Assembly (NCBI RefSeq): GCF_940670685.1
Contig: NZ_OW711693.1
Coordinates: 1,922,001 to 1,986,000 of the forward strand
DNA from: Anaeropeptidivorans aminofermentans
Lineage (GTDB): Bacteria > Bacillota > Clostridia > Lachnospirales > UBA5962
DNA: 64,000 nt
Reading direction: 5' to 3'
Shown here: positions 1 to 64,000 of the stretch, piece after piece
How the letters are laid out: the number at the start of each line of letters is the position of its first letter
Numbering within the stretch: the first letter of the stretch is position 1
Position numbers and translations under genes: made by a program
Notes under the pieces: model-generated
What the model was told of the DNA's origin: nothing
Seen by the model: the letters and a program-made list of their open reading frames with translations, nothing else
Database searches by the model: none

Positions 1-594
1 TCCTATTTCGCTTCCTGCGTCAACCATCATACGTATTTCTTCTTCTGTAACCTGCTCCGTATCTTCATTGGGGTCTATGCCTAAAAGCCTTACCACGGCG
101 TTTGTAGACATACTTAAAAGCTTAACAAAGGGCTTGCAGATTACAGCAAGAAAATTTACAGGACCAACAACAAGATCCGCCATGAATTCAGTTTTCTTAA
201 GAGCAAGTCTTTTTGGAACGAGCTCACCTAAAACAAGCTGGAAATAAGAAAGAAGTATGGTAATTAAAATAACAACTCCGCTTTTTAAGCTGGCAGAATG
301 TGCCGCTGCTGGTGAAAGACCTAATCTAACAAATAAGCTTATAATCGGATCTGCGAAAGTCTGCCCTGCATATGCACCTAAAAGCAAGCCTACGAGGGTT
401 ATGGCTATCTGAATAGTAGATAAAAAATTGTCTTGATGCTCAAGTGTCTTTTTAATAAGAATTGCTTTTTTGTCGCCCCGGTCTGCTCGGTATTTTATCT
501 TATTAGGATTAACAGACAATACCGCAAGCTCCGCACTTGAAAAAAAGCCGTTGACTAAAATGAGTATTGCAAGAATTATAACATCTTGTAGCAA
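1..594 (-). CDS. CNNM/CorC-type (hemolysin C family) membrane protein, partial
   Basis: Reading the minus strand from a TTG at 594 gives a protein starting LLQDVIILAILILVNGFFSS that continues with AELAVLSV, a hydrophobic stretch (STIQIAITLVGLLLGAYAG) and a LGELVPKRLAL motif. This is the layout of the DUF21/CNNM transmembrane domain of the CorC/YrkA/TlyC family, linked to divalent cation (Mg2+/Co2+) handling. The window edge cuts it after about 198 residues, so the usual CBS pair and CorC_HlyC domain are not visible. The TTG start follows GGAGG with about 11 bases of spacing; the nearby ATG is out of frame. Family assignment is firm; substrate is unknown. Confidence 0.85.
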   Translation of the reverse strand, partial: MLQDVIILAILILVNGFFSSAELAVLSVNPNKIKYRADRGDKKAILIKKTLEHQDNFLSTIQIAITLVGLLLGAYAGQTFADPIISLFVRLGLSPAAAHSASLKSGVVILITILLSYFQLVLGELVPKRLALKKTEFMADLVVGPVNFLAVICKPFVKLLSMSTNAVVRLLGIDPNEDTEQVTEEEIRMMVDAGSEIG

Positions 595-1161
595 AATTGA
601 TTCATCCTCCAAAATTTTTAAAAATATATTGTTTCATGAGCGTAGGCTTTACAAATACATTTCTCTACGTGAAATGTATTCATATTATAAGCTTATAAGG
701 TATAGTGAAACAAATTAATTACAGTAACAAAAACCATATATTTTATACTCAGTAAACCTAAAAACACTTACAACTAAGCTAGACGAGAGTCCCTTTATGG
801 TCAACAAACTTCTTTTTATCTTGTTGATTGTGAATGGCTTAAATATAGGGTTTTTATATATTAAGCCGTTTATGAAAAATAGGCTTTTGTTACTCCTTTA
901 ATCTTGTTTTACTTTAAATAGGAAAAATGCTGTTACCATTTAATATTAAGAACCTGATTTTACTCCTATAACTTACTATGATATTCTATCAGTTTTAACT
1001 ATTTAACTCCAATGTTATTTTGAACCCTATGGAACAAAAATAAGGCAAATATAATCAAACATTTAATATACTCCCCCTATTCTTTTATTTTCTGCTTCTC
1101 TAAACAACATATACGCATATGCTTAAATAAATACTGATAAAATTATGATTTTTGAAAATTT
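595..1161. repeat. intergenic region with dispersed hairpin repeat (family A copy)
   Basis: No gene is visible. At 640-700 there is a GAAATGTATTC-type palindromic piece resembling repeat family B. From about 701 (TATAGTGAAACAAATT, then CAGTAACAAAAACC) to about 914 lies a degenerate copy of repeat family A. Its internal stems include a GGCTTAAATATA / TATATTAAGCC hairpin at about 835-875. The rest is AT-rich, with no supported promoter or small ORF. Confidence 0.6.
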
Positions 1162-1710
1162 CTATTTATATTCCGCTCTTTCCCCGCCGATAAGCTTCGG
1201 GCGGCTGTAAAGATAATTTATATTTGCCTTGCCGATTTTTTCTATAGAGCCTCTGTAAGGTACCTGAACATATCTTACATGCATTCCAATAAAGGTATTT
1301 CCGATATCAATTCCTGCAAAGGCGTTGATTTTTTCAACCATTACCGGCTCTTCATAAAATTTATAGGCGGCTGTTGCAAAAGAGCCTCCTGCATGGCCCT
1401 TAGGAATAACGCTTACGATTTCATAGTCAAACCTTAAAGTGGCAGTTTTTTCTATTACAAGGGCCCTATTAATATGCTCACAGCCCTGAACCGCTAAAAA
1501 CAGACCTCTCATATTAAAAATGGGAAGTATTTCCTTGATTATGGCTTCACCAATTTCGGCATTTGAGCCTTTTCCAATTTTTGCGCCTAATATTTCGCTG
1601 CTGCTGGCCCCAAGAACGAATACTTCTCCTCTGGGTATTCTAATATAATTAAGAAACTCCGTAATTGCGTCTTTTGTATCAGATACTATATTATTCATAG
1701 CTATGTCCAT
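1162..1710 (-). CDS. DUF436 / UPF0340 family protein (YwlG-like)
   Basis: The 182-residue protein matches the YwlG/TIGR01440 family in length and in motifs such as VLGASSSEILGAKIG near residue 33, the central LAVQGCEHINRALV and IDIGNTFIGMHV near the C-terminus. No biochemical function is established for this family. The start is the ATG at 1710, 8 bases after GGGGAGG. It begins 41 bases after the stop of the upstream NAD-kinase-like gene on the same strand, so the two are probably co-transcribed. Nothing is odd in length or composition. Confidence 0.85.
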   Translation of the reverse strand: MDIAMNNIVSDTKDAITEFLNYIRIPRGEVFVLGASSSEILGAKIGKGSNAEIGEAIIKEILPIFNMRGLFLAVQGCEHINRALVIEKTATLRFDYEIVSVIPKGHAGGSFATAAYKFYEEPVMVEKINAFAGIDIGNTFIGMHVRYVQVPYRGSIEKIGKANINYLYSRPKLIGGERAEYK

Positions 1711-1751
1711 ATCTATACCTCCCCTGTAGAATTCTATTTTAAACTATATAA

Positions 1752-2885
1752 TTAATTATGAACCTTATGATAGGCGCTTTTATTATATCCTGTTATTATT
1801 TCTATATATCCGCTTAAAGCTTCGTCAAGCTCCGTATCTCCTGTATCTACTACGAGGGGCCTTCCGCCAAGCTCTGCTATTTTATGCTCGGTTGCTATTA
1901 CTATAATATTTTTTATGCCGATTTTTCTTATAACCCTTGGGCTTAACTGCTGGTTTCCTCTTCCGAAGAGATTTCCCTGGCCTCCTATAATGGTTACAAT
2001 TAGCTTTGCAGGGATATCTTCTTTATTTAAAAGCTCCCATAGCTCTTTTTCCGTAACGTCAGACATGCAAAGCGCTTTATTCTTTATAATATCTATGCCC
2101 AGAAGTGTATCTTCTATTCCAAGTTCATCCATGAGTATTTTTGTCGTGCTTCCCGGACCTATAATGTAATATATATCATCTTCTATACTTTCCATTACAG
2201 TGTCTACGATTCCGATTAAATCGTCATCTTCTGAATGAATTGCACTTTTAATATTCTGAATTCTCTCTCCGGCGTCCGGAACGATCATATATCCGTATAA
2301 TTTGGCTTCTACTATGGATTTTCTAAAAAGCTCCTCATTGATATCCATAACAGCTGATTCTTTAATGTGGGTTATTTTCCCGTCTAAATAATCTCTTGCG
2401 GCTGTGCCTGCATTGGTAGGGGTCGTTGCATATACGGAAGAATGGATTTTTACGCCGGCTGGAACGCCCATAACAGGAACCTTTTCGCCGACTGCCTCAT
2501 ATATATCCCTTGCCGTTCCGTCGCCTCCGGCAAACAAAATCAAATCGGGCTTTTCATCAGCCATAAGTCGTGCAGCCTTTTTCGTATCTTCCGATGTGGT
2601 TTTATTGTTTTCAGGAAATCCCAGAACTTTTACGTTATGAAAGCCTTCTTTCTTTAAAATATCTTCTCCCATATTTCCGCCGTATGTGAGAACTTCTAAT
2701 TTTTCATTTAAAGGAAAAATTAGCTTTAATGCCGTCCTCATTCTGTTAGGGGCCTCCGGTACGCCGCCCATAGCCTCTGCTTTTTCTAAAATATCTTCTA
2801 AATCGCTTCCCTTAAGGGCAAGCTTTCCGCCAAGGCCGGCAATAGGGTTTACGATAATACCAAGTTTTTTTATTTTTTCGTCCAT
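1752..2885 (-). CDS. ATP-NAD kinase / AcoX-like family protein
   Basis: A 377-residue protein of the COG3199 (AcoX-like, predicted ATP-NAD kinase) family. It opens with LGIIVNPIAGLGGK and has the diagnostic GGDGT nucleotide-kinase loop in LILFAGGDGTARDIYEA near residue 120, then GVPAGVKIHSSVYATTP. The NAD kinase superfamily uses GGDGT to bind the phosphate donor. The true substrate of this branch is not settled; AcoX-type members sit in acetoin operons, but there are no acetoin genes here. SD GAGGTGA precedes the ATG at 2885. It is the first gene of a likely pair with the DUF436 gene. Confidence 0.8.
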   Translation of the reverse strand: MDEKIKKLGIIVNPIAGLGGKLALKGSDLEDILEKAEAMGGVPEAPNRMRTALKLIFPLNEKLEVLTYGGNMGEDILKKEGFHNVKVLGFPENNKTTSEDTKKAARLMADEKPDLILFAGGDGTARDIYEAVGEKVPVMGVPAGVKIHSSVYATTPTNAGTAARDYLDGKITHIKESAVMDINEELFRKSIVEAKLYGYMIVPDAGERIQNIKSAIHSEDDDLIGIVDTVMESIEDDIYYIIGPGSTTKILMDELGIEDTLLGIDIIKNKALCMSDVTEKELWELLNKEDIPAKLIVTIIGGQGNLFGRGNQQLSPRVIRKIGIKNIIVIATEHKIAELGGRPLVVDTGDTELDEALSGYIEIITGYNKSAYHKVHN

Positions 2886-3058
2886 AGAACGTCACCTCTT
2901 TATAATTAAATCGTTTGTATTATTTTACGGCTTTAATGCAAAAAGTGCAAGCTAAGTTCATATACTTATAGTTTAATTTTATAGTATAAAATTTGGATTG
3001 CAAGGTAATCAAAATCATCGCTTCAAAAGTTCACAGGGCATCTTTGAATCAAGCTAAT

Positions 3059-3197
3059 CTACAGTAAATTTATTATGAAAAAACAGCAAAAGCCTGTTCC
3101 CCTCAAACTCAAAAACACCGATTTCCTTCGGAAACGGTATGTTTTGAGCCTTCGTGAATATACGGTTTTACTACTATTTAACTTTAAATTTACTATA
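3059..3197. repeat. family A terminal-inverted-repeat element, copy of about 139 bp
   Basis: The left end reads CTACAGTAAATTTATTATG and AACAGCAAAAGCC. The right end is GGTTTTACTACTATTTAAC followed by TTTAAATTTACTATA, which is the inverse of the left end. Inside, CGATTTCCTTCGGAAACGG forms a central palindrome. It is non-coding and lies in the 377-base gap downstream of the amidase gene. Confidence 0.75.
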
Positions 3198-3224
3198 TTC
3201 CCTGAATTCTTGCCTTTTTATATA

Positions 3225-3255
3225 AAAAATCCCCTTAAGGCTAGGCCAAAAGGGG
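3225..3255 (-). terminator. Rho-independent terminator of the amidase gene
   Basis: On the minus strand a hairpin with CCCCTT/AAGGGG outer and GGC/GCC inner pairs is followed by ATTTTTTATA. It lies 8 bases beyond the amidase stop codon. Confidence 0.8.
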
Positions 3256-3262
3256 AGAAAGA

Positions 3263-5437
3263 CTATCTTTTAGGCGTATATACACCGAATACTTCAATTA
3301 TGGAATCGTATAAGGCCTGCGCCGTAAGCTCTCTGAATTCTTCGGCCAAAAGTTTCTGCGCGTCGCTTTCGCTGCTTAAAAAGCCTATTTCACAAAGGAC
3401 AGAAGGTATTTTCGTATCCAATATTACTGTAAATGAATCTTTTTTAACCTTTCTGTCGTTTAGCTGCAAGGTGTTAATAAGGTTTTTATGGAAAATTTCT
3501 GCCGTCTGCAACGTAGAAATTCCTATGGTGCTGTCATTTGCATGGGGATAGTAATAAGTTTCCGTACCGTTTGGAACAGGGTTCGGGTGTGCCGAATTAA
3601 GGTGGATAGATACGAAGAGATCCCCTATATCATTTGCAAATGGTGCTCTGTCAAACCTTGATACATACACGTCTTCAGCCCTTGTGGTATAAACCTTTAT
3701 ACCTGTTTTTTCATAATTTTTCTCTAAAATCGCTTTAAGCTTAAGCCCTATATCAAGCGTAAGAACCTTTTCCTGCATCCCATGACCTGAAGTACCGGGG
3801 TCGCTTCCGCCGTGGCCCGGGTCTATTACAACGACCTTTGAATATACTTCTTTCGGGTTTTTAAGGCCTATATAAATATTTTCACCGTCTTCGTATATCT
3901 TAAGGGCAAAAACCTTCTTTTCATTTATAGTTATCTGGGTACTGCTGCCTGTTGTTACAAGGCTTATGCTGCCTACATTTGAGTCATTTATTTCATATTC
4001 CCCGTAACCGTAAATATCCTGATAATTGCCCGGAAGGGTAAGAATATATTTATAATCATTATACCGATCCGTATGGATAATGGAATTAATATTTATGGGG
4101 TTATAAGGGTTCTTTTTAAGAGTAATTATTTTTTGCTCTCCATCGTAGCTTATATTTTTATAAGTAGGCTCTTCAAGACGAATAGTAACACTATTGCCTG
4201 CTGAGGAAACCGTATATTTAACTCTGCTTTTAAGCTCAATAACCACTCTTCCTGTCTGTTCGTCAAACATCGCCTTGCGTATGCTTTGAACAAATTTTCC
4301 GTTGGCATTTAGCTCGCCTGCCGTTATATCCGTAAATGAAAAGTCCACAACAAGTCTTTCAGGATTTGAAAGAGAAGTAATCTCCGGCCCAAGGCTTTTA
4401 GCGCCTGTAATCGTTATATATTCATAATTTCCGTCGGAATTAAAGGAAACGTCCTGTATGCTGTTTTTCTCAAAATTTACGCTTAAGGATTTTCTGTCGC
4501 CGGAAAGAGAAACGGCATAATTTACTCCGCTTTCAAGCTCTAATACAATTCTTGTTACCTTTTGCGGCGTTACTTGATTTTGAGCTGCCCTTATTTTTTT
4601 AACAGCCCCTGTTGAAACGGTGTATTCTGTTTTCGGAAGCTGCATATCGCTGTTATAAATATCGATAACGAGCCTGTTATCCGGCAAAAGAAATTTATCA
4701 ACCTTACTTATTTCAGAACTTGCATTTATGATAACCGAATGATTGCTTCCAGAAGGAGGCGTTAAATTGCTTACGGTAGTTTCGGGATAGCTTCTTTCTT
4801 CTATTTTTGAATTGGATACGTCAACTGCAGGAACCATATCTCCTGTATTTGATGCTCCCTCATCTACTACGCTTCCTTGATTTGTCTCATGGTCAACTTC
4901 ATCTGAATCATCAACATTATCGGCGGGGATTTCAGGAAGAGGCTCGAAAGTATCAGGGCTTTTTACAGAGACAATTCTATTTGTGCCGTCCCAGCCTACT
5001 TGAAAACCCAATGCTTCCGAAGCAAACCGAATCGGAATCATTGTCTTATCGTTTATAATTTTAGGTGCAGAATCCATAATAATAGGATTACCGTTTAAAT
5101 TAGCTACGGAATTATTTATCTGCAGTACTACAAGATCGGCCCCATAAGCCACATAAACTTCCTGAGTGGCGCCGTTCCAGCCTACTATGGCCCCCAGTTC
5201 CTCAAATACCTCTCTTGCGGGAACAAGAGTATAATCGTTTATGATAACAGGCGGCATAGTCAAATTCTCTATTTTTCTGTCATCAATCATAAGAGTGATT
5301 TCTTTAGCGCTGTATTTATGGGATTTTCCGTCATAGGTGAGATTCATTTCAACGGTTTCCATCGCATATGTATTTATAGTTAAAATAGTTGTCATAAAGG
5401 ATGCAACTACCAGATTCTTAAGTATTTTACTTCTCAT
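3263..5437 (-). CDS. secreted N-acetylmuramoyl-L-alanine amidase (copper-amine-oxidase-N, AMIN and Amidase_3 domains)
   Basis: About 724 residues. A signal peptide (residues 1 to about 25, ending INTYA) is followed by two copper-amine-oxidase N-terminal-like repeats at about 45-165 (VPAREVFEELGAIVGW and IPIRFASEALGFQVGW). These are common cell-wall-protein modules in Clostridia. A Ser/Asn-rich linker leads to two AMIN-type modules (about 225-440), which bind peptidoglycan in related proteins. The C-terminal 190 residues are an Amidase_3 zinc amidase: VVIDPGHGGSDPG, HLNSAHPN and the catalytic-Glu region VLCEIGFLSS. It cleaves the bond between MurNAc and the stem peptide. An in-frame TTG 12 bases upstream overlaps the GGAGG, so the ATG at 5437 is the better start. 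Confidence 0.92.
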   Translation of the reverse strand: MRSKILKNLVVASFMTTILTINTYAMETVEMNLTYDGKSHKYSAKEITLMIDDRKIENLTMPPVIINDYTLVPAREVFEELGAIVGWNGATQEVYVAYGADLVVLQINNSVANLNGNPIIMDSAPKIINDKTMIPIRFASEALGFQVGWDGTNRIVSVKSPDTFEPLPEIPADNVDDSDEVDHETNQGSVVDEGASNTGDMVPAVDVSNSKIEERSYPETTVSNLTPPSGSNHSVIINASSEISKVDKFLLPDNRLVIDIYNSDMQLPKTEYTVSTGAVKKIRAAQNQVTPQKVTRIVLELESGVNYAVSLSGDRKSLSVNFEKNSIQDVSFNSDGNYEYITITGAKSLGPEITSLSNPERLVVDFSFTDITAGELNANGKFVQSIRKAMFDEQTGRVVIELKSRVKYTVSSAGNSVTIRLEEPTYKNISYDGEQKIITLKKNPYNPININSIIHTDRYNDYKYILTLPGNYQDIYGYGEYEINDSNVGSISLVTTGSSTQITINEKKVFALKIYEDGENIYIGLKNPKEVYSKVVVIDPGHGGSDPGTSGHGMQEKVLTLDIGLKLKAILEKNYEKTGIKVYTTRAEDVYVSRFDRAPFANDIGDLFVSIHLNSAHPNPVPNGTETYYYPHANDSTIGISTLQTAEIFHKNLINTLQLNDRKVKKDSFTVILDTKIPSVLCEIGFLSSESDAQKLLAEEFRELTAQALYDSIIEVFGVYTPKR

Positions 5438-5478
5438 TTTATCCTCCAAGTCAAAATTACTGTATTTAAACTTTATTT

Positions 5479-5690
5479 TATTATTCGCTTATACTTTGTG
5501 TTATAATCATAGTTTTTGCTCATACATTTCCCAAAGGAAATGCATTCATGAATAAAATTAAATAAGCTTAATTTTATTATTTGCCTATGCGTTGTGTTAT
5601 AATTATAGTTTTTGCTCATACATTTTCCTTTAGAAAATGTATTCGTGACTAAAATCAGATAAAATCTGATTTTAGTCATATTATATCAGA
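5479..5690. repeat. family B hairpin repeats, two tandem units
   Basis: Two related units of roughly 100 bp lie head to tail. Each contains GTGTTATAATYATAGTTTTT, then GCTCATACATTT and a short palindrome (ATTTCC/GGAAAT in one, ATACATTTTC/GAAAATGTAT in the other). The second ends in a perfect 15-bp stem at 5646-5660/5664-5678, TGACTAAAATCAGAT pairing with ATCTGATTTTAGTCA across AAA. The minus-strand reading frame through it only translates the repeat. Confidence 0.7.
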
Positions 5691-5849
5691 AATATTTAAA
5701 TTTTTCTTTGTTTAACGAAGATGAAATAAAAATGTAATAATATTAAATATTTTGGAATACTCAACCAGTTTTTAATTGGAAGCTCTAAAATCATGATAAA
5801 ATAAATATAAGATCATTTTCTGGACATACTATAAAAAGCTTCTATAATT

Positions 5850-6143
5850 ACTGAAATAAATTAAACAGCAACAAAACCATATAGTCACTTAGATTAAAAA
5901 TATAGTTTAGAAATATAATAATTCGTGTTTTATGAAATTATCTTTATTGGATTTTATATATTAAAATCATCATTAATCTATTGCAGTATAAAGACAATTT
6001 CATTATGTTTCCGAAAGGAATCTGTGTTTTTGAGCAATGTAAAAAACAGGGCAGTTGTGATTCAAGAATACCCTGTGAACTTAGGCAGTGACAAGTTAGG
6101 TGAATCGGTTTTGATTACTTCTTTATAATAATTTACTGTAAGC
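5850..6143. repeat. family A terminal-inverted-repeat element, long copy
   Basis: A left end like CTGAAATAAATTAAACAGCA, then ACAAAACCATATA, and a right end GATTACTTCTTTATAATAAT followed by TTACTGTAA bracket about 290 bp. The interior shares CAGTATAAAGACAATTTCA and TATGTTTCCGAAAGGAATC with the copy near 34.5 kb, so the inside of the element is conserved too. Confidence 0.6.
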
Positions 6144-6167
6144 TTTCAGGAAAGGAATGAAAATCTT

Positions 6168-6317
6168 ATGGATATAAACTGTACAAATGATTGCCTTTAT
6201 CAGGTAGACGGAAAATGCACTTTAAATAAGCTTTCCATGCCTTTCTTGGATACGGAAACAGAAGGGCTCCCTGATTGTGCTTATTTCAGCTCAAGATGCA
6301 AAAAGGATAAGCAATAA
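6168..6317 (+). CDS. small Cys-rich protein, 49 aa
   Basis: A 49-residue ORF starting MDINCTNDCLYQVDGKC and ending DCAYFSSRC plus a basic tail. It has five cysteines: C5, C9, C17, C36 and C44. The spacing CxxxC plus CxxxxxxxC suggests a metal-binding or Fe-S mini-protein. Short proteins of this look occur in Clostridia without known function. AGGAAAGG lies upstream of the ATG, and a strong hairpin terminator follows directly after the stop, which supports it being a real gene. It points toward dnaJ tail to tail. Confidence 0.65.
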   Translation: MDINCTNDCLYQVDGKCTLNKLSMPFLDTETEGLPDCAYFSSRCKKDKQ

Positions 6318-6321
6318 AAAA

Positions 6322-6346
6322 GGCAGCAGGTTTATAAGCCTGCTGC
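6322..6346. terminator. bidirectional terminator between the Cys-rich gene and dnaJ
   Basis: GGCAGCAGG and CCTGCTGC pair across TTTATAAG. The hairpin has A-runs on its left and TTCTTT on its right, so it can stop transcription from both converging genes. Confidence 0.8.
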
Positions 6347-6357
6347 TTCTTTATATG

Positions 6358-7494
6358 TTAATTTCCAAAAAATTTAGAGAAAAAACCTTTTTTACTGTCG
6401 TATTCTTCTCCGCCCTCTTCTGCAAATTCCTTCAAAAGCTGTTTTTGCTTTTCGCTGAGCTTTGTAGGAACGCTAAGTTTAAGAGTAATTTTCATATCTC
6501 CTGATATTCTTGAATTTCTAAGTAGTGGAAATCCCTTTCCCTTTAATGTAATGACTGTATCAGGCTGAGTTCCGGCTTTTATGCTGTGCTTTTCCACAGA
6601 CTCCATAGTAGGAATACTAATTTCCGCACCAAGAGCCGCCTGAACAAAGGTTATAGGAAAATCAAGATGAATATCGTTTCCATTTCTTCTGAAATATTTA
6701 TGAGGCTGTACATAAACCGTTATAAGAAGGTCGCCGTTTGGGCCGCCATTTTCCCCTGGTTCACCTTTTTCTGCAAGCCTTATAGTCTGGCCGTTATCAA
6801 TGCCCTTCGGAATATTTACTTCAAAGGTCTTTGACCTTCTTACCTTGCCTTTACCTCCGCAGGTCGGGCACGGATCGGTAATGATCTTTCCTGAGCCGTT
6901 ACATACATGGCAGGTTCTTACACTTGTCATGGTACCGAACATGGTCTGCTGCTGGAATCTTTCCTGCCCGGTTCCGCCGCAGTTTTTACAGCTCTGGGCA
7001 TTTGTTCCGGGCTTTGCCCCTGTTCCCTTGCAGGTTTCACATGTTTCTGTCATAGGCAAGGTTATGGATTTAGCAGCCCCAAAAAAGGATTCTTCAAAGG
7101 TAATATTGATGCCTGTGGAAACGTCTGCGCCTCTCATGGGACCGTTTCTTCTTCCGCCCCCTCTGCCGCCGAAGACATCTCCGAAACCGCCGCCGAAGAA
7201 GGTTTCAAAAATATCGCCCATATCGAAGCCCTGACCGCTGTAGCTATACCCACCGCCGCCTGTCTGATCAAAAGCAGAATGGCCAAACTGGTCATAGGCA
7301 GCCTTTTTCTGAGGGTCGCTTAAAACATCGTAGGCTTCGCTTACCTCTTTAAACTTTTCCTCAGCAGCCTTGTCATTTTGATTGGCATCAGGATGATATT
7401 TTTTTGCCATTTTTCTATATGCTTTTTTTATTTCATCCTCTGTGGCGCCTCTGGATACGCCTAAGGTTTCATAATAATCTCTTTTATCCGCCAT
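6358..7494 (-). CDS. dnaJ: chaperone protein DnaJ
   Basis: About 378 residues with all DnaJ parts. The J domain ([16 protein letters not shown], with the HPD motif in KKYHPDANQ) stimulates DnaK ATPase. A Gly/Phe-rich linker follows ([10 protein letters not shown]), then four CxxCxGxG zinc motifs ([32 protein letters not shown]) and the C-terminal substrate-binding domain. An in-frame ATG 18 bases upstream exists, but MADKRDYYE is the family-typical N-terminus. It is the last gene of the hrcA-grpE-dnaK-dnaJ operon. A strong hairpin in front of it may set its level below dnaK. Confidence 0.95.
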
Positions 7495-7517
7495 TATACA
7501 CCGCCCGTTCATTTACC

Positions 7518-7550
7518 TTTAATAAGCCGGATTTTATCCGGCTTATTAAA
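7518..7550 (-). promoter_or_regulatory. intercistronic dnaK-dnaJ hairpin
   Basis: TTTAATAAGCCGG and CCGGCTTATTAAA form a perfect 13-bp stem with a 7-base loop between the dnaK stop and the dnaJ start. No long U-tract follows on the minus strand, so partial termination or mRNA processing/stabilisation is more likely than full termination. Confidence 0.6.
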
Positions 7551-7565
7551 TCACAGCTATATATT

Positions 7566-9434
<1,869 letters not shown>

Positions 9435-9514
9435 CTATTTGTATAGTCATAATTAAACAAAGCAAGGTATCCATCTTTTTGTTTAACTAAAGAATTTTAA
9501 TTATTTAAACTTTA

Positions 9515-10066
9515 TTAATTTGCTACCTTTACCATAGAGGGTCTTATAATCTTGTCCTTATATTTATATCCCTTCATAAGCTCTTCTATGATGACATTTT
9601 CATCGTATTCTTCATTTTCTTCATGGCTTACGGCGTTATGAAAGGAAGGGTCAAATTTCTCCCCTACACAATCAATACAGCATACGCCCATATCACAAAG
9701 ATAATTAATAAGCTGATTATATATCATTTCTATGCCTTTATATATATTATCCTCTTTATCCGGAAAGGATTTCAAGGCTCTTTCAAAATTATCTACAATA
9801 GGTAAAAGCCCGGAAACGGCTGATGACACACCATCGTCAAACATGGTAGTCTTTTCTTTTACAGTACGCTTTCTGAAATTATCAAATTCCGCAAGGCTTC
9901 TTTGAAGCTTATCGAAAAGCTCTTCCTTTTCTTTTTTTTCATTTTCAAGCTCTTCTTTTAAAGCGTCAATTTCCGAAACTTCTGCCATGTTTTCTTCTAT
10001 TATTTCCTCTGAGTTTTTTATAGACTCCTCATTGCCACTGGCAGAGCCTTTTTCTTTATTAGCCAA
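9515..10066 (-). CDS. grpE: nucleotide exchange factor GrpE
   Basis: 183 residues. It has an acidic, coiled-coil N-terminal half (ALKEELENEKKEKEELFDKL), the GrpE signature region FDNFRKRTVKE and GLLPIVDNFERAL, and a C-terminal beta domain ending KIIRPSMVKVAN. GrpE releases ADP from DnaK. The start is a TTG at 10066, 9 bases behind AAAGGGG; no suitable ATG lies nearer. It sits 21 bases after the hrcA stop, so it is co-transcribed with hrcA. Confidence 0.95.
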   Translation of the reverse strand: MANKEKGSASGNEESIKNSEEIIEENMAEVSEIDALKEELENEKKEKEELFDKLQRSLAEFDNFRKRTVKEKTTMFDDGVSSAVSGLLPIVDNFERALKSFPDKEDNIYKGIEMIYNQLINYLCDMGVCCIDCVGEKFDPSFHNAVSHEENEEYDENVIIEELMKGYKYKDKIIRPSMVKVAN

Positions 10067-10087
10067 TTAAATGACCCCTTTCTGTTT

Positions 10088-11134
10088 TTATGGTGAATCG
10101 TTTGTTATATAATAAATTAGATGATTTAGATTTTTAACTATTCCGTAAAGCACAGATACCGCCTGGGAATAATCCATTCTCGTAGGACCGACTATGCCTA
10201 TGGCCCCCAGAGATTTATTTCCATATTTGTAATTGGCTTTTATGATGCTGCAATCCTTTAATTGTTCGATATTATTTTCAGAGCCTATTACAACCTCTAT
10301 TTTATCCGCGGCGTCCTTTCCTAAAAGAGTTATAAGAATCTGCTTTTCTTCAAAGGTTCTGAAAATATTTCTTGCTTTTTCTATGTCACTGAACTCAGGA
10401 AACTCTAAAATATTATTAACCCCTGAAGTATAGACCTTTATATTATCCTCTTGAGCAACAAGCTGTTTAATGGCATTAATAATTAACTCAAAGGTTTTAC
10501 TGTCATTTACCCCGCCTATTTTTGAAATGATATCGTCACAGGAAGTACCTGATATTTCTTCAATGGTCTTTCCTGAAAAAGCATTATTCAAAACCAAAGA
10601 AAGCTTATTAAGCTCGTCATATTGAGGGGCATGGGCCACCCTTATAATATGATTTTTAATTACTTTATTGTCTGTAATCAAAACCACAACCACAGAGCTT
10701 TCATCCATGGGAATAAGCTGCAAATGCTTTATTTTGGTCCTTGTAACCTCCGGCTCCGAAACAATTGTCGTATAGTTTGTAAGTACGGAGATGGCCTTTG
10801 CAGTCTCTCTCATTAAATATTCCATATGGTTAATATTATTTATAATGATTCCTTGAAGATACTCAACTTCTTCTTTTGTAAGCTCACGGTATTGCATGAG
10901 CCTGTCTACATAGAGCCTGTAACCCTTGTCGGAAGGAACCCTTCCCGCTGAGGCATGAGGCTGAACGATATAACCCATTTCCTCAAGGTCGCTCATTTCA
11001 TTTCTAATGGTAGCAGAAGAAATACCGAGATCATATTTCTTCGCAATAGTCCTCGAACCGATAGGCTCTGCTGATAAAATATAATCATTGATAATGGCTT
11101 CAAGAATTTTAATTTTTCTATCATTTAGCATCAT
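10088..11134 (-). CDS. hrcA: heat-inducible transcription repressor HrcA
   Basis: 348 residues. The N-terminal winged helix (about 1-80: LNDRKIKILEAIINDY, GISSATIRNEMSDLEE, HASAGRVPSDKGYRLYVD) and the HrcA C-terminal domain (KSLGAIGIVGPTRMDYSQA) are both clear. HrcA binds CIRCE with help from GroEL and blocks class I heat-shock genes. A perfect CIRCE lies 20 bases upstream of its own start, so the operon is autoregulated. The start could be either of two adjacent ATG codons. Confidence 0.97.
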   Translation of the reverse strand: MMLNDRKIKILEAIINDYILSAEPIGSRTIAKKYDLGISSATIRNEMSDLEEMGYIVQPHASAGRVPSDKGYRLYVDRLMQYRELTKEEVEYLQGIIINNINHMEYLMRETAKAISVLTNYTTIVSEPEVTRTKIKHLQLIPMDESSVVVVLITDNKVIKNHIIRVAHAPQYDELNKLSLVLNNAFSGKTIEEISGTSCDDIISKIGGVNDSKTFELIINAIKQLVAQEDNIKVYTSGVNNILEFPEFSDIEKARNIFRTFEEKQILITLLGKDAADKIEVVIGSENNIEQLKDCSIIKANYKYGNKSLGAIGIVGPTRMDYSQAVSVLYGIVKNLNHLIYYITNDSP

Positions 11135-11153
11135 ATGATCACATCCTGTTTTG

Positions 11154-11180
11154 TTAGCACTCTAATCAAGTGAGTGCTAA
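11154..11180 (-). promoter_or_regulatory. CIRCE operator (HrcA binding site)
   Basis: TTAGCACTC, nine bases, GAGTGCTAA: an exact match to the CIRCE consensus with perfect 9-bp arms, placed between the promoter and the hrcA start. Confidence 0.97.
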
Positions 11181-11191
11181 TTCATGATTAA

Positions 11192-11220
11192 AATTTATCA
11201 CTTGAAAGCCATTCTGTCAA
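11192..11220 (-). promoter_or_regulatory. vegetative (sigma-A type) promoter of the hrcA operon
   Basis: On the minus strand a perfect -35 box TTGACA (11215-11220), 17 bases, and a -10 box TAAATT (11192-11197). CIRCE follows immediately downstream, the usual arrangement for class I heat-shock operons. Confidence 0.8.
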
Positions 11221-11319
11221 GTGAATTTTAAACTTTTTTATTACTTTCATATATAAATACTTTTTTTAATTCCTATTTGTCTGATCTTGAATAAAACTTC
11301 CCAAAGATTTTTTGACTTT

Positions 11320-12450
11320 TTAAAAAAGAAAATCCGCCATTACCATATTTGATAAATCAAGGCCTTTGGCTGTAAGAAAAATCCGATTGGCTTCATATAG
11401 TAAGAGCCCTTTTTTTATATTATCATGAATAGTCCCATAATATACGGAAAAAATGTCTTTTCCAAATGTTTTTTTGAATTTTTCAACGTCTATGCCTTTT
11501 ATCAGCCTTAAGCCGAGAAACATAAATTCTTCCATGGCTTCTTTTTCAGAAATTTCATGGGAATTTGTTCTTATATTTTTTAAATTTGAACTGTTTTCTA
11601 TATAAAAACTTAAATCCTCTGTGTTTTCGTATCGTACATTCTCCACAAGAGAATGGGCAGAAAGCCCGAAGCCAAAGTATTCTCCTCTTTCCCAGTATCT
11701 GATGTTATGCTGGGATTCAAAGCCTTTTTTCGAGAAATTTGAAATTTCATAGTGAATGTAATCCTTTGAAGAAAGAGTGTCTATAAGCAGATAATACATT
11801 TTTCTTTCTTCTGATTCCTCCGGAAGGTCTAATTTTCCTTCTTCATATAAATCAAAAAAAGGGGTCCCTTCTTCTATGATTAAGGAATATGCGGATATAT
11901 GCCGTAATCCGAGCTTTGATATGGTTTCAACGGTATTTGAAAACCCTTCAATATCCTGCCCGGGAAGGCCGAACATAATATCTGCACTGATGTTGTGAAA
12001 GCCTGCCTTTAAGGCGTCGTTATAGTTTATTAAAAAGTCTTCGTATTTGTGAATTCTTCCTATTTTTTTCAAAACAGTATTATCCGTTGATTGGAGGCCC
12101 ATACTAAGGCGGTTTATGCCGGAGAATTTTAAAACTCTTAGATAATCCATATTTAATGTTTTAGGATTTGCCTCTATTGTTATCTCCGCATCATCTGCTA
12201 TATGAAGCTTTGAAAGCTCCTCCATTATTTCTGAAATAAACCTAGGAGGAAGGACTGTCGGTGTCCCTCCGCCTATAAAAATGCTCTTTATAAGGTATTC
12301 TTCCAAAAGAGGAGTATTTCTTATCTCCTTCAGCAAAGCGTTTTTATAGCTTTCATACATACCGTCTCTGCCTCTGAAGGATGTAAAATCACAATAAAGA
12401 CATTTGCTAAGGCAAAAAGGGATATGAATATATATTCCTGTATCTTTCAT
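11320..12450 (-). CDS. hemW: radical SAM heme chaperone HemW (oxygen-independent coproporphyrinogen III oxidase-like)
   Basis: 376 residues. The radical SAM cluster motif C13-xxx-C17-xx-C20 is followed by D-F (CLSKCLYCDF). This is typical of HemW rather than HemN, which has a further cysteine. FIGGGTPTVL, LSMGLQSTDN and ISADIMFGLPGQ are further family motifs. HemW members bind and transfer heme; the coproporphyrinogen oxidase label is often used but poorly supported. The ATG at 12450 has GAGGA 8-9 bases upstream; an upstream TTG would overlap the lepA stop region. It is 4 bases after lepA, so the two form an operon. Confidence 0.92.
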   Translation of the reverse strand: MKDTGIYIHIPFCLSKCLYCDFTSFRGRDGMYESYKNALLKEIRNTPLLEEYLIKSIFIGGGTPTVLPPRFISEIMEELSKLHIADDAEITIEANPKTLNMDYLRVLKFSGINRLSMGLQSTDNTVLKKIGRIHKYEDFLINYNDALKAGFHNISADIMFGLPGQDIEGFSNTVETISKLGLRHISAYSLIIEEGTPFFDLYEEGKLDLPEESEERKMYYLLIDTLSSKDYIHYEISNFSKKGFESQHNIRYWERGEYFGFGLSAHSLVENVRYENTEDLSFYIENSSNLKNIRTNSHEISEKEAMEEFMFLGLRLIKGIDVEKFKKTFGKDIFSVYYGTIHDNIKKGLLLYEANRIFLTAKGLDLSNMVMADFLF

Positions 12451-12454
12451 AAAA

Positions 12455-14266
12455 CTATTCCTCGTCAAGCTTAAGCACAGACATAAATGCAGACTGGGGA
12501 ACCTCTACGCTTCCGATTTGGCGCATACGCTTCTTTCCTTCCTTCTGTTTTTCAAGAAGCTTTCTCTTTCTTGAAATATCCCCGCCATAGCATTTTGCAA
12601 GAACGTCTTTTCTTACGGCACGGACGGTTTCTCTTGCGATTACTTTATTACCAATAGAAGCCTGAATAGGAATTTCAAATTGGTGCCTTGGGATTTCTTC
12701 TTTAAGCTTTTCACACATTTTTCTTCCTCTTTCCTGAGCGGTGCCGGCGTGAACGATAAAGCTTAAGGCATCTACAACTTCCTTATTTACAAGGATATCA
12801 AGCTTTACAAGATTTGATTCTTTATATCCGATAAGCTCATAGTCAAAGGAAGCATATCCTCTGGACCTGCTTTTTAAAACATCAAAAAAGTCGTATATAA
12901 TTTCATTCAAAGGCATATTGTAAGTAAGCCTTGCCCTTGTTTCTTCAAGGTATTCCATGCTTACATATTCCCCGCGCCTTTGCTGGCAAAGCTCCATGAT
13001 TGTACCTATATATTCCGACGGAAGAATAATTTCCGCCTTAACGATAGGTTCTTCCATTCTCTCTATTCGGGTAATATCAGGCATATCGCTGGGGTTTGAA
13101 AGCTGAGCTTCCGTTCCGTCTGTCATATAAAGCTTATAAATAACGCTTGGAGCAGTAGTAACTAAGTCAAGATTATATTCCCTTTCAAGTCTTTCCTGAA
13201 TGATTTCAAGGTGTAAAAGGCCTAAAAATCCGCATCTAAAGCCAAAGCCTAAAGCCGCCGAGGTCTCCGGTTCGAAATTAAGAGCGGCATCATTAAGCTG
13301 AAGCCTGTCCAAGGCATCTCTTAAATCAGGATATTTAGAGCCGTCTGCTGGGAATATGCCGCAGTATACCATAGGGTTTACTTTCTTATATCCGGGGAAA
13401 GGCTCTTTGGCCGGATTATCTGCGTTTGTTACTGTATCGCCGATTCTTGTATCCCCTACGTTTTTAATGCTTGCCGTAATATAGCCAACTTCTCCTGCGT
13501 TTAATCCGTCTGAAGGGATGAACTTTCCGGGAGCGAAAAAACCTGTTTCAACAACCTCAAACTCCTTTTTGGTCGCCATAAATTTGACTCTATCGCCTTT
13601 TGAAACCTTTCCGTCTACAACCCTCATAAAAACAATTACACCTTTATAAGCATCATAGAAGCTATCAAAAATAAGGGCTTTAAAAGGCGCTGCAAGATCG
13701 CCGGAAGGCGCCGGTATATCCTGAATAACTCTTTTAAATACCTCATCTACATTAATATCGGCCTTGGCAGAAATCAGCGGAGCATCCTGCGCTGGGATTC
13801 CGATAATATCTTCTATTTCTTTAATGGCGTTTTCGGGATTGGCGCTTGGCAAATCTATTTTATTTATAACAGGAAGAATTTCAAGATTATTATCTAAAGC
13901 AAGATACACATTTGCAAGAGTCTGGGCCTCAACCCCCTGAGCGGCGTCAACTACAAGAACAGCGCCCTCACAGGCGGCAAGGCTTCTTGAAACCTCATAA
14001 TTAAAGTCTACATGGCCAGGCGTATCTATAAGGTTTAAAATATATTCTTCTCCGTTTTCGTCGGTATAGATAAGGCGAACGGCTTGAGCCTTAATGGTTA
14101 TGCCTCTCTCCCGTTCCAGGTCCATATTATCAAGAACCTGCTCCTGCATTTCTCTTTCTGTAAGCAAGCCTGATTTCTGGATAAGCCTGTCGGCAAGGGT
14201 AGATTTTCCATGGTCAATATGAGCTATTATGCAAAAATTTCTTATTCTATCCTGATTAACTCTCAT
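12455..14266 (-). CDS. lepA: elongation factor 4 (LepA) GTPase
   Basis: 603 residues, full length. G1 AHIDHGKST near residue 16, the switch region [11 protein letters not shown]3 DTPGHVDF and G4 NKIDLP are present, followed by the EF-G-like domains and the LepA-specific C-terminal domain ([35 protein letters not shown]). LepA back-translocates or remodels stalled ribosomes on the inner face of the membrane and in the cytosol. SD GGAGG lies before the ATG. It heads the lepA-hemW pair, which leads into the hrcA operon, a conserved order in Clostridia. Confidence 0.97.
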
Positions 14267-14791
14267 TTATTTCCTCCAAATTATCTCAATCCACTGTATT
14301 GTAACATAAATATATAATCTTTGAATATATTAAAATTTACTTTAGGAATAAAAATTTTATCTATATAATATTTGCTGTCTAAAACCAATATTTGTATAGT
14401 TCACTTCATGAAACATACGCCTTCCGAAACATAACATGAGTACATTTTTCTTTGCAGAATGTACTCCCCAAAAACAGCATTCGTACATTCCGCTCCATGA
14501 AATGTACTCATGAATGCCTTCTCCCGCATGGGAGAAGGCATTCACATTATACCATAGCATTTTAATGTTATACAAGAATTATTGAATACCTATAGGAATA
14601 TTGCTGAAATCTCTTTAATTTAAACATTGAACCTTTTATTATCCGCAAATTTTACCTATTTATTTTAAGCTCTCTTTTTTCTATTTAACAATTATATCAT
14701 TAATAATCATTTGCTAAAATATTTATATTTATAGGAAATACTTAATTTTTGTGATAAAATAACTCTTATCATATGAGAAAGCGGTGGAAAT
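14267..14791. repeat. intergenic region with family B hairpin repeat
   Basis: At about 14395-14545 there are successive GTACATT/AATGTAC-type palindromes. They end in a perfect 15-bp stem, TGAATGCCTTCTCCC (14511-14525) pairing with GGGAGAAGGCATTCA (14530-14544), followed by CATTATACC, a suffix also seen near 48.6 kb. The remaining AT-rich DNA lies between two divergently transcribed genes (lepA and the membrane cluster) and should hold both promoters, but I cannot place them with confidence. Confidence 0.55.
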
Positions 14792-15769
14792 GTGAGAAAA
14801 AAATTAAAATACTACTATATGAATACTGCCGAGCTTTTAGATGCAGTAATTGAAATATATAAGAAATCCTTCGGGCAGCAGATAGCCCTTTCTATGATTT
14901 TCAGTATTATTTTTTCAGTAATTTTATTTGTAGTAATCTTTTTAGGTGTAATTGCTGTTATGGCTACTTTTATCGGAAACATTGGCTATTCGGATTTTAA
15001 CACCACTATGATGATATTATCTGTTGCTGTATTTATTATATTGATTCTATTTGCTTCTTCTTTGCATAGCGCCCTTTACAGCACAGGAAATATTATACTT
15101 GCCTATAAATCTTACATTGGTGAAAAACCTTCTTTAAAGGATATTGTTAAGCAATGTTTTAAGAAATTTATACCGGTTTTAACCGTTATTTTTGCTCAAT
15201 TTATTGTGCTTATTCCTCTTTTTGTATTTATAGCAGCTTTAAGCGTAGGATATTTTTATTATTTATTCAATATGATTAATACAGGCTTCACTGATATATG
15301 GCTTGCTATAATAATTACAGTTCTTTTTATTATTGCCCTATTAATAACAGGAATTATAAGCATGACAATCACCATAGCCTCTGTTCCTATCGCAATATTT
15401 GAAAAGAAGTATTTTATGTCTGCCGTTTCAAAGGGATTTGCCCTTATAAAAAAAGATTTCAAAAAAATACTTGGGACAGTCGCTATATATTATTTAGTCA
15501 TGTATATTGCTTCTTACAGCTTTTCTGCGTTTTTAGGAATAGGCAAGGCCTTTATAGAACTTCTGTTTCCAAGGGATATTGCGGCTTTTTTATCCGTTTC
15601 AACGGTTTATTTTGATTATATGTTCTCGGCGGTTTTTTCAGTTATTTTAACACCCCTTAATGGAATTTTCTCAGCCGCCGTATATATAAATCAGAAAATA
15701 AAATATGAAGGTTTTGACATTTCATTAAAACTTGATGATTTAAAATCAAAAAACATGTATCAAAATTAA
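14792..15769 (+). CDS. integral membrane protein, first gene of MoxR/DUF58 cluster
   Basis: 325 residues with about six hydrophobic segments (for example LSMIFSIIFSVILFVVIFLG near residue 35). A short basic N-terminus carries NTAELLDAVIEIYKKSFGQQ, a motif seen in membrane proteins described as glycerophosphodiester-phosphodiesterase membrane-domain-like. I do not recognise a catalytic domain. The start is GTG at 14792 behind GGTGG. It is 17 bases before the DUF4129 gene and clearly part of that operon, so a membrane-scaffold role in the cluster is inferred from context. Confidence 0.65.
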   Translation: MRKKLKYYYMNTAELLDAVIEIYKKSFGQQIALSMIFSIIFSVILFVVIFLGVIAVMATFIGNIGYSDFNTTMMILSVAVFIILILFASSLHSALYSTGNIILAYKSYIGEKPSLKDIVKQCFKKFIPVLTVIFAQFIVLIPLFVFIAALSVGYFYYLFNMINTGFTDIWLAIIITVLFIIALLITGIISMTITIASVPIAIFEKKYFMSAVSKGFALIKKDFKKILGTVAIYYLVMYIASYSFSAFLGIGKAFIELLFPRDIAAFLSVSTVYFDYMFSAVFSVILTPLNGIFSAAVYINQKIKYEGFDISLKLDDLKSKNMYQN

Positions 15770-15786
15770 ATTTAAACTAAAGGTGT

Positions 15787-16428
15787 ATGATGATAACATT
15801 TGAAAAGACATTGGAAGAAGTCTTAAAAGCTTCAAAATATGATTATCTTACAGGGCGGCGGGAAAGATTTTCGGAAAAAGTTCTAAATGCCCTGCTGGAT
15901 TTTATAAAGAAAATTCTCGAAAGCCTTAATATTAATATAAATTTTGATAGTAGAGCCGTGAATGCAGATATGATTTTTAATATATTCATCGTTATTTTTG
16001 TAATCATGATTTTTGCCATAATCATATTTATTTCCATGCTCATTATAAAACGGCGTAAAAAATCAAAAATCATATCAGATATTTTTGATGAACTAAAACA
16101 AACTACCATGGGCTTTGAAGAGATTACAGCTTTAGCTGATCAATATGAAAATAATAAGGATTTTCGTCAAGCCGTAAGATATCAGTATCTTGCTTTACTT
16201 CTTATTATTTCTGATAAAAATATAATATATATCCCGGATTCTATGACCGGCGGGCAATTTCTTAAAGAAGTGAAGAAAAACGTTCCCGAGTATTATGAAG
16301 GTGTCAATAATACCGTAAACATGTTTTATCTTTTATGGTTCGGAAATAAATCTGTAACCTGGGAAAATTATGTTAATTATAAGGCCGTCTATACTCAGAC
16401 AATAAAGGAGGTCATGGCGCATGAATAA
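15787..16428 (+). CDS. DUF4129 domain membrane protein
   Basis: 213 residues. One central transmembrane helix (residues about 60-85, rich in I/F/M) is followed by a basic stop-transfer segment and a cytosolic C-terminal DUF4129-like domain (DFRQAVRYQYLALLLIISDK, LWFGNKSVTWENYVNYK). DUF4129 proteins occur next to MoxR, DUF58 and transglutaminase genes; function unknown. Two adjacent ATGs follow AAAGGTGT. It overlaps the next gene by 8 bases, implying translational coupling. Confidence 0.75.
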   Translation: MMITFEKTLEEVLKASKYDYLTGRRERFSEKVLNALLDFIKKILESLNININFDSRAVNADMIFNIFIVIFVIMIFAIIIFISMLIIKRRKKSKIISDIFDELKQTTMGFEEITALADQYENNKDFRQAVRYQYLALLLIISDKNIIYIPDSMTGGQFLKEVKKNVPEYYEGVNNTVNMFYLLWFGNKSVTWENYVNYKAVYTQTIKEVMAHE

Positions 16429-17443
16429 AAAAGCTAGAGAAATCCTCCTGTTTGTTTTGTTAATATTTATTTTTCTTATGGTGACGATTTATACCTCCTC
16501 CGATAAGGCAGTAAATTATCCCGACTATACGACGTTTTCTGCAAATAATGGCGGTGCTTCCTTACTTTTTGACGGCTTAAAGGCTATGGGCCTTCCTGTT
16601 GAGGCTTCTTTAAGGTATATAAATGATACTACAGATATAAACGATATACAGATTATAATCGCCCCTTCCTTTCTGTATTACGATGAAAATCAAAGCCAGG
16701 AAATCGCTGATTGGGTATTAAAAGGCGGTAATCTCTTATTTTTTGAAGAAGATTTATCCTTTACGAGAGAGTATCTGAAAAATAAAATAGACTTTTCGAA
16801 TTTCATCACCAACGGCAGTTTTACAAGAGTAAAACACGGCCTTGGGAATATATATTTCGGTAATGCCGATGAGATAACCAATAAAGCCCTTATGGAAAGC
16901 CCTGAAAAAGGTCAAATCATCATAAATATTATAGGCCTTCATGACTATAATAAAATTTATTTTAACGAAAGCTATCATGGATATGCCGTAAGCGAGCGCC
17001 TATGGGACGGTCTTCCTTTTATGGTAAAGCTTGCATGTATTCAGATATTTATTATTACTGCCGCATGTGTATTATATTTCGGAAAACGCTTCGGCCGCCC
17101 TCTTCCCCTTTATGAGGAAGATGAAAGAGAAGAAAATGAATATGTTTATACCCTTTCAAACTTATATATCCATGCCGGAATGGGAGAAGCCGCAGTGAAT
17201 GCCTATGCCGATAAGTTTTTAGAGTCGGCAAGAATTTATTTTTCCATTTCCCATACGCCTACCCTTGAAGAAGTATATATAGTATGGCTAGAAAACAATT
17301 TAGATAAAAAAACGGAGCTTGAATATTTAAAACATAATTTAAAAACATCTTATGACACGAAAAAAGCCAAAGAACGAAAAGAATTTTACAAAGCAATAGA
17401 ATATTTAAAAAGCTTGAATTTTATATTGAGCAAACTTAAATAA
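16421..17443 (+). CDS. DUF4350 domain membrane protein
   Basis: 340 residues. An N-terminal membrane helix (ILLFVLLIFIFLMVTIYTS) is followed by an extracytosolic DUF4350-type domain (YTTFSANNGGASLLFDGLKA, then QEIADWVLKGGNLLFFEED). A second helix lies near residue 205 (IQIFIITAACVLYFGKRFGR), then an acidic and basic cytosolic tail. The LLFFEED segment is typical of glutamine-amidotransferase-like folds without catalytic residues. A strong SD AAGGAGG lies inside the end of the DUF4129 gene. It precedes the MoxR gene by 15 bases. Confidence 0.75.
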   Translation: MNKKAREILLFVLLIFIFLMVTIYTSSDKAVNYPDYTTFSANNGGASLLFDGLKAMGLPVEASLRYINDTTDINDIQIIIAPSFLYYDENQSQEIADWVLKGGNLLFFEEDLSFTREYLKNKIDFSNFITNGSFTRVKHGLGNIYFGNADEITNKALMESPEKGQIIINIIGLHDYNKIYFNESYHGYAVSERLWDGLPFMVKLACIQIFIITAACVLYFGKRFGRPLPLYEEDEREENEYVYTLSNLYIHAGMGEAAVNAYADKFLESARIYFSISHTPTLEEVYIVWLENNLDKKTELEYLKHNLKTSYDTKKAKERKEFYKAIEYLKSLNFILSKLK

Positions 17444-17458
17444 GAAAGGAAATTGACA

Positions 17459-18421
17459 ATGAACGTAGAAACAGGGTTTACAGCAGCTCTTGTAAACAAA
17501 GTTAAAGATGAAATTAAAAAAGCCGTTATAAATCAGGAAGAAATTACGGAATATGCCCTTACCTGTATGCTTGCAGGAGGCCATGTGCTTATAGAAGGCG
17601 TTCCCGGCCTTGGCAAAACCCTTTGGGTAAGAAGCCTTTCAAAGGCATTGAATATTGATTTTAACAGAGTACAGTTTACCTCAGACCTGATGCCTGCCGA
17701 TATTTTGGGAACCAAGCTTTATAATATGGAAAAAAGGGAGTTTGAGCTTAAAAAAGGCCCCCTCTTTACAAATTTATTTTTAGCCGACGAAATAAACAGA
17801 ACCCCTCCGAAAACTCAATCAGCCCTTTTAGAGGTTATGGAGGAGCGCTCTATTACCATAGACGGAGATACCTTTCATTTAAATGACCCTTTTATGGTCT
17901 TTGCTACTCAAAACCCTGTTGAGTATGAAGGAACATACCCTCTTCCCGAAGCGCTTACAGACAGGTTTATGATGAAGCTTATTATGAAATACCCAGGGGT
18001 TTCTGCTGAGAAAAAGCTTCTTTCTATGTATAACACAGGGTTTTCAAGCGCTAAAATAGAAACGGCGGAAATCGTTCCCGCGGCAAATGCGGAGGATTTT
18101 AAAAAATGCCGAGAGGAAATCCTTAACGTAAGGGTTGAAGACAGCATTTTAAATTATATCGTAAGTATTATCGAAACGACAAGAAGAGTGAATGCCGTTT
18201 CCATAGGGGCAAGCCCCAGAGGCTCCGTTGCCCTATTGCTTAATGCAAAGGCATTGGCTGCTATAAGAGGCAGAGATTTCTGCGTTCCCGATGATGTTAA
18301 GGAACTTGCCATTCCTGTGCTTCGCCATAGGATTATACTGAAACCGGAGGCCGAAATAGACGGCCTTAAGACAGATAAGGTAATAGAAAATATTCTTTCT
18401 CAAGTGAAGGTACCCCGTTAA
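17459..18421 (+). CDS. MoxR-family AAA+ ATPase
   Basis: 320 residues. Walker A GVPGLGKT near residue 48, Walker B LFLADEINRTPPKTQ and sensor region FATQNPVEYEGTYPLPEA identify MoxR/RavA-type AAA+ proteins, which remodel or load cofactors into partner proteins carrying VWA-like domains. The DUF58 protein right downstream, with a VWA-like fold, is the natural partner. An in-frame TTG six bases earlier is too close to the GAAAGGA, so the ATG at 17459 is preferred. Central gene of the operon. Confidence 0.93.
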   Translation: MNVETGFTAALVNKVKDEIKKAVINQEEITEYALTCMLAGGHVLIEGVPGLGKTLWVRSLSKALNIDFNRVQFTSDLMPADILGTKLYNMEKREFELKKGPLFTNLFLADEINRTPPKTQSALLEVMEERSITIDGDTFHLNDPFMVFATQNPVEYEGTYPLPEALTDRFMMKLIMKYPGVSAEKKLLSMYNTGFSSAKIETAEIVPAANAEDFKKCREEILNVRVEDSILNYIVSIIETTRRVNAVSIGASPRGSVALLLNAKALAAIRGRDFCVPDDVKELAIPVLRHRIILKPEAEIDGLKTDKVIENILSQVKVPR

Positions 18422-18433
18422 GGACGTGTTTGA

Positions 18434-19747
18434 ATGACCTCTAAATTTATAAAAATACTGTCTGCAGGAATGATACCCCTTATTATTTTAGGGTTTATAA
18501 ATAATCAGTTTGCTCTGGTATTTTTCCTTCTGTATAATTTGATTTTAATTGGATTGCTTTCAACTGATAGGATTTTAACCCCCAAAGAAAGCGTCCTGAT
18601 AATAGAGCGTATAAGTGATGACAAACTCTATTTTAAAGATATGAATAAAATAGAGTTTAAAGTGAAAAACATTTATGAAAAGCCTTTAAAAATTGAAATA
18701 AAGGACGATTTTCCGAGCCTGCATTTTAATATTCATTCTTCTGAGCTTTTTAAAACCGTTCAGCCGGGGCAGGAAGAAATATTTTCCTATGAGCTTATCC
18801 CTTCTAAAAGAGGAAGCTATGTATTCCAAAATATTTATTTAAGATATCACGGGATTTTAGGCCTTTGCAAAAAATATGCAGTTATCGAAAGGCCCTTTGA
18901 ATATAAGGTCTACCCTAACCTTAAAAACATCAGCAGATACAGGCTTATCATTCAGAAAAACCGCCTTCTTACTGCCGGAAACAGAAAAGTAAGTCTTAGA
19001 GGCATGGGTACGGAATTTGAGTCTCTTAAGGAATATGTAGAAGGCGACGATTACAGAAAAATTAACTGGATGGCTACGGCAAGAGAAAATAAGCTTATTG
19101 TAAACCAATACGAAGCCGAAAAAAATCAGCCTGTATACATTTTGATAGATACAGGAAGATCCATGAGCTATTCTATCAGGGGCTATAAAAAGCTTGATTT
19201 TTCCATAAACGCCGCCATCATTCTTTCCGATATTGTCAATCAAAAAGGCGATAACAGCGGCCTTATGATTTTTAATACGGAGGTTTCAAGAATCATTCCT
19301 CCGGGGAAAGGCGATTCCCATCGAAATGAAATTATGGAAGCTCTTTATCATATAGAAGATACGAAACTAAGTTCTGATTATCAAGGGGCATTTCTTGAGC
19401 TTGCCAACAGGCAGAAAAGACGAAGCATTGTTTTTATCTTTACCGATTTTGAAACGGGCGAAGAATCAAAGGAGCTCATTGCCGCAATTCCCATTCTTTC
19501 AAAAAGACATGTTCCCGTTATTATCACCATTGAAAATGAAAGCCTTAAAACCATTACTTTATCCGATGGAAATGCTCTTAAGGATACTTATAATAAGGCA
19601 ATGGCAGAAGAACTGCTTCTAAACAGAAAAAACATTATCAGGTCTTTAAATCAGCATGGCATACTCTGTATAGAAAGCCCTGCCGAGGATTTTGCAATCA
19701 ATACCGTAAACCAGTATTTATTATTAAAGCAAAGAGGCTCCGCATAG
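18434..19747 (+). CDS. DUF58 domain protein (VWA-like)
   Basis: 437 residues. Two N-terminal hydrophobic helices (about 5-40) are followed by a beta-rich segment and the DUF58 signature at about 195-235: GTEFESLKEYVEGDDYRKIN, WMATARENKL. After that comes a VWA-like domain with a MIDAS-like DTGRSMS (ILIDTGRSMSYS). DUF58 proteins couple with MoxR ATPases. The gene follows moxR by 12 bases with AAGGA upstream and ends at a very strong terminator, closing the five-gene operon. Confidence 0.9.
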   Translation: MTSKFIKILSAGMIPLIILGFINNQFALVFFLLYNLILIGLLSTDRILTPKESVLIIERISDDKLYFKDMNKIEFKVKNIYEKPLKIEIKDDFPSLHFNIHSSELFKTVQPGQEEIFSYELIPSKRGSYVFQNIYLRYHGILGLCKKYAVIERPFEYKVYPNLKNISRYRLIIQKNRLLTAGNRKVSLRGMGTEFESLKEYVEGDDYRKINWMATARENKLIVNQYEAEKNQPVYILIDTGRSMSYSIRGYKKLDFSINAAIILSDIVNQKGDNSGLMIFNTEVSRIIPPGKGDSHRNEIMEALYHIEDTKLSSDYQGAFLELANRQKRRSIVFIFTDFETGEESKELIAAIPILSKRHVPVIITIENESLKTITLSDGNALKDTYNKAMAEELLLNRKNIIRSLNQHGILCIESPAEDFAINTVNQYLLLKQRGSA

Positions 19748-19790
19748 AAAAGAAGGCGCTGCAAAACTTATTTTGCAGCGCCTTCTTTTT
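19748..19790. terminator. bidirectional terminator after the DUF58 gene
   Basis: AAGAAGGCGCTGCAAAA pairs with TTTTGCAGCGCCTTCTT across CTTA, followed by TTT, and preceded by AAAA for the opposite strand. Its core resembles the terminator at about 47.03 kb (GGTGCTGCAAA / TTTGCAGCACC). Confidence 0.9.
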
Positions 19791-19875
19791 AAATGTATTA
19801 TTTATTTGTTTTACTATATAGTCAATTTGTTTTAAGTCTTTCATGAATATGGACCCTAAAAAGCTTAAAAAAGCA

Positions 19876-19955
19876 AAGTAAATTTAATATGAAGAAGTAG
19901 CAAAAGCCTGCGTGAATATATGGCTTTGCTGCTGTTTAGCTTTAAATTTATTATA
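19876..19955. repeat. family A element, minimal 80-bp copy
   Basis: AAGTAAATTTAATATGAAG, AAGTAGCAAAAGCC and ATGGCTTTGCTGCTGTTTAG, CTTTAAATTTATTATA face each other with only about 12 bases between. This shows the element can exist as little more than its two terminal inverted repeats. Confidence 0.8.
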
Positions 19956-19985
19956 AAAGTAAATTGACTATGCTATTGTTTCATT

Positions 19986-20942
19986 CTAATTCGAGTAGAG
20001 TCCCTTTTTCCTAAAATAAAGATACATAAGAAGAAGTGTTCCAAAAGAGAAAAGGAGCTTAAATACATAACTTATTCCCAGAGGAGTAAAAAAGCCTTCT
20101 ATAATCCCTGCAATTATCAGCATAACAATGATACCGGGAATTAAATATGCCGCTTCCTTAGAAGCCTTAATAACGGCATCTTTTCTCTTATAGGAGCCGG
20201 GCATCAGCATGGCCTTGCCGATCATCAGCCCTGCTCCGCCGCTTATAAAAATTGCCGTAAGCTCAATAAAACCATGGGGTAATATCATAGCAAGGAATTT
20301 AAATACATTTGCCCCGTCTGCAATGACAATGCCTAATAAAGCCCCTATATTGATTCCGTTATAAAAAAGTACGTATAAGGTTCCTATTCCTGCCGTAATG
20401 CCAAAAGCAAAGCTCATAAAACAGACCCTGATATTATTTGTCATAATAAAAGAACTAAATAAGGGATATAAAGCGCTCTGATCGCTTGTAGGGTCAAGGT
20501 TTAAGCTCGATGCATCTATGCCCGGGAAAAAAGCATCTCCCATGCTTCTGTTTATTATGACTGCTATGGTATATAGGATAAGCCCCAGCATAAATACTGC
20601 AAAAGAAGTAAATATATACTTAAAATTATCATTGAAGCTTTTTCTGAAACCTTTAAAAAAATAATTTTTAAATCCTGATATTCCTGATTTTTCTCTTACA
20701 AATATATGATTATGGCTTACGCTTATAATTTGATTTAAATATAAAGAAATATTGCTCTCTGGAAAATGGGTCCTTGCATATGCCAGATGATGGCTTACTG
20801 CCCTATAAAGATCGGTAAATTCCTTTATTTCCTCTTTTTTAAGCCCAAGCATCCCTCTTTTTTCAAGATTCGTATTATAATTTTCAAGGGCATTCCATTT
20901 TTCAATATTTTTTTCTATAAATTTATCTTCTTTCAATTTCAC
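19986..20942 (-). CDS. SpoIIM-family integral membrane protein
   Basis: 318 residues. A soluble N-terminal region (EKRGMLGLKKEEIKEFTDLY, RAVSHHLAYARTHFP) precedes five or six membrane helices with the COG1300/SpoIIM-like patterns FGITAGIGTLYVLFYNGINI and ILPHGFIELTAIFISGGAGL. This long form is the vegetative SpoIIM-like protein usually found with MoxR, DUF58 and RDD genes. It is distinct from the short sporulation SpoIIM at 44.7 kb. The start is GTG at 20942 after AGGTTGG. It is transcribed divergently from the RDD gene 75 bases away. Confidence 0.85.
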   Translation of the reverse strand: MKLKEDKFIEKNIEKWNALENYNTNLEKRGMLGLKKEEIKEFTDLYRAVSHHLAYARTHFPESNISLYLNQIISVSHNHIFVREKSGISGFKNYFFKGFRKSFNDNFKYIFTSFAVFMLGLILYTIAVIINRSMGDAFFPGIDASSLNLDPTSDQSALYPLFSSFIMTNNIRVCFMSFAFGITAGIGTLYVLFYNGINIGALLGIVIADGANVFKFLAMILPHGFIELTAIFISGGAGLMIGKAMLMPGSYKRKDAVIKASKEAAYLIPGIIVMLIIAGIIEGFFTPLGISYVFKLLFSFGTLLLMYLYFRKKGLYSN

Positions 20943-21017
20943 ACCAACCTAATGCTTTAATTTTTCCTTCGTATATGTTATAGTAAATTTGCCTAACATT
21001 TAAAAAAGGAGACTTTT

Positions 21018-21767
21018 ATGAAATATATTAACGTTACTACCCCCGATAATATAGAAGTAGAATACCGCCTTGCAGGAACAGGCTCAAGAATGGGTGCTGC
21101 AGCAATAGACCTTTTAATTCAGTCCATCGTGTTTTTTATAATAATTATTATTTCAGTAAACAGCATTTTTAATTTATCTTCTATTAATGATATTTCATTT
21201 AACGACAGTAAACTTTCATGGGTAATTGCATTTATTATTATAACATATTTTCTGATATTTTTTGGGTATTTTTTGATTGCCGAAATTATCATGAAAGGCC
21301 AAACTGTTGGAAAACGAATTCTCCATTTGAGAACCATAAGAAAAAACGGGCAGCCTATAACCTTTATACAATCCATAATAAGAAATATTATAAGGGTTTT
21401 TATTGATAATAACGGTGTAGGCATTCTCATGATGCTTTTTTCAAAGGATAACCGGCGATTAGGTGATATGGCGGCAGGCACAATAGTAATTTCTGAAAAC
21501 CCTGACATTATAAGCGCCGACTCTCTTCAAATAAAAGAAATAGGCGGTATCTATGACAGCTTGTTAAATACCTCCTATCCCCTTACTTTAGAAGAATATG
21601 AAATTTTAAAAGATTATTTCTCAAGGCGCGATAGCTTTATTGACGAAGGAATGGAAGCCCAAAGACATCTTACAGAGTATTTCAGCTCTAAATTTGGCCT
21701 TAATCCCGAATCTGTAACCGAAGGTACTTTATATAAGCTAATGACGGATAATTCCAGAATGTATTAA
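21018..21767 (+). CDS. RDD-family membrane protein
   Basis: 249 residues. Residues 1-160 carry the RDD domain: VEYRLAGTGSRMGAAAIDLL (R and D of the first helix), two or three membrane helices, QTVGKRILHLRT and DNRRLGDMAAGTIVI. The C-terminal 80 residues are soluble and acidic. RDD proteins are membrane proteins of mostly unknown function, some linked to Na+/H+ antiport. Its pairing with the SpoIIM-like gene is the common arrangement in MoxR clusters. AAAAGGAG precedes the ATG. Confidence 0.88.
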   Translation: MKYINVTTPDNIEVEYRLAGTGSRMGAAAIDLLIQSIVFFIIIIISVNSIFNLSSINDISFNDSKLSWVIAFIIITYFLIFFGYFLIAEIIMKGQTVGKRILHLRTIRKNGQPITFIQSIIRNIIRVFIDNNGVGILMMLFSKDNRRLGDMAAGTIVISENPDIISADSLQIKEIGGIYDSLLNTSYPLTLEEYEILKDYFSRRDSFIDEGMEAQRHLTEYFSSKFGLNPESVTEGTLYKLMTDNSRMY

Positions 21768-21777
21768 ACCTTCTCCT

Positions 21778-23082
21778 CTATTTATTTATTTTCATATTCA
21801 TTCCGTAAATGGTGTTTAAGGTGCATTGTTTTTTTAAAATAACGGCATACAGTTCTTTCAATACGGTATCGTTTTTAAAGTTTACGAGATTATTTACAAG
21901 CTCTCTTGTGGATTTATTTTCATATTCTACTGCAAGATTAAGCCCGCTTTCTAAATTCGGCGTATTCGCTATTTTTCTGTCTTCGGCTTTAAAGTCTCTT
22001 CCATAATTTATTTTATGGAGATTAGATAATGTTTTGCTGATTTCCAAGCTGTCTTTACTGATGCTTTCAAGCTCCTTGGCTAAATCATAATCCGTTGCTT
22101 TAGATGACAGATGCTTATAAAAGTCTGATGCATTTTTTTCGTTTTGTATGTGAAGGGCAAGGATATTATCCTCTTGCCTTTCTTTTTTATCTTCAGTATT
22201 TTCTTTTGAAGGACTATTCTGCACAGTATTAGACCCAGGAGAAGACCCTGATGTAACAGGCACAGGGTTTACTGCACTTCCTAAAGAGGAAGGAAAAGGA
22301 TTTATTCCTGCTCCTGAAGCAGCAGGTACAGGTGAGCTAGCAGGCGGATTAGCAGGCGTACTTGGAAGTGATACGCTTCCGCTTGGCTCCTTGTATCTGT
22401 TTTCTGCAATACTTTTTTGAATTTCTTTCATTAATTCCGGTGTTACAGGTTCAAAACTTACCATTCCGTCTTGCTGATTGTTGTTTCCCGAAGGATTTGC
22501 CTGTTGGGGCATAGGGTTTTGCACTTGAGGGAAGCCTTGCTGGGGCATGGGATTCTGCACATGCGGAAAGCCCTGTTGAGGCATAGGGTTTTGTGTATGC
22601 GGAAAGCCCTGCTGTGGCATAGGATTTTGCGCATGAGGAAAGCCCTGTTGAGGCATGGGGTTTTGCATTTGAGGAAAACCCTGCTGTGGCATGGGGTTTT
22701 GCATCTGTGGAAAGCCCTGCTGAGGCATGGGGTTTTGCATTTGAGGAAAACCCTGCTGTGGCATGGGGTTTTGCATCTGAGGAAAGCCCTGCTGAGGCAT
22801 AGGGTTTTGCATTTGAGGAAAGCCCTGCTGTGGCATGGGGTTTTGCATCTGTGGGAAACCTTGCTGAGGCATAGGGTTTTGAGCTTGGGAAGGCGGTGTC
22901 TGAGGCCTTTGATTATGCATAGGAGCCTTCTCGTATCCCGGGGGAGCTTTTATTCCTTGTGTAGGCATATTAATATTATTTGGCATATTTTGTCTTTGGT
23001 TGAGTCCTCTTTTTCCGAATAATATAGCAAAGGGATTAACGAAGTTCATATTCCTCTGCTGATCACTGAATCTAAAGGCCAT
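21778..23082 (-). CDS. protein with 12-residue PMPQQGFP repeats and C-terminal ferritin-like helical domain
   Basis: About 434 residues. After a short N-terminus (MAFRFSDQQRNMNFVNPFAI), eleven near-perfect copies of QNPMPQQGFPQM (last two positions vary: QM, HA, HT, HV, QV) occupy about residues 70-200. A Pro/Ser-rich linker follows, then about 130 helical residues starting ALHIQNEKNASDFYKHLSSK that resemble ferritin-like/rubrerythrin helices. I see no complete pair of ExxH metal motifs, so the fold may be kept without di-iron chemistry. The ATG at 23082 has GAGGTG upstream. It is convergent with the RDD gene, stop codons about 10 bases apart. Function unknown; a surface or spore-coat role is possible. 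Confidence 0.75.
   Translation of the reverse strand: MAFRFSDQQRNMNFVNPFAILFGKRGLNQRQNMPNNINMPTQGIKAPPGYEKAPMHNQRPQTPPSQAQNPMPQQGFPQMQNPMPQQGFPQMQNPMPQQGFPQMQNPMPQQGFPQMQNPMPQQGFPQMQNPMPQQGFPQMQNPMPQQGFPHAQNPMPQQGFPHTQNPMPQQGFPHVQNPMPQQGFPQVQNPMPQQANPSGNNNQQDGMVSFEPVTPELMKEIQKSIAENRYKEPSGSVSLPSTPANPPASSPVPAASGAGINPFPSSLGSAVNPVPVTSGSSPGSNTVQNSPSKENTEDKKERQEDNILALHIQNEKNASDFYKHLSSKATDYDLAKELESISKDSLEISKTLSNLHKINYGRDFKAEDRKIANTPNLESGLNLAVEYENKSTRELVNNLVNFKNDTVLKELYAVILKKQCTLNTIYGMNMKINK
22498..22890. repeat. 36-bp in-frame tandem repeat array, 11 units
   Basis: Eleven 36-bp units encode the PMPQQGFP repeats. Units alternate between two subtypes (GTGGCATGGGGTTTTGC and GAGGCATGGGGTTTTGC), consistent with expansion by a 72-bp dimer. 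Copy number is likely to vary between strains. Confidence 0.9.
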
Positions 23083-23210
23083 ATAATCCACCTCTATCTT
23101 TTATTTTATATAAGCATGTACCTTAAAAAATGATTCACCATAATAAATTAAAGTATTTAATTTACTTATATGATATTCAATAAATTCCTATATGACACTT
23201 TTATAGTCAA

Positions 23211-23580
23211 TATAGTAAATTTCTTACAAAGAGGTAACAAAACCCCTATTTATTAAAGACTGAAAACACGAATTCCCTTCAGAAACAGCAGGTTTTTGCA
23301 TCTATAGTAAATTTCAAATTAAACAGTAATAAAAATCGTATATTTTATGCTTAGTGAACCTGGAAACACTTACAGGGAAACTGTTAAAGTGTTTTCAGGC
23401 GAACGCCCCCTTATAGCCAACAAAGATATTTTAATCTTTGTTGGCTATAAATGGCTTAAACATAGGGAGTTTATATGTTTAAGCCGTTTATGAAAAATAG
23501 ATTTTTATTACATCCTTCAGTAAAATTTACTATAAGTGAATATAGGTTTTTGCCCCTGTTTGATTTTGAATTTACTATAA
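23211..23580. repeat. family A composite: one full three-hairpin copy with flanking partial copies
   Basis: TATAGTAAATTT occurs at 23211 and about 23302, and inverse ends occur at about 23536 and 23580. The core (about 23302-23536) holds three hairpins. The first is CCTGGAAACACTT/AAGTGTTTTCAGG. The second is TATAGCCAACAAAGAT/ATCTTTGTTGGCTATA. The third is GGCTTAAACATA/TATGTTTAAGCC. The same core in inverted orientation is at 45.57-45.81 kb. The whole gap 23083-23669 has no gene. Confidence 0.8.
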
Positions 23581-23669
23581 CCTCAATAAAAATATTTCTA
23601 AGTCCTCTTAACATAAATAAAAAACCGGCATTCTGCTGCTGGTTTTTTACTGTAATCATATTTATAGTT

Positions 23670-25733
23670 TTAAAAATCTATATATTGGATAAATAAATCA
23701 TTAAATCCTTCATAATCTGAAAGGTTTATATATTTAGAAGCTTTTTTTATTTCTTCAGCGGATTTTATAAGCTCTTTATTTAATATCATAGAAAAACCGC
23801 CGCCCAGAGAGGTGTTGCCAAAGGTTACGGCTTTTTCCGCAAGCTCTTTTGGGATAAGGCCTATAGCAGCGGCATTTTTAATATTGAGATTATTTCCCAA
23901 TCCTCCTGATATGATAAAATGATTGACTTCGGAATATCCTATACCGGCTTCTTTAAGGAGTATTTCTATTCCGCTTCTTACAGCGGATTTAGACATTTGC
24001 ACCTGGCGTATATCTTGCTGAGTAAATTTGATTTTACTTTCTTTATCCAGGGCAATTCCATTTTCAAAATAAGGTTCGTACATGCTGCCTGTTGAGTCCA
24101 TAAAGTTATGAAGAAGAAGTTCCGACGTAATATCTATAATACCGGAGCCGCAAATTCCAACAGCAGGCTTGTTATTTATTGTATTTATTATAAAGCCTTT
24201 ATGGTATTTTACAGAGCATATAGCCCCTTCTACGCTTCCCGCGCCGCAGGAAATATTTACCCCTTCAAATGCAGGGCCTGCGGCTGTAGACGTAGTATAA
24301 TATATCCCATTATGCTTTAAAACAATTTCTCCGTTGGTACCTAAATCCATTAAAATATAATTTTCGAAATACTTATTTAAATATATTAATCCCGATGTTA
24401 TATCTCCCCCTACAAAACCTGATATATGGGGAGTCACAAAAACCTCGGCTTTAAATTTTTCACTGTGGAATATCTCTTTAAAGCTGAATTTGCCGTCAAT
24501 TTGCTCCTTTACCTTAAAAGGATAAAAAGCTAGGGCCTCACAGCTTTTATTAAGAAGGATATGGCTCATTACGGTATTTCCCGATATTATTATGGAATTA
24601 ACAGTATTTTCATTTATAGAATTTTCTAAAGCCATGGCGGCCATATTTTTTAAAAGCATAGTTCTTATAGATTTACTCATATCACCTAAGCTGCCTTTAA
24701 GAGCCATTTCTATTCTCATGATGATATCTTGGCCAAAGCTCGACTGAGGATTTAAAAAGCTTAATTTATCTATGATTTTTCCTGTTTTTAAATTTATAAG
24801 ATCCATAACTACAGTAGTAGTGCCTAAATCTATAATAAAACCATACCCTGAAGCTTCCATATCTATATTCTGACCCTTTAAATCAAAGCCTTCTGATATT
24901 TTATAGCCTTTATTTATAATTTCTACTTCCAAATCTTCCTCTACAAAAGTTTTACATGATAAAATTAATTTATTATTGGCGCTTACCTTGCATTTGCCGC
25001 AAATCCCCATTTTATTGCAAGGGTAATCTATGATGTAACCGTTGTCAAGTAAGGCATCGAGAAGAAGCGTCCCCTTTTCTGCTGAAATCTCTTTTACTTT
25101 AACGCCATCGTTTACTTTTATGGTGAATTTCTCTCTGTACAGGCAGTCTTTAAGCCTGCATTTACTGCAATTATGCTCTAAATTAAACTCATCTTCTATA
25201 TCCTCACCTGCAAAGACCACAAAGGACGCGCTTTTTAACGGCGTAAGCATTCCAAATTCAGATGCGCTTATGCCTAGAGGAATTTCTTTCGTGATGAACT
25301 TTTGATATTTCATATCCATATTTTCCAAGGGAATATACTTTTCGCTTATATTCAATTCCTTGGCTTTAAAATCACTATGTATTTTCTGATTTATCATATC
25401 CGACATACGAAACAGGCATAAATTTGCCATGGAATCTAAAATTAATGCATCTGTATAATCTCCCGATGAAAACTTATTGTTTATACATGCATCAATTTTA
25501 TCTCCAAGGGTATATAAAGCCAATATCGAATACTGCGCATTGGGAAATATATTTTTAAGTTCGTCTTTATCCCTTAAAAGAATGGCTTTAAAATCTCCCT
25601 TGGGAGCAATATGGTCTAAAAATTCATTATAAAGCTTCTCATAATCAAAGTGATTTTGAGCTTCTTCCTCCATACCTAATGCTTTAAGCACCCTATTTTT
25701 ATCTATCTTTAAATTAATTTTATTAAAATCCAT
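23670..25733 (-). CDS. RACo-like reductive activator: ferredoxin plus ASKHA ATPase, with methionine-synthase-activation-like N-terminus
   Basis: About 687 residues. Residues about 1-175 resemble the vitamin-B12-dependent methionine synthase activation domain (ALYTLGDKIDACINNKFSSG, DYTDALILDSMANLC). A Cys cluster CSKCRLKDC follows. Next is a 2Fe-2S ferredoxin domain (about 200-290; YPCNKMGICGKCK, then LSCKTF) and a C-terminal ASKHA ATPase (IIDLGTTTVVMDL, ISGNTVMSHILL, MDLGTNGEIVL, GICGSGIIDI). RACo/RamA-type proteins reduce Co(II) corrinoids with ATP. No corrinoid protein or methyltransferase lies nearby, so its client is unknown. The ATG at 25733 has AAAGGTG. Confidence 0.88.
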   Translation of the reverse strand: MDFNKINLKIDKNRVLKALGMEEEAQNHFDYEKLYNEFLDHIAPKGDFKAILLRDKDELKNIFPNAQYSILALYTLGDKIDACINNKFSSGDYTDALILDSMANLCLFRMSDMINQKIHSDFKAKELNISEKYIPLENMDMKYQKFITKEIPLGISASEFGMLTPLKSASFVVFAGEDIEDEFNLEHNCSKCRLKDCLYREKFTIKVNDGVKVKEISAEKGTLLLDALLDNGYIIDYPCNKMGICGKCKVSANNKLILSCKTFVEEDLEVEIINKGYKISEGFDLKGQNIDMEASGYGFIIDLGTTTVVMDLINLKTGKIIDKLSFLNPQSSFGQDIIMRIEMALKGSLGDMSKSIRTMLLKNMAAMALENSINENTVNSIIISGNTVMSHILLNKSCEALAFYPFKVKEQIDGKFSFKEIFHSEKFKAEVFVTPHISGFVGGDITSGLIYLNKYFENYILMDLGTNGEIVLKHNGIYYTTSTAAGPAFEGVNISCGAGSVEGAICSVKYHKGFIINTINNKPAVGICGSGIIDITSELLLHNFMDSTGSMYEPYFENGIALDKESKIKFTQQDIRQVQMSKSAVRSGIEILLKEAGIGYSEVNHFIISGGLGNNLNIKNAAAIGLIPKELAEKAVTFGNTSLGGGFSMILNKELIKSAEEIKKASKYINLSDYEGFNDLFIQYIDF

Positions 25734-25875
25734 GATGGCACCTTTATTAAAAATATTATACTTAATTTTATGTAGGAATATAGTCCATGTGCTTTTGTTC
25801 CGCCTTAGGCATTTGGCTTTAAAGAGCATAAATTAAGAGAAAAGCAATAAGCATTTTTGCTTCTCAAAACGCCGT

Positions 25876-25957
25876 AATAGTAAATTTAAAGTTAAATAGT
25901 AGCAAAGCCGTATATTCACGAAGGCTTTTGCTACTTCTTTATATGAAATTTACTAAA
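25876..25957. repeat. family A element, minimal 82-bp copy
   Basis: ATAGTAAATTTAAAGTTAAA, TAGTAGCAAAGCCGTATATT and AAGGCTTTTGCTACTTCTTT, ATATGAAATTTACTA form terminal inverted repeats around CACG. This is the cleanest small copy, in the 350-base gap before the 33-aa gene. Confidence 0.85.
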
Positions 25958-26050
25958 ACTGTATTTAAATCTAGTTAAGTTTTTCCTATTCCGTTTGACA
26001 ATATTAGCTCCTGCAGAAAATTTCATCCTGACTATTTAATCATTATAACA

Positions 26051-26076
26051 AAAAAACCGGCTGCACACCGGTTTTT
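26051..26076 (-). terminator. Rho-independent terminator after the 33-aa gene
   Basis: AAAAAACCGG and CCGGTTTTTT pair across CTGCACA. It lies just beyond the stop of the small minus-strand gene and is symmetrical enough to work in both directions. Confidence 0.85.
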
Positions 26077-26083
26077 TCTAAAA

Positions 26084-26185
26084 CTATTTGTTCTTATTTT
26101 TGTTCTTATTAGGATTGTTCTTTTCTTGGTCCATGATAATTTCTTCGGTATATTCTCTTTGGCTCTTATCGTTCTTCTTTTCCAT
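26084..26185 (-). CDS. small Lys/Asn-rich protein, 33 aa
   Basis: The sequence starts MEKKNDKSQREYTEEIIMDQ and ends in alternating N-K residues (about 40 percent Lys plus Asn). A near-ideal AGGAGG sits 8-9 bases before the ATG and a strong terminator follows within 10 bases of the stop, so it looks like a complete mini-gene. It lies downstream of the DUF47 gene on the same strand. I do not recognise the family; a small spore or nucleic-acid-binding protein is possible but unproven. Confidence 0.6.
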   Translation of the reverse strand: MEKKNDKSQREYTEEIIMDQEKNNPNKNKNKNK

Positions 26186-26282
26186 TTTCACGACCTCCTT
26201 TCATTGCCAAACGCATAAGTAAAATAGACACTTGGTCTACATGACCTATTATGGCAACAAAGGATAAAGTTTATACCTATAT

Positions 26283-26900
26283 TTATGAATTTTTAAGAAT
26301 TATTCCCTCAAGATTATCGGCAACATCTTCGCAGGCATCTAAGCAATTTTCAAGCTTATCGTAAATTTCCCGCCACTTCATTATTGTAAGGGCATCTTTT
26401 TCTTCTTCATGGAGTCTTCTTACAGCCTTATGATAGAATCTGTCGCCTTCTTCTTCTATATTGTTTACATCGACTATTTTTTGAGAAATATCATGAGATT
26501 TTTTAAACTGCTTAAACTCAATCAAAGCACTTCTCAAATGGTCGCAGCTTTTTATTATAAGCGCAGCAAAAGGCTTAACATCGTCTCTTAGCTCAGTAAT
26601 GTTAAGCATATAAAAGCAAAATGCAAGACCCTCTATAGCATCTGTAAGATTATCTATAGACTGGCTTAAAACCAGAATATCCTCTCTCTCAATAGGGGTT
26701 ATGAAGGATTTGCTAAGCTGACTGAATATCTTGTGGAAATGCTGATCAGCTCTATGTTCAATATCATGGATTTTTACTACTTTGTTTTCAACATCTGTAT
26801 AGTTTTCGACAAGCTCCATAAATTTATTGGCTATTTCACAGCTAAAGTCTACGCTTACAGCAAACATATCAAAATAATTTTCTTCCTTAACGCGAGCCAT
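26283..26900 (-). CDS. DUF47 (PhoU-like) protein, partner of Pit phosphate transporter
   Basis: 205 residues, all-helical, with DUF47/PhoU_div motifs: VSVDFSCEIANKFMELVENY, VKIHDIEHRADQHFHKIF and FITPIEREDILVLSQSIDNL. The repeated E/D-x-x-D patterns are metal-binding in PhoU relatives. DUF47 proteins are almost always encoded with Pit transporters and thought to regulate them. GGAGG precedes the ATG. It lies 96 bases downstream of pit on the same strand, so an operon pit-DUF47 is inferred. Confidence 0.9.
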   Translation of the reverse strand: MARVKEENYFDMFAVSVDFSCEIANKFMELVENYTDVENKVVKIHDIEHRADQHFHKIFSQLSKSFITPIEREDILVLSQSIDNLTDAIEGLAFCFYMLNITELRDDVKPFAALIIKSCDHLRSALIEFKQFKKSHDISQKIVDVNNIEEEGDRFYHKAVRRLHEEEKDALTIMKWREIYDKLENCLDACEDVADNLEGIILKNS

Positions 26901-26996
26901 AACTTACCTCCCGAATATAATTGGCAGTATGTGAAAATATAAACGCCTTTACGTATCTAAATGATTAAAAGCAAAGGCTGAATTTTCAAACACGCT

Positions 26997-28007
26997 CTAA
27001 ACAAACACTTTTAAAAATATTTTAGCCATAATATATCCTATTAAACCGCAAGCAGGGAAAGTGAGCACCCATGCTAAAACCATTTCCTTAACAACGCCCC
27101 AATTAACCATAGACATTCTTCTGGAAGCGCCAACGCCCATGATGGCTGTGGTTTTAGTATGCGTAGTGCTTACGGGTATACCTGTAAGGGTCGAAATAAG
27201 AAGACATATGGACGCGGCTATGTCGGCGGAAAAGCCCTGATATTTTTCAAGCTTCACCATATCCATACCTACTGCCTTTATGATTCGATATCCTCCTACA
27301 GAAGTACCGATACCCATAGTGACGGAGCATAATACAAGAATCCAAAAGGGAACATCAAATGCCGCAGGCATATCAAGACCTTTAGCCAAAAGAATACCCA
27401 TCATAAATACGCCGATAAACTTCTGTCCGTCTTGGGCACCGTGTAAAAATGCCATAAAACCTGCCGCAACTACCTGCGCCCATCTAAAAAAGACATTGGC
27501 GTTTCTTCTTTTCATATCCTTGAAAAGAAAAGCAACTAATTTTACTACAAAATAACCGGAAATAAAGCCAAGTACAGAGGAAATACCAAGGCCGTAAAGA
27601 ACCTTGATCCATTCTTGCCCGTTAACGGAGGAAAGCCCGTCCATCGTAAGGGCAGCCCCTGTAAGACCAGCAATAAGGGCATGGCTTTCACTTGTAGGAA
27701 TTCCAAAATACCATGCAGCAACGGCCCAAACAACTATGGCCACAAGCGCCGCCGCAAGGGCAACAAGAGAATCGTGACCTGAGCCGAAAGATACCATATT
27801 GCCAATAGTAAAGGCAACCTTTGCGTTTATATGAGTCATAACTAAAACTCCTAAAAAGTTTAGGACTGCCGCCATAAGAACAGCGCTCCTTGGACTCATA
27901 CCCCTGGTAGATACTACCGTTGCAATAGCATTCGGTGCATCTGTCCAGCCATTTACAAATACTACACCCAGAACCAAAACAATAATAATAATTAAAGCAG
28001 GATTCAT
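26997..28007 (-). CDS. pit: low-affinity inorganic phosphate transporter, Pit family
   Basis: 336 residues, about ten membrane helices. The duplicated PHO4 signatures are FVNGWTDAPNAIATVVSTRG near the N-terminus and FMAFLHGAQDGQKFIGVF in the second half. GIPTSESHALIAGLTGAAL and GIPVSTTHTKTTAIMGVGAS are the other repeat motifs. It takes up phosphate (as a metal-phosphate complex) driven by H+ or Na+. The ATG at 28007 with AGGAAAGGTG upstream gives the family-typical N-terminus MNPALIIIIVL; an upstream in-frame start is less likely. Confidence 0.95.
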   Translation of the reverse strand: MNPALIIIIVLVLGVVFVNGWTDAPNAIATVVSTRGMSPRSAVLMAAVLNFLGVLVMTHINAKVAFTIGNMVSFGSGHDSLVALAAALVAIVVWAVAAWYFGIPTSESHALIAGLTGAALTMDGLSSVNGQEWIKVLYGLGISSVLGFISGYFVVKLVAFLFKDMKRRNANVFFRWAQVVAAGFMAFLHGAQDGQKFIGVFMMGILLAKGLDMPAAFDVPFWILVLCSVTMGIGTSVGGYRIIKAVGMDMVKLEKYQGFSADIAASICLLISTLTGIPVSTTHTKTTAIMGVGASRRMSMVNWGVVKEMVLAWVLTFPACGLIGYIMAKIFLKVFV

Positions 28008-28406
28008 TAACAGCACCTTTCCTATTGTTTTTTCAGCTTTATTAAAACTGCAAATATATGTTAACATACCGTAAAGGAATATAAAAGAACTAATTCATAT
28101 TATTTTTTACAAAGTTTTTAAATTGTAAAATAATTTATTGCATTTATCTACAATTTAACTGCCCTTTATTCGATAATTTGTAAAAAAAATAAAAGGCTGT
28201 ATAAGATATACAGCCTTTTATAATTACAAAACTAACATTTGTCACTATATTAAATTTATATTTTGTATACATTTGACAGTTTCTTAACATTTTAAAATAA
28301 ATACCTTACATACTGCGGATTCACATGCCTTGTATTTTAACTAAATTTTACAAATTAAATTTCATGTAAATTTTTAATTGTTAAATAACCCTGACGCAAT
28401 GTAAAA
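28008..28406. other. intergenic region with terminator-like hairpin
   Basis: AT-rich, no gene. The only clear structure is AAAAGGCTGTAT/ATACAGCCTTTT at about 28190-28220, with A- and T-rich flanks; it can terminate the leftward PspC gene. The pit promoter should lie near 28010-28080, but I cannot place boxes reliably. Confidence 0.6.
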
Positions 28407-28607
28407 TTATTCAAAATAAGCCGGTTCCCTCGGAATAATTACGGAACAAAGAACATAGGCCAAAATTCCTAAAACATTTGTAAAAAGAGTAGCAAATACC
28501 CAAATTATCCTTATAAGCGTAGGGTCCATATTAAAATAATCCGCAAGGCCTGCGCAAACACCGTCTATTTTAATATTGTTTCTTGATTTGTAAAGCCTTT
28601 TATACAT
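28407..28607 (-). CDS. PspC domain membrane protein
   Basis: 66 residues: RLYKSRNNIKIDGVCAGLAD, YFNMDPTLIRIIWVFATLF and a hydrophobic segment ending LCSVIIPREP. This is the minimal PspC domain, a single-module membrane protein tied to envelope stress in other bacteria. GGAGGGGG precedes the ATG. Single gene; no phage-shock partners in the window. Confidence 0.9.
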   Translation of the reverse strand: MYKRLYKSRNNIKIDGVCAGLADYFNMDPTLIRIIWVFATLFTNVLGILAYVLCSVIIPREPAYFE

Positions 28608-28685
28608 TTTCTCCCCCTCCTTTGATAGTATTCTTTATTGATTTATGAAAATATATACGCCAAAAACGATATTTTGTATGATTTA

Positions 28686-28783
28686 TACTAAGCGAACTTA
28701 AAAATTATATGAGTGTAAGCAAATAATTTTTAAGTGAGGGTATTTTTATCGTTAAGAAACAAGCTTTCGCGTTTATTAACGAT
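28686..28783. repeat. two-hairpin module of repeat family A
   Basis: After TACTAAGCGAA, a perfect 12-bp stem CTTAAAAATTAT/ATAATTTTTAAG is followed by TGAGGG and a second stem ATCGTTAA/TTAACGAT. The same order with different arm sequences occurs at about 60.07, 34.58 and 23.36 kb. Confidence 0.7.
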
Positions 28784-28798
28784 AGAATATTAAAATTA

Positions 28799-29491
28799 TT
28801 AGTAAACAAGGTGCAGCAGCCTCTTTTCAGAAAAGCTGTAATAGCTTCCTCCGCCTACAATAATATGATCCACCACGTCAATATCAATTACACCCAAAGC
28901 GCTTATAAGCTTTCTTGTGACATCAATATCCGAATGGGAAGCTACAAGCTTTCCGCTGGGGTGGTTATGAGCAAGGATAACGCTTGCGGCATTATGCTTT
29001 AAGGCGGTTTCCACGATGATTCTCGGATATACCGGTGCAGAGTCTATGGTTCCTTTATGTACAAGCTCCGCATGGAGAAGCTGCCTTTGAGTATTAAGGC
29101 AAAGAAGATAAAAGCATTCGTATTTTATCCCTGTAAAAAGCCCTACACAGTATTCTCCGGCAAGCTTAGAGGAGCTTAATACGTTTCTTTTTACGTATTT
29201 TCCCGTGGAATATCTTTTAGATAAATGAGGAATAAGAGAAATCAGTATGGCAACGTTTTCACTTACATTGCATCTTCTGCTTATATCAAGGGGATCTGCA
29301 TCAAATAAATTGTGAAGGCTTCCATAGCATTGTATCATTTTATGGGCAATTTCATTGGTATCCCTTTGAGGATAGCAGTAAAAAAGAAGAAGTTCAAGAA
29401 CTTGATGGTCTTCAAAAGAATCAAGACCACCGTCATTCATGTATCTGTTTTTTACTCTCTGCCTGTGGCCCTTATGTGCATTTTCACTCAT
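28799..29491 (-). CDS. radC: RadC-family protein (MPN/JAB domain)
   Basis: 230 residues. The N-terminal UPF0758 helix-hairpin-helix region (LELLLFYCYPQRDTNEIAHK) is followed by a JAB/MPN domain with the metal motif HNHPSGKLVASHSDID preceded by a conserved Glu (VETALKHNAASVILAHNHPSG). The DNA-repair label is historical; RadC is dispensable for repair in several species. SD GGTGG before ATG. It stands apart from its neighbours, 26 bases from the DUF402 gene. Confidence 0.93.
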   Translation of the reverse strand: MSENAHKGHRQRVKNRYMNDGGLDSFEDHQVLELLLFYCYPQRDTNEIAHKMIQCYGSLHNLFDADPLDISRRCNVSENVAILISLIPHLSKRYSTGKYVKRNVLSSSKLAGEYCVGLFTGIKYECFYLLCLNTQRQLLHAELVHKGTIDSAPVYPRIIVETALKHNAASVILAHNHPSGKLVASHSDIDVTRKLISALGVIDIDVVDHIIVGGGSYYSFSEKRLLHLVY

Positions 29492-29517
29492 TCTACCACC
29501 ATTTTCAAGTAAGAAAT

Positions 29518-29991
29518 TTAATGTTTTATAGCATGTTCAAAAGGCTTCAGAAGCTTTTCCAAATTACCTGAATATATAAGCGAAAGAAGCTCATCTGTAA
29601 TATTAAGGGCCTTTTTAGCCTGCTCCTGGGTTATAAGTTTTTTATCAAGAGCCTCGCTTATTTCGCCTAAATCAAGCACCTTTACAAAGCCCTCTTTTGT
29701 TATTACAACGTCCACAAGCAAATCATTAAAGATGATTCTATCTTCATGAAATTCCGTTTCTATAATGTCACAATAGGTATATAAAAACTCTTCGCCGTTA
29801 TAAAATTTAGATACTTTATATCCATAGTCTGTAAAATAACAGCTGTATCCGTCTGTAAAATCAATTCTGGGCTTTAGGGTTTTCCATTTTGTAATGATGA
29901 TATCTTTACTGAAAAAAAGTATTTCATCACCTTTAAGATGAATGATTTCATCGGGAATAAATCTTCTGCGAAAAAGTGCAAAATTCTTCAT
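29518..29991 (-). CDS. DUF402 domain protein
   Basis: 157 residues. The beta-rich core with FRRRFIPDEIIHLKGDEIL, YCDIIETEFHEDRIIFNDLL and VDVVITKEGFVKVLDLGEIS corresponds to DUF402, a fold used by nucleoside di/triphosphatases such as Ntdp in Gram-positive cocci. The acidic residues in DIIETEFHED and DLLVDVVI fit its metal site. Substrate unproven. GGAGGAG precedes the ATG. Confidence 0.82.
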   Translation of the reverse strand: MKNFALFRRRFIPDEIIHLKGDEILFFSKDIIITKWKTLKPRIDFTDGYSCYFTDYGYKVSKFYNGEEFLYTYCDIIETEFHEDRIIFNDLLVDVVITKEGFVKVLDLGEISEALDKKLITQEQAKKALNITDELLSLIYSGNLEKLLKPFEHAIKH

Positions 29992-30107
29992 GGCTCCTCC
30001 GGAAATATGAACTCACCATATAAGCTTCCTGCTGAATACTTTAAGGAAATAAAGCATTTTGCCTGTGAGCGTAAATTCATATAATTTTTTCTTGAAATTA
30101 ATTCAAA

Positions 30108-31583
30108 TTATTCCAGCTCTTTTTCAAGCTTTTTTACGAGTATTTCAAGAACCTTTATTCTGGCAAATTTCTTGTTATTGCTTTCTATGATTGTCCATGG
30201 AGCATATTCTGTATCTGTCTTTATAAGCATATGATTCACTGCAGTTTCATAATCGTTCCATTTTTCTCTGTTCCGCCAGTCTTCATCTGTTATTTTATGA
30301 CGTTTCAGCGGGTTTTCCTGCCTTGCTTTAAACCTTTTAAGCTGTTCATCTTTATCTATATGGAGCCAAAATTTGAAAATAATAGTGCCGTGATTATGCA
30401 TATGAAGCTCCATGTCATTAATTTCCTTATAGGCACGCTGCCATTCGTCTTCTCTCGCATATCCTTCAATGCGCTCTACCATGACCCTTCCGTACCAAGA
30501 CCTATCGAATATAGCAATGTGGCCGTCCTTAGGCATTTTATTCCAAAAACGCCATAAATAATGATGGTTGAGCTCTTCTTTACTGGGGGAAGCAATGGGA
30601 ACAACCTCATATCCCCTTGGGTCAAGCTCCTCAGTTACTCTTTTGATATTACCGCCTTTTCCGGCAGCATCCCAGCCTTCGTAGACGATTACAACGGATT
30701 TTCTTTTCTTATAAAGCTTATAGCCTAAATCTGAAATTTTACCTTGAAGCTCTTTCAGCTTTTTGTCATACTCGGCATCGGATATGGTAAGACTTAAATC
30801 AACTTTTTCAAGGGGCATACTGTCCGTAAAGTCAAAGTCTTCAAAAGTATTTTTAACTTCTGAAGTTTCTGCCTCCTTTATTTTTTCTTCAATTTTTTCT
30901 ATTACTGTTTTATACACCTTTATGGTTGCATACTTTGTATCGTTTGCTTCTATAATATTCCACGGGCTTCGGGGATTATTTGTATTGTGAAGCATGTTCT
31001 CAAATATTTTCAAGTTTTCGCTGTATTCTTTATTTTGGTTTAAATCGGCTTTGTCAATTCTCCATGAGGTATCAGGGTTCGATTGAAGCTCTTTAAATCT
31101 GTTTTTCTGCTCATCTTTCGATATATGCAGGAAAAATTTGATTATTAGCGCACCGAAGTCTGAAAGCTGCTCTTCAAAAGCATTGGCATCGTAGAAAAAT
31201 CCCTGGCGTGCTCTCTTTGACATATTCCATTTTTCGGCTCCGGAGTCCATTCCTGCTCTGTGCCAGCTTTTATCGTATATGGTAAGCCTTCCCTTGGAAG
31301 GTGTTTTTGTAAAGTAGCTCCAGAGAACAGGTCTCATAACGGCGTCTTCATTTACCTTTGCCATTGTGTAAACATTGAAATTTCTAGGGTCTAAAGGATA
31401 AAGAAGCCTTGAAATAAGGGTTCCCTTTCCTGAAGCACTCCACCCTTCAAATGCTATAACTACAGGGATATTCTTTTCCTTTATAACCTCCTGAAGAGCC
31501 GTAAGTCTTTTCTGCAAAGGGGCTAACTCGTTTTTATAAGCCTTTGAATCAACTTTTTTATCTAAATCAATATTAGAAAGCAT
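30108..31583 (-). CDS. pap: polyphosphate:AMP phosphotransferase (two fused PPK2 domains)
   Basis: 491 residues made of two PPK2-type kinase domains. The first has Walker A FEGWSASGKGTLISRLL near residue 45, the second YEGWDAAGKGGNIKRVTEEL near residue 297. PPK2 lid motifs FYDKSWHRAG-like and IFDRSWYGRVMVERIEG follow each. Such tandem enzymes (TIGR03708) make ADP from AMP using polyphosphate. Gene order puts it last in an operon with an alarmone synthetase and a phosphoesterase (gap 21 bases). Confidence 0.93.
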   Translation of the reverse strand: MLSNIDLDKKVDSKAYKNELAPLQKRLTALQEVIKEKNIPVVIAFEGWSASGKGTLISRLLYPLDPRNFNVYTMAKVNEDAVMRPVLWSYFTKTPSKGRLTIYDKSWHRAGMDSGAEKWNMSKRARQGFFYDANAFEEQLSDFGALIIKFFLHISKDEQKNRFKELQSNPDTSWRIDKADLNQNKEYSENLKIFENMLHNTNNPRSPWNIIEANDTKYATIKVYKTVIEKIEEKIKEAETSEVKNTFEDFDFTDSMPLEKVDLSLTISDAEYDKKLKELQGKISDLGYKLYKKRKSVVIVYEGWDAAGKGGNIKRVTEELDPRGYEVVPIASPSKEELNHHYLWRFWNKMPKDGHIAIFDRSWYGRVMVERIEGYAREDEWQRAYKEINDMELHMHNHGTIIFKFWLHIDKDEQLKRFKARQENPLKRHKITDEDWRNREKWNDYETAVNHMLIKTDTEYAPWTIIESNNKKFARIKVLEILVKKLEKELE

Positions 31584-31604
31584 ATTGTCACCTGCCGATT
31601 TTAT

Positions 31605-32294
31605 TTATTTAATTTTTATAGGACAAAAATCAAGATAGTCGCTGGATACAAGACTGTAATTTACTCCGTCTACCTCTCCCCTAAAGGAAGCTCCGTAAGA
31701 TGCACTTCCATGGAGATGACCGTAAATTACTTTTTTAACATCGTATTCTTTGATTAAGTCTATAAATCCGGAATTTTCCTTTTTGGAATTGGTAGGAGGG
31801 TAATGAAGGCTTACAATAATCTCTTTAAACCCTGCCGAAAGAGCTTTGTCGAGAGATATTTTAAGTCTTCCCAATTCCCTTAAATATATTTTATTATCAT
31901 GGGGGGTAAAGGATTTTTCATTGGGGCAGAGCCAGCCTCTTGTTCCGCATAGTGCAATGCCTTCGCAGGGATAAAAGTCATTTTTCATAAAAAATATGCT
32001 TTTATATGCCCTGTTGAGCTTTGCTGTTGAATCCCACCAATAGTCATGATTACCTGAATGAATGACCTTTTTCCCTGTCAAATTCTCTATAAACACTAAA
32101 TCCGGTTCCGCATCTTCCATATTCATAGCCCATGATACGTCCCCGGATATTATTACCGTATCTTCTTCTTTTACAAGTCTTTGCCAATGATTCTCTATTT
32201 TTATATGATAATCTATCCAATTATCACCGAATATTTCCATTGTCTTATTGTGTTTAAAACCCAAATGTAAATCTGCTATTGCATATAACGCCAT
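31605..32294 (-). CDS. calcineurin-like metallophosphoesterase
   Basis: 229 residues with the full set of metallophosphoesterase motifs: AIADLHLGF (D-x-H), ISGDVSWAM (G-D), SGNHDYWWDS (G-N-H-D), SLHYPPT and YGHLHGSAS (G-H-x-H). These bind two metal ions. Small cytosolic members are found widely in Firmicutes; substrate unknown. It lies between the alarmone synthetase (gap 43 bases) and the polyphosphate kinase (gap 21 bases), so it may act on a related nucleotide, but this is inference. Confidence 0.9.
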   Translation of the reverse strand: MALYAIADLHLGFKHNKTMEIFGDNWIDYHIKIENHWQRLVKEEDTVIISGDVSWAMNMEDAEPDLVFIENLTGKKVIHSGNHDYWWDSTAKLNRAYKSIFFMKNDFYPCEGIALCGTRGWLCPNEKSFTPHDNKIYLRELGRLKISLDKALSAGFKEIIVSLHYPPTNSKKENSGFIDLIKEYDVKKVIYGHLHGSASYGASFRGEVDGVNYSLVSSDYLDFCPIKIK

Positions 32295-32337
32295 ACTTAT
32301 CCGCCTTGGTTATTTTTTGCCTTTTATATAGGCTTTA

Positions 32338-33150
32338 TTATTCTTTGTAATAACGGGATTTATAGATATCCCCGATAACCCTTACCTGCTCGGCAAAATT
32401 AAGGAGCTTGTCCACGTCTTCCAGCTGGTAAACCTCTATGAACTTCTTATTAAGCTCATTTATATTGTCGAGTTTTGCTGCTCCGTAAAGGCCTTGAAGG
32501 TTGCTTAATATTTCTTCGACAGTTTCGTCAACTATTTTTACTATTTTTTGTGCTTCTGTGATTTCGTCTCTTATGGTACTTACTTCCTTATCAAGATTAA
32601 AAGCAGCTTCCGCTGAGGTAATCAGTCTTTGCTGAACCGCCTCAGGGATATTGCCGTTATATTTATATTTAAGAGAATGTTCTATGGTAGCCCAAAAATT
32701 CATAGCCATAGTTCTGATTTGTATTTCAGCTTTTAAATTTTTAACCCCTTCATGGGTCATGACAGGATATTCTATAACCACATGATAAGACCTGTATCCG
32801 CTGGGCTTTGTGTTATTGATATAATCTTTTTCCTGAAGAATCTTTAAGTCGAAACTTTCACGCTTTTTTAAAAGGTCCAATACCCGTTCAATATCTTCTA
32901 CGAAACGGCATATGACTCTTACGCCGGCGATATCATCTATACCTTCTTCAATATCATCCATAGAAATGCCCTTTTTATTCATTTTAGCTATGATGCTTCC
33001 GACGCTTTTGACCCGGCTTTCCACCTGGCTTATAGGACAATGCTTTTTAACTACTTTGTATTGATGAGCTACGGCCTCGAGTTTTAGTCTGAGTTCATTT
33101 ACGGCTTGTTCGTAAGGCAGTAAGAATTCTTCCCAATTTATTATTCTCAT
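32338..33150 (-). CDS. small alarmone synthetase ((p)ppGpp synthetase, RelQ/YjbM type)
   Basis: 270 residues with a RelA/SpoT nucleotidyltransferase domain. It has ARVICRFVEDIERVLDLL-type strand, KPSGYRSYHVVIEYP and the EIQIRTMAMNFWATIEHSLK motif that binds GTP and coordinates Mg2+. No HD hydrolase domain and no TGS/ACT domains, so synthesis only. The ATG at 33150 is preceded by GGGTGA; an in-frame start 75 bases upstream lacks one. First gene of the operon with the phosphoesterase and PPK2 enzyme. Confidence 0.9.
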   Translation of the reverse strand: MRIINWEEFLLPYEQAVNELRLKLEAVAHQYKVVKKHCPISQVESRVKSVGSIIAKMNKKGISMDDIEEGIDDIAGVRVICRFVEDIERVLDLLKKRESFDLKILQEKDYINNTKPSGYRSYHVVIEYPVMTHEGVKNLKAEIQIRTMAMNFWATIEHSLKYKYNGNIPEAVQQRLITSAEAAFNLDKEVSTIRDEITEAQKIVKIVDETVEEILSNLQGLYGAAKLDNINELNKKFIEVYQLEDVDKLLNFAEQVRVIGDIYKSRYYKE

Positions 33151-33375
33151 TGAGTTCACCCGTTTCTCAGCATTATTTATATTTTGTATCTGTCTAATTT
33201 TAACATTTATATAGGTGAATTTCAAACCTTAATGTATGTATACTTGAATAAATATGAAGAAGCAGTCTTGTCAATTTGCTTTTCTCTTATTTTATTTCCT
33301 TTCAAGCCAAATGCTTACAGCAGAATGAAAGCAAATTGATTTATTGGCATAAGATATTATTTATAGTTTAAGATA

Positions 33376-34317
33376 TTATTCTTCCTCTTTTGTAAGATCT
33401 TCTATATTCCTTAAGAATATATAGGGATTTATCCAAAATTCCTCTTTAAAAAAATCCGCAGAAATTCCCAAATGAAGATGCACCACAAAATTGCCGGTAG
33501 TCCCTTCCTTTTTTGAGTATCCCGTATCTCCCATATAGCCTAAAGTATCTCCTGCCGAAACTAAAGAGCCCTTTTGAAGGCCTTCTTCAAACTTTGCAAG
33601 ATGAGCATAATAATAATAAGTACCTTTAGCGGTACGTATGCCTACTCTGTAACCGCCTTTTTCGTTCCAGCCGATATTTTCTACCGTGCCGTCGGTCATG
33701 GAGATAATGGGAATCCGCCCTCTTATATTTTCTCTGTCAAGAATATCCGTTCCCTGATGGTCCCTTTCTCCGCCGTAGCTTCTGGCTGCGCCCCAGCTGT
33801 TTCCATACATATACCCGTCTTCATTATCCGCCGAATACTCGCCGGGTATGGGGAAATTCTTTATTTCAGACAATATGATTGAAACCATATCGATATAAGG
33901 CTTAACCTGTTCCTTGGGATATTCTTTTTTTATACTTTCATAATTAATTATAAATCCTCTTTCGATTTCGTCTTTTGAAACAATCTCAGGCTCTCCCGGA
34001 AAGAAATTATTAGCTAAGGAATAATATGTTAAAAGTTCGGGGAAATCCAGGGAATACTTTTCCGAAATCTCCTTTAAAGACGAAAATACGCTATAGGGTA
34101 TATTAAAGGCTGCTACATTTTGATTATTGATAATAAGCTTCGTCTTGCTTTTGCTCATAAAATTTATAATGCTAAGGGCTATTATAAAAAGAAGCAAAAA
34201 GGCAGAAATCTTTATGGCAAAATCTTTATATCTTTCTGCCTTTCTTCGTTTATCATATCTTTTAACGTATTTGTTTTTCTTTTTTCTGTGAAAAAGCCCG
34301 TAATATCTTTTTGCCAT
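33376..34317 (-). CDS. M23 family peptidase, membrane-anchored
   Basis: 313 residues. A very basic cytosolic N-terminus (RKKKNKYVKRYDKRRKAERY) is followed by one membrane helix (ISAFLLLFIIALSIINF), an extracytosolic linker and a C-terminal M23/LytM domain (about 180-300). The zinc motifs HQGTDI (HxxxD) and VHLHLGI (HxH) are present. Such enzymes cut peptidoglycan cross-links. The SD is AUGGAG-like GGAG. The last residues EDLTKEEE are acidic. Confidence 0.9.
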   Translation of the reverse strand: MAKRYYGLFHRKKKNKYVKRYDKRRKAERYKDFAIKISAFLLLFIIALSIINFMSKSKTKLIINNQNVAAFNIPYSVFSSLKEISEKYSLDFPELLTYYSLANNFFPGEPEIVSKDEIERGFIINYESIKKEYPKEQVKPYIDMVSIILSEIKNFPIPGEYSADNEDGYMYGNSWGAARSYGGERDHQGTDILDRENIRGRIPIISMTDGTVENIGWNEKGGYRVGIRTAKGTYYYYAHLAKFEEGLQKGSLVSAGDTLGYMGDTGYSKKEGTTGNFVVHLHLGISADFFKEEFWINPYIFLRNIEDLTKEEE

Positions 34318-34386
34318 TATAACAGCTCCATAATTATTCGTTAATAAAATAATATGGAAAGAAAATGACCTTTAGAACGATAAATA

Positions 34387-34860
34387 TAGTAAATTTAAAG
34401 TTACGCGGCAGCAAAGCCGTATTGTTTACCCAAGCTCAAAAATGTGTTTTAAAAGAAGTATAACTAATGGTTTTTTGTAAAACTAACTTTATTTGATTTT
34501 ATATTAAAAGTCTTATAAGTTGTTGTAGTATAAAGGCAATTTCACTATGTTTCCGAATGAAATCCGTACTTTTATACGAAGCAAACTTGGAAAAGGATAT
34601 AGGCGTAAGCTTGCAACCCTTTTTGAGTGAGCGTTTTCTTATGGTTATCAAACTTATTTTTGATTGGTAATGATGCGCCTGCTGGGAATAGGCTTTTATA
34701 GTAAATTTAAAGTTAAACAGTAGCAAAGCCGTATATTCACACAGGTTGAAAAATGTACCGTTTCCGAAGGAAATCCGTATTTTTGAGCCTGATGGGAATA
34801 GGCTTTTGCTACTTCTTTATATAAAATTTACTATAGCTGCTTATTTAATAATAAATTTAC
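34387..34860. repeat. two adjacent family A elements
   Basis: The first begins at 34387 with TATAGTAAATTTAAAGTTAC and carries an internal hairpin module (CTTGGAAAAGG / CCCTTTTTGAG). The second, about 34697-34835, is a clean 139-bp copy with TATAGTAAATTTAAAGTTAA at one end and AAATTTACTATA at the other. The whole 597-base gap before uvrA holds no gene. Confidence 0.75.
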
Positions 34861-34889
34861 TATGAAGAATGAGCCTTTAATTATAAAAA

Positions 34890-34910
34890 AACGCCCCTGT
34901 AAGGGGCGTT
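34890..34910 (-). terminator. Rho-independent terminator of uvrA
   Basis: On the minus strand AACGCCCC pairs with GGGGCGTT across TTACA, followed by TTTTTTAT, starting 5 bases after the uvrA stop. Confidence 0.93.
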
Positions 34911-34914
34911 TAGA

Positions 34915-37767
34915 TTATTCATTGGATGCTTTTAAATAAGTTTTGCTTTCTTGAAGTATTTTGCTTAAATATTTACCGGTATAGGATTCTTTACAGCCTG
35001 CAATTTCTTCCGGCGTACCGGATGCAACGATGGTTCCTCCACCGTCGCCGCCTTCAGGGCCTAAATCCACGACATAATCGGCTGTTTTGATAACATCAAG
35101 ATTATGCTCTATAACAACGACGGTATTTCCGCCTTCCGTAAGCCTTTGGAGAATGTTTACAAGCTTATGGACATCATAAGAATGAAGGCCTGTGGTAGGC
35201 TCGTCAAGAACATACATGGTTCTTCCTGTATTGCGTTTTGAAAGCTCTGTGGCAAGCTTTACCCTTTGAGCTTCTCCTCCGGAAAGAGTTGTCGAGGACT
35301 GGCCAAGCTTTATGTAAGAAAGGCCAACCTCATACATCACCTGAAGCTTATCCTTGATTCTTGGTATGTTTTCGAAGAACTCAAGGGCTTCTTCCACTGT
35401 CATGTCGAGAACTTCGGAAATGGATTTACCCTTATATTTTACTTCAAGGGTTTCCCTGTTATATCGCTGACCCTTGCATACTTCGCAGGGAACGTAAATA
35501 TCAGGAAGGAAATGCATCTCTATTTTTATTATGCCGTCACCGGAACAGGCTTCACACCGGCCGCCTTTTACGTTGAAGCTAAATCTGCCTTTGCTGTAGC
35601 CTCGAATTTTTGCTTCTGTGGTTTGGGCAAAAACGTCTCTTATAAGATCGAAAAGCCCTGTATAAGTGGCAGGATTGCTTCTTGGAGTCCTGCCTATGGG
35701 AGACTGGTCAATATTTATTATTTTGTCAAGATGGTCAAGGCCCGTCATGGATTTATGCTTGCCGGGCTTAATTTTTGCTCTGTTTAAATCTCTTGCAAGC
35801 CTTTTATATATAATCTGGTTTACAAGAGAGCTTTTGCCGGAGCCGGAAACCCCTGTGACACAGGTAAACACCCCTAAAGGAATGGAAACATCTATATCTT
35901 TAAGGTTATTTTCCGAAGCGCCTTTTATTTTGAGGTATTTTCCGTTAAGCTTTCTTCTTTCGGAAGGCACAGGGATAAACTTTCTTCCGCTTAAATATTC
36001 TCCTGTGATGGAATCCGTTCTTTTAAGCAGGTCTTCTACCTTGCCTGAAAAAATAACCTTTCCGCCGTGGCTTCCGGCATAAGGCCCTATATCTACGATA
36101 TAGTCGGAAGCAAGCATGGTATCCGTATCATGCTCAACGACGATTAAAGTATTTCCGATATCTCTTAAATTACGGAGAGTTTTCAGAAGCTTATCGTTAT
36201 CCCTCTGATGAAGGCCGATACTTGGCTCATCCAGAATATAAACTACCCCAACAAGGCCTGAGCCTATTTGAGTCGCAAGCCTTATTCGCTGAGCTTCTCC
36301 CCCGGATAATGTACCTGCCGCTCTTGAAAGAGTTAAATAATCAAGGCCCACATCTACAAGAAATCCTGTTCTTGCTTTAATTTCCTTTAAAATCTGCTCT
36401 GCTATAATAAGTTCTCTTTCGGAAAGATTAATCTTTTCAAAGAATTTCTGGATATTTGAAACCGTCATTTCTGTAACGTCGGAGATGCTTTTTTGGGCTA
36501 TAGTTACGGCGAGAACCTCCGGCTTAAGCCTTTTTCCTTTACAGGCAGGACATTCTATATTTGTCATATATTCCTCATATTCCTGCTTCATGTATTCGGA
36601 GGAGGTCTCTCTGTATCTGCGGTTCATAATATTGATGATGCCTTCAAAGGCATAGGAATAGTATTCCTTTTTACCCCTTGCCATATATTCTATTTCAAGC
36701 TTCTCTCCGCCGGTTCCGTAAAAAATAACATCTTTTATCTTTTCGGGAAGCTCCTTAAAAGGTATATCAAGGCTAAAACCATATCTTAGAGAAAGGGCGG
36801 TAAAGACGCTATTTGATATGGAAGAATCATCTGCTATATTGTTCCAGCCGTTAGCCTTAATCGCGCCTTCCGATATACTAAGCTCCGGCACGGGAACAAT
36901 TAAATCAGGGTCAAATTTCATTTGTATACCAAGACCGCCGCATTCGGAGCAAGCCCCGGCCGGATTATTGAAAGAAAATAGTCTCGGCTCTATTTCTTCA
37001 AGGCTTATTCCGCAGTCGGGGCAGGAAAAGTTCTGGCTGAACTTAAATTCCTCTGTATCTGTAACAACAGTAAGAAGCCCCCCTGAAAGGGCCATTACAG
37101 TTTCTATAGACTCGGAAAGCCTGTTATTTATGCCTTCCTTTATGACAAGCCTGTCTACGATGATTTCAATGGTGTGCTTAAATGTCTTTTTAAGCTTTAT
37201 TTCCTCGGATAAGTCGTATATTTCTCCGTCTATCCTTGCTCTTACATAGCCCGATTTTGCGGCATCTGCCAAGAGCTTTGTATGTTCTCCCTTTCTTTCC
37301 CTTACCACAGGGGCAAGAAGCTGAAGCCTCGTTCCTTCAGGCATAGACATGAGCTGTGAGCCTATTTCGTCAACAGTCTGGCGCCTGATTTCCTTTCCGC
37401 ACTTAGGACAATGGGGAATACCGATTCGAGCGTACAAAAGCCTCAAGTAGTCATAAATTTCCGTTACTGTGCCTACTGTTGAACGGGGATTGTGGTTGGT
37501 GGTTTTCTGGTCTATGGATATTGCAGGAGAAAGGCCCTCGATAAAGTCCACATCAGGCTTTTCCATCTGGCCTAAAAACTGCCTTGCATAAGAGCTTAAA
37601 GACTCCATATATCTTCTTTGGCCTTCTGCAAATATGGTATCAAAGGCAAGAGAGGTTTTCCCCGACCCTGAAACCCCTGTAAAAATAACCATTTTATTTC
37701 TTGGGATTTCAAGGTCTATGTTTTTAAGGTTATTTTCTCTTGCACCTTTTATAATAATTTTGTCCAT
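34915..37767 (-). CDS. uvrA: excinuclease ABC subunit A
   Basis: 950 residues, full length. Two ABC ATPase halves: Walker [13 protein letters not shown] near residue 32 and [12 protein letters not shown] near 640, each with its signature LSGGEAQR. Zinc modules [16 protein letters not shown]...CSECGG and CEACSGDG...CEVCKGQRY are intact. UvrA2 finds bulky DNA damage and loads UvrB. It follows uvrB on the same strand after 124 bases containing a hairpin, so it can be co-transcribed or separately promoted. Confidence 0.98.
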
Positions 37768-37855
37768 ACGTAATTAACCTCTTTCGTATCATAACAAATA
37801 ATCATGGTTTTCTTTTTGCATTTACTTTCAGCAAACATATTTATAGTATATCAAA

Positions 37856-37884
37856 GATAATATGACAGGTACTGTCATATTATC
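37856..37884 (-). terminator. perfect hairpin between uvrB and uvrA
   Basis: GATAATATGACAG and CTGTCATATTATC form a perfect 13-bp stem with a 3-base loop, 8 bases beyond the uvrB stop. Only a short T-run follows, so partial termination or mRNA processing is as likely as a full stop. Confidence 0.6.
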
Positions 37885-37891
37885 GAAAGTA

Positions 37892-39874
37892 TTATCTTTT
37901 TTGCAGAAATTTTTTAAGCTCCATAAGATCATCTCTAAGCTGGGCGGCTCTTTCAAATTGTAAATCCTGAGCAGCCTGCTTCATTTTCTTATCAATTTTT
38001 TTGATTTCTTCTTTCAGTTCGTCATCACTCATGGATTCCGGGTCTTTTTCAAGGCCTGCACTTTTCTTTTCTTCAACAGCTTCGGTAGCCTGTATAATAT
38101 CGTGTATTTTTTTCTTAATAGATTGAGGCGTTATATTGTGCTGCCGGTTATATTCCTCCTGTATGGCACGCCTTCTGTTAGTTTCTGTGATGGCTTTTCT
38201 CATGCTGTCTGTCATGGTGTCGGCATACATAATTACCCTGCCGTCTACATTTCTTGCGGCTCTTCCTACAGTCTGTATTAAGGAAGTTTCGGAGCGCAAG
38301 AAGCCCTCTTTATCGGCATCAAGGATTGCCACAAGAGAAACCTCCGGTATATCAAGGCCCTCCCTTAAAAGGTTTATGCCCACAAGGACATCAAATATAT
38401 CCATTCGCAAATCTCTTATGATTTCCATACGTTCTATGGTGTCGATATCTGAATGGAGATACCTTACTCTTATTCCGCTTTCTTTAAGATAATTGGTCAA
38501 ATCCTCTGCCATTTTCTTTGTAAGGGTAGTCACGAGGACCTTGCCCTTATCTGAAACGGTTTTGTTGATTTCTGAAATAAGACTGTCTATCTGCCCTTTT
38601 ACCGGCTTAAGGATGATTTCAGGGTCCAAAAGCCCTGTAGGACGTATAATCTGCTCAGCAATCTGCTCCGAATGCTCCCCTTCGTATTTCGAAGGCGTGG
38701 CGGAAACAAAAAGCATTTTATTGATTTTAGACTCAAATTCGGGAAATTTAAGAGGCCTGTTGTCAAGGGCCGAAGGCAGCCTGAAGCCAAAATCTACAAG
38801 AGTGGTTTTTCTCGACCTGTCCCCTTCATACATTCCTCTTATCTGTGGTATTGTAACATGAGATTCGTCAACTATAATCAGGAAATCCTTGGGAAAATAG
38901 TCAATCAACGTATGGGGTGTGCTCCCCGCTTCTCTTCCTGATAAATGTCTTGAATAGTTTTCTATTCCGCTGCAAAAACCCATTTCCGTAAGCATTTCTA
39001 TATCATAATTCGTTCTTTGTAAAAGCCTTTGGGCCTCTAAAAGCTTGTCTTCCCTTTTAAGAAGGGCTATTCTTTCGTCAAGCTCTGCTTGTATGCTTTT
39101 GATAGCCCTATCCATTTTCTCTTTTCCTGTTACGTAATGGGAGGCTGGATATACGGCAACGTGGTTTCGCTTTCCTATTATTTCTCCTGTAAGAGCGTTT
39201 ACTTCCGTTATTTTTTCTATTTCGTCGCCGAAAAACTCCACTCTGTAAGCTGTATCTGTAGAGTTTGAAGGAAATATTTCAACCACATCTCCCCGCACCC
39301 TAAAGGTACCTCTTATGAAGTTCATATCATTTCTATTATATTGTATAGTAACGAGATTTCTTAAAACCTCGTCCCTGTCTTTAATCATTCCCTGTCTTAA
39401 GGAAAGAATCATCTGGCCGTATTCTATAGGGTCACCTAAACCGTATATACAGGAAACACTGGCAACAACAACGACGTCCCGCCTTTCATACAAAGAGGCT
39501 GTTGTTAAATGCCTTAATTTATCAATTTCGTCATTTATGGAAGAGTCCTTTTCTATATACGTGTCCGACGAAGGAACATAGGCCTCCGGCTGGTAATAAT
39601 CATAGTAGGATACAAAATACTCCACTGCGTTATTCGGAAAGAACTCTTTAAACTCATTATAAAGCTGACCTGCAAGGGTCTTGTTATGGGCAATAATAAG
39701 GGTAGGAACATTCAGCTCCTTTATTATATTTGCCATGGTAAATGTTTTTCCGGAGCCGGTAACCCCAAGAAGGGTTTGAAATTTCTTACCGTCTTTAAAT
39801 CCTGCAGCCAGAATATCTATAGCCTGAGGCTGGTCCCCTGTAGGCTTAAATGGAGATACTACTTCAAAATCCAT
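37892..39874 (-). CDS. uvrB: excinuclease ABC subunit B
   Basis: 660 residues. Helicase motif [12 protein letters not shown] near residue 37, the beta-hairpin [24 protein letters not shown]-box [13 protein letters not shown], motif [11 protein letters not shown] and a C-terminal UVR motif ([20 protein letters not shown]) that contacts UvrC. It verifies damage and recruits the nuclease. AAGGGATG precedes ATG. A candidate LexA site lies about 70-83 bases upstream. Confidence 0.98.
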
Positions 39875-39943
39875 ATTATCATCCCTTATAATTAATCTTT
39901 TCTACTAGGATACCATAATAATTTTTAAATTTAAAGCCCGACC

Positions 39944-39957
39944 TAAACAAAAGTTCG
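39944..39957 (-). promoter_or_regulatory. candidate LexA (SOS) box upstream of uvrB
   Basis: The minus strand reads CGAACTTTTGTTTA, matching the Firmicute SOS box CGAACNNNNGTTCG at 10 or so of its fixed positions (right arm weakened). uvrB is a classic SOS gene, which supports the reading, but no experiment or lexA gene is present here. Confidence 0.4.
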
Positions 39958-40103
39958 TATAATTTCTGAGAATAATTATTATTATTTTGTCTATAATCTA
40001 CAACAAAATACAGAAAATCTATACCGATACCCCCTAAGTTTACAAGGCATATTTAAATCATATCTGCCCTGTCCTCTAAGTTTGTACACTTTTTTATTAA
40101 TAA

Positions 40104-40137
40104 TATAGTCAATTGGCTTATAAGCCAATTGACTATA
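40104..40137. repeat. 34-bp perfect palindrome
   Basis: TATAGTCAATTGGCTTA is followed directly by its exact reverse complement. The end TATAGTCAATT recurs at about 19817, 41826 and (inverted) 44333, so this may be a third, minimal repeat type related to family A ends. Confidence 0.75.
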
Positions 40138-40173
40138 AAAATTCAAACTATAAAGTTCGGTGTATATTTTGTT

Positions 40174-40313
40174 TGCAGTAAATTTAAAATAGAATAGGAA
40201 CAAAATCCTGTATTTCCTTTAACTCAAAAATGCACTGTTCCCGAAGGAAGGCTGTGTTTCAAGGCTATCATAAATAAGTATTTGTTCCTTCCTTGTAAGA
40301 AATTTACTGTAGA
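40174..40313. repeat. family A element, 140-bp copy
   Basis: TGCAGTAAATTTAAAATAGA, ATAGGAACAAAATCC at the left and TTTGTTCCTTCCTTGTAAG, AAATTTACTGTA at the right are inverse to each other; the centre has a CTGTTCCCGAAGGAAGG palindrome as in the 3.1-kb copy. Gap 39875-40329 has no gene. Confidence 0.75.
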
Positions 40314-40329
40314 TGCTTGCAATATAGGA

Positions 40330-41268
40330 TTATTTTGATATAGTATTGCCGATTTGAGTAATGTCATAAGGTGTTTCCTGGTAAACAAGGTTCACCCAGT
40401 TATTGTATAAAAGGCTTGCATGGGAACGCCATGACATAAACGGGATTTTCTCCGGGTCGTTCATTAAAAAGTAATTTTCCGGTGTTTTTATTTCATCGCC
40501 TTTATCAACATCTCTTAAATATTCATTTTTAAGAGTAAGTCTGTCATATTCCGAATGGCCTGTTACAAATATCTGACTGAAGCTTCTGTCGGAGACGATA
40601 TATACCCCGGCTTGAGAGGATTTAGACAGTATCATAAGGTTTTCTTCCTTTTCTATGTCCCCTATCCTTGTTTCCGTATGCCTTGACTGGGGAACATAAA
40701 ACACATCGTCAAAGCCCCTGAAAAGGTCTATGGCGTTTTCCGCCTCTTTTGTCTTGCTGTGAGGAAATACACCGAAAAGCTTTTCCTTAAGGGCATATTT
40801 TTTTATTCCGTAATGATAATAAAGGCCTGCCTGGGCTCCCCAGCAAATGTGGTAAGTGCTTGTCGTATTTTTCTTGGTCCACTCCATTATTTCACAAAGC
40901 TCCGACCAGTAATCAACTTCCTCAAATTCCAAAAGCTCCACAGGGGCTCCTGTTATTATAAATCCGTCAAATTTTGAATCTGAGATATCATCGAAAGTTT
41001 TGTAAAATGATGTAAGATGTTCCTGTGAAGTGTTTTTAGATATATGGCTTTTAACGTGGATAAGAGAAATTTCTATTTGAAGAGGCGTATTGCCCAAAAG
41101 CCTTAAAAGCTGGACTTCTGTTGTCTTTTTATCCGGCATGAGGTTTAATATTCCTATTTTTAAAGGCCTTATATCCTGATGGAAGGCCCTGCTTTCATCA
41201 ATGACAAAAATATTCTCCCGTTTCAGAATACTTTTTGCCGGCAAATTATCGGGTACTTTAATTGGCAT
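40330..41268 (-). CDS. metA: homoserine O-acetyltransferase (MetA family)
   Basis: 312 residues, typical MetA length. Active-site Cys142 sits in [15 protein letters not shown]; the His/Glu pair is in [12 protein letters not shown] (about 238/240). Residue 111 is Glu ([15 protein letters not shown]). In characterised MetA enzymes Glu at this position selects acetyl-CoA, Gly selects succinyl-CoA, so the acetyl product is predicted. It activates homoserine for methionine synthesis. AAGGAG precedes ATG. It diverges from yaiI with 81 bases between; no SAM riboswitch is visible there. Confidence 0.93.
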
Positions 41269-41349
41269 TTTGATTCTCCTTGTAGTAAGATGTAGGTATA
41301 GAGATTATAATCTGAATATGGATTTTTTTCAATTGAAAAGGAGCTTTTT

Positions 41350-41790
41350 ATGAAAATACTTGTAGATGCCGATGCATGCCCCGTAAAGGAATTGATCATT
41401 AAAATAGCTAAAGAAAATGATTTAAAGGTGATAATGGTTATTGATAATTCACATATATTGGAAAGCTCCTATGCCGAAATAAAAATAGTAGACAGAAGCC
41501 GTGATTCAGCAGACTTCGCTATTATCAATATTCTTGAAAAAGGCGATATTGTCGTTAGTCAGGATTACGGCCTTGCGTCTATTGCGCTTAGCAAGGGCTG
41601 TTACGCCATGAATAATAACGGCTATGAATATACTGCCGAAAATATAGACAAGCTTTTATTTGAAAGGCATTTAAATAAAAAAACAAGAGAAGCCGGATTA
41701 AGGCATAAAGGCCCGTCAAAGAGAACGGCCGACAACAACATTTCCTTTGAAAAAGGCTTCAGGGTTTTAATCAATAGACTAAAAAAATAG
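41350..41790 (+). CDS. YaiI/YqxD family protein (UPF0178, DUF188)
   Basis: 146 residues with DUF188 motifs: ILVDADACPVKELIIKIA at the start, VDRSRDSADFAIINILEKGD, VVSQDYGLASIALSKGC and a basic C-terminus. The fold is PIN-like with acidic residues (VDADAC, DSADF, SQDYG), so a nuclease role is plausible but not shown. AAAAGGAG precedes the ATG. Divergent from metA. Confidence 0.92.
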   Translation: MKILVDADACPVKELIIKIAKENDLKVIMVIDNSHILESSYAEIKIVDRSRDSADFAIINILEKGDIVVSQDYGLASIALSKGCYAMNNNGYEYTAENIDKLLFERHLNKKTREAGLRHKGPSKRTADNNISFEKGFRVLINRLKK

Positions 41791-42100
41791 AATTCTTCCT
41801 TTAATATTAATATATAAAAAGCTGTATAGTCAATTTACTTTTATTTTGGCTGTATGCCATAGCCTGAAACAGCATGAATAAAGTAAATGAACAAGAGCCT
41901 TTTTTAAGTGCATCTGCTATATACAAATTTGTAGGGCATTCTCTTTACAAATTATAATAAATTTAAGTGTTTTAAAGCAATTTTATGTTTTTAATGGGAA
42001 GAATTTAAGAAAACCTCATTTTTCTGCAAAGTAAATACACATCAAGCCCATGAAAAAATATTGAACAAGATTTTGCTTTTAGCCTCACAGACTTTAACTA

Positions 42101-42224
42101 TTCTGACGGAAATGAATTCAGTCAGAACGGAAGATTTATAAACTTCCAAGGAAACTTTGTAAATCTTCTTACAGTGCCTCGCCAAAATTGTATTTTGGCG
42201 ATTAATAAACGCTTTCTTGCGTTT
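42101..42224 (+). ncRNA. four consecutive hairpins upstream of asnS (candidate structured leader or repeat)
   Basis: TTCTGAC/GTCAGAA (42101-42127), GAAGATTTA/TAAATCTTC (42130-42168), CGCCAAAAT/ATTTTGGCG (42180-42200) and AAACGC/GCGTTT (42207-42224) follow one another with almost no unpaired bases. No T-box consensus is seen. The rest of the 41791-42309 gap holds only a partial TATAGTCAATTTACTTTT-type repeat end near 41826. Confidence 0.4.
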
Positions 42225-42309
42225 GTTCCTAAAATAAACAAAAATGTGGACTTATAAGCCTTCTTTTGTTATTATATATAAAATATCCCAGTGTTAAGGA
42301 GTTGGAAAA

Positions 42310-43698
42310 ATGTACACGGAAATCAAAAAACTTTACAGAAACACAAATGATTTTTTAGGCAGCAATGTTCGTGTAGGCGGATGGATAAGAACAGTCCGCA
42401 ATAATAAGAATTTTGGGTTTATTGAACTTAACGACGGTAGCTTTTTTAATAGCGTTCAAATCGTCTTTAATAATAATTTGAATAATTATAATGAAGTTGC
42501 AAAGCTTAATGTAGGCTCAAGCATTACCGTTATGGGAAAAGTAGTAGAAAGCCCCGGTGAAAAGCAGGCTTTTGAAATACATGCAGACGAAATCATTATC
42601 GAAGGCCATTCAACCCCGGATTATCCTTTGCAGAAGAAACGCCATTCTCTTGAATATCTGCGTACCATGGCCCACCTTCGCCCAAGGACAAATACATTCT
42701 CAGCGGTATTTAGAATCCGTTCCATCGCAAGCTACGCTATACACAAATATTTCAACGAAAAGAACTTCGTATACGTTCATACACCAATCATCACCGCAAG
42801 CGACTGTGAAGGCGCAGGAGAAATGTTTCAGGTAACGACTCTTAATATGAACAATTTACCAAAGGACAAAGACGGGAGCATAGACTATTCTGAAGATTTC
42901 TTTGGTAAAATGGCAAACCTTACAGTAAGTGGGCAGCTTGCAGTTGAAAACTTCTGCATGGCTTTAAGAAACGTTTATACCTTTGGCCCTACCTTTAGAG
43001 CTGAAAACTCCAATACATCACGCCATGCTGCGGAATTTTGGATGATGGAGCCGGAGCTTGCTTTTGCAGATTTAAACGACAACATGGACAGCGCCGAAGA
43101 AATGTTTAAATACGTTATTCAATACTGTATGGAAAATGCCCCTGAGGAAATTGAATTTTTCAATAAATTCATAGACACAGGCCTTATTGACAGGCTGAAC
43201 AATGTTTTGAATTCTGAATTTGGCCGCATATCCTATACAGAAGCTATAGACATTCTTCAAAATGCAGACCATAAGTTTGAATACCCTGTTTACTGGGGCG
43301 CCGATATACAGTCCGAGCATGAAAGATACCTTGCAGAAGTGGTTTTCAAGAAGCCTATTTTCTTAACCGGCTATCCCAAAGAAATAAAGGCCTTTTATAT
43401 GAGACAAAACGACGACGGAAAAACCGTTGCCGCTATGGACCTTTTAGTTCCCGGCATCGGCGAGATTATCGGCGGAAGCCAAAGGGAAGAAAGATACGAC
43501 GTCCTTGTAAACAGAATGAAAGAGCTTGATCTTTGCGAAGATGACTACTGGTGGTATCTTGAGCTTCGTAAATACGGCGGTGTTACCCATTCAGGATACG
43601 GCCTTGGCTTTGAAAGATTCATTATGTATTTAACGGGAATGTCCAATATCCGTGACGTAATCCCCTTCCCTCGTACAGTAGGAAATGCTGAATTCTAA
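42310..43698 (+). CDS. asnS: asparaginyl-tRNA synthetase
   Basis: 462 residues. An N-terminal OB-fold anticodon-binding domain ([20 protein letters not shown]) and class II catalytic core: [26 protein letters not shown]-type motif 2 [25 protein letters not shown] split over the window, and motif 3 [20 protein letters not shown]. It charges tRNA-Asn in the cytosol. TAAGGAG precedes the ATG. It is a single gene with its own UUCG-loop terminator. Confidence 0.97.
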
Positions 43699-43708
43699 TA
43701 CTTTATTA

Positions 43709-43730
43709 AATCCCTGCTTCGGCAGGGATT
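43709..43730 (+). terminator. Rho-independent terminator of asnS
   Basis: AATCCCTGC, TTCG tetraloop, GCAGGGATT, followed by ATTTTAT. Confidence 0.9.
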
Positions 43731-43763
43731 ATTTTATAAAAAACTTATTCAAAGGAGTCATAT

Positions 43764-44303
43764 ATGAAACCATATGAAATCATAAAAAGAGAAAGAATAT
43801 ATGACGGTAAAATTATAAATCTTGTAAAAGATACCATTTTACTGCCTAACGGAAAAGAAACCAAAAGAGAACTTGTAGAGCATAACGGTGCTGCCGTAAT
43901 CATAGCAGAATATGAAAATAAGCTTATTTTCACAAGACAGCACAGGCATTCCGCAGGAGATTTCACTTTAGAACTTCCGGCAGGAAAGCTTGAAAAAGGC
44001 GAAGACCCTAAGGAGTGCGCCTTAAGAGAGCTTAAGGAAGAAACAGGCATGACGGCAGATAATATGGCGTTTTTATTTAAAGCTTATTCATCCATAGGCT
44101 TTTCAAACGAAATCTTATACTTCTATATTGCAAAAGGTCTTACAGAAGGCGAGCAAAATCCCGATGAAGATGAATTTATAGATATTGAGAAATATTCTAT
44201 AGAAGAAGCAGTAGAAATGATATTTAACGGCAAAATCATAGATTCAAAAACTATCAGCGGCGTTTTGGCCTACAAGGAGCTCTGCGGCAGAAAAGACCTG
44301 TAG
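43764..44303 (+). CDS. NUDIX hydrolase, ADP-ribose pyrophosphatase type
   Basis: 179 residues. The Nudix box GKLEKGEDPKECALREL followed by KEETGM matches GX5EX7REUXEEXGU. FTRQHRHSAGDFTLELPAG before it is typical of ADP-ribose pyrophosphatases (NudF type), which split ADP-ribose to AMP and ribose 5-phosphate. AAAGGAG precedes the ATG. It follows the asnS terminator, so it probably has its own promoter in the short gap. Confidence 0.92.
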   Translation: MKPYEIIKRERIYDGKIINLVKDTILLPNGKETKRELVEHNGAAVIIAEYENKLIFTRQHRHSAGDFTLELPAGKLEKGEDPKECALRELKEETGMTADNMAFLFKAYSSIGFSNEILYFYIAKGLTEGEQNPDEDEFIDIEKYSIEEAVEMIFNGKIIDSKTISGVLAYKELCGRKDL

Positions 44304-44659
44304 ATTCTATTGATTAAAGTTAAATTTATTATAATTGACTATATAAACTTGTGCTTTGATAATTTTCAAGTTTCCTTCGTTATGAGGAAAAACTATGATT
44401 AAATAGGTATAAACCTAAGCAGAGCTTAAATTATTCATGAATATCTTTCTCGCCAAGAACCTATGGCAGAATTTACGCTTATGATAGAATATGACTAAAA
44501 TCAGATTCTTCTTGATTTTAGTCACGAATACCTTTTCTGAAGGAGAATGTATTCTTAAAAACTGCAATTATGATATAATATTTACTCCCTTTAAGGCATA
44601 TATATTAAAAGAATGACAAGCTAAAATTAGTCTTTGTATTATATGCCTGGAGGCTCATA
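44304..44659. repeat. intergenic region with family B hairpin repeat
   Basis: At about 44480-44582, GACTAAAATCA/TGATTTTAGTC is followed by a GAATACCTTTTC/GGAGAATGTATTC palindrome, the same pair and order reversed as at 5.6 kb. An inverted TATAGTCAATT end (AATTGACTATA) occurs near 44333. The spoIIM promoter is expected after 44590; TATGATATAATAT near 44570 may hold its -10 box. Confidence 0.6.
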
Positions 44660-45277
44660 ATGATATATTTTAGAAATAGATATATTAAAGCAAATATAAA
44701 TAGGCTTTTCTCAAAAATAAACAGAGAGAAAAAGCTTGTTTATATCATCATCTTTTGCCTTATCGGAGGAGCCGTTCTCGGCTCTTTATTTGCAGGAAGA
44801 TTGGATACCGCCAATAAGAACGAACTTATAAGCTCTTTTGATTCTATTATCGACGGTATCAGGTCCCCTAATCTTGTTAAAAAAGATGCTTTTATAAAAG
44901 GCCTTATAAAATACGGGCTGTCTTCTATTGCCTTGTGGTCTATGCCTTTAATTACAAGGTCTCCTTTGCCTTCTGCTGCTGTGCTTTTGTATAAAGGAGC
45001 TTCTCTGGGCTTTACTACGTCTATTTTAGTGGGGGAATACGGCCTATTGGGCATAGGATATGCAATGATATTATACTTCCCTCAAAATCTAATTCTTACA
45101 TTTCTATATTTTATCATCGCATATTACAGCTTAAACATCATCTTATATTTAAAAAAGAGGCCCATAGCAGAGAATATAAATATTCCCCTTCTCCTTTTCG
45201 GAATAGTTCTTGCTTTTATAGTATCTCTTACGGAGGCATATATCGTCCCCACCCTTGCAAATATATTATTTTTCTGA
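44660..45277 (+). CDS. spoIIM: stage II sporulation protein M
   Basis: 205 residues, about five membrane helices, matching SpoIIM in length and pattern: IIFCLIGGAVLGSLFAGRLD, ALWSMPLITRSPLP and a C-terminal ALVSLTEAYIVPTLAN-like segment (FIVSLTEAYIVPTL). SpoIIM acts with SpoIID and SpoIIP in peptidoglycan remodelling during forespore engulfment. TGGAGG precedes the ATG. Monocistronic; a strong terminator follows. Confidence 0.85.
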   Translation: MIYFRNRYIKANINRLFSKINREKKLVYIIIFCLIGGAVLGSLFAGRLDTANKNELISSFDSIIDGIRSPNLVKKDAFIKGLIKYGLSSIALWSMPLITRSPLPSAAVLLYKGASLGFTTSILVGEYGLLGIGYAMILYFPQNLILTFLYFIIAYYSLNIILYLKKRPIAENINIPLLLFGIVLAFIVSLTEAYIVPTLANILFF

Positions 45278-45288
45278 TTTTAATCTTT

Positions 45289-45313
45289 AGCCGGTACTTT
45301 TAAAGTACCGGCT
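45289..45313 (+). terminator. Rho-independent terminator of spoIIM
   Basis: AGCCGGTACTTT and AAAGTACCGGCT form a 12-bp stem followed by TTTT. Confidence 0.92.
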
Positions 45314-45572
45314 TTTTGAAAAATTATTGCAAAACTTGTTTGTTATAGAAATTTTCATATAAGATAGCAGCGGATGCCGTAAGTATTCCCCCAGGGGGCC
45401 TCCTTTCCTGCAGTAGAGATTTGCACTGCTATTTCAATTTAAATTAACAATGCTATTGTTTTATAACTATCGGGAGACACTCAGATAAAAACTGCTTGTA
45501 AGCTTATACTGTGTCTTTTTTCATATTCACCAAGTATAAAATATAGACTTCAGTAAATTGAAATCGGCATAA

Positions 45573-45810
45573 GACAGTAAAATAGTTTTAAGGCAGGAAC
45601 AAAAACCTATTTTTCATAAACGGCTTAATTTAATATAGTAGAAACGCTTATATTAAGCCATTCATAATCAACAAAGATTAAAATATCTTTGTTGACTATA
45701 AGGGGGCGTTCGCCTGAAAACACTTTTACAGTTTCCCTGTAAGTGTTTCCAGGTTCACTAAGCATAAAATATACGATTTTTGTTACTGTAATTAAACTAT
45801 TTTACTATAG
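45573..45810. repeat. family A element, full three-hairpin copy in inverted orientation
   Basis: Reverse-complemented, it matches the 23302-23536 copy along its whole core, including GTGTTTTCAGGCGAACGCCC. The middle stem differs: the first arm has TATAGTCAAC instead of TATAGCCAAC and the second arm changes in parallel, so pairing is preserved. The 711-base gap 45278-45987 has no gene; a partial copy of the ends lies at 45540-45560. Confidence 0.85.
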
Positions 45811-45918
45811 ATGTAATATTTGCATAATAAGATTTTTTCTTATCTCTATTCTTTCAACCGATTTTACAAATAGAATGATTTTTATTATACTCCCCTATTT
45901 GCTCATGGGTTTTGCACC

Positions 45919-45947
45919 TTGACTATTTTTATAAAACAGTTTAAAAT
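45919..45947 (+). promoter_or_regulatory. candidate promoter of the DAHP synthase gene
   Basis: TTGACT (45919-45924), 17 bases, TAAAAT (45942-45947), 41 bases before the start codon. Confidence 0.6.
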
Positions 45948-45987
45948 ATTGATTAATTTATTTCTTGATTAGGAAAGGTGTGCAATT

Positions 45988-47016
45988 ATGGGTTTTACAA
46001 AAATAAGAAAGATACCCTCTCCAGAAGAAATTCTGGATATGGTTCCGCTAACAGAAAATTTAAAGAAAATAAAAAGCGCCAGAGACGCTGAAATAGAAAA
46101 GGTAGTTACACAAAACTCTGATAAATTTATATTAATTGTGGGCCCCTGCTCTGCCGATGAGGAAGACCCCGTATGCGAATATGTATCAAGGCTCGCAAAA
46201 GTGCAGGAAAAGGTAAAAAATGAGATTATTATAATACCGAGAATCTATACAAATAAGCCAAGAACCAACGGCGAAGGCTATAAAGGCATGCTTCATCAGC
46301 CTGACCCTCAAAAGGAGCCTGATATGGTAGGCGGGATATTAAGCATTAGAAGAATGCATGTAAGAGCCATCTCGGAATCCGGCCTTACGGCTGCCGATGA
46401 AATGCTTTACCCTGATAATCTTCCTTACTGCGAGGATATGCTAAGCTACATAGCAATCGGGGCCCGTTCTGTAGAAAATCAGCAGCATCGCCTTACCTCA
46501 AGCGGAATCAGCATTCCTGTGGGAATGAAAAACCCTACCAGCGGCGATTTAACCGTAATGTATAATTCCATTAATGCCGCCCAGGTATCCCATACCTTCA
46601 GCTATCAGAATTACGAAGTCAAAACAGAAGGAAACCCTCTTTCCCATGCAATCATGAGAGGATATGTAAATAAACACGGAGAAAATCAGCCTAACTACCA
46701 TTACGAAGACCTTCTTTTTGCTTCTGAAATGTATGAAAAAAAGAATCTTCAAAACCCTATGATAATCGTTGATACGAACCATGCAAATTCAAATAAAAAA
46801 TTCTTTGAACAAATAAGAATTGCAAAAGAAATCCTTTATTCAAGGTCCTATAACCAGACTATAAAAAAATACGTAAGAGGGCTTATGATAGAAAGCTATA
46901 TCCATGAAGGAAATCATTCTCCTGATAAGAGAATTCCCGGAAAGTCAATTACAGACCCATGCCTTGGCTGGGAAGATACGGAAAGACTTATTTATTATAT
47001 AGCAGAGCATATTTAA
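45988..47016 (+). CDS. 3-deoxy-7-phosphoheptulonate synthase (DAHP synthase, AroF/G/H type)
   Basis: 342 residues, the length of E. coli-type class I-alpha enzymes. ILIVGPCSADEEDPVCEYVS, IIPRIYTNKPRTNGEGYKGM, GARSVENQQHRL, GMKNPTSGD and IVDTNHANSNKKF hold the metal and phosphoenolpyruvate ligands (Cys, His, Glu, Asp). It joins PEP and erythrose 4-phosphate at the entry to aromatic amino acid synthesis. There is no extra ACT domain; feedback would act through the core. AAAGGTG precedes ATG; a clear promoter and terminator bracket it. Confidence 0.95.
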   Translation: MGFTKIRKIPSPEEILDMVPLTENLKKIKSARDAEIEKVVTQNSDKFILIVGPCSADEEDPVCEYVSRLAKVQEKVKNEIIIIPRIYTNKPRTNGEGYKGMLHQPDPQKEPDMVGGILSIRRMHVRAISESGLTAADEMLYPDNLPYCEDMLSYIAIGARSVENQQHRLTSSGISIPVGMKNPTSGDLTVMYNSINAAQVSHTFSYQNYEVKTEGNPLSHAIMRGYVNKHGENQPNYHYEDLLFASEMYEKKNLQNPMIIVDTNHANSNKKFFEQIRIAKEILYSRSYNQTIKKYVRGLMIESYIHEGNHSPDKRIPGKSITDPCLGWEDTERLIYYIAEHI

Positions 47017-47017
47017 T

Positions 47018-47056
47018 TAAAAAGGGTGCTGCAAAATTCACTTTGCAGCACCTTTT
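47018..47056. terminator. bidirectional terminator between DAHP synthase and ychF
   Basis: GGTGCTGCAAA and TTTGCAGCACC pair, with A-runs on the left and TTTTT on the right; both converging genes stop here. Confidence 0.88.
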
Positions 47057-47057
47057 T

Positions 47058-48152
47058 CTATACATTGAATCTGAAAAGAATAATGTCTCCGTCTTTCACG
47101 ACGTATTCTTTTCCTTCTAATCGTACAAGACCTTTTTCCTTTGCAAGATTATAAGAGCCAAGGCTCGTTAAATCATCGTAATTTACAATTTCAGCCCTGA
47201 TAAATCCTCTTTCAAAATCCGTATGGATTTTTCCGGCCGCCTGAGGGGCCTTTGTGCCCTCTGTAATTGTCCATGCTCTTATTTCCTTAGGACCTGCCGT
47301 TAAAAATGAAATAAGCCCGAGGAGACTATAGCTTGCGTTAATGAGCTTATCCAAGCCGCCGGTTTTTACCCCTAAATCATTTAAAAACATTTTCTTTTCA
47401 TCTTCATCAAGCTCAGAAATCTCAGCTTCTATTTTTGCACATATTACAAATACCTCTGAGCCTTCCAAAGCAGCATGGTCGCGCACCTTTTTAACAAATT
47501 CGTTTGTTTGTCCGTCATTTGCTAAATCATCTTCGCTTACATTTGCTGCATAGATTACCGGCTTTGAAGTAAGTAAATTAAAGGTATTTATAAGCTCTTT
47601 CTCCTCAGGGGCAAAATCCATATTTCTTACGGACTTTCCTTCATTCAGGCCTTCCTTTATGGCATTTAAAATGTCAAGCTCCTGTTGAAGGCCTTTGTCA
47701 TTTTTCACGGTTTTTGAAGTTTTGGCTATCCTTTTTTCAACCGTTTCAGAATCTGCGAGAATAAGCTCCAAATCAATTGTTTCTATGTCCCTGATAGGAT
47801 CAATTTTAGACTCTACATGTACAACATTTTCATCTTCAAAGCAGCGTACAACATGAACGATTGCATCTACCTCACGTATATGGGATAAAAACTGGTTTCC
47901 AAGCCCTTCTCCCTTGCTTGCTCCTTTTACAAGGCCTGCAATATCCACAAATTCTATCACTGCCGGGGTAATTTTTTCCGCATTATAAATTTTATCAAGT
48001 TCCATAAGCCTTACATCAGGCACACTTACCATTCCCACATTAGGGTCTATTGTACAAAATGGATAATTAGCAGATTCTGCCCCTGCCATTGTCAAAGAAT
48101 TAAAAAGCGTACTTTTACCCACATTAGGAAGCCCTACAATTCCCAGCTTCAT
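47058..48152 (-). CDS. ychF: YchF/OLA1-type ATPase
   Basis: 364 residues. P-loop GIVGLPNVGKSTLFNSLT at the start, DIAGLVKGASKGEGLGNQFL (G2/G3), a coiled-coil insertion and a C-terminal TGS domain ending EYVVKDGDIILFRFNV. The ATP-preferring specificity motif (NVSE in YAANVSEDD) replaces the GTP-type NKxD. YchF associates with ribosomes and redox stress. AAAGGATG precedes the ATG, the typical Clostridia arrangement. Confidence 0.96.
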   Translation of the reverse strand: MKLGIVGLPNVGKSTLFNSLTMAGAESANYPFCTIDPNVGMVSVPDVRLMELDKIYNAEKITPAVIEFVDIAGLVKGASKGEGLGNQFLSHIREVDAIVHVVRCFEDENVVHVESKIDPIRDIETIDLELILADSETVEKRIAKTSKTVKNDKGLQQELDILNAIKEGLNEGKSVRNMDFAPEEKELINTFNLLTSKPVIYAANVSEDDLANDGQTNEFVKKVRDHAALEGSEVFVICAKIEAEISELDEDEKKMFLNDLGVKTGGLDKLINASYSLLGLISFLTAGPKEIRAWTITEGTKAPQAAGKIHTDFERGFIRAEIVNYDDLTSLGSYNLAKEKGLVRLEGKEYVVKDGDIILFRFNV

Positions 48153-48230
48153 TAATTAACATCCTTTCAAACTGTAAAATATATTTTCATAAATTAACCC
48201 CATTAAAATGGGGCAATTTATAATTATCAT

Positions 48231-48413
48231 TTATTTATCTTTAAATAAAAGCCCTGTAAGAAGGCCTTCAACATAAGCTAACAAAACAACCAGTATAAAT
48301 CCGGCTAAAATTCTGTTTTTATATTCATTGGATATAAAAATTCCCTTGGGAGTAACGGATTCGTTAACTTTTTCAGGTACTCTTTGATACTTTCTGCGCC
48401 TTATATTAGCCAT
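48231..48413 (-). CDS. small single-pass membrane protein, 60 aa
   Basis: 60 residues: a basic N-terminus (MANIRRRKYQRVP), then a single membrane helix (RILAGFILVVLLAYVEGLLT) and a short tail. AGGAGTG before ATG and position just upstream of ychF on the same strand support it. A weak hairpin CCCCATT/AATGGGG follows at about 48197-48215. No family recognised; a septum-related role is conceivable but unproven. Confidence 0.55.
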   Translation of the reverse strand: MANIRRRKYQRVPEKVNESVTPKGIFISNEYKNRILAGFILVVLLAYVEGLLTGLLFKDK

Positions 48414-48715
48414 ATTTTCACTCCTATCTTATTTGAAATATATTTATTATTTTAAAACATTTCTTAAATAATATTTTTAGATAATATATCAATTAATATT
48501 CAAAGAAAAATACTGCATGAATAAATTATCCCAAAAGGATATTACACAGGCCATCTCCAGCGATTATACCTTCTTACATTTTGCTTCGCAAAATGATTAT
48601 ACCACTTTTGATAAGCAATTCCTATAGAAATTTACCTTTTATTATCCATAGTTTGCCTTCCTAAAAAAAATATATTGAGAAATAATAATTATAACGACTT
48701 TTACAGGAGGCTAAT
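48414..48715. other. intergenic region, remnant of family B repeat
   Basis: It contains TTTTGCTTCGCAAAA (about 48581-48595) flanked by ATTATACC, the suffix also seen after the 14.5-kb copy. No gene. The YhcN-type gene promoter should lie near 48670. Confidence 0.5.
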
Positions 48716-49228
48716 ATGAAAAAAATATCTGTTTTTTTATTATCTTGTATCTTTCTTTCCGGTTGCACAACGTCTAATGAAAACCTTGCAACCAAGGCGG
48801 ATATCAGAATAAATAATGGTAATTCTCAAATATATGAAAATAATGAAAGCTATGCCAACGGAAACTCTTCCTACGAAATGGAAAAATTTGATGAAAAGAA
48901 TCAAACCATAGATAATATTTCCGATACGATTTCAGGAGAAATAGAATCTTTGGATGAAGTCAATGAGGCTAACGTCGTCATCGTGGGAAACTCCGCAATA
49001 GTAGGGATAGAGCTTGTTAAAGATATACCTGAGAGCGAGCTTGTAAGCCTTAAAATTACCGTTGAAACTTTAGTAAAATCCATGGTTCCTGAAATAGAAA
49101 ATGTAGCCGTTACCACCGCTCCCGACCTTATGAGAAGAATACAAGGGTTTACAACGGATAATGAAGAAAATAAAAATACAACTAAAGAGCAGAAGGATAT
49201 AACGGAAGAGCTTGCTCCTATACTATAA
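48716..49228 (+). CDS. YhcN/YlaJ family sporulation lipoprotein
   Basis: 170 residues. A lipoprotein signal peptide with lipobox LSGC (Cys17) leads into a low-complexity Asn/Ser-rich region and then the YhcN/YlaJ domain: VNEANVVIVGNSAIVGIELV and TVETLVKSMVPEIENVAVTT, DLMRRIQGF. Members are spore inner-membrane or coat-associated lipoproteins in Bacilli and Clostridia. ACAGGAGG precedes the ATG. Single gene with its own terminator at 49235-49270. Confidence 0.85.
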   Translation: MKKISVFLLSCIFLSGCTTSNENLATKADIRINNGNSQIYENNESYANGNSSYEMEKFDEKNQTIDNISDTISGEIESLDEVNEANVVIVGNSAIVGIELVKDIPESELVSLKITVETLVKSMVPEIENVAVTTAPDLMRRIQGFTTDNEENKNTTKEQKDITEELAPIL

Positions 49229-49234
49229 ATAAAA

Positions 49235-49270
49235 AAGCCTCTAAAAGTAAATTTAAGCTTTAAGAGGCTT
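49235..49270 (+). terminator. terminator after the lipoprotein gene
   Basis: AAGCCTCT pairs with AGAGGCTT across a 20-base loop, followed by ATTTATT. Confidence 0.7.
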
Positions 49271-49454
49271 ATTTATTGCAATAATAGGTGTTTTTATTAT
49301 ATAATGTTTTTGATTTGACTCATAAACTTAATAAATATTTTATTGGATTTATACCTTTTTTAAGTTAAACTATATTAAATCTATTTTTGTTTTTTTCATA
49401 CTTATTTATGTAAACTACGTATAATTTTTAAGATTAAGGAAAGGTGTGTTATTT

Positions 49455-50579
49455 TTGAAATTACTTAAAAGAATATTACCTGTAGTATTGTCATCATTAT
49501 TAATAATACAGGCTGTTCCTGCTTATGCCCTTACCGAGACAAATGCAGAACTTACGAACCTTACGGTTCCAGAGGCCACAAGAAGAGCCATAGACCATAA
49601 TGAGTCCATTAAAAAGAGCAATGAAACTGAGGATTTAAGCGACGATAAGTATACTCTTTTGCGAGAATCCGCGAGAAATGCTACAACTGAAGACGCTGTA
49701 TTTACCGCCTATACGAACCTCCTTCAGTTTGAGCTTTCCAGGTCCTTAAATATAAAAAATATTAAGGCACAAGAAGAAAATGTTGAACACGGCATCATTC
49801 AAATATTCAATAATATATTAAACGCCGAAGAGGGGCTTGCCGTATATGATGAAAATCTTAAATTAACTAAAAAAGAGCTGGATATCACTTTTTTAAAGCT
49901 TGGGCTTGGGCTTGCTTCTCAGTTTGATTATGACAGCGCAAAGGCAGCATATGAAAACATGTTAATTCAGAGAAACTTACAGCAAAGCGGTATAGACAAA
50001 GCATATCGTCAGCTTAACGAAACCATGGGGCAGGATTTAAATAAAAAATATAATCTTGTTCTCAATTTAGATTATGAGCTTCTCGGTGAAGTTAATTTAA
50101 CAACATATGCATCTAAGTTTATTGCAAATAGTCTTGCCATCAAACAGGCAAAAGATGATATTCAAGTGGCTCAGTATGCGCTTGATACCCACACATATAA
50201 TTATGATCCCTATACAGGCCTTGAAATCAGCGCCGGCGGAACCAAGCAGGAAAAGGAAATGGATTTATCCAGAGCAAAAAGAAACCTTACTTCTACGGAA
50301 GAAAGCGTTAAAAAAAGTGTAATAGATACCTATAATTCCATAAAGGATTTAGAACTGAAAATTGCTTCACAGGAAATAGAGCTTGAAAATTTAAATGCAA
50401 AGCTTGATATAGCCCAAAAGAGACTTGAGCTTGGCCAGGTTACACAGCTTAGCGTAGACAAACTCCTGCTAGAAAAACATAACCTTGAATATGAAATGGA
50501 AACCAATAAAAATGACCACGCTATTCTTATTATGGCTTTTAAAAATCCTAATATTATTGCTTCGGCATCTGCCAAGTAA
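49455..50579 (+). CDS. TolC-like (OEP superfamily) secreted protein
   Basis: About 374 residues. Signal peptide (MKLLKRILPVVLSSLLIIQA, VPAYA cleavage) then long helices with heptad spacing: TVPEATRRAIDHNESIKKSN, LDITFLKLGLGLASQFDYDS and, in the second half, EIELENLNAKLDIAQKRLEL, GQVTQLSVDKLLLEKHNLEY. That doubled helical-hairpin layout is the outer-membrane-efflux TolC fold, which also occurs in monoderm Clostridia. A GTG 9 bases upstream is possible, but the TTG at 49455 with AGGAAAGGTG is preferred. Its partner pump is not in the window. Confidence 0.75.
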   Translation: MKLLKRILPVVLSSLLIIQAVPAYALTETNAELTNLTVPEATRRAIDHNESIKKSNETEDLSDDKYTLLRESARNATTEDAVFTAYTNLLQFELSRSLNIKNIKAQEENVEHGIIQIFNNILNAEEGLAVYDENLKLTKKELDITFLKLGLGLASQFDYDSAKAAYENMLIQRNLQQSGIDKAYRQLNETMGQDLNKKYNLVLNLDYELLGEVNLTTYASKFIANSLAIKQAKDDIQVAQYALDTHTYNYDPYTGLEISAGGTKQEKEMDLSRAKRNLTSTEESVKKSVIDTYNSIKDLELKIASQEIELENLNAKLDIAQKRLELGQVTQLSVDKLLLEKHNLEYEMETNKNDHAILIMAFKNPNIIASASAK

Positions 50580-50590
50580 AATGTCTAAAA

Positions 50591-50630
50591 CAAGAGTATC
50601 GTTCACAATGAACGATACTCTTGTTTTTGC
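50591..50630 (+). terminator. Rho-independent terminator of the TolC-like gene
   Basis: CAAGAGTATCGTTCA and TGAACGATACTCTTG form a 15-bp stem with a CAA loop followed by TTTTTGCTTTTTTT. It marks the left edge of the mobile island. Confidence 0.93.
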
Positions 50631-50691
50631 TTTTTTTGTCCTAATAAGTAGAACGAAATAAACGAACCTACTGATTGGAGGCAAAAATATT

Positions 50692-51030
50692 ATGCCGAAA
50701 AGAGAACGCAATTTGAGGCTACATATCATGGTAACTCATGAAGAATTAGCCGCCATACGAGAACGCATGGCAGAAGTAAACATCCAAAATCAGAGCGCAT
50801 TTATTCGCAAGCTGGCCCTTGATGGATATGCCGTAAATTTTGACCTTGCGCCTGTAAAAGAGCTATCCCTGCAACGCCAAAGCGTGAATAATCTTGCTCC
50901 AATTGCAAAATACGCAAAGGCTTATAATGCCTATCAATCTGAAATTGAGGAACTGCAAAAAGGTTATGGCGAGTTATGGAAACAGTATTCAAGGCTCTTG
51001 GAACACCTTGCAAAACTGGTTGCACTTTAG
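50692..51030 (+). CDS. mobC: MobC-like plasmid mobilization relaxosome protein
   Basis: 112 residues. MPKRERNLRLHIMVTHEELA, AIRERMAEVNIQNQSAFIRK and LALDGYAVNFDLAPVKELSL are the ribbon-helix-helix and following helix of MobC from Tn1549-type elements. MobC opens the origin of transfer for the relaxase. The relaxase gene normally downstream is absent. GGAGG precedes the ATG. Length is normal for the family. Confidence 0.78.
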   Translation: MPKRERNLRLHIMVTHEELAAIRERMAEVNIQNQSAFIRKLALDGYAVNFDLAPVKELSLQRQSVNNLAPIAKYAKAYNAYQSEIEELQKGYGELWKQYSRLLEHLAKLVAL

Positions 51031-51031
51031 G

Positions 51032-51056
51032 ACTTCGGGCCGAGTTGGCCCGAAGT
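51032..51056 (+). promoter_or_regulatory. element-specific hairpin, first copy
   Basis: ACTTCGGGCC and GGCCCGAAGT pair across GAGTT, right behind the mobC stop. A sister hairpin with the same core (GGGCCAAGTTGGCCCG) is at 53236-53262. Confidence 0.75.
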
Positions 51057-51166
51057 GAAACAAGGAATGAGCGACGGCGAAATGACGCAACAAAAGCCGG
51101 ATTTGGAAATGCTCTCCAACAAGCAACTTTGAGAATTTTACTGCAAGGGAAAAATCCCAAAATGTA

Positions 51167-51190
51167 CAAGTGTGTGTACACTTGCCCTGC
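51167..51190 (+). other. candidate oriT nic region
   Basis: CAAGTGT and ACACTTG form an inverted repeat across GTGT and are followed by CCCTGC. An inverted repeat directly before the nick is the usual layout of mobilizable-element origins, and MobC is coded just upstream. Known by resemblance only; a biochemical nick site is not shown. Confidence 0.4.
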
Positions 51191-51258
51191 TTGCTGGTTA
51201 GCGGAGAGGCCAGAAATACCCATAAAATAACAGAGTGAGAATATAATTCAGTCCCTTC

Positions 51259-51307
51259 TTGACAAGTGATCAGTTGTTCACTATAATAATGGTGAACGAT
51301 TGATCAC
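51259..51307 (+). promoter_or_regulatory. promoter and TetR operator of the cargo operon
   Basis: TTGACA (51259-51264), 17 bases, TATAAT (51282-51287): a perfect sigma-A promoter. A 16-bp arm GTGATCAGTTGTTCAC (51266-51281) fills the spacer and its inverted partner GTGAACGATTGATCAC (51292-51307) lies after the -10 box, with 14 of 16 bases paired. The TetR product is expected to bind it and repress its own operon. Confidence 0.85.
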
Positions 51308-51330
51308 CATTATTATTGATGGAGGTTATT

Positions 51331-51966
51331 ATGCCAAAAAACGAAACAAGAGATACAAAGGAAGTTATTTTGACAGTTGCACTAAAACTGTTTTCTGAAA
51401 GAGGTTACGAAGGGGTTGGTATCCGTGACATATCAAAAGAAATCGGAATACGGGAGAGCGCCCTTTATAAGCATTATAGCGGAAAGCAAGACATTTTTGA
51501 CTCAATTCTCAAAGACATTGAGCGTCGTTATCAAGAGGAAGTTTCTACTTTTATTCCCTCTGAAAGCATGGCCAATATTCTCTCAGGAGAAAGTGATGTA
51601 AGAGAGGAATTATTCCGTATCAGCTTTACAATGTTTCAGTTCTATCTCAAAACAGAGTATGGTTCGCAGCTGCGTAGAATGTTGACAATGGAACAGTATA
51701 GAACTTCGAAGGCAAGCAAGTTTTTTAGGGAATTGATAATAGACAAGGGCTTGGATTATATATCAGGCGTGTTCACTGATTTAATAAATACCGGGGTTTA
51801 TGTTGATGCTGACTCAATGGTAATGGCCTTGCAGTTTTATTCCCCTTTGTATTTGCTGTTATCCAAATACGACAATCAGCCTGAAAAATATGAAGAAGCT
51901 TTATCCTTTTTAGAAAAACACATTACGATATTCAATAAAACCTATTTAAGGAGCGATAAACAATGA
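51331..51966 (+). CDS. TetR/AcrR family transcriptional regulator
   Basis: About 211 residues. N-terminal HTH (about 10-55): TKEVILTVALKLFSERGYEG, VGIRDISKEIGIRESALYKH, YSGKQDIFDSIL. The C-terminal ligand domain is all-helical and of unknown specificity. The ATG at 51331 follows GGAGG; an in-frame start five codons upstream overlaps it. Its stop overlaps the next ATG (ATGA), so the three genes form one operon. The dyad in the promoter makes autorepression likely. Confidence 0.88.
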   Translation: MPKNETRDTKEVILTVALKLFSERGYEGVGIRDISKEIGIRESALYKHYSGKQDIFDSILKDIERRYQEEVSTFIPSESMANILSGESDVREELFRISFTMFQFYLKTEYGSQLRRMLTMEQYRTSKASKFFRELIIDKGLDYISGVFTDLINTGVYVDADSMVMALQFYSPLYLLLSKYDNQPEKYEEALSFLEKHITIFNKTYLRSDKQ

Positions 51967-52331
51967 GAGGAATTGGCGTATTAGCAGTGGAGTGGTTTAT
52001 AACCGGCCTGATTGTTTATGCAGGACTATCCGGCAAACAAATATTATTCATCAATGGGCCCAGACCGGCTGTTATTACTTTGGGCGCAATCGGATTTACA
52101 ATGTGTATGATTATGCCAACAATCGGCAAATTTATCAGCAATGCACCTGCTCACCCGCTCACCATCATGGGCTACATCTTTGGGACAATCGCATTACTTA
52201 CAACAGCAATACAAATATTCAAATGGAAAATTCCTATCCTTTATGACCCCAAAATTGCGCTTTTTGTAGTTGCTGGCTGCATTGTCATAAAGTCGATTAT
52301 TGGCAGGTTTGCACCGTTGATAGTTAAATAA
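51963..52331 (+). CDS. four-helix small membrane protein
   Basis: 122 residues with four hydrophobic segments (VEWFITGLIVYAGLSG, VITLGAIGFTMCMIM, LTIMGYIFGTIALLTTAIQI, IALFVVAGCIVIKSIIG). No family recognised beyond that. It overlaps the tetR stop by four bases and precedes the flavodoxin by 22 bases, so it belongs to the same operon. A role in sensing or exporting the TetR ligand is inference. Confidence 0.65.
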   Translation: MRGIGVLAVEWFITGLIVYAGLSGKQILFINGPRPAVITLGAIGFTMCMIMPTIGKFISNAPAHPLTIMGYIFGTIALLTTAIQIFKWKIPILYDPKIALFVVAGCIVIKSIIGRFAPLIVK

Positions 52332-52353
52332 ATAGCTGAAAAGAGGGCGTTTT

Positions 52354-52770
52354 ATGAATATTGAAGTGCGTTATTATTCAAAATCAGGTAATACAAAGAA
52401 AATAGCAGATGCTATCGCTAAACAAGCAAGGGTATCCGCAAGGTCAATTCATGAAAAAATACAAGGCGAAGTCGATATATTGTTTTTAGGAACAGGCATA
52501 TATGCTTTTGACATTGACCCGGAACTAAAAGAATATATCTCGACCTTAAATCCGACGAGTATCAAAATGGTTGTAGTATTCAGCACAGCGGCTATCGTTA
52601 AGTCTGCTTATGAAAAGACCAAAAAATATCTTCAAAACCAAGGACTTAATGTATCAGATAAAGAATACCATTGTCCCGGTCACTATATGATTTTGCGTAA
52701 GGGGCGTCCAAATGCTGATGATATAAAAAAAGCCGAGCAGTTTGCAAAATCAATAATCAACAGTTTATGA
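52354..52770 (+). CDS. flavodoxin-family protein
   Basis: 138 residues. The N-terminal phosphate-binding loop RYYSKSGNTKKIADAI (consensus S-x-T-G-N-T-like S-x-S-G-N-T-x) and LFLGTGIYAFDIDPELKEYI, VFSTAAIVKSAYEKTKKYL form a flavodoxin fold likely to bind FMN. Electron-transfer or quinone/diazo-type reduction is typical. Third gene of the TetR-controlled operon. AGAGGGCG precedes the ATG. Confidence 0.82.
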   Translation: MNIEVRYYSKSGNTKKIADAIAKQARVSARSIHEKIQGEVDILFLGTGIYAFDIDPELKEYISTLNPTSIKMVVVFSTAAIVKSAYEKTKKYLQNQGLNVSDKEYHCPGHYMILRKGRPNADDIKKAEQFAKSIINSL

Positions 52771-52795
52771 AACGATTCGTTTGGAGCGATAACTA

Positions 52796-53200
52796 TTGAC
52801 TTTGGGCCAATTATAATAAAATATTGAAAACATACCCGCCGCTTATGCAGAAAAGAAAAAAAACGTTGTTCGGCGGGGTATAGCTATGTCATGAAAACGT
52901 ACTATTGCAGAACGGCGGTTTTGAGATAATAAAGTCGCTGTTCTCTATTTATTAGAGGGCCTGGTAGTGTGCGCCCTTTTCCAGATAGAGCAGCTTTGGG
53001 AATGGAGGTTTCCCATGTATACAAAGCCGTTTTTCTCTATTTGGGAGGGTCCGTTGCCTTTTTGTAACGGCCAAATGTAGCAGAAATCCTATTTCTGCTT
53101 GTTTCTGAAAAATCTTATATATTTTGGGCCAACCAGTGCGGCCATTTTTCATATGACACCGTTCGAGTTTTTTCTCGGATAGGTGTTTTTTTATACCTTT
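52796..53200 (+). promoter_or_regulatory. leader region with stacked hairpins and terminator
   Basis: TTGACT at 52796 begins a possible promoter. Downstream are a TACCCGCCG/CGGCGGGGTA hairpin (52833-52880), an AGAACGGCG/CGCTGTTCT hairpin, GGGC...GCGCCCTTTT (52956-52975), then a 21-aa ORF, a GCAGAAAT/ATTTCTGC hairpin (53080-53098) and an ACACC...GGTGT hairpin with TTTTTTT (53155-53195). The arrangement looks like transcription or translation attenuation ahead of a gene that is now missing. Confidence 0.5.
53015..53080 (+). CDS. 21-aa leader peptide candidate
   Basis: ATG behind GGAGG opens a frame reading MYTKPFFSIWEGPLPFCNGQ plus a final M. It is closed by TAG, which is joined to the next hairpin. 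Short ORFs in such leader regions control downstream resistance or transfer genes by ribosome stalling. No downstream resistance gene exists here. Confidence 0.45.
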   Translation: MYTKPFFSIWEGPLPFCNGQM

Positions 53201-53235
53201 TTTTCACTGACAGCGCATGGGACAAGCCTCAATGC

Positions 53236-53262
53236 GACTACGGGCCAAGTTGGCCCGTAGTC
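53236..53262 (+). promoter_or_regulatory. element-specific hairpin, second copy
   Basis: GACTACGGGCC and GGCCCGTAGTC pair across AAGTT. It matches the core of the hairpin behind mobC. Confidence 0.75.
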
Positions 53263-53334
53263 CTGCCCCGTTGCCGCTCCCCGTCCTCTCCATTCCGATT
53301 CGCTATCCCAAAAATTGAAATGGAGGAACGCCCT

Positions 53335-53553
53335 ATGACTAAAATCAATCTGCGAGACTTTTACGCGTTTTATAATTCCGACCTTTTTATTGAGATACCC
53401 GATGAAGTGAAAACTGCCATTTTGGAATCGGAACGGTTAGAAAAGAATTACATTCGCCGTCGCTATTATAACAAAGCCCATTATTCATTGGACACTAACG
53501 ACGGAATCGAAAAGGATATCTTTTCGTGTCCCCTTTCCCCTTGTGAGCTTTAG
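53335..53553 (+). pseudogene. truncated sigma-70-like gene of Tn1549-type element
   Basis: 73 residues, beginning MTKINLRDFYAFYNSDLFIE and running through RRRYYNKAHYSLDTNDGIEK and FSCPLSPCEL. Its N-terminal part resembles the sigma-factor-like proteins found in Tn1549-type elements, which continue with a sigma-4 HTH region of about another 80 residues. The frame closes here, so the DNA-binding part is lost. GGAGG lies 8 bases before ATG, as in intact members. Confidence 0.65.
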
Positions 53554-54028
53554 GAACGTAAAATGACTGCCTAACAACTGTATAAACAAGGAAAACGGAT
53601 TTATGCCCACTACATATCATAAGTTCCTGCTCTAATATCCTTCCTTTTCCCTTTGATTCGGCAAAAAAATCAATAAATTTATTGTAAATATGTATAAAAA
53701 GTTTTTTTGTGACTTATGCAATGTATCCAATTATTCTCGCGCTCTCCTGAAACCCTTGTAAATGCTGGGTTTCCAATTCTTTTCCTGAGTTTTTTCAGCT
53801 TGACGCCGATTATAAGAAGTATTATAATTGAACTGAAAATTATGTATAATTTACAAAAAACAGTAATATTTATTATATTTTTTATTAATATAATTCTTAT
53901 TACTGTGTCTGCTGTTTATAGCTTGGTTCATTACGGCAAAATTCACAAGTATATTTGTTTTGTAAGCTTTCAGCAGCAGAATGGATAAGAGGTAAATTAT
54001 AAAATTAAAAATCCAGGAGGTTTTAAAA
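53554..54028. other. intergenic region, no confident gene
   Basis: It includes a stretch CTCCTGAAACCCTTG near 53742 that looks foreign, and a 90-codon hydrophobic frame (53716-53988) without SD or recognisable domain, which I do not accept. The right end of the island and the serC promoter should lie here. Confidence 0.45.
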
Positions 54029-55111
54029 ATGGAGAGAGTACGCAATTTTTCTGCTGGCCCGGGAGTAATCCCCGTTCCAGTTCTTGAAACAGCAGCTAAA
54101 GAAATGCTTAACTACCGCGGAAGCGGAATGTCAGTAATGGAAATGAGCCATCGTTCAAAGGTTTTTATTGAAATTGCCGAAAACGCAGAAGCTCTTTTAA
54201 GAGAAATCATGAACATCCCTTCCAACTACAAAGTTCTCTTCCTTCAAGGCGGAGCATCTACCCAATTCAGCATGGTTCCGCTGAACCTTTTCAGAAACAG
54301 CAAGAAATGCGATATGGTAAATACAGGCCAATGGGCTTCCAAGGCGATTAAAGAAGCTAAAAAATTCGGAACAGTAAACGTTGTTGCTTCTTCTGAAGAC
54401 ACAAATTTTGACCGTATTCCTGAAATTGACAGTTCCAAATTCTCAAGCGATGCAGACTACTTCCATATTACAAGCAACAATACCATCTTCGGTACAAGGT
54501 TCACAAGCCTCCCGGATACAGGAGACGTTCCCCTTGTTTGCGACATGAGCTCAAACATTCTTTCAGAAGTATATGATGTTTCCAAATTCGGCCTTATTTA
54601 TGCCGGTGCTCAGAAAAACATGGGACCTGCAGGCCTTACAGTTGTAATCATCAGAGACGACCTTATAGGCCATGCCGATAAGAGCATTCCTACAATGCTT
54701 GATTACAAAATCCATGCGGAAGCTGACTCTATGTATAACACTCCCCCAACCTATGCGATGTACATAGCCGGCCTTGTTTATCAGTGGGTTAAGGATTTAG
54801 GCGGAGTTGCTGCAATGCAGAAAATAAACGAAGAAAAAGCTGCTATATTATATGATTTCCTTGACGAATCCAGCATGTTCAAGGGAACAGTTGTTAAAAA
54901 AGACCGCTCTTTAATGAACGTTCCTTATGTTACAGGAAACGAAGAATTAGACAGTAAATTCATTAAAGAAGCCGAAAAAGCAGGCTTTGTAAACCTTAAA
55001 GGATACAGAACGGTAGGCGGTATGAGAGCAAGTATCTACAATGCTATGCCTGTTGAAGACATTAAAGATTTAGTTGAATTCATGAAGAAATTTGAAGTAG
55101 ATAATAAATAA
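54029..55111 (+). CDS. serC: phosphoserine aminotransferase
   Basis: 360 residues. FSAGPGVIPVPVLETAAKEM at the start, GGASTQFSMVPLNL, and the pyridoxal-phosphate lysine in GLIYAGAQKNMGPAGLTVV. C-terminal GFVNLKGYRTVGGMRASIYN. It converts 3-phosphohydroxypyruvate and glutamate to phosphoserine. AGGAGG precedes the ATG. First gene of serC-serA, which are 20 bases apart, with DUF1015 downstream. Confidence 0.96.
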   Translation: MERVRNFSAGPGVIPVPVLETAAKEMLNYRGSGMSVMEMSHRSKVFIEIAENAEALLREIMNIPSNYKVLFLQGGASTQFSMVPLNLFRNSKKCDMVNTGQWASKAIKEAKKFGTVNVVASSEDTNFDRIPEIDSSKFSSDADYFHITSNNTIFGTRFTSLPDTGDVPLVCDMSSNILSEVYDVSKFGLIYAGAQKNMGPAGLTVVIIRDDLIGHADKSIPTMLDYKIHAEADSMYNTPPTYAMYIAGLVYQWVKDLGGVAAMQKINEEKAAILYDFLDESSMFKGTVVKKDRSLMNVPYVTGNEELDSKFIKEAEKAGFVNLKGYRTVGGMRASIYNAMPVEDIKDLVEFMKKFEVDNK

Positions 55112-55131
55112 TATTTTTAAGGAGTTTTAAA

Positions 55132-56280
55132 ATGTATAAAATTCTCACTTTAAATAAAATTTCTTCCATAGGAACCGATTGCCTCTGCCCCGATAAATAT
55201 ACAATCGTTAACGAAGAAGCTTCTCCAGACGGTATTTTGTTAAGAAGTGCCAGCATGCACGAAATGGAGCTTCCTGAAAGCTTAAAGGCAGTTGCGAGAG
55301 CAGGTGCGGGAGTTAATAACATTCCACTCGATAAATGCGCTGATCAGGGTATCGTTGTTTTCAATACTCCCGGAGCCAATGCCAATGCCGTTAAAGAGCT
55401 TGTATTATGCTCAATCTTTCTTGCTTCAAGAAAAATCGTTCAGGGTATTAACTGGACTCAGTCTCTTAATGGCCAGGAAGGCGTAGCAAAGCTCGTTGAA
55501 AAAGGCAAAGGGGATTTTGTAGGCCCTGAAATAAAAGGCAAAAAGCTTGGCGTTATCGGCTTAGGTGCAATTGGTACTTTAGTTGCCAATGATGCTGTTC
55601 ATTTAGGCATGGAAGTATATGCTTACAACCGTACTTTAAACGCCAATGTAGGATTAAAGCTTAATCCCCAGATACATCTTACAGATATTGAAACTATCGT
55701 TAAAACCTGTGATTATATTTCATTACATATCGCTTTAACCCCTGAAACAAAGCATATGTTTAATGCCGATACCTTTAATAAGGTTAAAAAAGGTGTTCGG
55801 ATACTGAACTTCTCAAGAAATGAGCTTGTAGATAATGAAGCTCTTAAAAAAGCCCTTGAGGATAATACAGTATCTTCATATGTGATAGACTTCCCGACAG
55901 AAGATGTTTTGGGCGTAGATAATATTATAACCATCCCTCATTTAGGTGCTTCTACTCCAGAGAGCGAAGATAACTGCGCTTATATGGCAGCTACTCAAAT
56001 AGCTGAATACCTTGAAAAAGGCAATATCGTAAATTCTGTTAACTATCCTGACTGCTCTATGGCCTATACAGGAAACAAACGTATTTGTGTCCTTGGAAAA
56101 GGCTTATCCGTTGACAGCATAACTTCTTTCGTTAAAGAAACAGGAAATACGATTTCTGCCATGGTAAATGCATCTAAAGGAGAATACAGCTATACTATAA
56201 TTGACGTTTCTGAAAACGAAGTAAAGGATATGAGCGGACTTAAAAATATAGCAGGCGTTACCGGCTATAGAGTAATTTAA
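55132..56280 (+). CDS. serA: D-3-phosphoglycerate dehydrogenase, short form
   Basis: 382 residues. NAD-binding GVIGLGAIGTLVANDAVHLG, substrate-binding RAGAGVNNIPLD, catalytic His in PHLGASTPESEDNC and Arg/Glu nearby. The C-terminus is a short ACT-like remnant ending in GVTGYRVI, much smaller than the two-domain tail of E. coli SerA; serine feedback may be weak or act otherwise. TAAGGAG precedes ATG. Operon with serC; opens serine synthesis from glycolysis. Confidence 0.95.
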   Translation: MYKILTLNKISSIGTDCLCPDKYTIVNEEASPDGILLRSASMHEMELPESLKAVARAGAGVNNIPLDKCADQGIVVFNTPGANANAVKELVLCSIFLASRKIVQGINWTQSLNGQEGVAKLVEKGKGDFVGPEIKGKKLGVIGLGAIGTLVANDAVHLGMEVYAYNRTLNANVGLKLNPQIHLTDIETIVKTCDYISLHIALTPETKHMFNADTFNKVKKGVRILNFSRNELVDNEALKKALEDNTVSSYVIDFPTEDVLGVDNIITIPHLGASTPESEDNCAYMAATQIAEYLEKGNIVNSVNYPDCSMAYTGNKRICVLGKGLSVDSITSFVKETGNTISAMVNASKGEYSYTIIDVSENEVKDMSGLKNIAGVTGYRVI

Positions 56281-56859
56281 TTCCTCTCCCCTTGCCCTTT
56301 TGCTTTTTAAAATTAGAGCATTCTCTTAATTTAAAATTTGCTCTGATGCGTGTTTTGAAATACTCAAGCCTGCAAAGTTCCTGTAAAATACCTTTTTAGG
56401 AACTAAACAAGGCTTGAAATTTCAAAACCCGCTATAGGGGCGTATTGATACTAAATAAGTATGCAGATAAAAGCTACGATTTTCACTTAATCTCGTAGCT
56501 TGCTTATTCATGATGGAAAGTTACGAACCTAGAAAACAGAGAAGACGTATTTCAAAGACATCTTCTGTACTTAGTAAGTGACAATTCCTGTTTTATTTTA
56601 ATATAAAAAATAATTGATGTAATGCCTGCATAAAAAGATTTGTCAGTTTGCATAAATTGTATTATGTAAATTTCTCCCCAGAGGCTGACCAAAAATATGT
56701 TTAGCATCAATACGCCCTATTAATTAAAGAATAGAATATACTGTTGTAAAATTAGGCAAAGTTTGAAAAGTTTATTTGCAGGAAAACATTGCGTTGCTAT
56801 AGCAAAATAGACGCTGTTTTGGGCTTTTCGGGCACGCCGTAAAATACAGGAGGTACTAT
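56281..56859. other. intergenic region with two hairpins
   Basis: Between about 56352 and 56428 GTTTTGAAAT plus CAAGCCT pair with AGGCTTG plus ATTTCAAAAC around an inner AGTTCCT/AGGAACT stem: a long imperfect hairpin. Another, AAGCTACGA/TCGTAGCTT, is at about 56471-56500. Either may end the serA message. No gene is seen. Confidence 0.5.
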
Positions 56860-58110
56860 ATGGCTACAATCAGACCATTTAAAGCAGTAAGGCCAAATGA
56901 AAAAGTTGCAGACAAGGTTGCGGCTCTTCCATATGACGTTATGAGCAGCATGGAAGCAAGAGAAATGACAAAGGATAATCCCATTTCATTTTTATATATT
57001 GACAGGGCTGAAATTAACTTTGAACCCGGCGTAAATATATATGATGATAAAGTGTATAAAATGGCCCGTCAAGTATATGAAGACAGGAAAGCGGACGGTA
57101 CTTTCATTCAGGATTGTGAGCCATGCCTTTATATATACAGACAAACCATGGACGGAAGAAGCCAGCTTGGCCTTGTTGCCTGTGCTTCTATCGATGATTA
57201 CATAAATAATCATATTAAAAAACATGAGCTTACAAGAGAAGAAAAAGAGCAGGACAGAATTAAGCACGTAGATAATGTAAATGCCAATACCGGCCCTATT
57301 TTCTTAACTTACAGGCATATGGACGAATTATCTAAGGTTATAAAGAACTGGTCTGAAAGCCATAAGCCCGTTTATGATTTTGTTGCGGAAGATAATATCG
57401 GGCATACCGTATGGGTAATAGACGATAAAGAAACCATTGATGCTATAGTAGAAAGCTTTAAAAACATACCTTCTCTTTATATTGCAGACGGCCACCATAG
57501 AAATGCTTCCGCCGTTAAAGTAGGTCTTAGAAGAAGAGAAGAAAACCCCGGATATTCTCCTGAAGCTGAATTCAATTATTATCTTTCCGTTATTTTCCCA
57601 GATAATGAGCTTTACATCATGGACTATAACAGAATCGTTAAAGATTTAAACGGAAATTCAAAGGAAGAATTCCTCAATAAAGTTTCTGAAAAATTCACTG
57701 TTACAGAATATCAAAGTGAAGGCCCATGCCATCCGCAGAAGGCCCATACTTTCGGTATGTACCTTGATAAAAAATGGTATCTTCTTGAAGCGAAAGAGGA
57801 ATACATCAATAAAAACGACGTTGTTGCTTCCTTGGATGTTTCTATCCTGCAAAATGAGCTTTTGAATCCTGTTTTAGGCATAGAGGACCCTAGAACAGAT
57901 AACAGAATCGATTTTGTCGGCGGCTTAAGAGGCCTTAAAGAGCTTGAAAAAAGAGTTGATTCAGGTGAAATGACTGTTGCTTTTGCCATGTACCCTACTA
58001 CAATAGAAGAGCTTATGAATATAGCCGATGCAGATAAGCTCATGCCGCCTAAATCTACATGGTTTGAACCTAAATTAAGAAGCGGTCTTTTAATCCATGA
58101 ATTAGATTAA
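56860..58110 (+). CDS. DUF1015 family protein
   Basis: 416 residues, family-typical. IRPFKAVRPNEKVADKVAAL, PYDVMSSMEAREM, YIADGHHRNASAVKVGLRR and PPKSTWFEPKLRSGLLIHEL are conserved blocks. DUF1015 genes often sit near serA in Clostridia; the ADGHHR motif hints at a phosphate-site enzyme, and serine kinase activity has been reported for relatives. AGGAGG precedes ATG. It lies about 580 bases behind serA, so it has its own promoter. Confidence 0.92.
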   Translation: MATIRPFKAVRPNEKVADKVAALPYDVMSSMEAREMTKDNPISFLYIDRAEINFEPGVNIYDDKVYKMARQVYEDRKADGTFIQDCEPCLYIYRQTMDGRSQLGLVACASIDDYINNHIKKHELTREEKEQDRIKHVDNVNANTGPIFLTYRHMDELSKVIKNWSESHKPVYDFVAEDNIGHTVWVIDDKETIDAIVESFKNIPSLYIADGHHRNASAVKVGLRRREENPGYSPEAEFNYYLSVIFPDNELYIMDYNRIVKDLNGNSKEEFLNKVSEKFTVTEYQSEGPCHPQKAHTFGMYLDKKWYLLEAKEEYINKNDVVASLDVSILQNELLNPVLGIEDPRTDNRIDFVGGLRGLKELEKRVDSGEMTVAFAMYPTTIEELMNIADADKLMPPKSTWFEPKLRSGLLIHELD

Positions 58111-58210
58111 TCGTCTAAACTTTAAAACTTTCACAGGTTATAAAGTAAATTATGATGAGGTACTATTATTTCATCATAATTCAAGGATACATAAAAACCC
58201 TATATAAAGA

Positions 58211-58248
58211 AATAATGACTCCGAAATCCGGAGTCATTATTTTTTTTG
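58211..58248 (+). terminator. Rho-independent terminator of the DUF1015 gene
   Basis: AATAATGACTCCG and CGGAGTCATTATT with an AAATC loop, followed by TTTTTTT. Confidence 0.92.
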
Positions 58249-58328
58249 TTTTCCCCAATTTTTATAAATCTACCCCAATACCTTTAAGATTAAAAATTGT
58301 TTTATCTTAATCTTTATTAACTGCTTTT

Positions 58329-58456
58329 TATAGTAAATTTCAAATTAAACAGTAATACAAATCGTATGGTTTGAATGGCTCAACATAGGGGTTTTATATG
58401 TTTAAGCCGTTTATGAAAAATGGATTTTTATTACATCCTTGGGTGAAATTTGCTAT
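58329..58456. repeat. family A element, 128-bp copy lacking the first two hairpins
   Basis: TATAGTAAATTTCAAATTAA, ACAGTAATACAAATCGTAT at the left and TTTTTATTACATCCTTGGG, TGAAATTTGCTATA at the right. Only the third hairpin (GGCTCAACATA / TATGTTTAAGCC) is kept. Confidence 0.8.
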
Positions 58457-58468
58457 AAAACTAATTTT

Positions 58469-59095
58469 CTAAAGCATTTCTAATACTCTTGCATAGATCT
58501 CGTCTGCAAGCTCTATAGAGCGTTTAAGTATTTCCTCGCCCTTTGTGCGGTATTCATTAACAAAAGCTTCATCCTTTATCCCGCCAATGTTTATTTTTAC
58601 ATTAAGCCATGCACCCTGAACGGCGGCTTTTAAGCTTAATGCGGCAACCCCTAAGTCGCTTGCGGCGCTTTCGTTGAATTTTCCAAGGGCCTGATATGTA
58701 AGCTCAAGGCCTGCAAGGCTATAGCTCATCATTTCAAAAGGCGTAAGGGTACAGCCTTTTAAGCCTTCCTGCATAGCGTTTTTTCTGGCGGCCTTTTCTT
58801 CGTCCGTAGATTTCGGCATGGAGAATACGGCGCTTACTACATTAAAGGCTTCCGTATCTCGATCTATAACATCAATAAAATCACATAATATCTTATCAGA
58901 TTTTTCCATAAGCTCTTTCATAAGCTCTTCATGTTCCTGATATTTAGGCTTTCCTACCGTAAGCCCTGCTACCATATGGGTAAGAGCAACACCAAGAGCG
59001 CCTTCAAGAGCAGCCGTCGAGCCGCCGCCAGGTGCCGGTGCATCGGAAGCAAGAACCTTTGCAAATTCCTTAATTGTGTGGTCAACTAATTTCAT
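58469..59095 (-). CDS. fchA: formimidoyltetrahydrofolate cyclodeaminase
   Basis: 208 residues, helical FTCD_C domain: LASDAPAPGGGSTAALEGAL (the P-G-G-G-S folate loop), VIDRDTEAFNVVSAVFSMPK and LKAAVQGAWLNVKINIGGIK. It turns 5-formimino-THF to 5,10-methenyl-THF and ammonia. AAAGGAAG precedes the ATG. It lies 36 bases downstream of ftcD, in the same operon. Confidence 0.95.
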   Translation of the reverse strand: MKLVDHTIKEFAKVLASDAPAPGGGSTAALEGALGVALTHMVAGLTVGKPKYQEHEELMKELMEKSDKILCDFIDVIDRDTEAFNVVSAVFSMPKSTDEEKAARKNAMQEGLKGCTLTPFEMMSYSLAGLELTYQALGKFNESAASDLGVAALSLKAAVQGAWLNVKINIGGIKDEAFVNEYRTKGEEILKRSIELADEIYARVLEML

Positions 59096-59131
59096 AGTAA
59101 ACTTCCTTTCAGCTTTATAAATTTAATATGA

Positions 59132-60031
59132 TTATCCAAGAAGGTGATTTTCGAGCACTTGCTTCTTGTAATCAAAATTTTCTATCTTAAGATAATACTC
59201 TGCGCAGTCAACAAGAGCCTTAACAGGAGTAAGCCCTATAACTTCACTTCCGATTATTGAAACACCCCAGCGCTCTGCTTCAAAGCGAATGGCTTCATAT
59301 GCCCTGTAAAGAGGTGTGCCTTCATAGTTCACCATATTCATGGAAACCTGAGCGATGTTTCTGTCTTCAAGCATAACGCCGATTGCCTTGCAGAATTTGT
59401 ATCCGCCGCTTGAGGAACGGATTGTTTTTGCGATGGCGTTTGCGATATTAATATCTGATGTATTCAAATTAACATTAAACGCTACTAATGGCATTCTTGC
59501 GCCAACTGCCGTTATACCGGCTGTAGGGTGAATTTTTCTTTCGCCGAAATCAGGCGCCCATTCTTCTTGAAGAAGCTTTTCAGGCATACCCTCAAACTGA
59601 CCTTTTCTAACGGCGGCAAGATTGCGTCTTTTTTCGCTTGCAGCAGAATCTTCATAAAGGAATATAGGTATTTGCAGTTCATCATAGATACGCTTTGCAA
59701 CTTTTTTGGAAATTTCAATGCATTCTTCAGCAGTGGTATCCTTAACAGGTACAAAAGGAATAACGTCTGTTGCGCCCATACGAGGGTGCTCGCCTGTATG
59801 CTTTGTCATATCTATTTTTTCGCTTGCAACCTTGCAAAGCCTGAAAGCCGCCTCCGCAATGCCATCAGGATCTCCAACCAAAGTAAAAACGCTTCTATTA
59901 TGGCTCGCGTCTGAAGAATAGTCTAAAAGCATAACGCCGGGAACACTTTTTGCTGTTTCAACTAAAGTGTTTATAACCTCCGTATCCCTTCCTTCGCTGA
60001 AATTCGGAATACATTCTACTAATTTTGCCAT
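59132..60031 (-). CDS. ftcD: glutamate formimidoyltransferase
   Basis: 299 residues. VECIPNFSEGRDTEVINTLV, MLLDYSSDASHNRSVFTLVG, TGEHPRMGATDVIPFVPV and GYKFCKAIGVMLEDRNIAQV are the two formiminotransferase lobes. It moves the formimino group between glutamate and tetrahydrofolate. In full-length eukaryotic proteins it is fused to the cyclodeaminase; here they are separate. AAAGGAAG precedes the ATG. Read in an operon with fchA, and probably gltS upstream. Confidence 0.95.
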   Translation of the reverse strand: MAKLVECIPNFSEGRDTEVINTLVETAKSVPGVMLLDYSSDASHNRSVFTLVGDPDGIAEAAFRLCKVASEKIDMTKHTGEHPRMGATDVIPFVPVKDTTAEECIEISKKVAKRIYDELQIPIFLYEDSAASEKRRNLAAVRKGQFEGMPEKLLQEEWAPDFGERKIHPTAGITAVGARMPLVAFNVNLNTSDINIANAIAKTIRSSSGGYKFCKAIGVMLEDRNIAQVSMNMVNYEGTPLYRAYEAIRFEAERWGVSIIGSEVIGLTPVKALVDCAEYYLKIENFDYKKQVLENHLLG

Positions 60032-60044
60032 TAAAATCTACTTC

Positions 60045-60172
60045 CTTTCTGAATTATATATTTTATACTAAGCGAATCTTAAAAATGTACAAACATAAGC
60101 TTGCAAACAGTTTTTTAAGTGAGCGTTTATGTATGGTTAACAAACAAATTCTTATGTTTGTTAACCATACGA
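60045..60172. repeat. two-hairpin module of repeat family A
   Basis: After TACTAAGCGAAT, CTTAAAAA/TTTTTAAG is followed by TGAGCG, then GTATGGTTAACAAACA and TGTTTGTTAACCATAC, a perfect 16-bp stem. It is the same order as at 28.69 kb with different arms. It lies between gltS and ftcD, so it is probably transcribed with the operon. Confidence 0.75.
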
Positions 60173-60264
60173 TGTAGGTAATGATGCTGATAAATTCTGT
60201 AGGGCATATTGGCTTTCCAAGAGGTTCTTAGAAGGAAACAACCGCCGTGTATATTTTAACATAT

Positions 60265-61500
60265 TTATGCAAAATATCCTATAAAGAATATTATAGCAGG
60301 TAAGCTCACAATATCTATAAATACCGCACAGCATAACGGAACTATCATAAGTGCCTTATAAGATGTAACATTGTATTTTTCGCATACTGCGCTCATGCTT
60401 GCAACGGCGGTGGCCGTTACGCCAAGCCCTACCCCCGTTGCACCTGAGGACATAACGGCCGCATCGTAGTTCTTGCCCATAGCCGGCCAGTAAACAAAAC
60501 GTATGTAAATAAAAACAAATACAGTTTGAACTAAAAGTATTATTATAAGAGGAACAGCAAGGTCTGCAAGCTCCCAAATCTTTAAAGTCATAATCGCCAT
60601 CGTTAAGAAGAATCCAAGCCCGATATCCTGTATAAGATCAATGATTCTTCCGTCTAATTTCAGCAGATTAAATTTGTCGTTGATGTTTCTGAATATAATA
60701 GCTACAAACATAGCGCCTACATATTGAGGCAAAGCGAAATTAGGAATATTAAGCTTTTTTATTCCTGTTGCAATAAGGATACCGCAAACCATAAAAATCC
60801 CGATAAGCACCATATGGTTAATAAAGCTCCTTGATGTTATGGGGCCTTCTTCATGGCTTACCTTTGCGCTGATGTTCGTATTTTTTCCATTTGATGCAAC
60901 TTCAATAGGAACATTGAACTTTTCTATTAAGTATTTAGCTACAGGGCCGCCTGAAAGAGAGCCCACGATTAATCCATATGTAGCCGCCGCAACTGCTACA
61001 GTAGTTGCTCCCGTAACACCCAAGGCTTCTGCTTCCGGTCCGAACGCCGCGGCATTCCCGTGGCCTCCTACCAAAGAAACCCCTCCTGCCATAACACCAA
61101 GAACAGGATTTATGTCAAGGACAGACGCAAGGCCTGTTCCTATAACGTTTTGCATAACGGCTAATATCCAGCAGCATACAAGAAATATTAAGAGGTCCTT
61201 TCCGCCGGTTTTAAGAACCGTTATACTTCCTCCAAACCCGACACAAGTAAAGAAAGCAAGCATTAAAGGAGCCTGTAAAGTCGTATCCAATGAAAAATTC
61301 ATCGCTCCCGTGTTTCTAAGAATCAAGGTTAAAACCGAAAAAGAAACGCCGCCAATTACAGCCGCGGGAAAACAAAATTTCTCAAATACCGGCAGCTTCT
61401 TTTTCACCCAATACCCAAAAAGCAGCAGAAGTCCCGCAAGAACAGTCGTCGAAACAAGGTCCATTTTTAACGTTAAAACGTCTCCCAATTCAAAACTCAT
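60265..61500 (-). CDS. gltS: sodium/glutamate symporter GltS
   Basis: 411 residues with about ten helices. VLTLKMDLVSTTVLAGLLLL, AGGVSLVGGHGNAAAFGPEA (a glycine-rich re-entrant loop) and AAVMSSGATGVGLGVTATAV (its symmetric partner) are the hallmark GltS loops. It imports glutamate with Na+. AAAGGGAGG precedes the ATG. It is upstream of ftcD by 233 bases (containing a repeat), same strand, and divergent from the GntR gene. Confidence 0.94.
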   Translation of the reverse strand: MSFELGDVLTLKMDLVSTTVLAGLLLLFGYWVKKKLPVFEKFCFPAAVIGGVSFSVLTLILRNTGAMNFSLDTTLQAPLMLAFFTCVGFGGSITVLKTGGKDLLIFLVCCWILAVMQNVIGTGLASVLDINPVLGVMAGGVSLVGGHGNAAAFGPEAEALGVTGATTVAVAAATYGLIVGSLSGGPVAKYLIEKFNVPIEVASNGKNTNISAKVSHEEGPITSRSFINHMVLIGIFMVCGILIATGIKKLNIPNFALPQYVGAMFVAIIFRNINDKFNLLKLDGRIIDLIQDIGLGFFLTMAIMTLKIWELADLAVPLIIILLVQTVFVFIYIRFVYWPAMGKNYDAAVMSSGATGVGLGVTATAVASMSAVCEKYNVTSYKALMIVPLCCAVFIDIVSLPAIIFFIGYFA

Positions 61501-62303
61501 TTTAAAGCCTCCCTTTTATTTTTTACTGAGATAAAATCGGTTACATAGGTCCATATCCGAATAATAGTAACTTTCTCCTTTCGATTATAATTTGGTACTA
61601 ATCCAATGTAACCTCTTTTAAAATCTAAAACAAAAATAAAGCAAATTCAGTCTTTATATCAAGGGAATAATCATGATTTTGAATTAATAATTATATTTTT
61701 TAGATAATTTCAGGTAAATCAAGAGATATATTTGTTAATTAAATTCTTATATATGTGTAAAGAGCCTTATTAATATAAATAAATAGACTTTATTTGGCAC
61801 CTATTATGAACAATACTATCCAAAAACATGTACAGTCATATAATACCAAATTTTAAGTTTTGGTTCAATATACAAACCCAATAAACATCTTGCGGCTTCT
61901 CTCACAAATTTTTCTATAGAGTGACAAATTTATAAGAGCTTGTATATACAACAGTTTCACTAATAAATAAAACAGAAAAAATATTAAATCATGATTGGTT
62001 TAAGCGGTATTGTACCAATTAAACAGAAATATAGAGCTGCTTTATATTTTGAAAAAGGAGTATTTTATGGGCCTCAACACTTTTAATAGAAAATATTGCA
62101 AAAAATATAATTCAATGAAAAATAATTGTCATTTTATAATAAAATTTTATATAAGCATCTATAGGCAAGGAATATAATTCTATATATTGGTTCTATTCCC
62201 CTATGAAACAAAGGCAAATCTTGCTAAGAACTGGCCATTATGTTATATTTATGGATATTCAATAAAATTATTTCATTAATAAATGAGGACAGGGAGTGCA
62301 AAA
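61501..62303. promoter_or_regulatory. divergent control region gltS / gntR with three TTGG(T/A)-type dyads
   Basis: TTGGTACTAATCCAA (61592-61606), ACCAAATTTTAAGTTTTGGT (61845-61864) and TTGGT...ACCAA (61995-62018) share a TTGGTAY half-site; two of them agree in 11 of 12 bases over AATTTGGTAYTA. This resembles GntR/FadR-type operators (PdhR/LldR class). GGTTACAT (61539) and ATGTAACC (61606) form an extra inverted pair. A 36-aa ORF is the only coding candidate. Confidence 0.5.
62067..62177 (+). CDS. possible 36-aa ORF
   Basis: ATG preceded by AAAAAGGAG with 6 bases of spacing; reads MGLNTFNRKYCKKYNSMKNN then CHFIIKFYISIYRQGI. No known family. It may be a leader peptide or chance; the good ribosome site is the only support. 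Confidence 0.3.
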   Translation: MGLNTFNRKYCKKYNSMKNNCHFIIKFYISIYRQGI

Positions 62304-63335
62304 TTGTTTCCCCAGATTAATATATCAAAGAAGTCATCTGTTTCTATAACAAATCAAATTTACGATCAAATACTGAAAATGATTATACACGGAAGGCTTG
62401 AGCCGGGGGAAAAGCTCCCTCCGGAACGTGATTTAGCCTTAAATTTAGGTATCTCCAGAGGAACCGTCAGAAGGGCCTATGAAAAGCTTGAACAATCAGG
62501 TGCCATAATCACCCGCAAAGGAAGCGGCAGTTTAGTTCTGAAAAACGGTCATCTCCTTGAAGAAAGCCAAAAAAAAGAAGCAGCTGAAATAATCTCAAAC
62601 ACTTTCAGCAGACTTTATGCAATGGGGCTTTCCGAAAAAGAAATATTAAACCTTGTTAATTTAAGAGCCTCCACCCAAAATAATATTCAAAATATCAATA
62701 TTATGGTGGTATCAAATAATCATGAGGTTCTTTCCCAGCTTGAAAACCAGTTTTCATATTTGGCCCCCTACCCTCTGGTAAATTTCAGTATGTCTTATTT
62801 CACTATAGACAGTGTATCAAGGTTTTCAGAACCTATGCAGACAATGCTGAGATATGATTTAATCATCGCTTCTTCCATCGATTACCCTGCTATGGTTGAA
62901 ATGTTTCCAGACCATACCTCAAGAATGATAGAGGCTAATATCTCCCCAAGAACAAGCACCTTAAGATTTCTTGCATCATTACCCAGAGATACTAAAATGA
63001 ATATTATATACAGAACCACCGTTTTTCGGGATATGGTCTACAGGACTTTAAAATACCTTGATTTCAATACCAATAATTTGTATTTTTACTCTGAGTTTGA
63101 TTATAATCCGGTTAATCATGGAGATAATGGCGTAAAGGTGATACTTAATTTCAATGAATCTCCTGTATATGTTGACCCTTCCTTTAAAGAAAGAAATGAG
63201 GCGTTTATAAAAGAAGGCGGCATTATATATCAATTTGAATATCGAATAAACAGAGAAGCCTTGCTTAGAATAGAGGATAGAATTCAGGATCTTCTTCGCC
63301 AGGCCATGTCGGAGCCGCCAATGAAACCATTTTAA
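62304..63335 (+). CDS. GntR-family transcriptional regulator
   Basis: 343 residues. N-terminal winged helix (about 12-75): SITNQIYDQILKMIIHGRLE, PGEKLPPERDLALNLGISRG, TVRRAYEKLEQSGAIITRKG. The large C-terminal domain (about 250 residues: NIMVVSNNHEVLSQLENQFS) does not match the common FCD, UTRA or aminotransferase types clearly. A TTG at 62304 with AGGGAG 8 bases upstream is the better start; the ATG at 62283 has no SD. Divergent from gltS, so it may control the gltS-ftcD-fchA operon. Confidence 0.8.
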   Translation: MFPQINISKKSSVSITNQIYDQILKMIIHGRLEPGEKLPPERDLALNLGISRGTVRRAYEKLEQSGAIITRKGSGSLVLKNGHLLEESQKKEAAEIISNTFSRLYAMGLSEKEILNLVNLRASTQNNIQNINIMVVSNNHEVLSQLENQFSYLAPYPLVNFSMSYFTIDSVSRFSEPMQTMLRYDLIIASSIDYPAMVEMFPDHTSRMIEANISPRTSTLRFLASLPRDTKMNIIYRTTVFRDMVYRTLKYLDFNTNNLYFYSEFDYNPVNHGDNGVKVILNFNESPVYVDPSFKERNEAFIKEGGIIYQFEYRINREALLRIEDRIQDLLRQAMSEPPMKPF

Positions 63336-63351
63336 TAAAGGGGTACTGTCA

Positions 63352-64000
63352 ATGAAAACTGTTAACTTTGATTCAGCAAAAGCCTGGATATACCGAAATG
63401 CCCGCCCTATAGATTTTGCCAGATGGCAATTTCATTTTGAAAATGGAAATAAGGAAAATATCTTAAATATACTGTCGTCTTATCAAAATAGCGATGGCGG
63501 CTTTGGGCATGCTTTGGAAGCAGATGCATGGAACCCCAACTCCTCCCCTATACAGACATGGGCCGCTATTGAACTTCTTCGGGAAATAGAAATTGAAGAT
63601 AAAAGCCATCCTCTTATTATTGATATATTGAGATATCTTAATAGCGGAAGAGATTTTTCTGATGGAAAATGGTTAAATACCATTGAAACGAATGATAATT
63701 TTCCCCATGCTTTTTGGTGGAATTGGAATCCTGAGAGTAATTATAATCCCACGGCTAATTTTTGCGGCTTTATATTAAAATATGCCGATAAAAACAGCGT
63801 CCTATATTCTAAAGGCAAAGAAATCGCAAAAGACGCCATAACATCTTTTATGGACACAACAGGTGCCGGTGGTCATCTTATTTTATGCCATCTAAGGCTG
63901 ATGCAGGCTTTGACTGAAATGGAAATAGAGGGCTTATATGATTTAGAAGCGTTCCATCATCATCTTTCAAAACATATTAAGCACTTTCCTGAGCATATGG
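63352..64000 (+). CDS. alpha/alpha-toroid (prenyltransferase/squalene-cyclase-like) protein, partial
   Basis: The first 216 residues are seen: after KTVNFDSAKAWIYRNARPID come QNSDGGFGHALEADAWNPNS, SPIQTWAAIELLREI and FWWNWNPESNYNPTANFCGF. The Q-x-x-D-G-G-F-G motif is the QW-like repeat of the terpene-cyclase/prenyltransferase alpha-toroid. Such stand-alone proteins in Clostridia are usually annotated only as hypothetical. AAAGGGG precedes the ATG. It is 16 bases behind the GntR gene, so they are co-transcribed; the rest lies beyond the window. Confidence 0.72.
   Translation, partial: MKTVNFDSAKAWIYRNARPIDFARWQFHFENGNKENILNILSSYQNSDGGFGHALEADAWNPNSSPIQTWAAIELLREIEIEDKSHPLIIDILRYLNSGRDFSDGKWLNTIETNDNFPHAFWWNWNPESNYNPTANFCGFILKYADKNSVLYSKGKEIAKDAITSFMDTTGAGGHLILCHLRLMQALTEMEIEGLYDLEAFHHHLSKHIKHFPEHM

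Follow-up and report, generated by a model that had tools for sequence, protein, structure and literature searches.

Organization of the 23.3-kb Locus

The window analyzed here is a stretch of 64,000 nucleotides, positions 1922001–1986000 of the single-contig, 3.76-Mb genome of Anaeropeptidivorans aminofermentans. At 23.3 kb it contains a 228-bp element between two TAs, which belongs to a dispersed family (family A) and is lodged in an element of a second type (family B). The features concerned are the following:

23303–23534, plus strand: family A element with terminal inverted repeats (TIRs) TAGTAAATTT...AAATTTACTA and flanking TA at 23303–23304 and 23533–23534
23359–23399, plus strand: hairpin 1 of family A (CCTGGAAACACTT...AAGTGTTTTCAGG), from the fold and a pair table of 30 copies
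23411–23450, plus strand: hairpin 2 of family A (TTATAGCCAACAAAGAT...ATCTTTGTTGGCTATAA), from the same two sources
23453–23485, plus strand: hairpin 3 of family A (GGCTTAAACATA...TATGTTTAAGCC), likewise from the fold and the 30-copy pair table
23211–23579, minus strand: outer family B-type element hosting the nested family A copy, in halves 23211–23302 and 23535–23579
701–917, plus strand: degenerate family A copy, found by sequence match
45573–45809, minus strand: second family A copy (L022), from the subfamily whose TIR is TATAGTAAAATA; its BLAST match spans 45590–45810 and the right end was placed by eye
58329–58458, plus strand: family A copy without the interior, found by sequence match
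34697–34835, plus strand: family B element, near-palindromic, 139 bp, with the same TIRs as family A, found by genome matches

A preliminary description had recognized a three-hairpin element here, with limits at 23302–23536. The hairpins hold up, but the actual ends are 23303 and 23534. Locus L003 with 20-base flanks is predicted, for this one copy, to form three hairpins that a helix of the terminal repeats encloses (-93.8 kcal/mol). The inverted recurrence of the 23.30–23.54-kb core at 45.57–45.81 kb and the degenerate recurrence at 0.70–0.91 kb, both proposed earlier, were confirmed by sequence matches. Genome-wide, family A has 40 main matches that are 75–100% identical (40 of 530 first-look candidates were scored); the search returned 69 matches altogether, those beyond the 40 main ones being short.

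When the flanks of the 23.3-kb copy are joined at one TA, they match the reverse complement of the family B copy at 34697–34835 over its full length. Identity extends to 99 of 139 positions, against a mean of 39.5 and a maximum of 52 in shuffles; the joining TA is a reconstruction, and the B copy used for comparison has TG at this point. Because the flanks align with family B end to end, the locus is read as an element within an element.

The 23.3-kb element adjoins an ORF on the minus strand (21778–23091) that contains a 36-bp tandem repeat (22428–22967, eleven overlapping registers). Another dispersed repeat forms an inverted pair in the window, at 5592–5691 and 44479–44578 (100 nt, 82% complementary).

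Terminal Repeats and Target Site Duplication

The TAGTAAATTT ends are common to families A and B, and the ends of BOX elements, too, begin TATACT. Family B has 40 main matches genome-wide at 91–100% identity (40 of 513 candidates scored). A search with the 12-base TIR, allowing at most one mismatch, gave 547 + 552 matches compared with 68 + 74 for the reversed control, an excess of 957 ends. If two of the excess ends belong to each element, the genome carries a heavy load of small elements, in the order of 480.

Duplication of TA upon insertion of family A is seen at two sister copies, L005 and L008. Both match L136, where their flanking repeat is present in its empty form, at 92% and 97% over 162 bp, the empty site having a single TA. 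The search for such sites was made with 58 A and B copies, 14 of which had a match spanning the junction and 2 of which were exact across it. Short size, high copy number, and the lack of a transposase gene are all found, as in MITEs. The elements thus agree with MITEs in these features, in their TIRs, and in the TA duplication; a parent transposase sharing the TIRs was not found in the searches that follow. PF13358 had no match in the own genome (the control was found in 3 of 14 genomes), and NF033545 gave weak matches in 3 of 7 genomes, none of them above cut-off, which weakens the case for an IS630-type parent. Among 17 TIR-bounded ORFs from sampled stretches, no transposase was recognized by eye. 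Two of the sub-cut-off NF033545 matches were also read by eye: the 316-aa ORF of L302 in genome G135 was taken for a transposase of integrase-like type, whereas L303, near position 1305497 of the own genome, consists of tandem ORF pieces that read like IS3-type transposases.

The element was unmatched in plasmid and phage collections. A scan of genome contigs for the own-genome module, from which own-genome records were possibly excluded, gave no match, and a non-exhaustive search of the literature found no title describing these elements.

Module C in the Own Genome

The core of hairpins 1 and 2, consisting of TTTATACTAAGCGAA, stem 1, AAGTGAGCG, and stem 2, is referred to as module C. A model built from 25 copies (R1) gave at least 144 matches in the own genome at E≤0.01 when 150 of its 4137 candidates were scored. 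The analyses below used 134 of the 144 matches, leaving out the 10 weakest (E above approximately 1.3e-4). TIR-like ends were found on both sides of 32 of these best 134 copies, on one side of 42, and on neither side of 60, the solo copies. Copies in the window are:

28681–28784, plus strand: module C, solo, with no TIR-like ends nearby (R1 E=9.0e-14)
34570–34675, plus strand: module C with a TIR-like end on the left only (R1 E=2.6e-19)
45435–45541, minus strand: module C adjoining the second family A copy (R1 E=3.8e-10), absent from the preliminary description
60061–60169, plus strand: module C with a TIR-like end on the right only, by a loose test (R1 E=4.8e-16)

The modules at 28.69, 34.58, and 60.07 kb had been thought to keep TACTAAGCGAA and GTGAGCG around arms that are wholly different but still paired. 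Both motifs are kept at 60.07 kb only; the module at 28.69 kb has AAGTGAGGG and the one at 34.58 kb has TACGAAGCAAA. The arms are not wholly different, as the single model R1 matches all three modules; arms that differ altogether and still pair were found only in relatives from other families. Module C is an old MITE lineage in its own right. From a by-eye reading of the alignments, family A appears to hold a diverged module C, and some family B-like elements appear to hold an inserted copy.

The solo copies (n=60) have no consistent orientation relative to genes: 26 are antisense to both neighbors, 17 are sense to both, 10 lie between convergent and 6 between divergent genes, and 1 is undetermined. 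Copies with TIR-like ends on both sides do tend toward convergent gene pairs (14 of 32 cases), and an ORF of at least 90 aa is overlapped by 6 of the 134 copies. In L118 (1717–1864), a tRNA gene is found directly downstream of a solo module C copy, and a sub-threshold Rfam match (S774) overlaps the tRNA start.

Relatives in Other Bacterial Families

The relatives drawn for comparison included no second genome of the own genus. Across 39 genomes, the own genome included, R1 had matches in the own genome and in G030, with two in the latter. An improved model (R2; 34 sequences and a hand-drawn structure) had matches in 7 of the 392 genomes compared within the order, namely the own genome, G030 from a second family, and five genomes of the genus g65 from a third. 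In a sample of 391 genomes from the class, R2 found the own genome only, at stricter filters by which weak matches were possibly lost.

The g65 element is 103 bp long including both TAs and is composed of TATAGTAAGCG, stem 1, TGAGC, hairpin 2, and ACTATA or CGATA. Its ends are TAGTAAGCG on one side and TAGTGAACG or TCGTGAACG on the other. The stem arms are unlike those of the own genome and the architecture is retained, so that one hairpin architecture is found across three bacterial families with the arms replaced. A pattern scan for the g65 element returned 60 stretches from metagenome bins of Bacillota, some of the bins carrying ruminant gut in their titles; at least one of these stretches, L247, is something else. 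Among 60 g65 copies with readable ends, our counts cover the 53 of exactly 103 bp, which represent 31 alleles.

Comparison of the empty site L248 with the filled sites L257 and L288 shows flanks matching at 97.6% (42 bp) and 100% (124 bp) and an insert of 101 bp with a TA on each side, where the empty site has a single TA. The TA duplication of module C is thus taken from this relative in a related genus rather than from own-genome copies. The underlying search, in which 47 g65 copies were queried, gave one clean empty site and one copy inside another copy. One metagenome bin of g65 has a host repeat in which a given TA is unoccupied in L248, whereas in L257 and L263 that TA holds copies of two different subfamilies. 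In L219, L221, and L234, the 5´ part of the element is kept and is followed by another 3´ part with its own hairpin (AACGTCAAACGC...GCGTTTTGACGTT), a replacement that looks like modular exchange.

Paired Changes in the Stems

Covariation is widely regarded as the strongest indication of a functional RNA that sequences can give. In the pair table of 30 family A copies, the C-G to T-A change noted earlier in stem 2 is real, with C-G in 22 copies, T-A in 6, and T-G in 1. Two-sided changes are likewise observed in stem 3, e.g., A-T in 19 copies and T-A in 4, or C-G in 23 and A-T in 2. In the alignment of 34 sequences, 86.2% of cells are paired, a share inflated by the structure having come from the consensus of the same sequences. 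Both sides are changed in 58 cells, compared with 21.6 when columns are shuffled and no more than 28 when the partners are slid.

On the tree of the 134 own copies, there are 44 compensatory changes with both sides altered on a single branch, where scatter would give 21.5 (sd 4.6, maximum 35 in 300 simulations) under a null that assumes 60% transitions. These branch counts are based on 34 pairs, obtained from 37 consensus pairs by dropping 5 uncertain ones and adding 2 pairs in stem 2. The 31 g65 alleles have 5 such changes vs. 0.2 expected (maximum 3 in 5000 simulations). Double transversions, which are not bridged by a G-U step, make up 21 of the 44 paired changes in the own copies and 3 of the 5 in g65.

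A covariation test of all column pairs against a tree null, home-made and R-scape-like with base pairs taken from the folded consensus, gave no pair at alignment-wide E<0.05 with either 134 or 60 sequences. The best pair, 91–112, belongs to stem 2 and reached E=0.385 for 134 sequences and 0.71 for 60. The compensatory excess is collective, not pair by pair. The covariation check proposed in the preliminary description has a divided outcome, the excess being present in both sets of copies but no single pair being significant on the tree. Its view that plain decay does not account for the stems is supported collectively, as the paired changes exceed the scatter null in two sets and also exceed shuffled columns.

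G-U and A-C Mismatches

If a transcript mattered, it should withstand G-U breaks better than A-C breaks. On single arms, G-U and A-C breaks on the tree of 134 own copies number 205 and 194 overall and 147 and 147 on terminal branches, or 218 and 201 overall with all 37 consensus pairs included. On branches leading to at least 15 copies the ratio is 5:2. Minority cells in family A number 52 G-U and 44 A-C. Raw cells give 513:273 in the 134 copies, 180:138 in the 60 solo copies, and, by hand sum, approximately 84:54 in the 34 diverse sequences. In family A, raw cells give 171:48, with five pairs mostly G-U and none mostly A-C. Single-arm events in g65, a small set, give 11:4. Since raw cells favor G-U and new breaks are equal, the common inherited states lean toward G-U and the new breaks do not. 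The lean of the inherited states leaves room for a strand-specific constraint on the source elements, acting on RNA or on folded single-strand DNA.

At the Rfam gathering threshold, the window has no match. At E≤1, the three element loci gave one tRNA and one sub-threshold match, both outside the element.

Discussion

The three-hairpin repeat is transposable DNA, one of hundreds of small elements in this genome, and its paired changes, though real, seem to reflect the nature of hairpin DNA rather than a working RNA. The most probable explanation, in our judgment, is that the elements are MITEs in which one arm of a DNA hairpin partly serves to correct the other. Arm pairing may persist in part through the youth of the copies and in part because a change in one arm would sometimes be copied to the other by way of a DNA hairpin, either through template switching or through repair. 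Selection for the DNA hairpin may perhaps be added in elements that are still moving. A function as RNA is not needed.

Hairpin 1 has a GNRA loop in 61 of 134 own copies, and in g65 its loop is CTTG or CTCG in 52 of 53 copies. According to PMC8794818, hairpins that underwent compensatory change in one step are enriched for GNRA and CTTG loops, and both loop types are stable whether the strand is DNA or RNA; their occurrence in the elements therefore favors arm-to-arm correction of DNA hairpins. One suggestion, which we offer tentatively and with somewhat less than even confidence, is that young MITE copies record this correction: near-identical insertions would differ by paired, often double-transversion changes at a single base pair of a hairpin, beneath loops of the GNRA or CTTG type that have been linked to template switching.

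The main rival to arm-to-arm correction, which we favor, would be selection on DNA hairpins or a folded DNA strand in the source elements, where a transposase or host factor needs the fold and the copies decay neutrally afterwards. We regard this as rather unlikely, although several observations agree with it: the symmetry of new breaks on terminal branches combined with the G-U lean of inherited states (the deep branches and the five family A pairs), the architecture retained across families in spite of replaced arms, and the GCGA before and TGAGC after stem 1, which are kept in 51 of 53 g65 copies. Against this, the deep events are few, GA on both sides of stem 1 is kept in only 61 of 134 own copies, and TIRs with TA duplication suit an ordinary double-strand transposase with no need for a hairpin.

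A family of functional structured RNAs, cis-regulators or small RNAs, in which RNA selection maintains the pairing, appears improbable. It would accommodate the compensatory changes, an architecture common to three families despite different arms, the GNRA and CTTG-type loops, and the G-U lean of inherited states and of the g65 events; however, the near-equal G-U and A-C counts among new single-arm breaks in the 134 own copies, the solo copies without an orientation rule, the lack of any Rfam match on the elements, and the nested and recent insertions all argue against it. A described RNA family is rejected by the Rfam result, and a cis-regulatory RNA is weakened by the solo copies having no rule of gene orientation. 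Of the two alternatives in the preliminary description, a folded RNA or a cruciform, the RNA is disfavored by the symmetric breaks, the variable orientation, the Rfam result, and the mobility with TA duplications, and a cruciform or DNA hairpin is possible. A short protein-coding repeat, with the module reading LSELEKLYKRKLVNSFSSERLLIVNK in one frame, is rejected as highly implausible because most copies are broken: the frame is open over 26 codons in 37 of 115 copies (vs. 8 and 4 in the other forward frames), an excess due to a shared open ancestor, but it has a stop in 78 of 115 copies and in 39 of 51 solo copies, shifts between halves in both G030 copies (hand count), and belongs to a module that seldom overlaps a longer ORF.

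If arm-to-arm correction is the right explanation, repeats of this kind would give false "RNA covariation" without selection on RNA, and they would serve as a naturally occurring archive of bacterial template-switch mutation. Paired changes in transposable DNA, with new breaks that have no strand preference, are thus a warning for RNA discovery. The elements also offer a naturally occurring set of copies suited to measuring template-switch correction.

Comparison with Known Systems

In template-switch compensatory mutation, as presented in PMC8794818, both sides of a stem change at once and GNRA and CTTG four-base loops are enriched. That account concerns the histories of rRNA genes, whereas the present one concerns transposable DNA and a pattern that is observed rather than a mechanism. 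BOX, RUP, and SPRITE of Streptococcus pneumoniae are likewise short, dispersed, present in high copy number, and strongly base-paired, and BOX is modular, as are the elements described here (PMC3049150). Terminal inverted repeats and target duplications are stated there for BOX and RUP, and the authors judge the repeats to be parasitic. The likeness to BOX and RUP is one of style, drawn from their description there, and no tandem boxB-like array was noticed here. By description in the same source, the elements can also be likened to the enterobacterial ERIC and the neisserial Correia sequences, small interspersed MITE-like repeats of which the Correia elements have terminal inverted repeats (PMC3049150).
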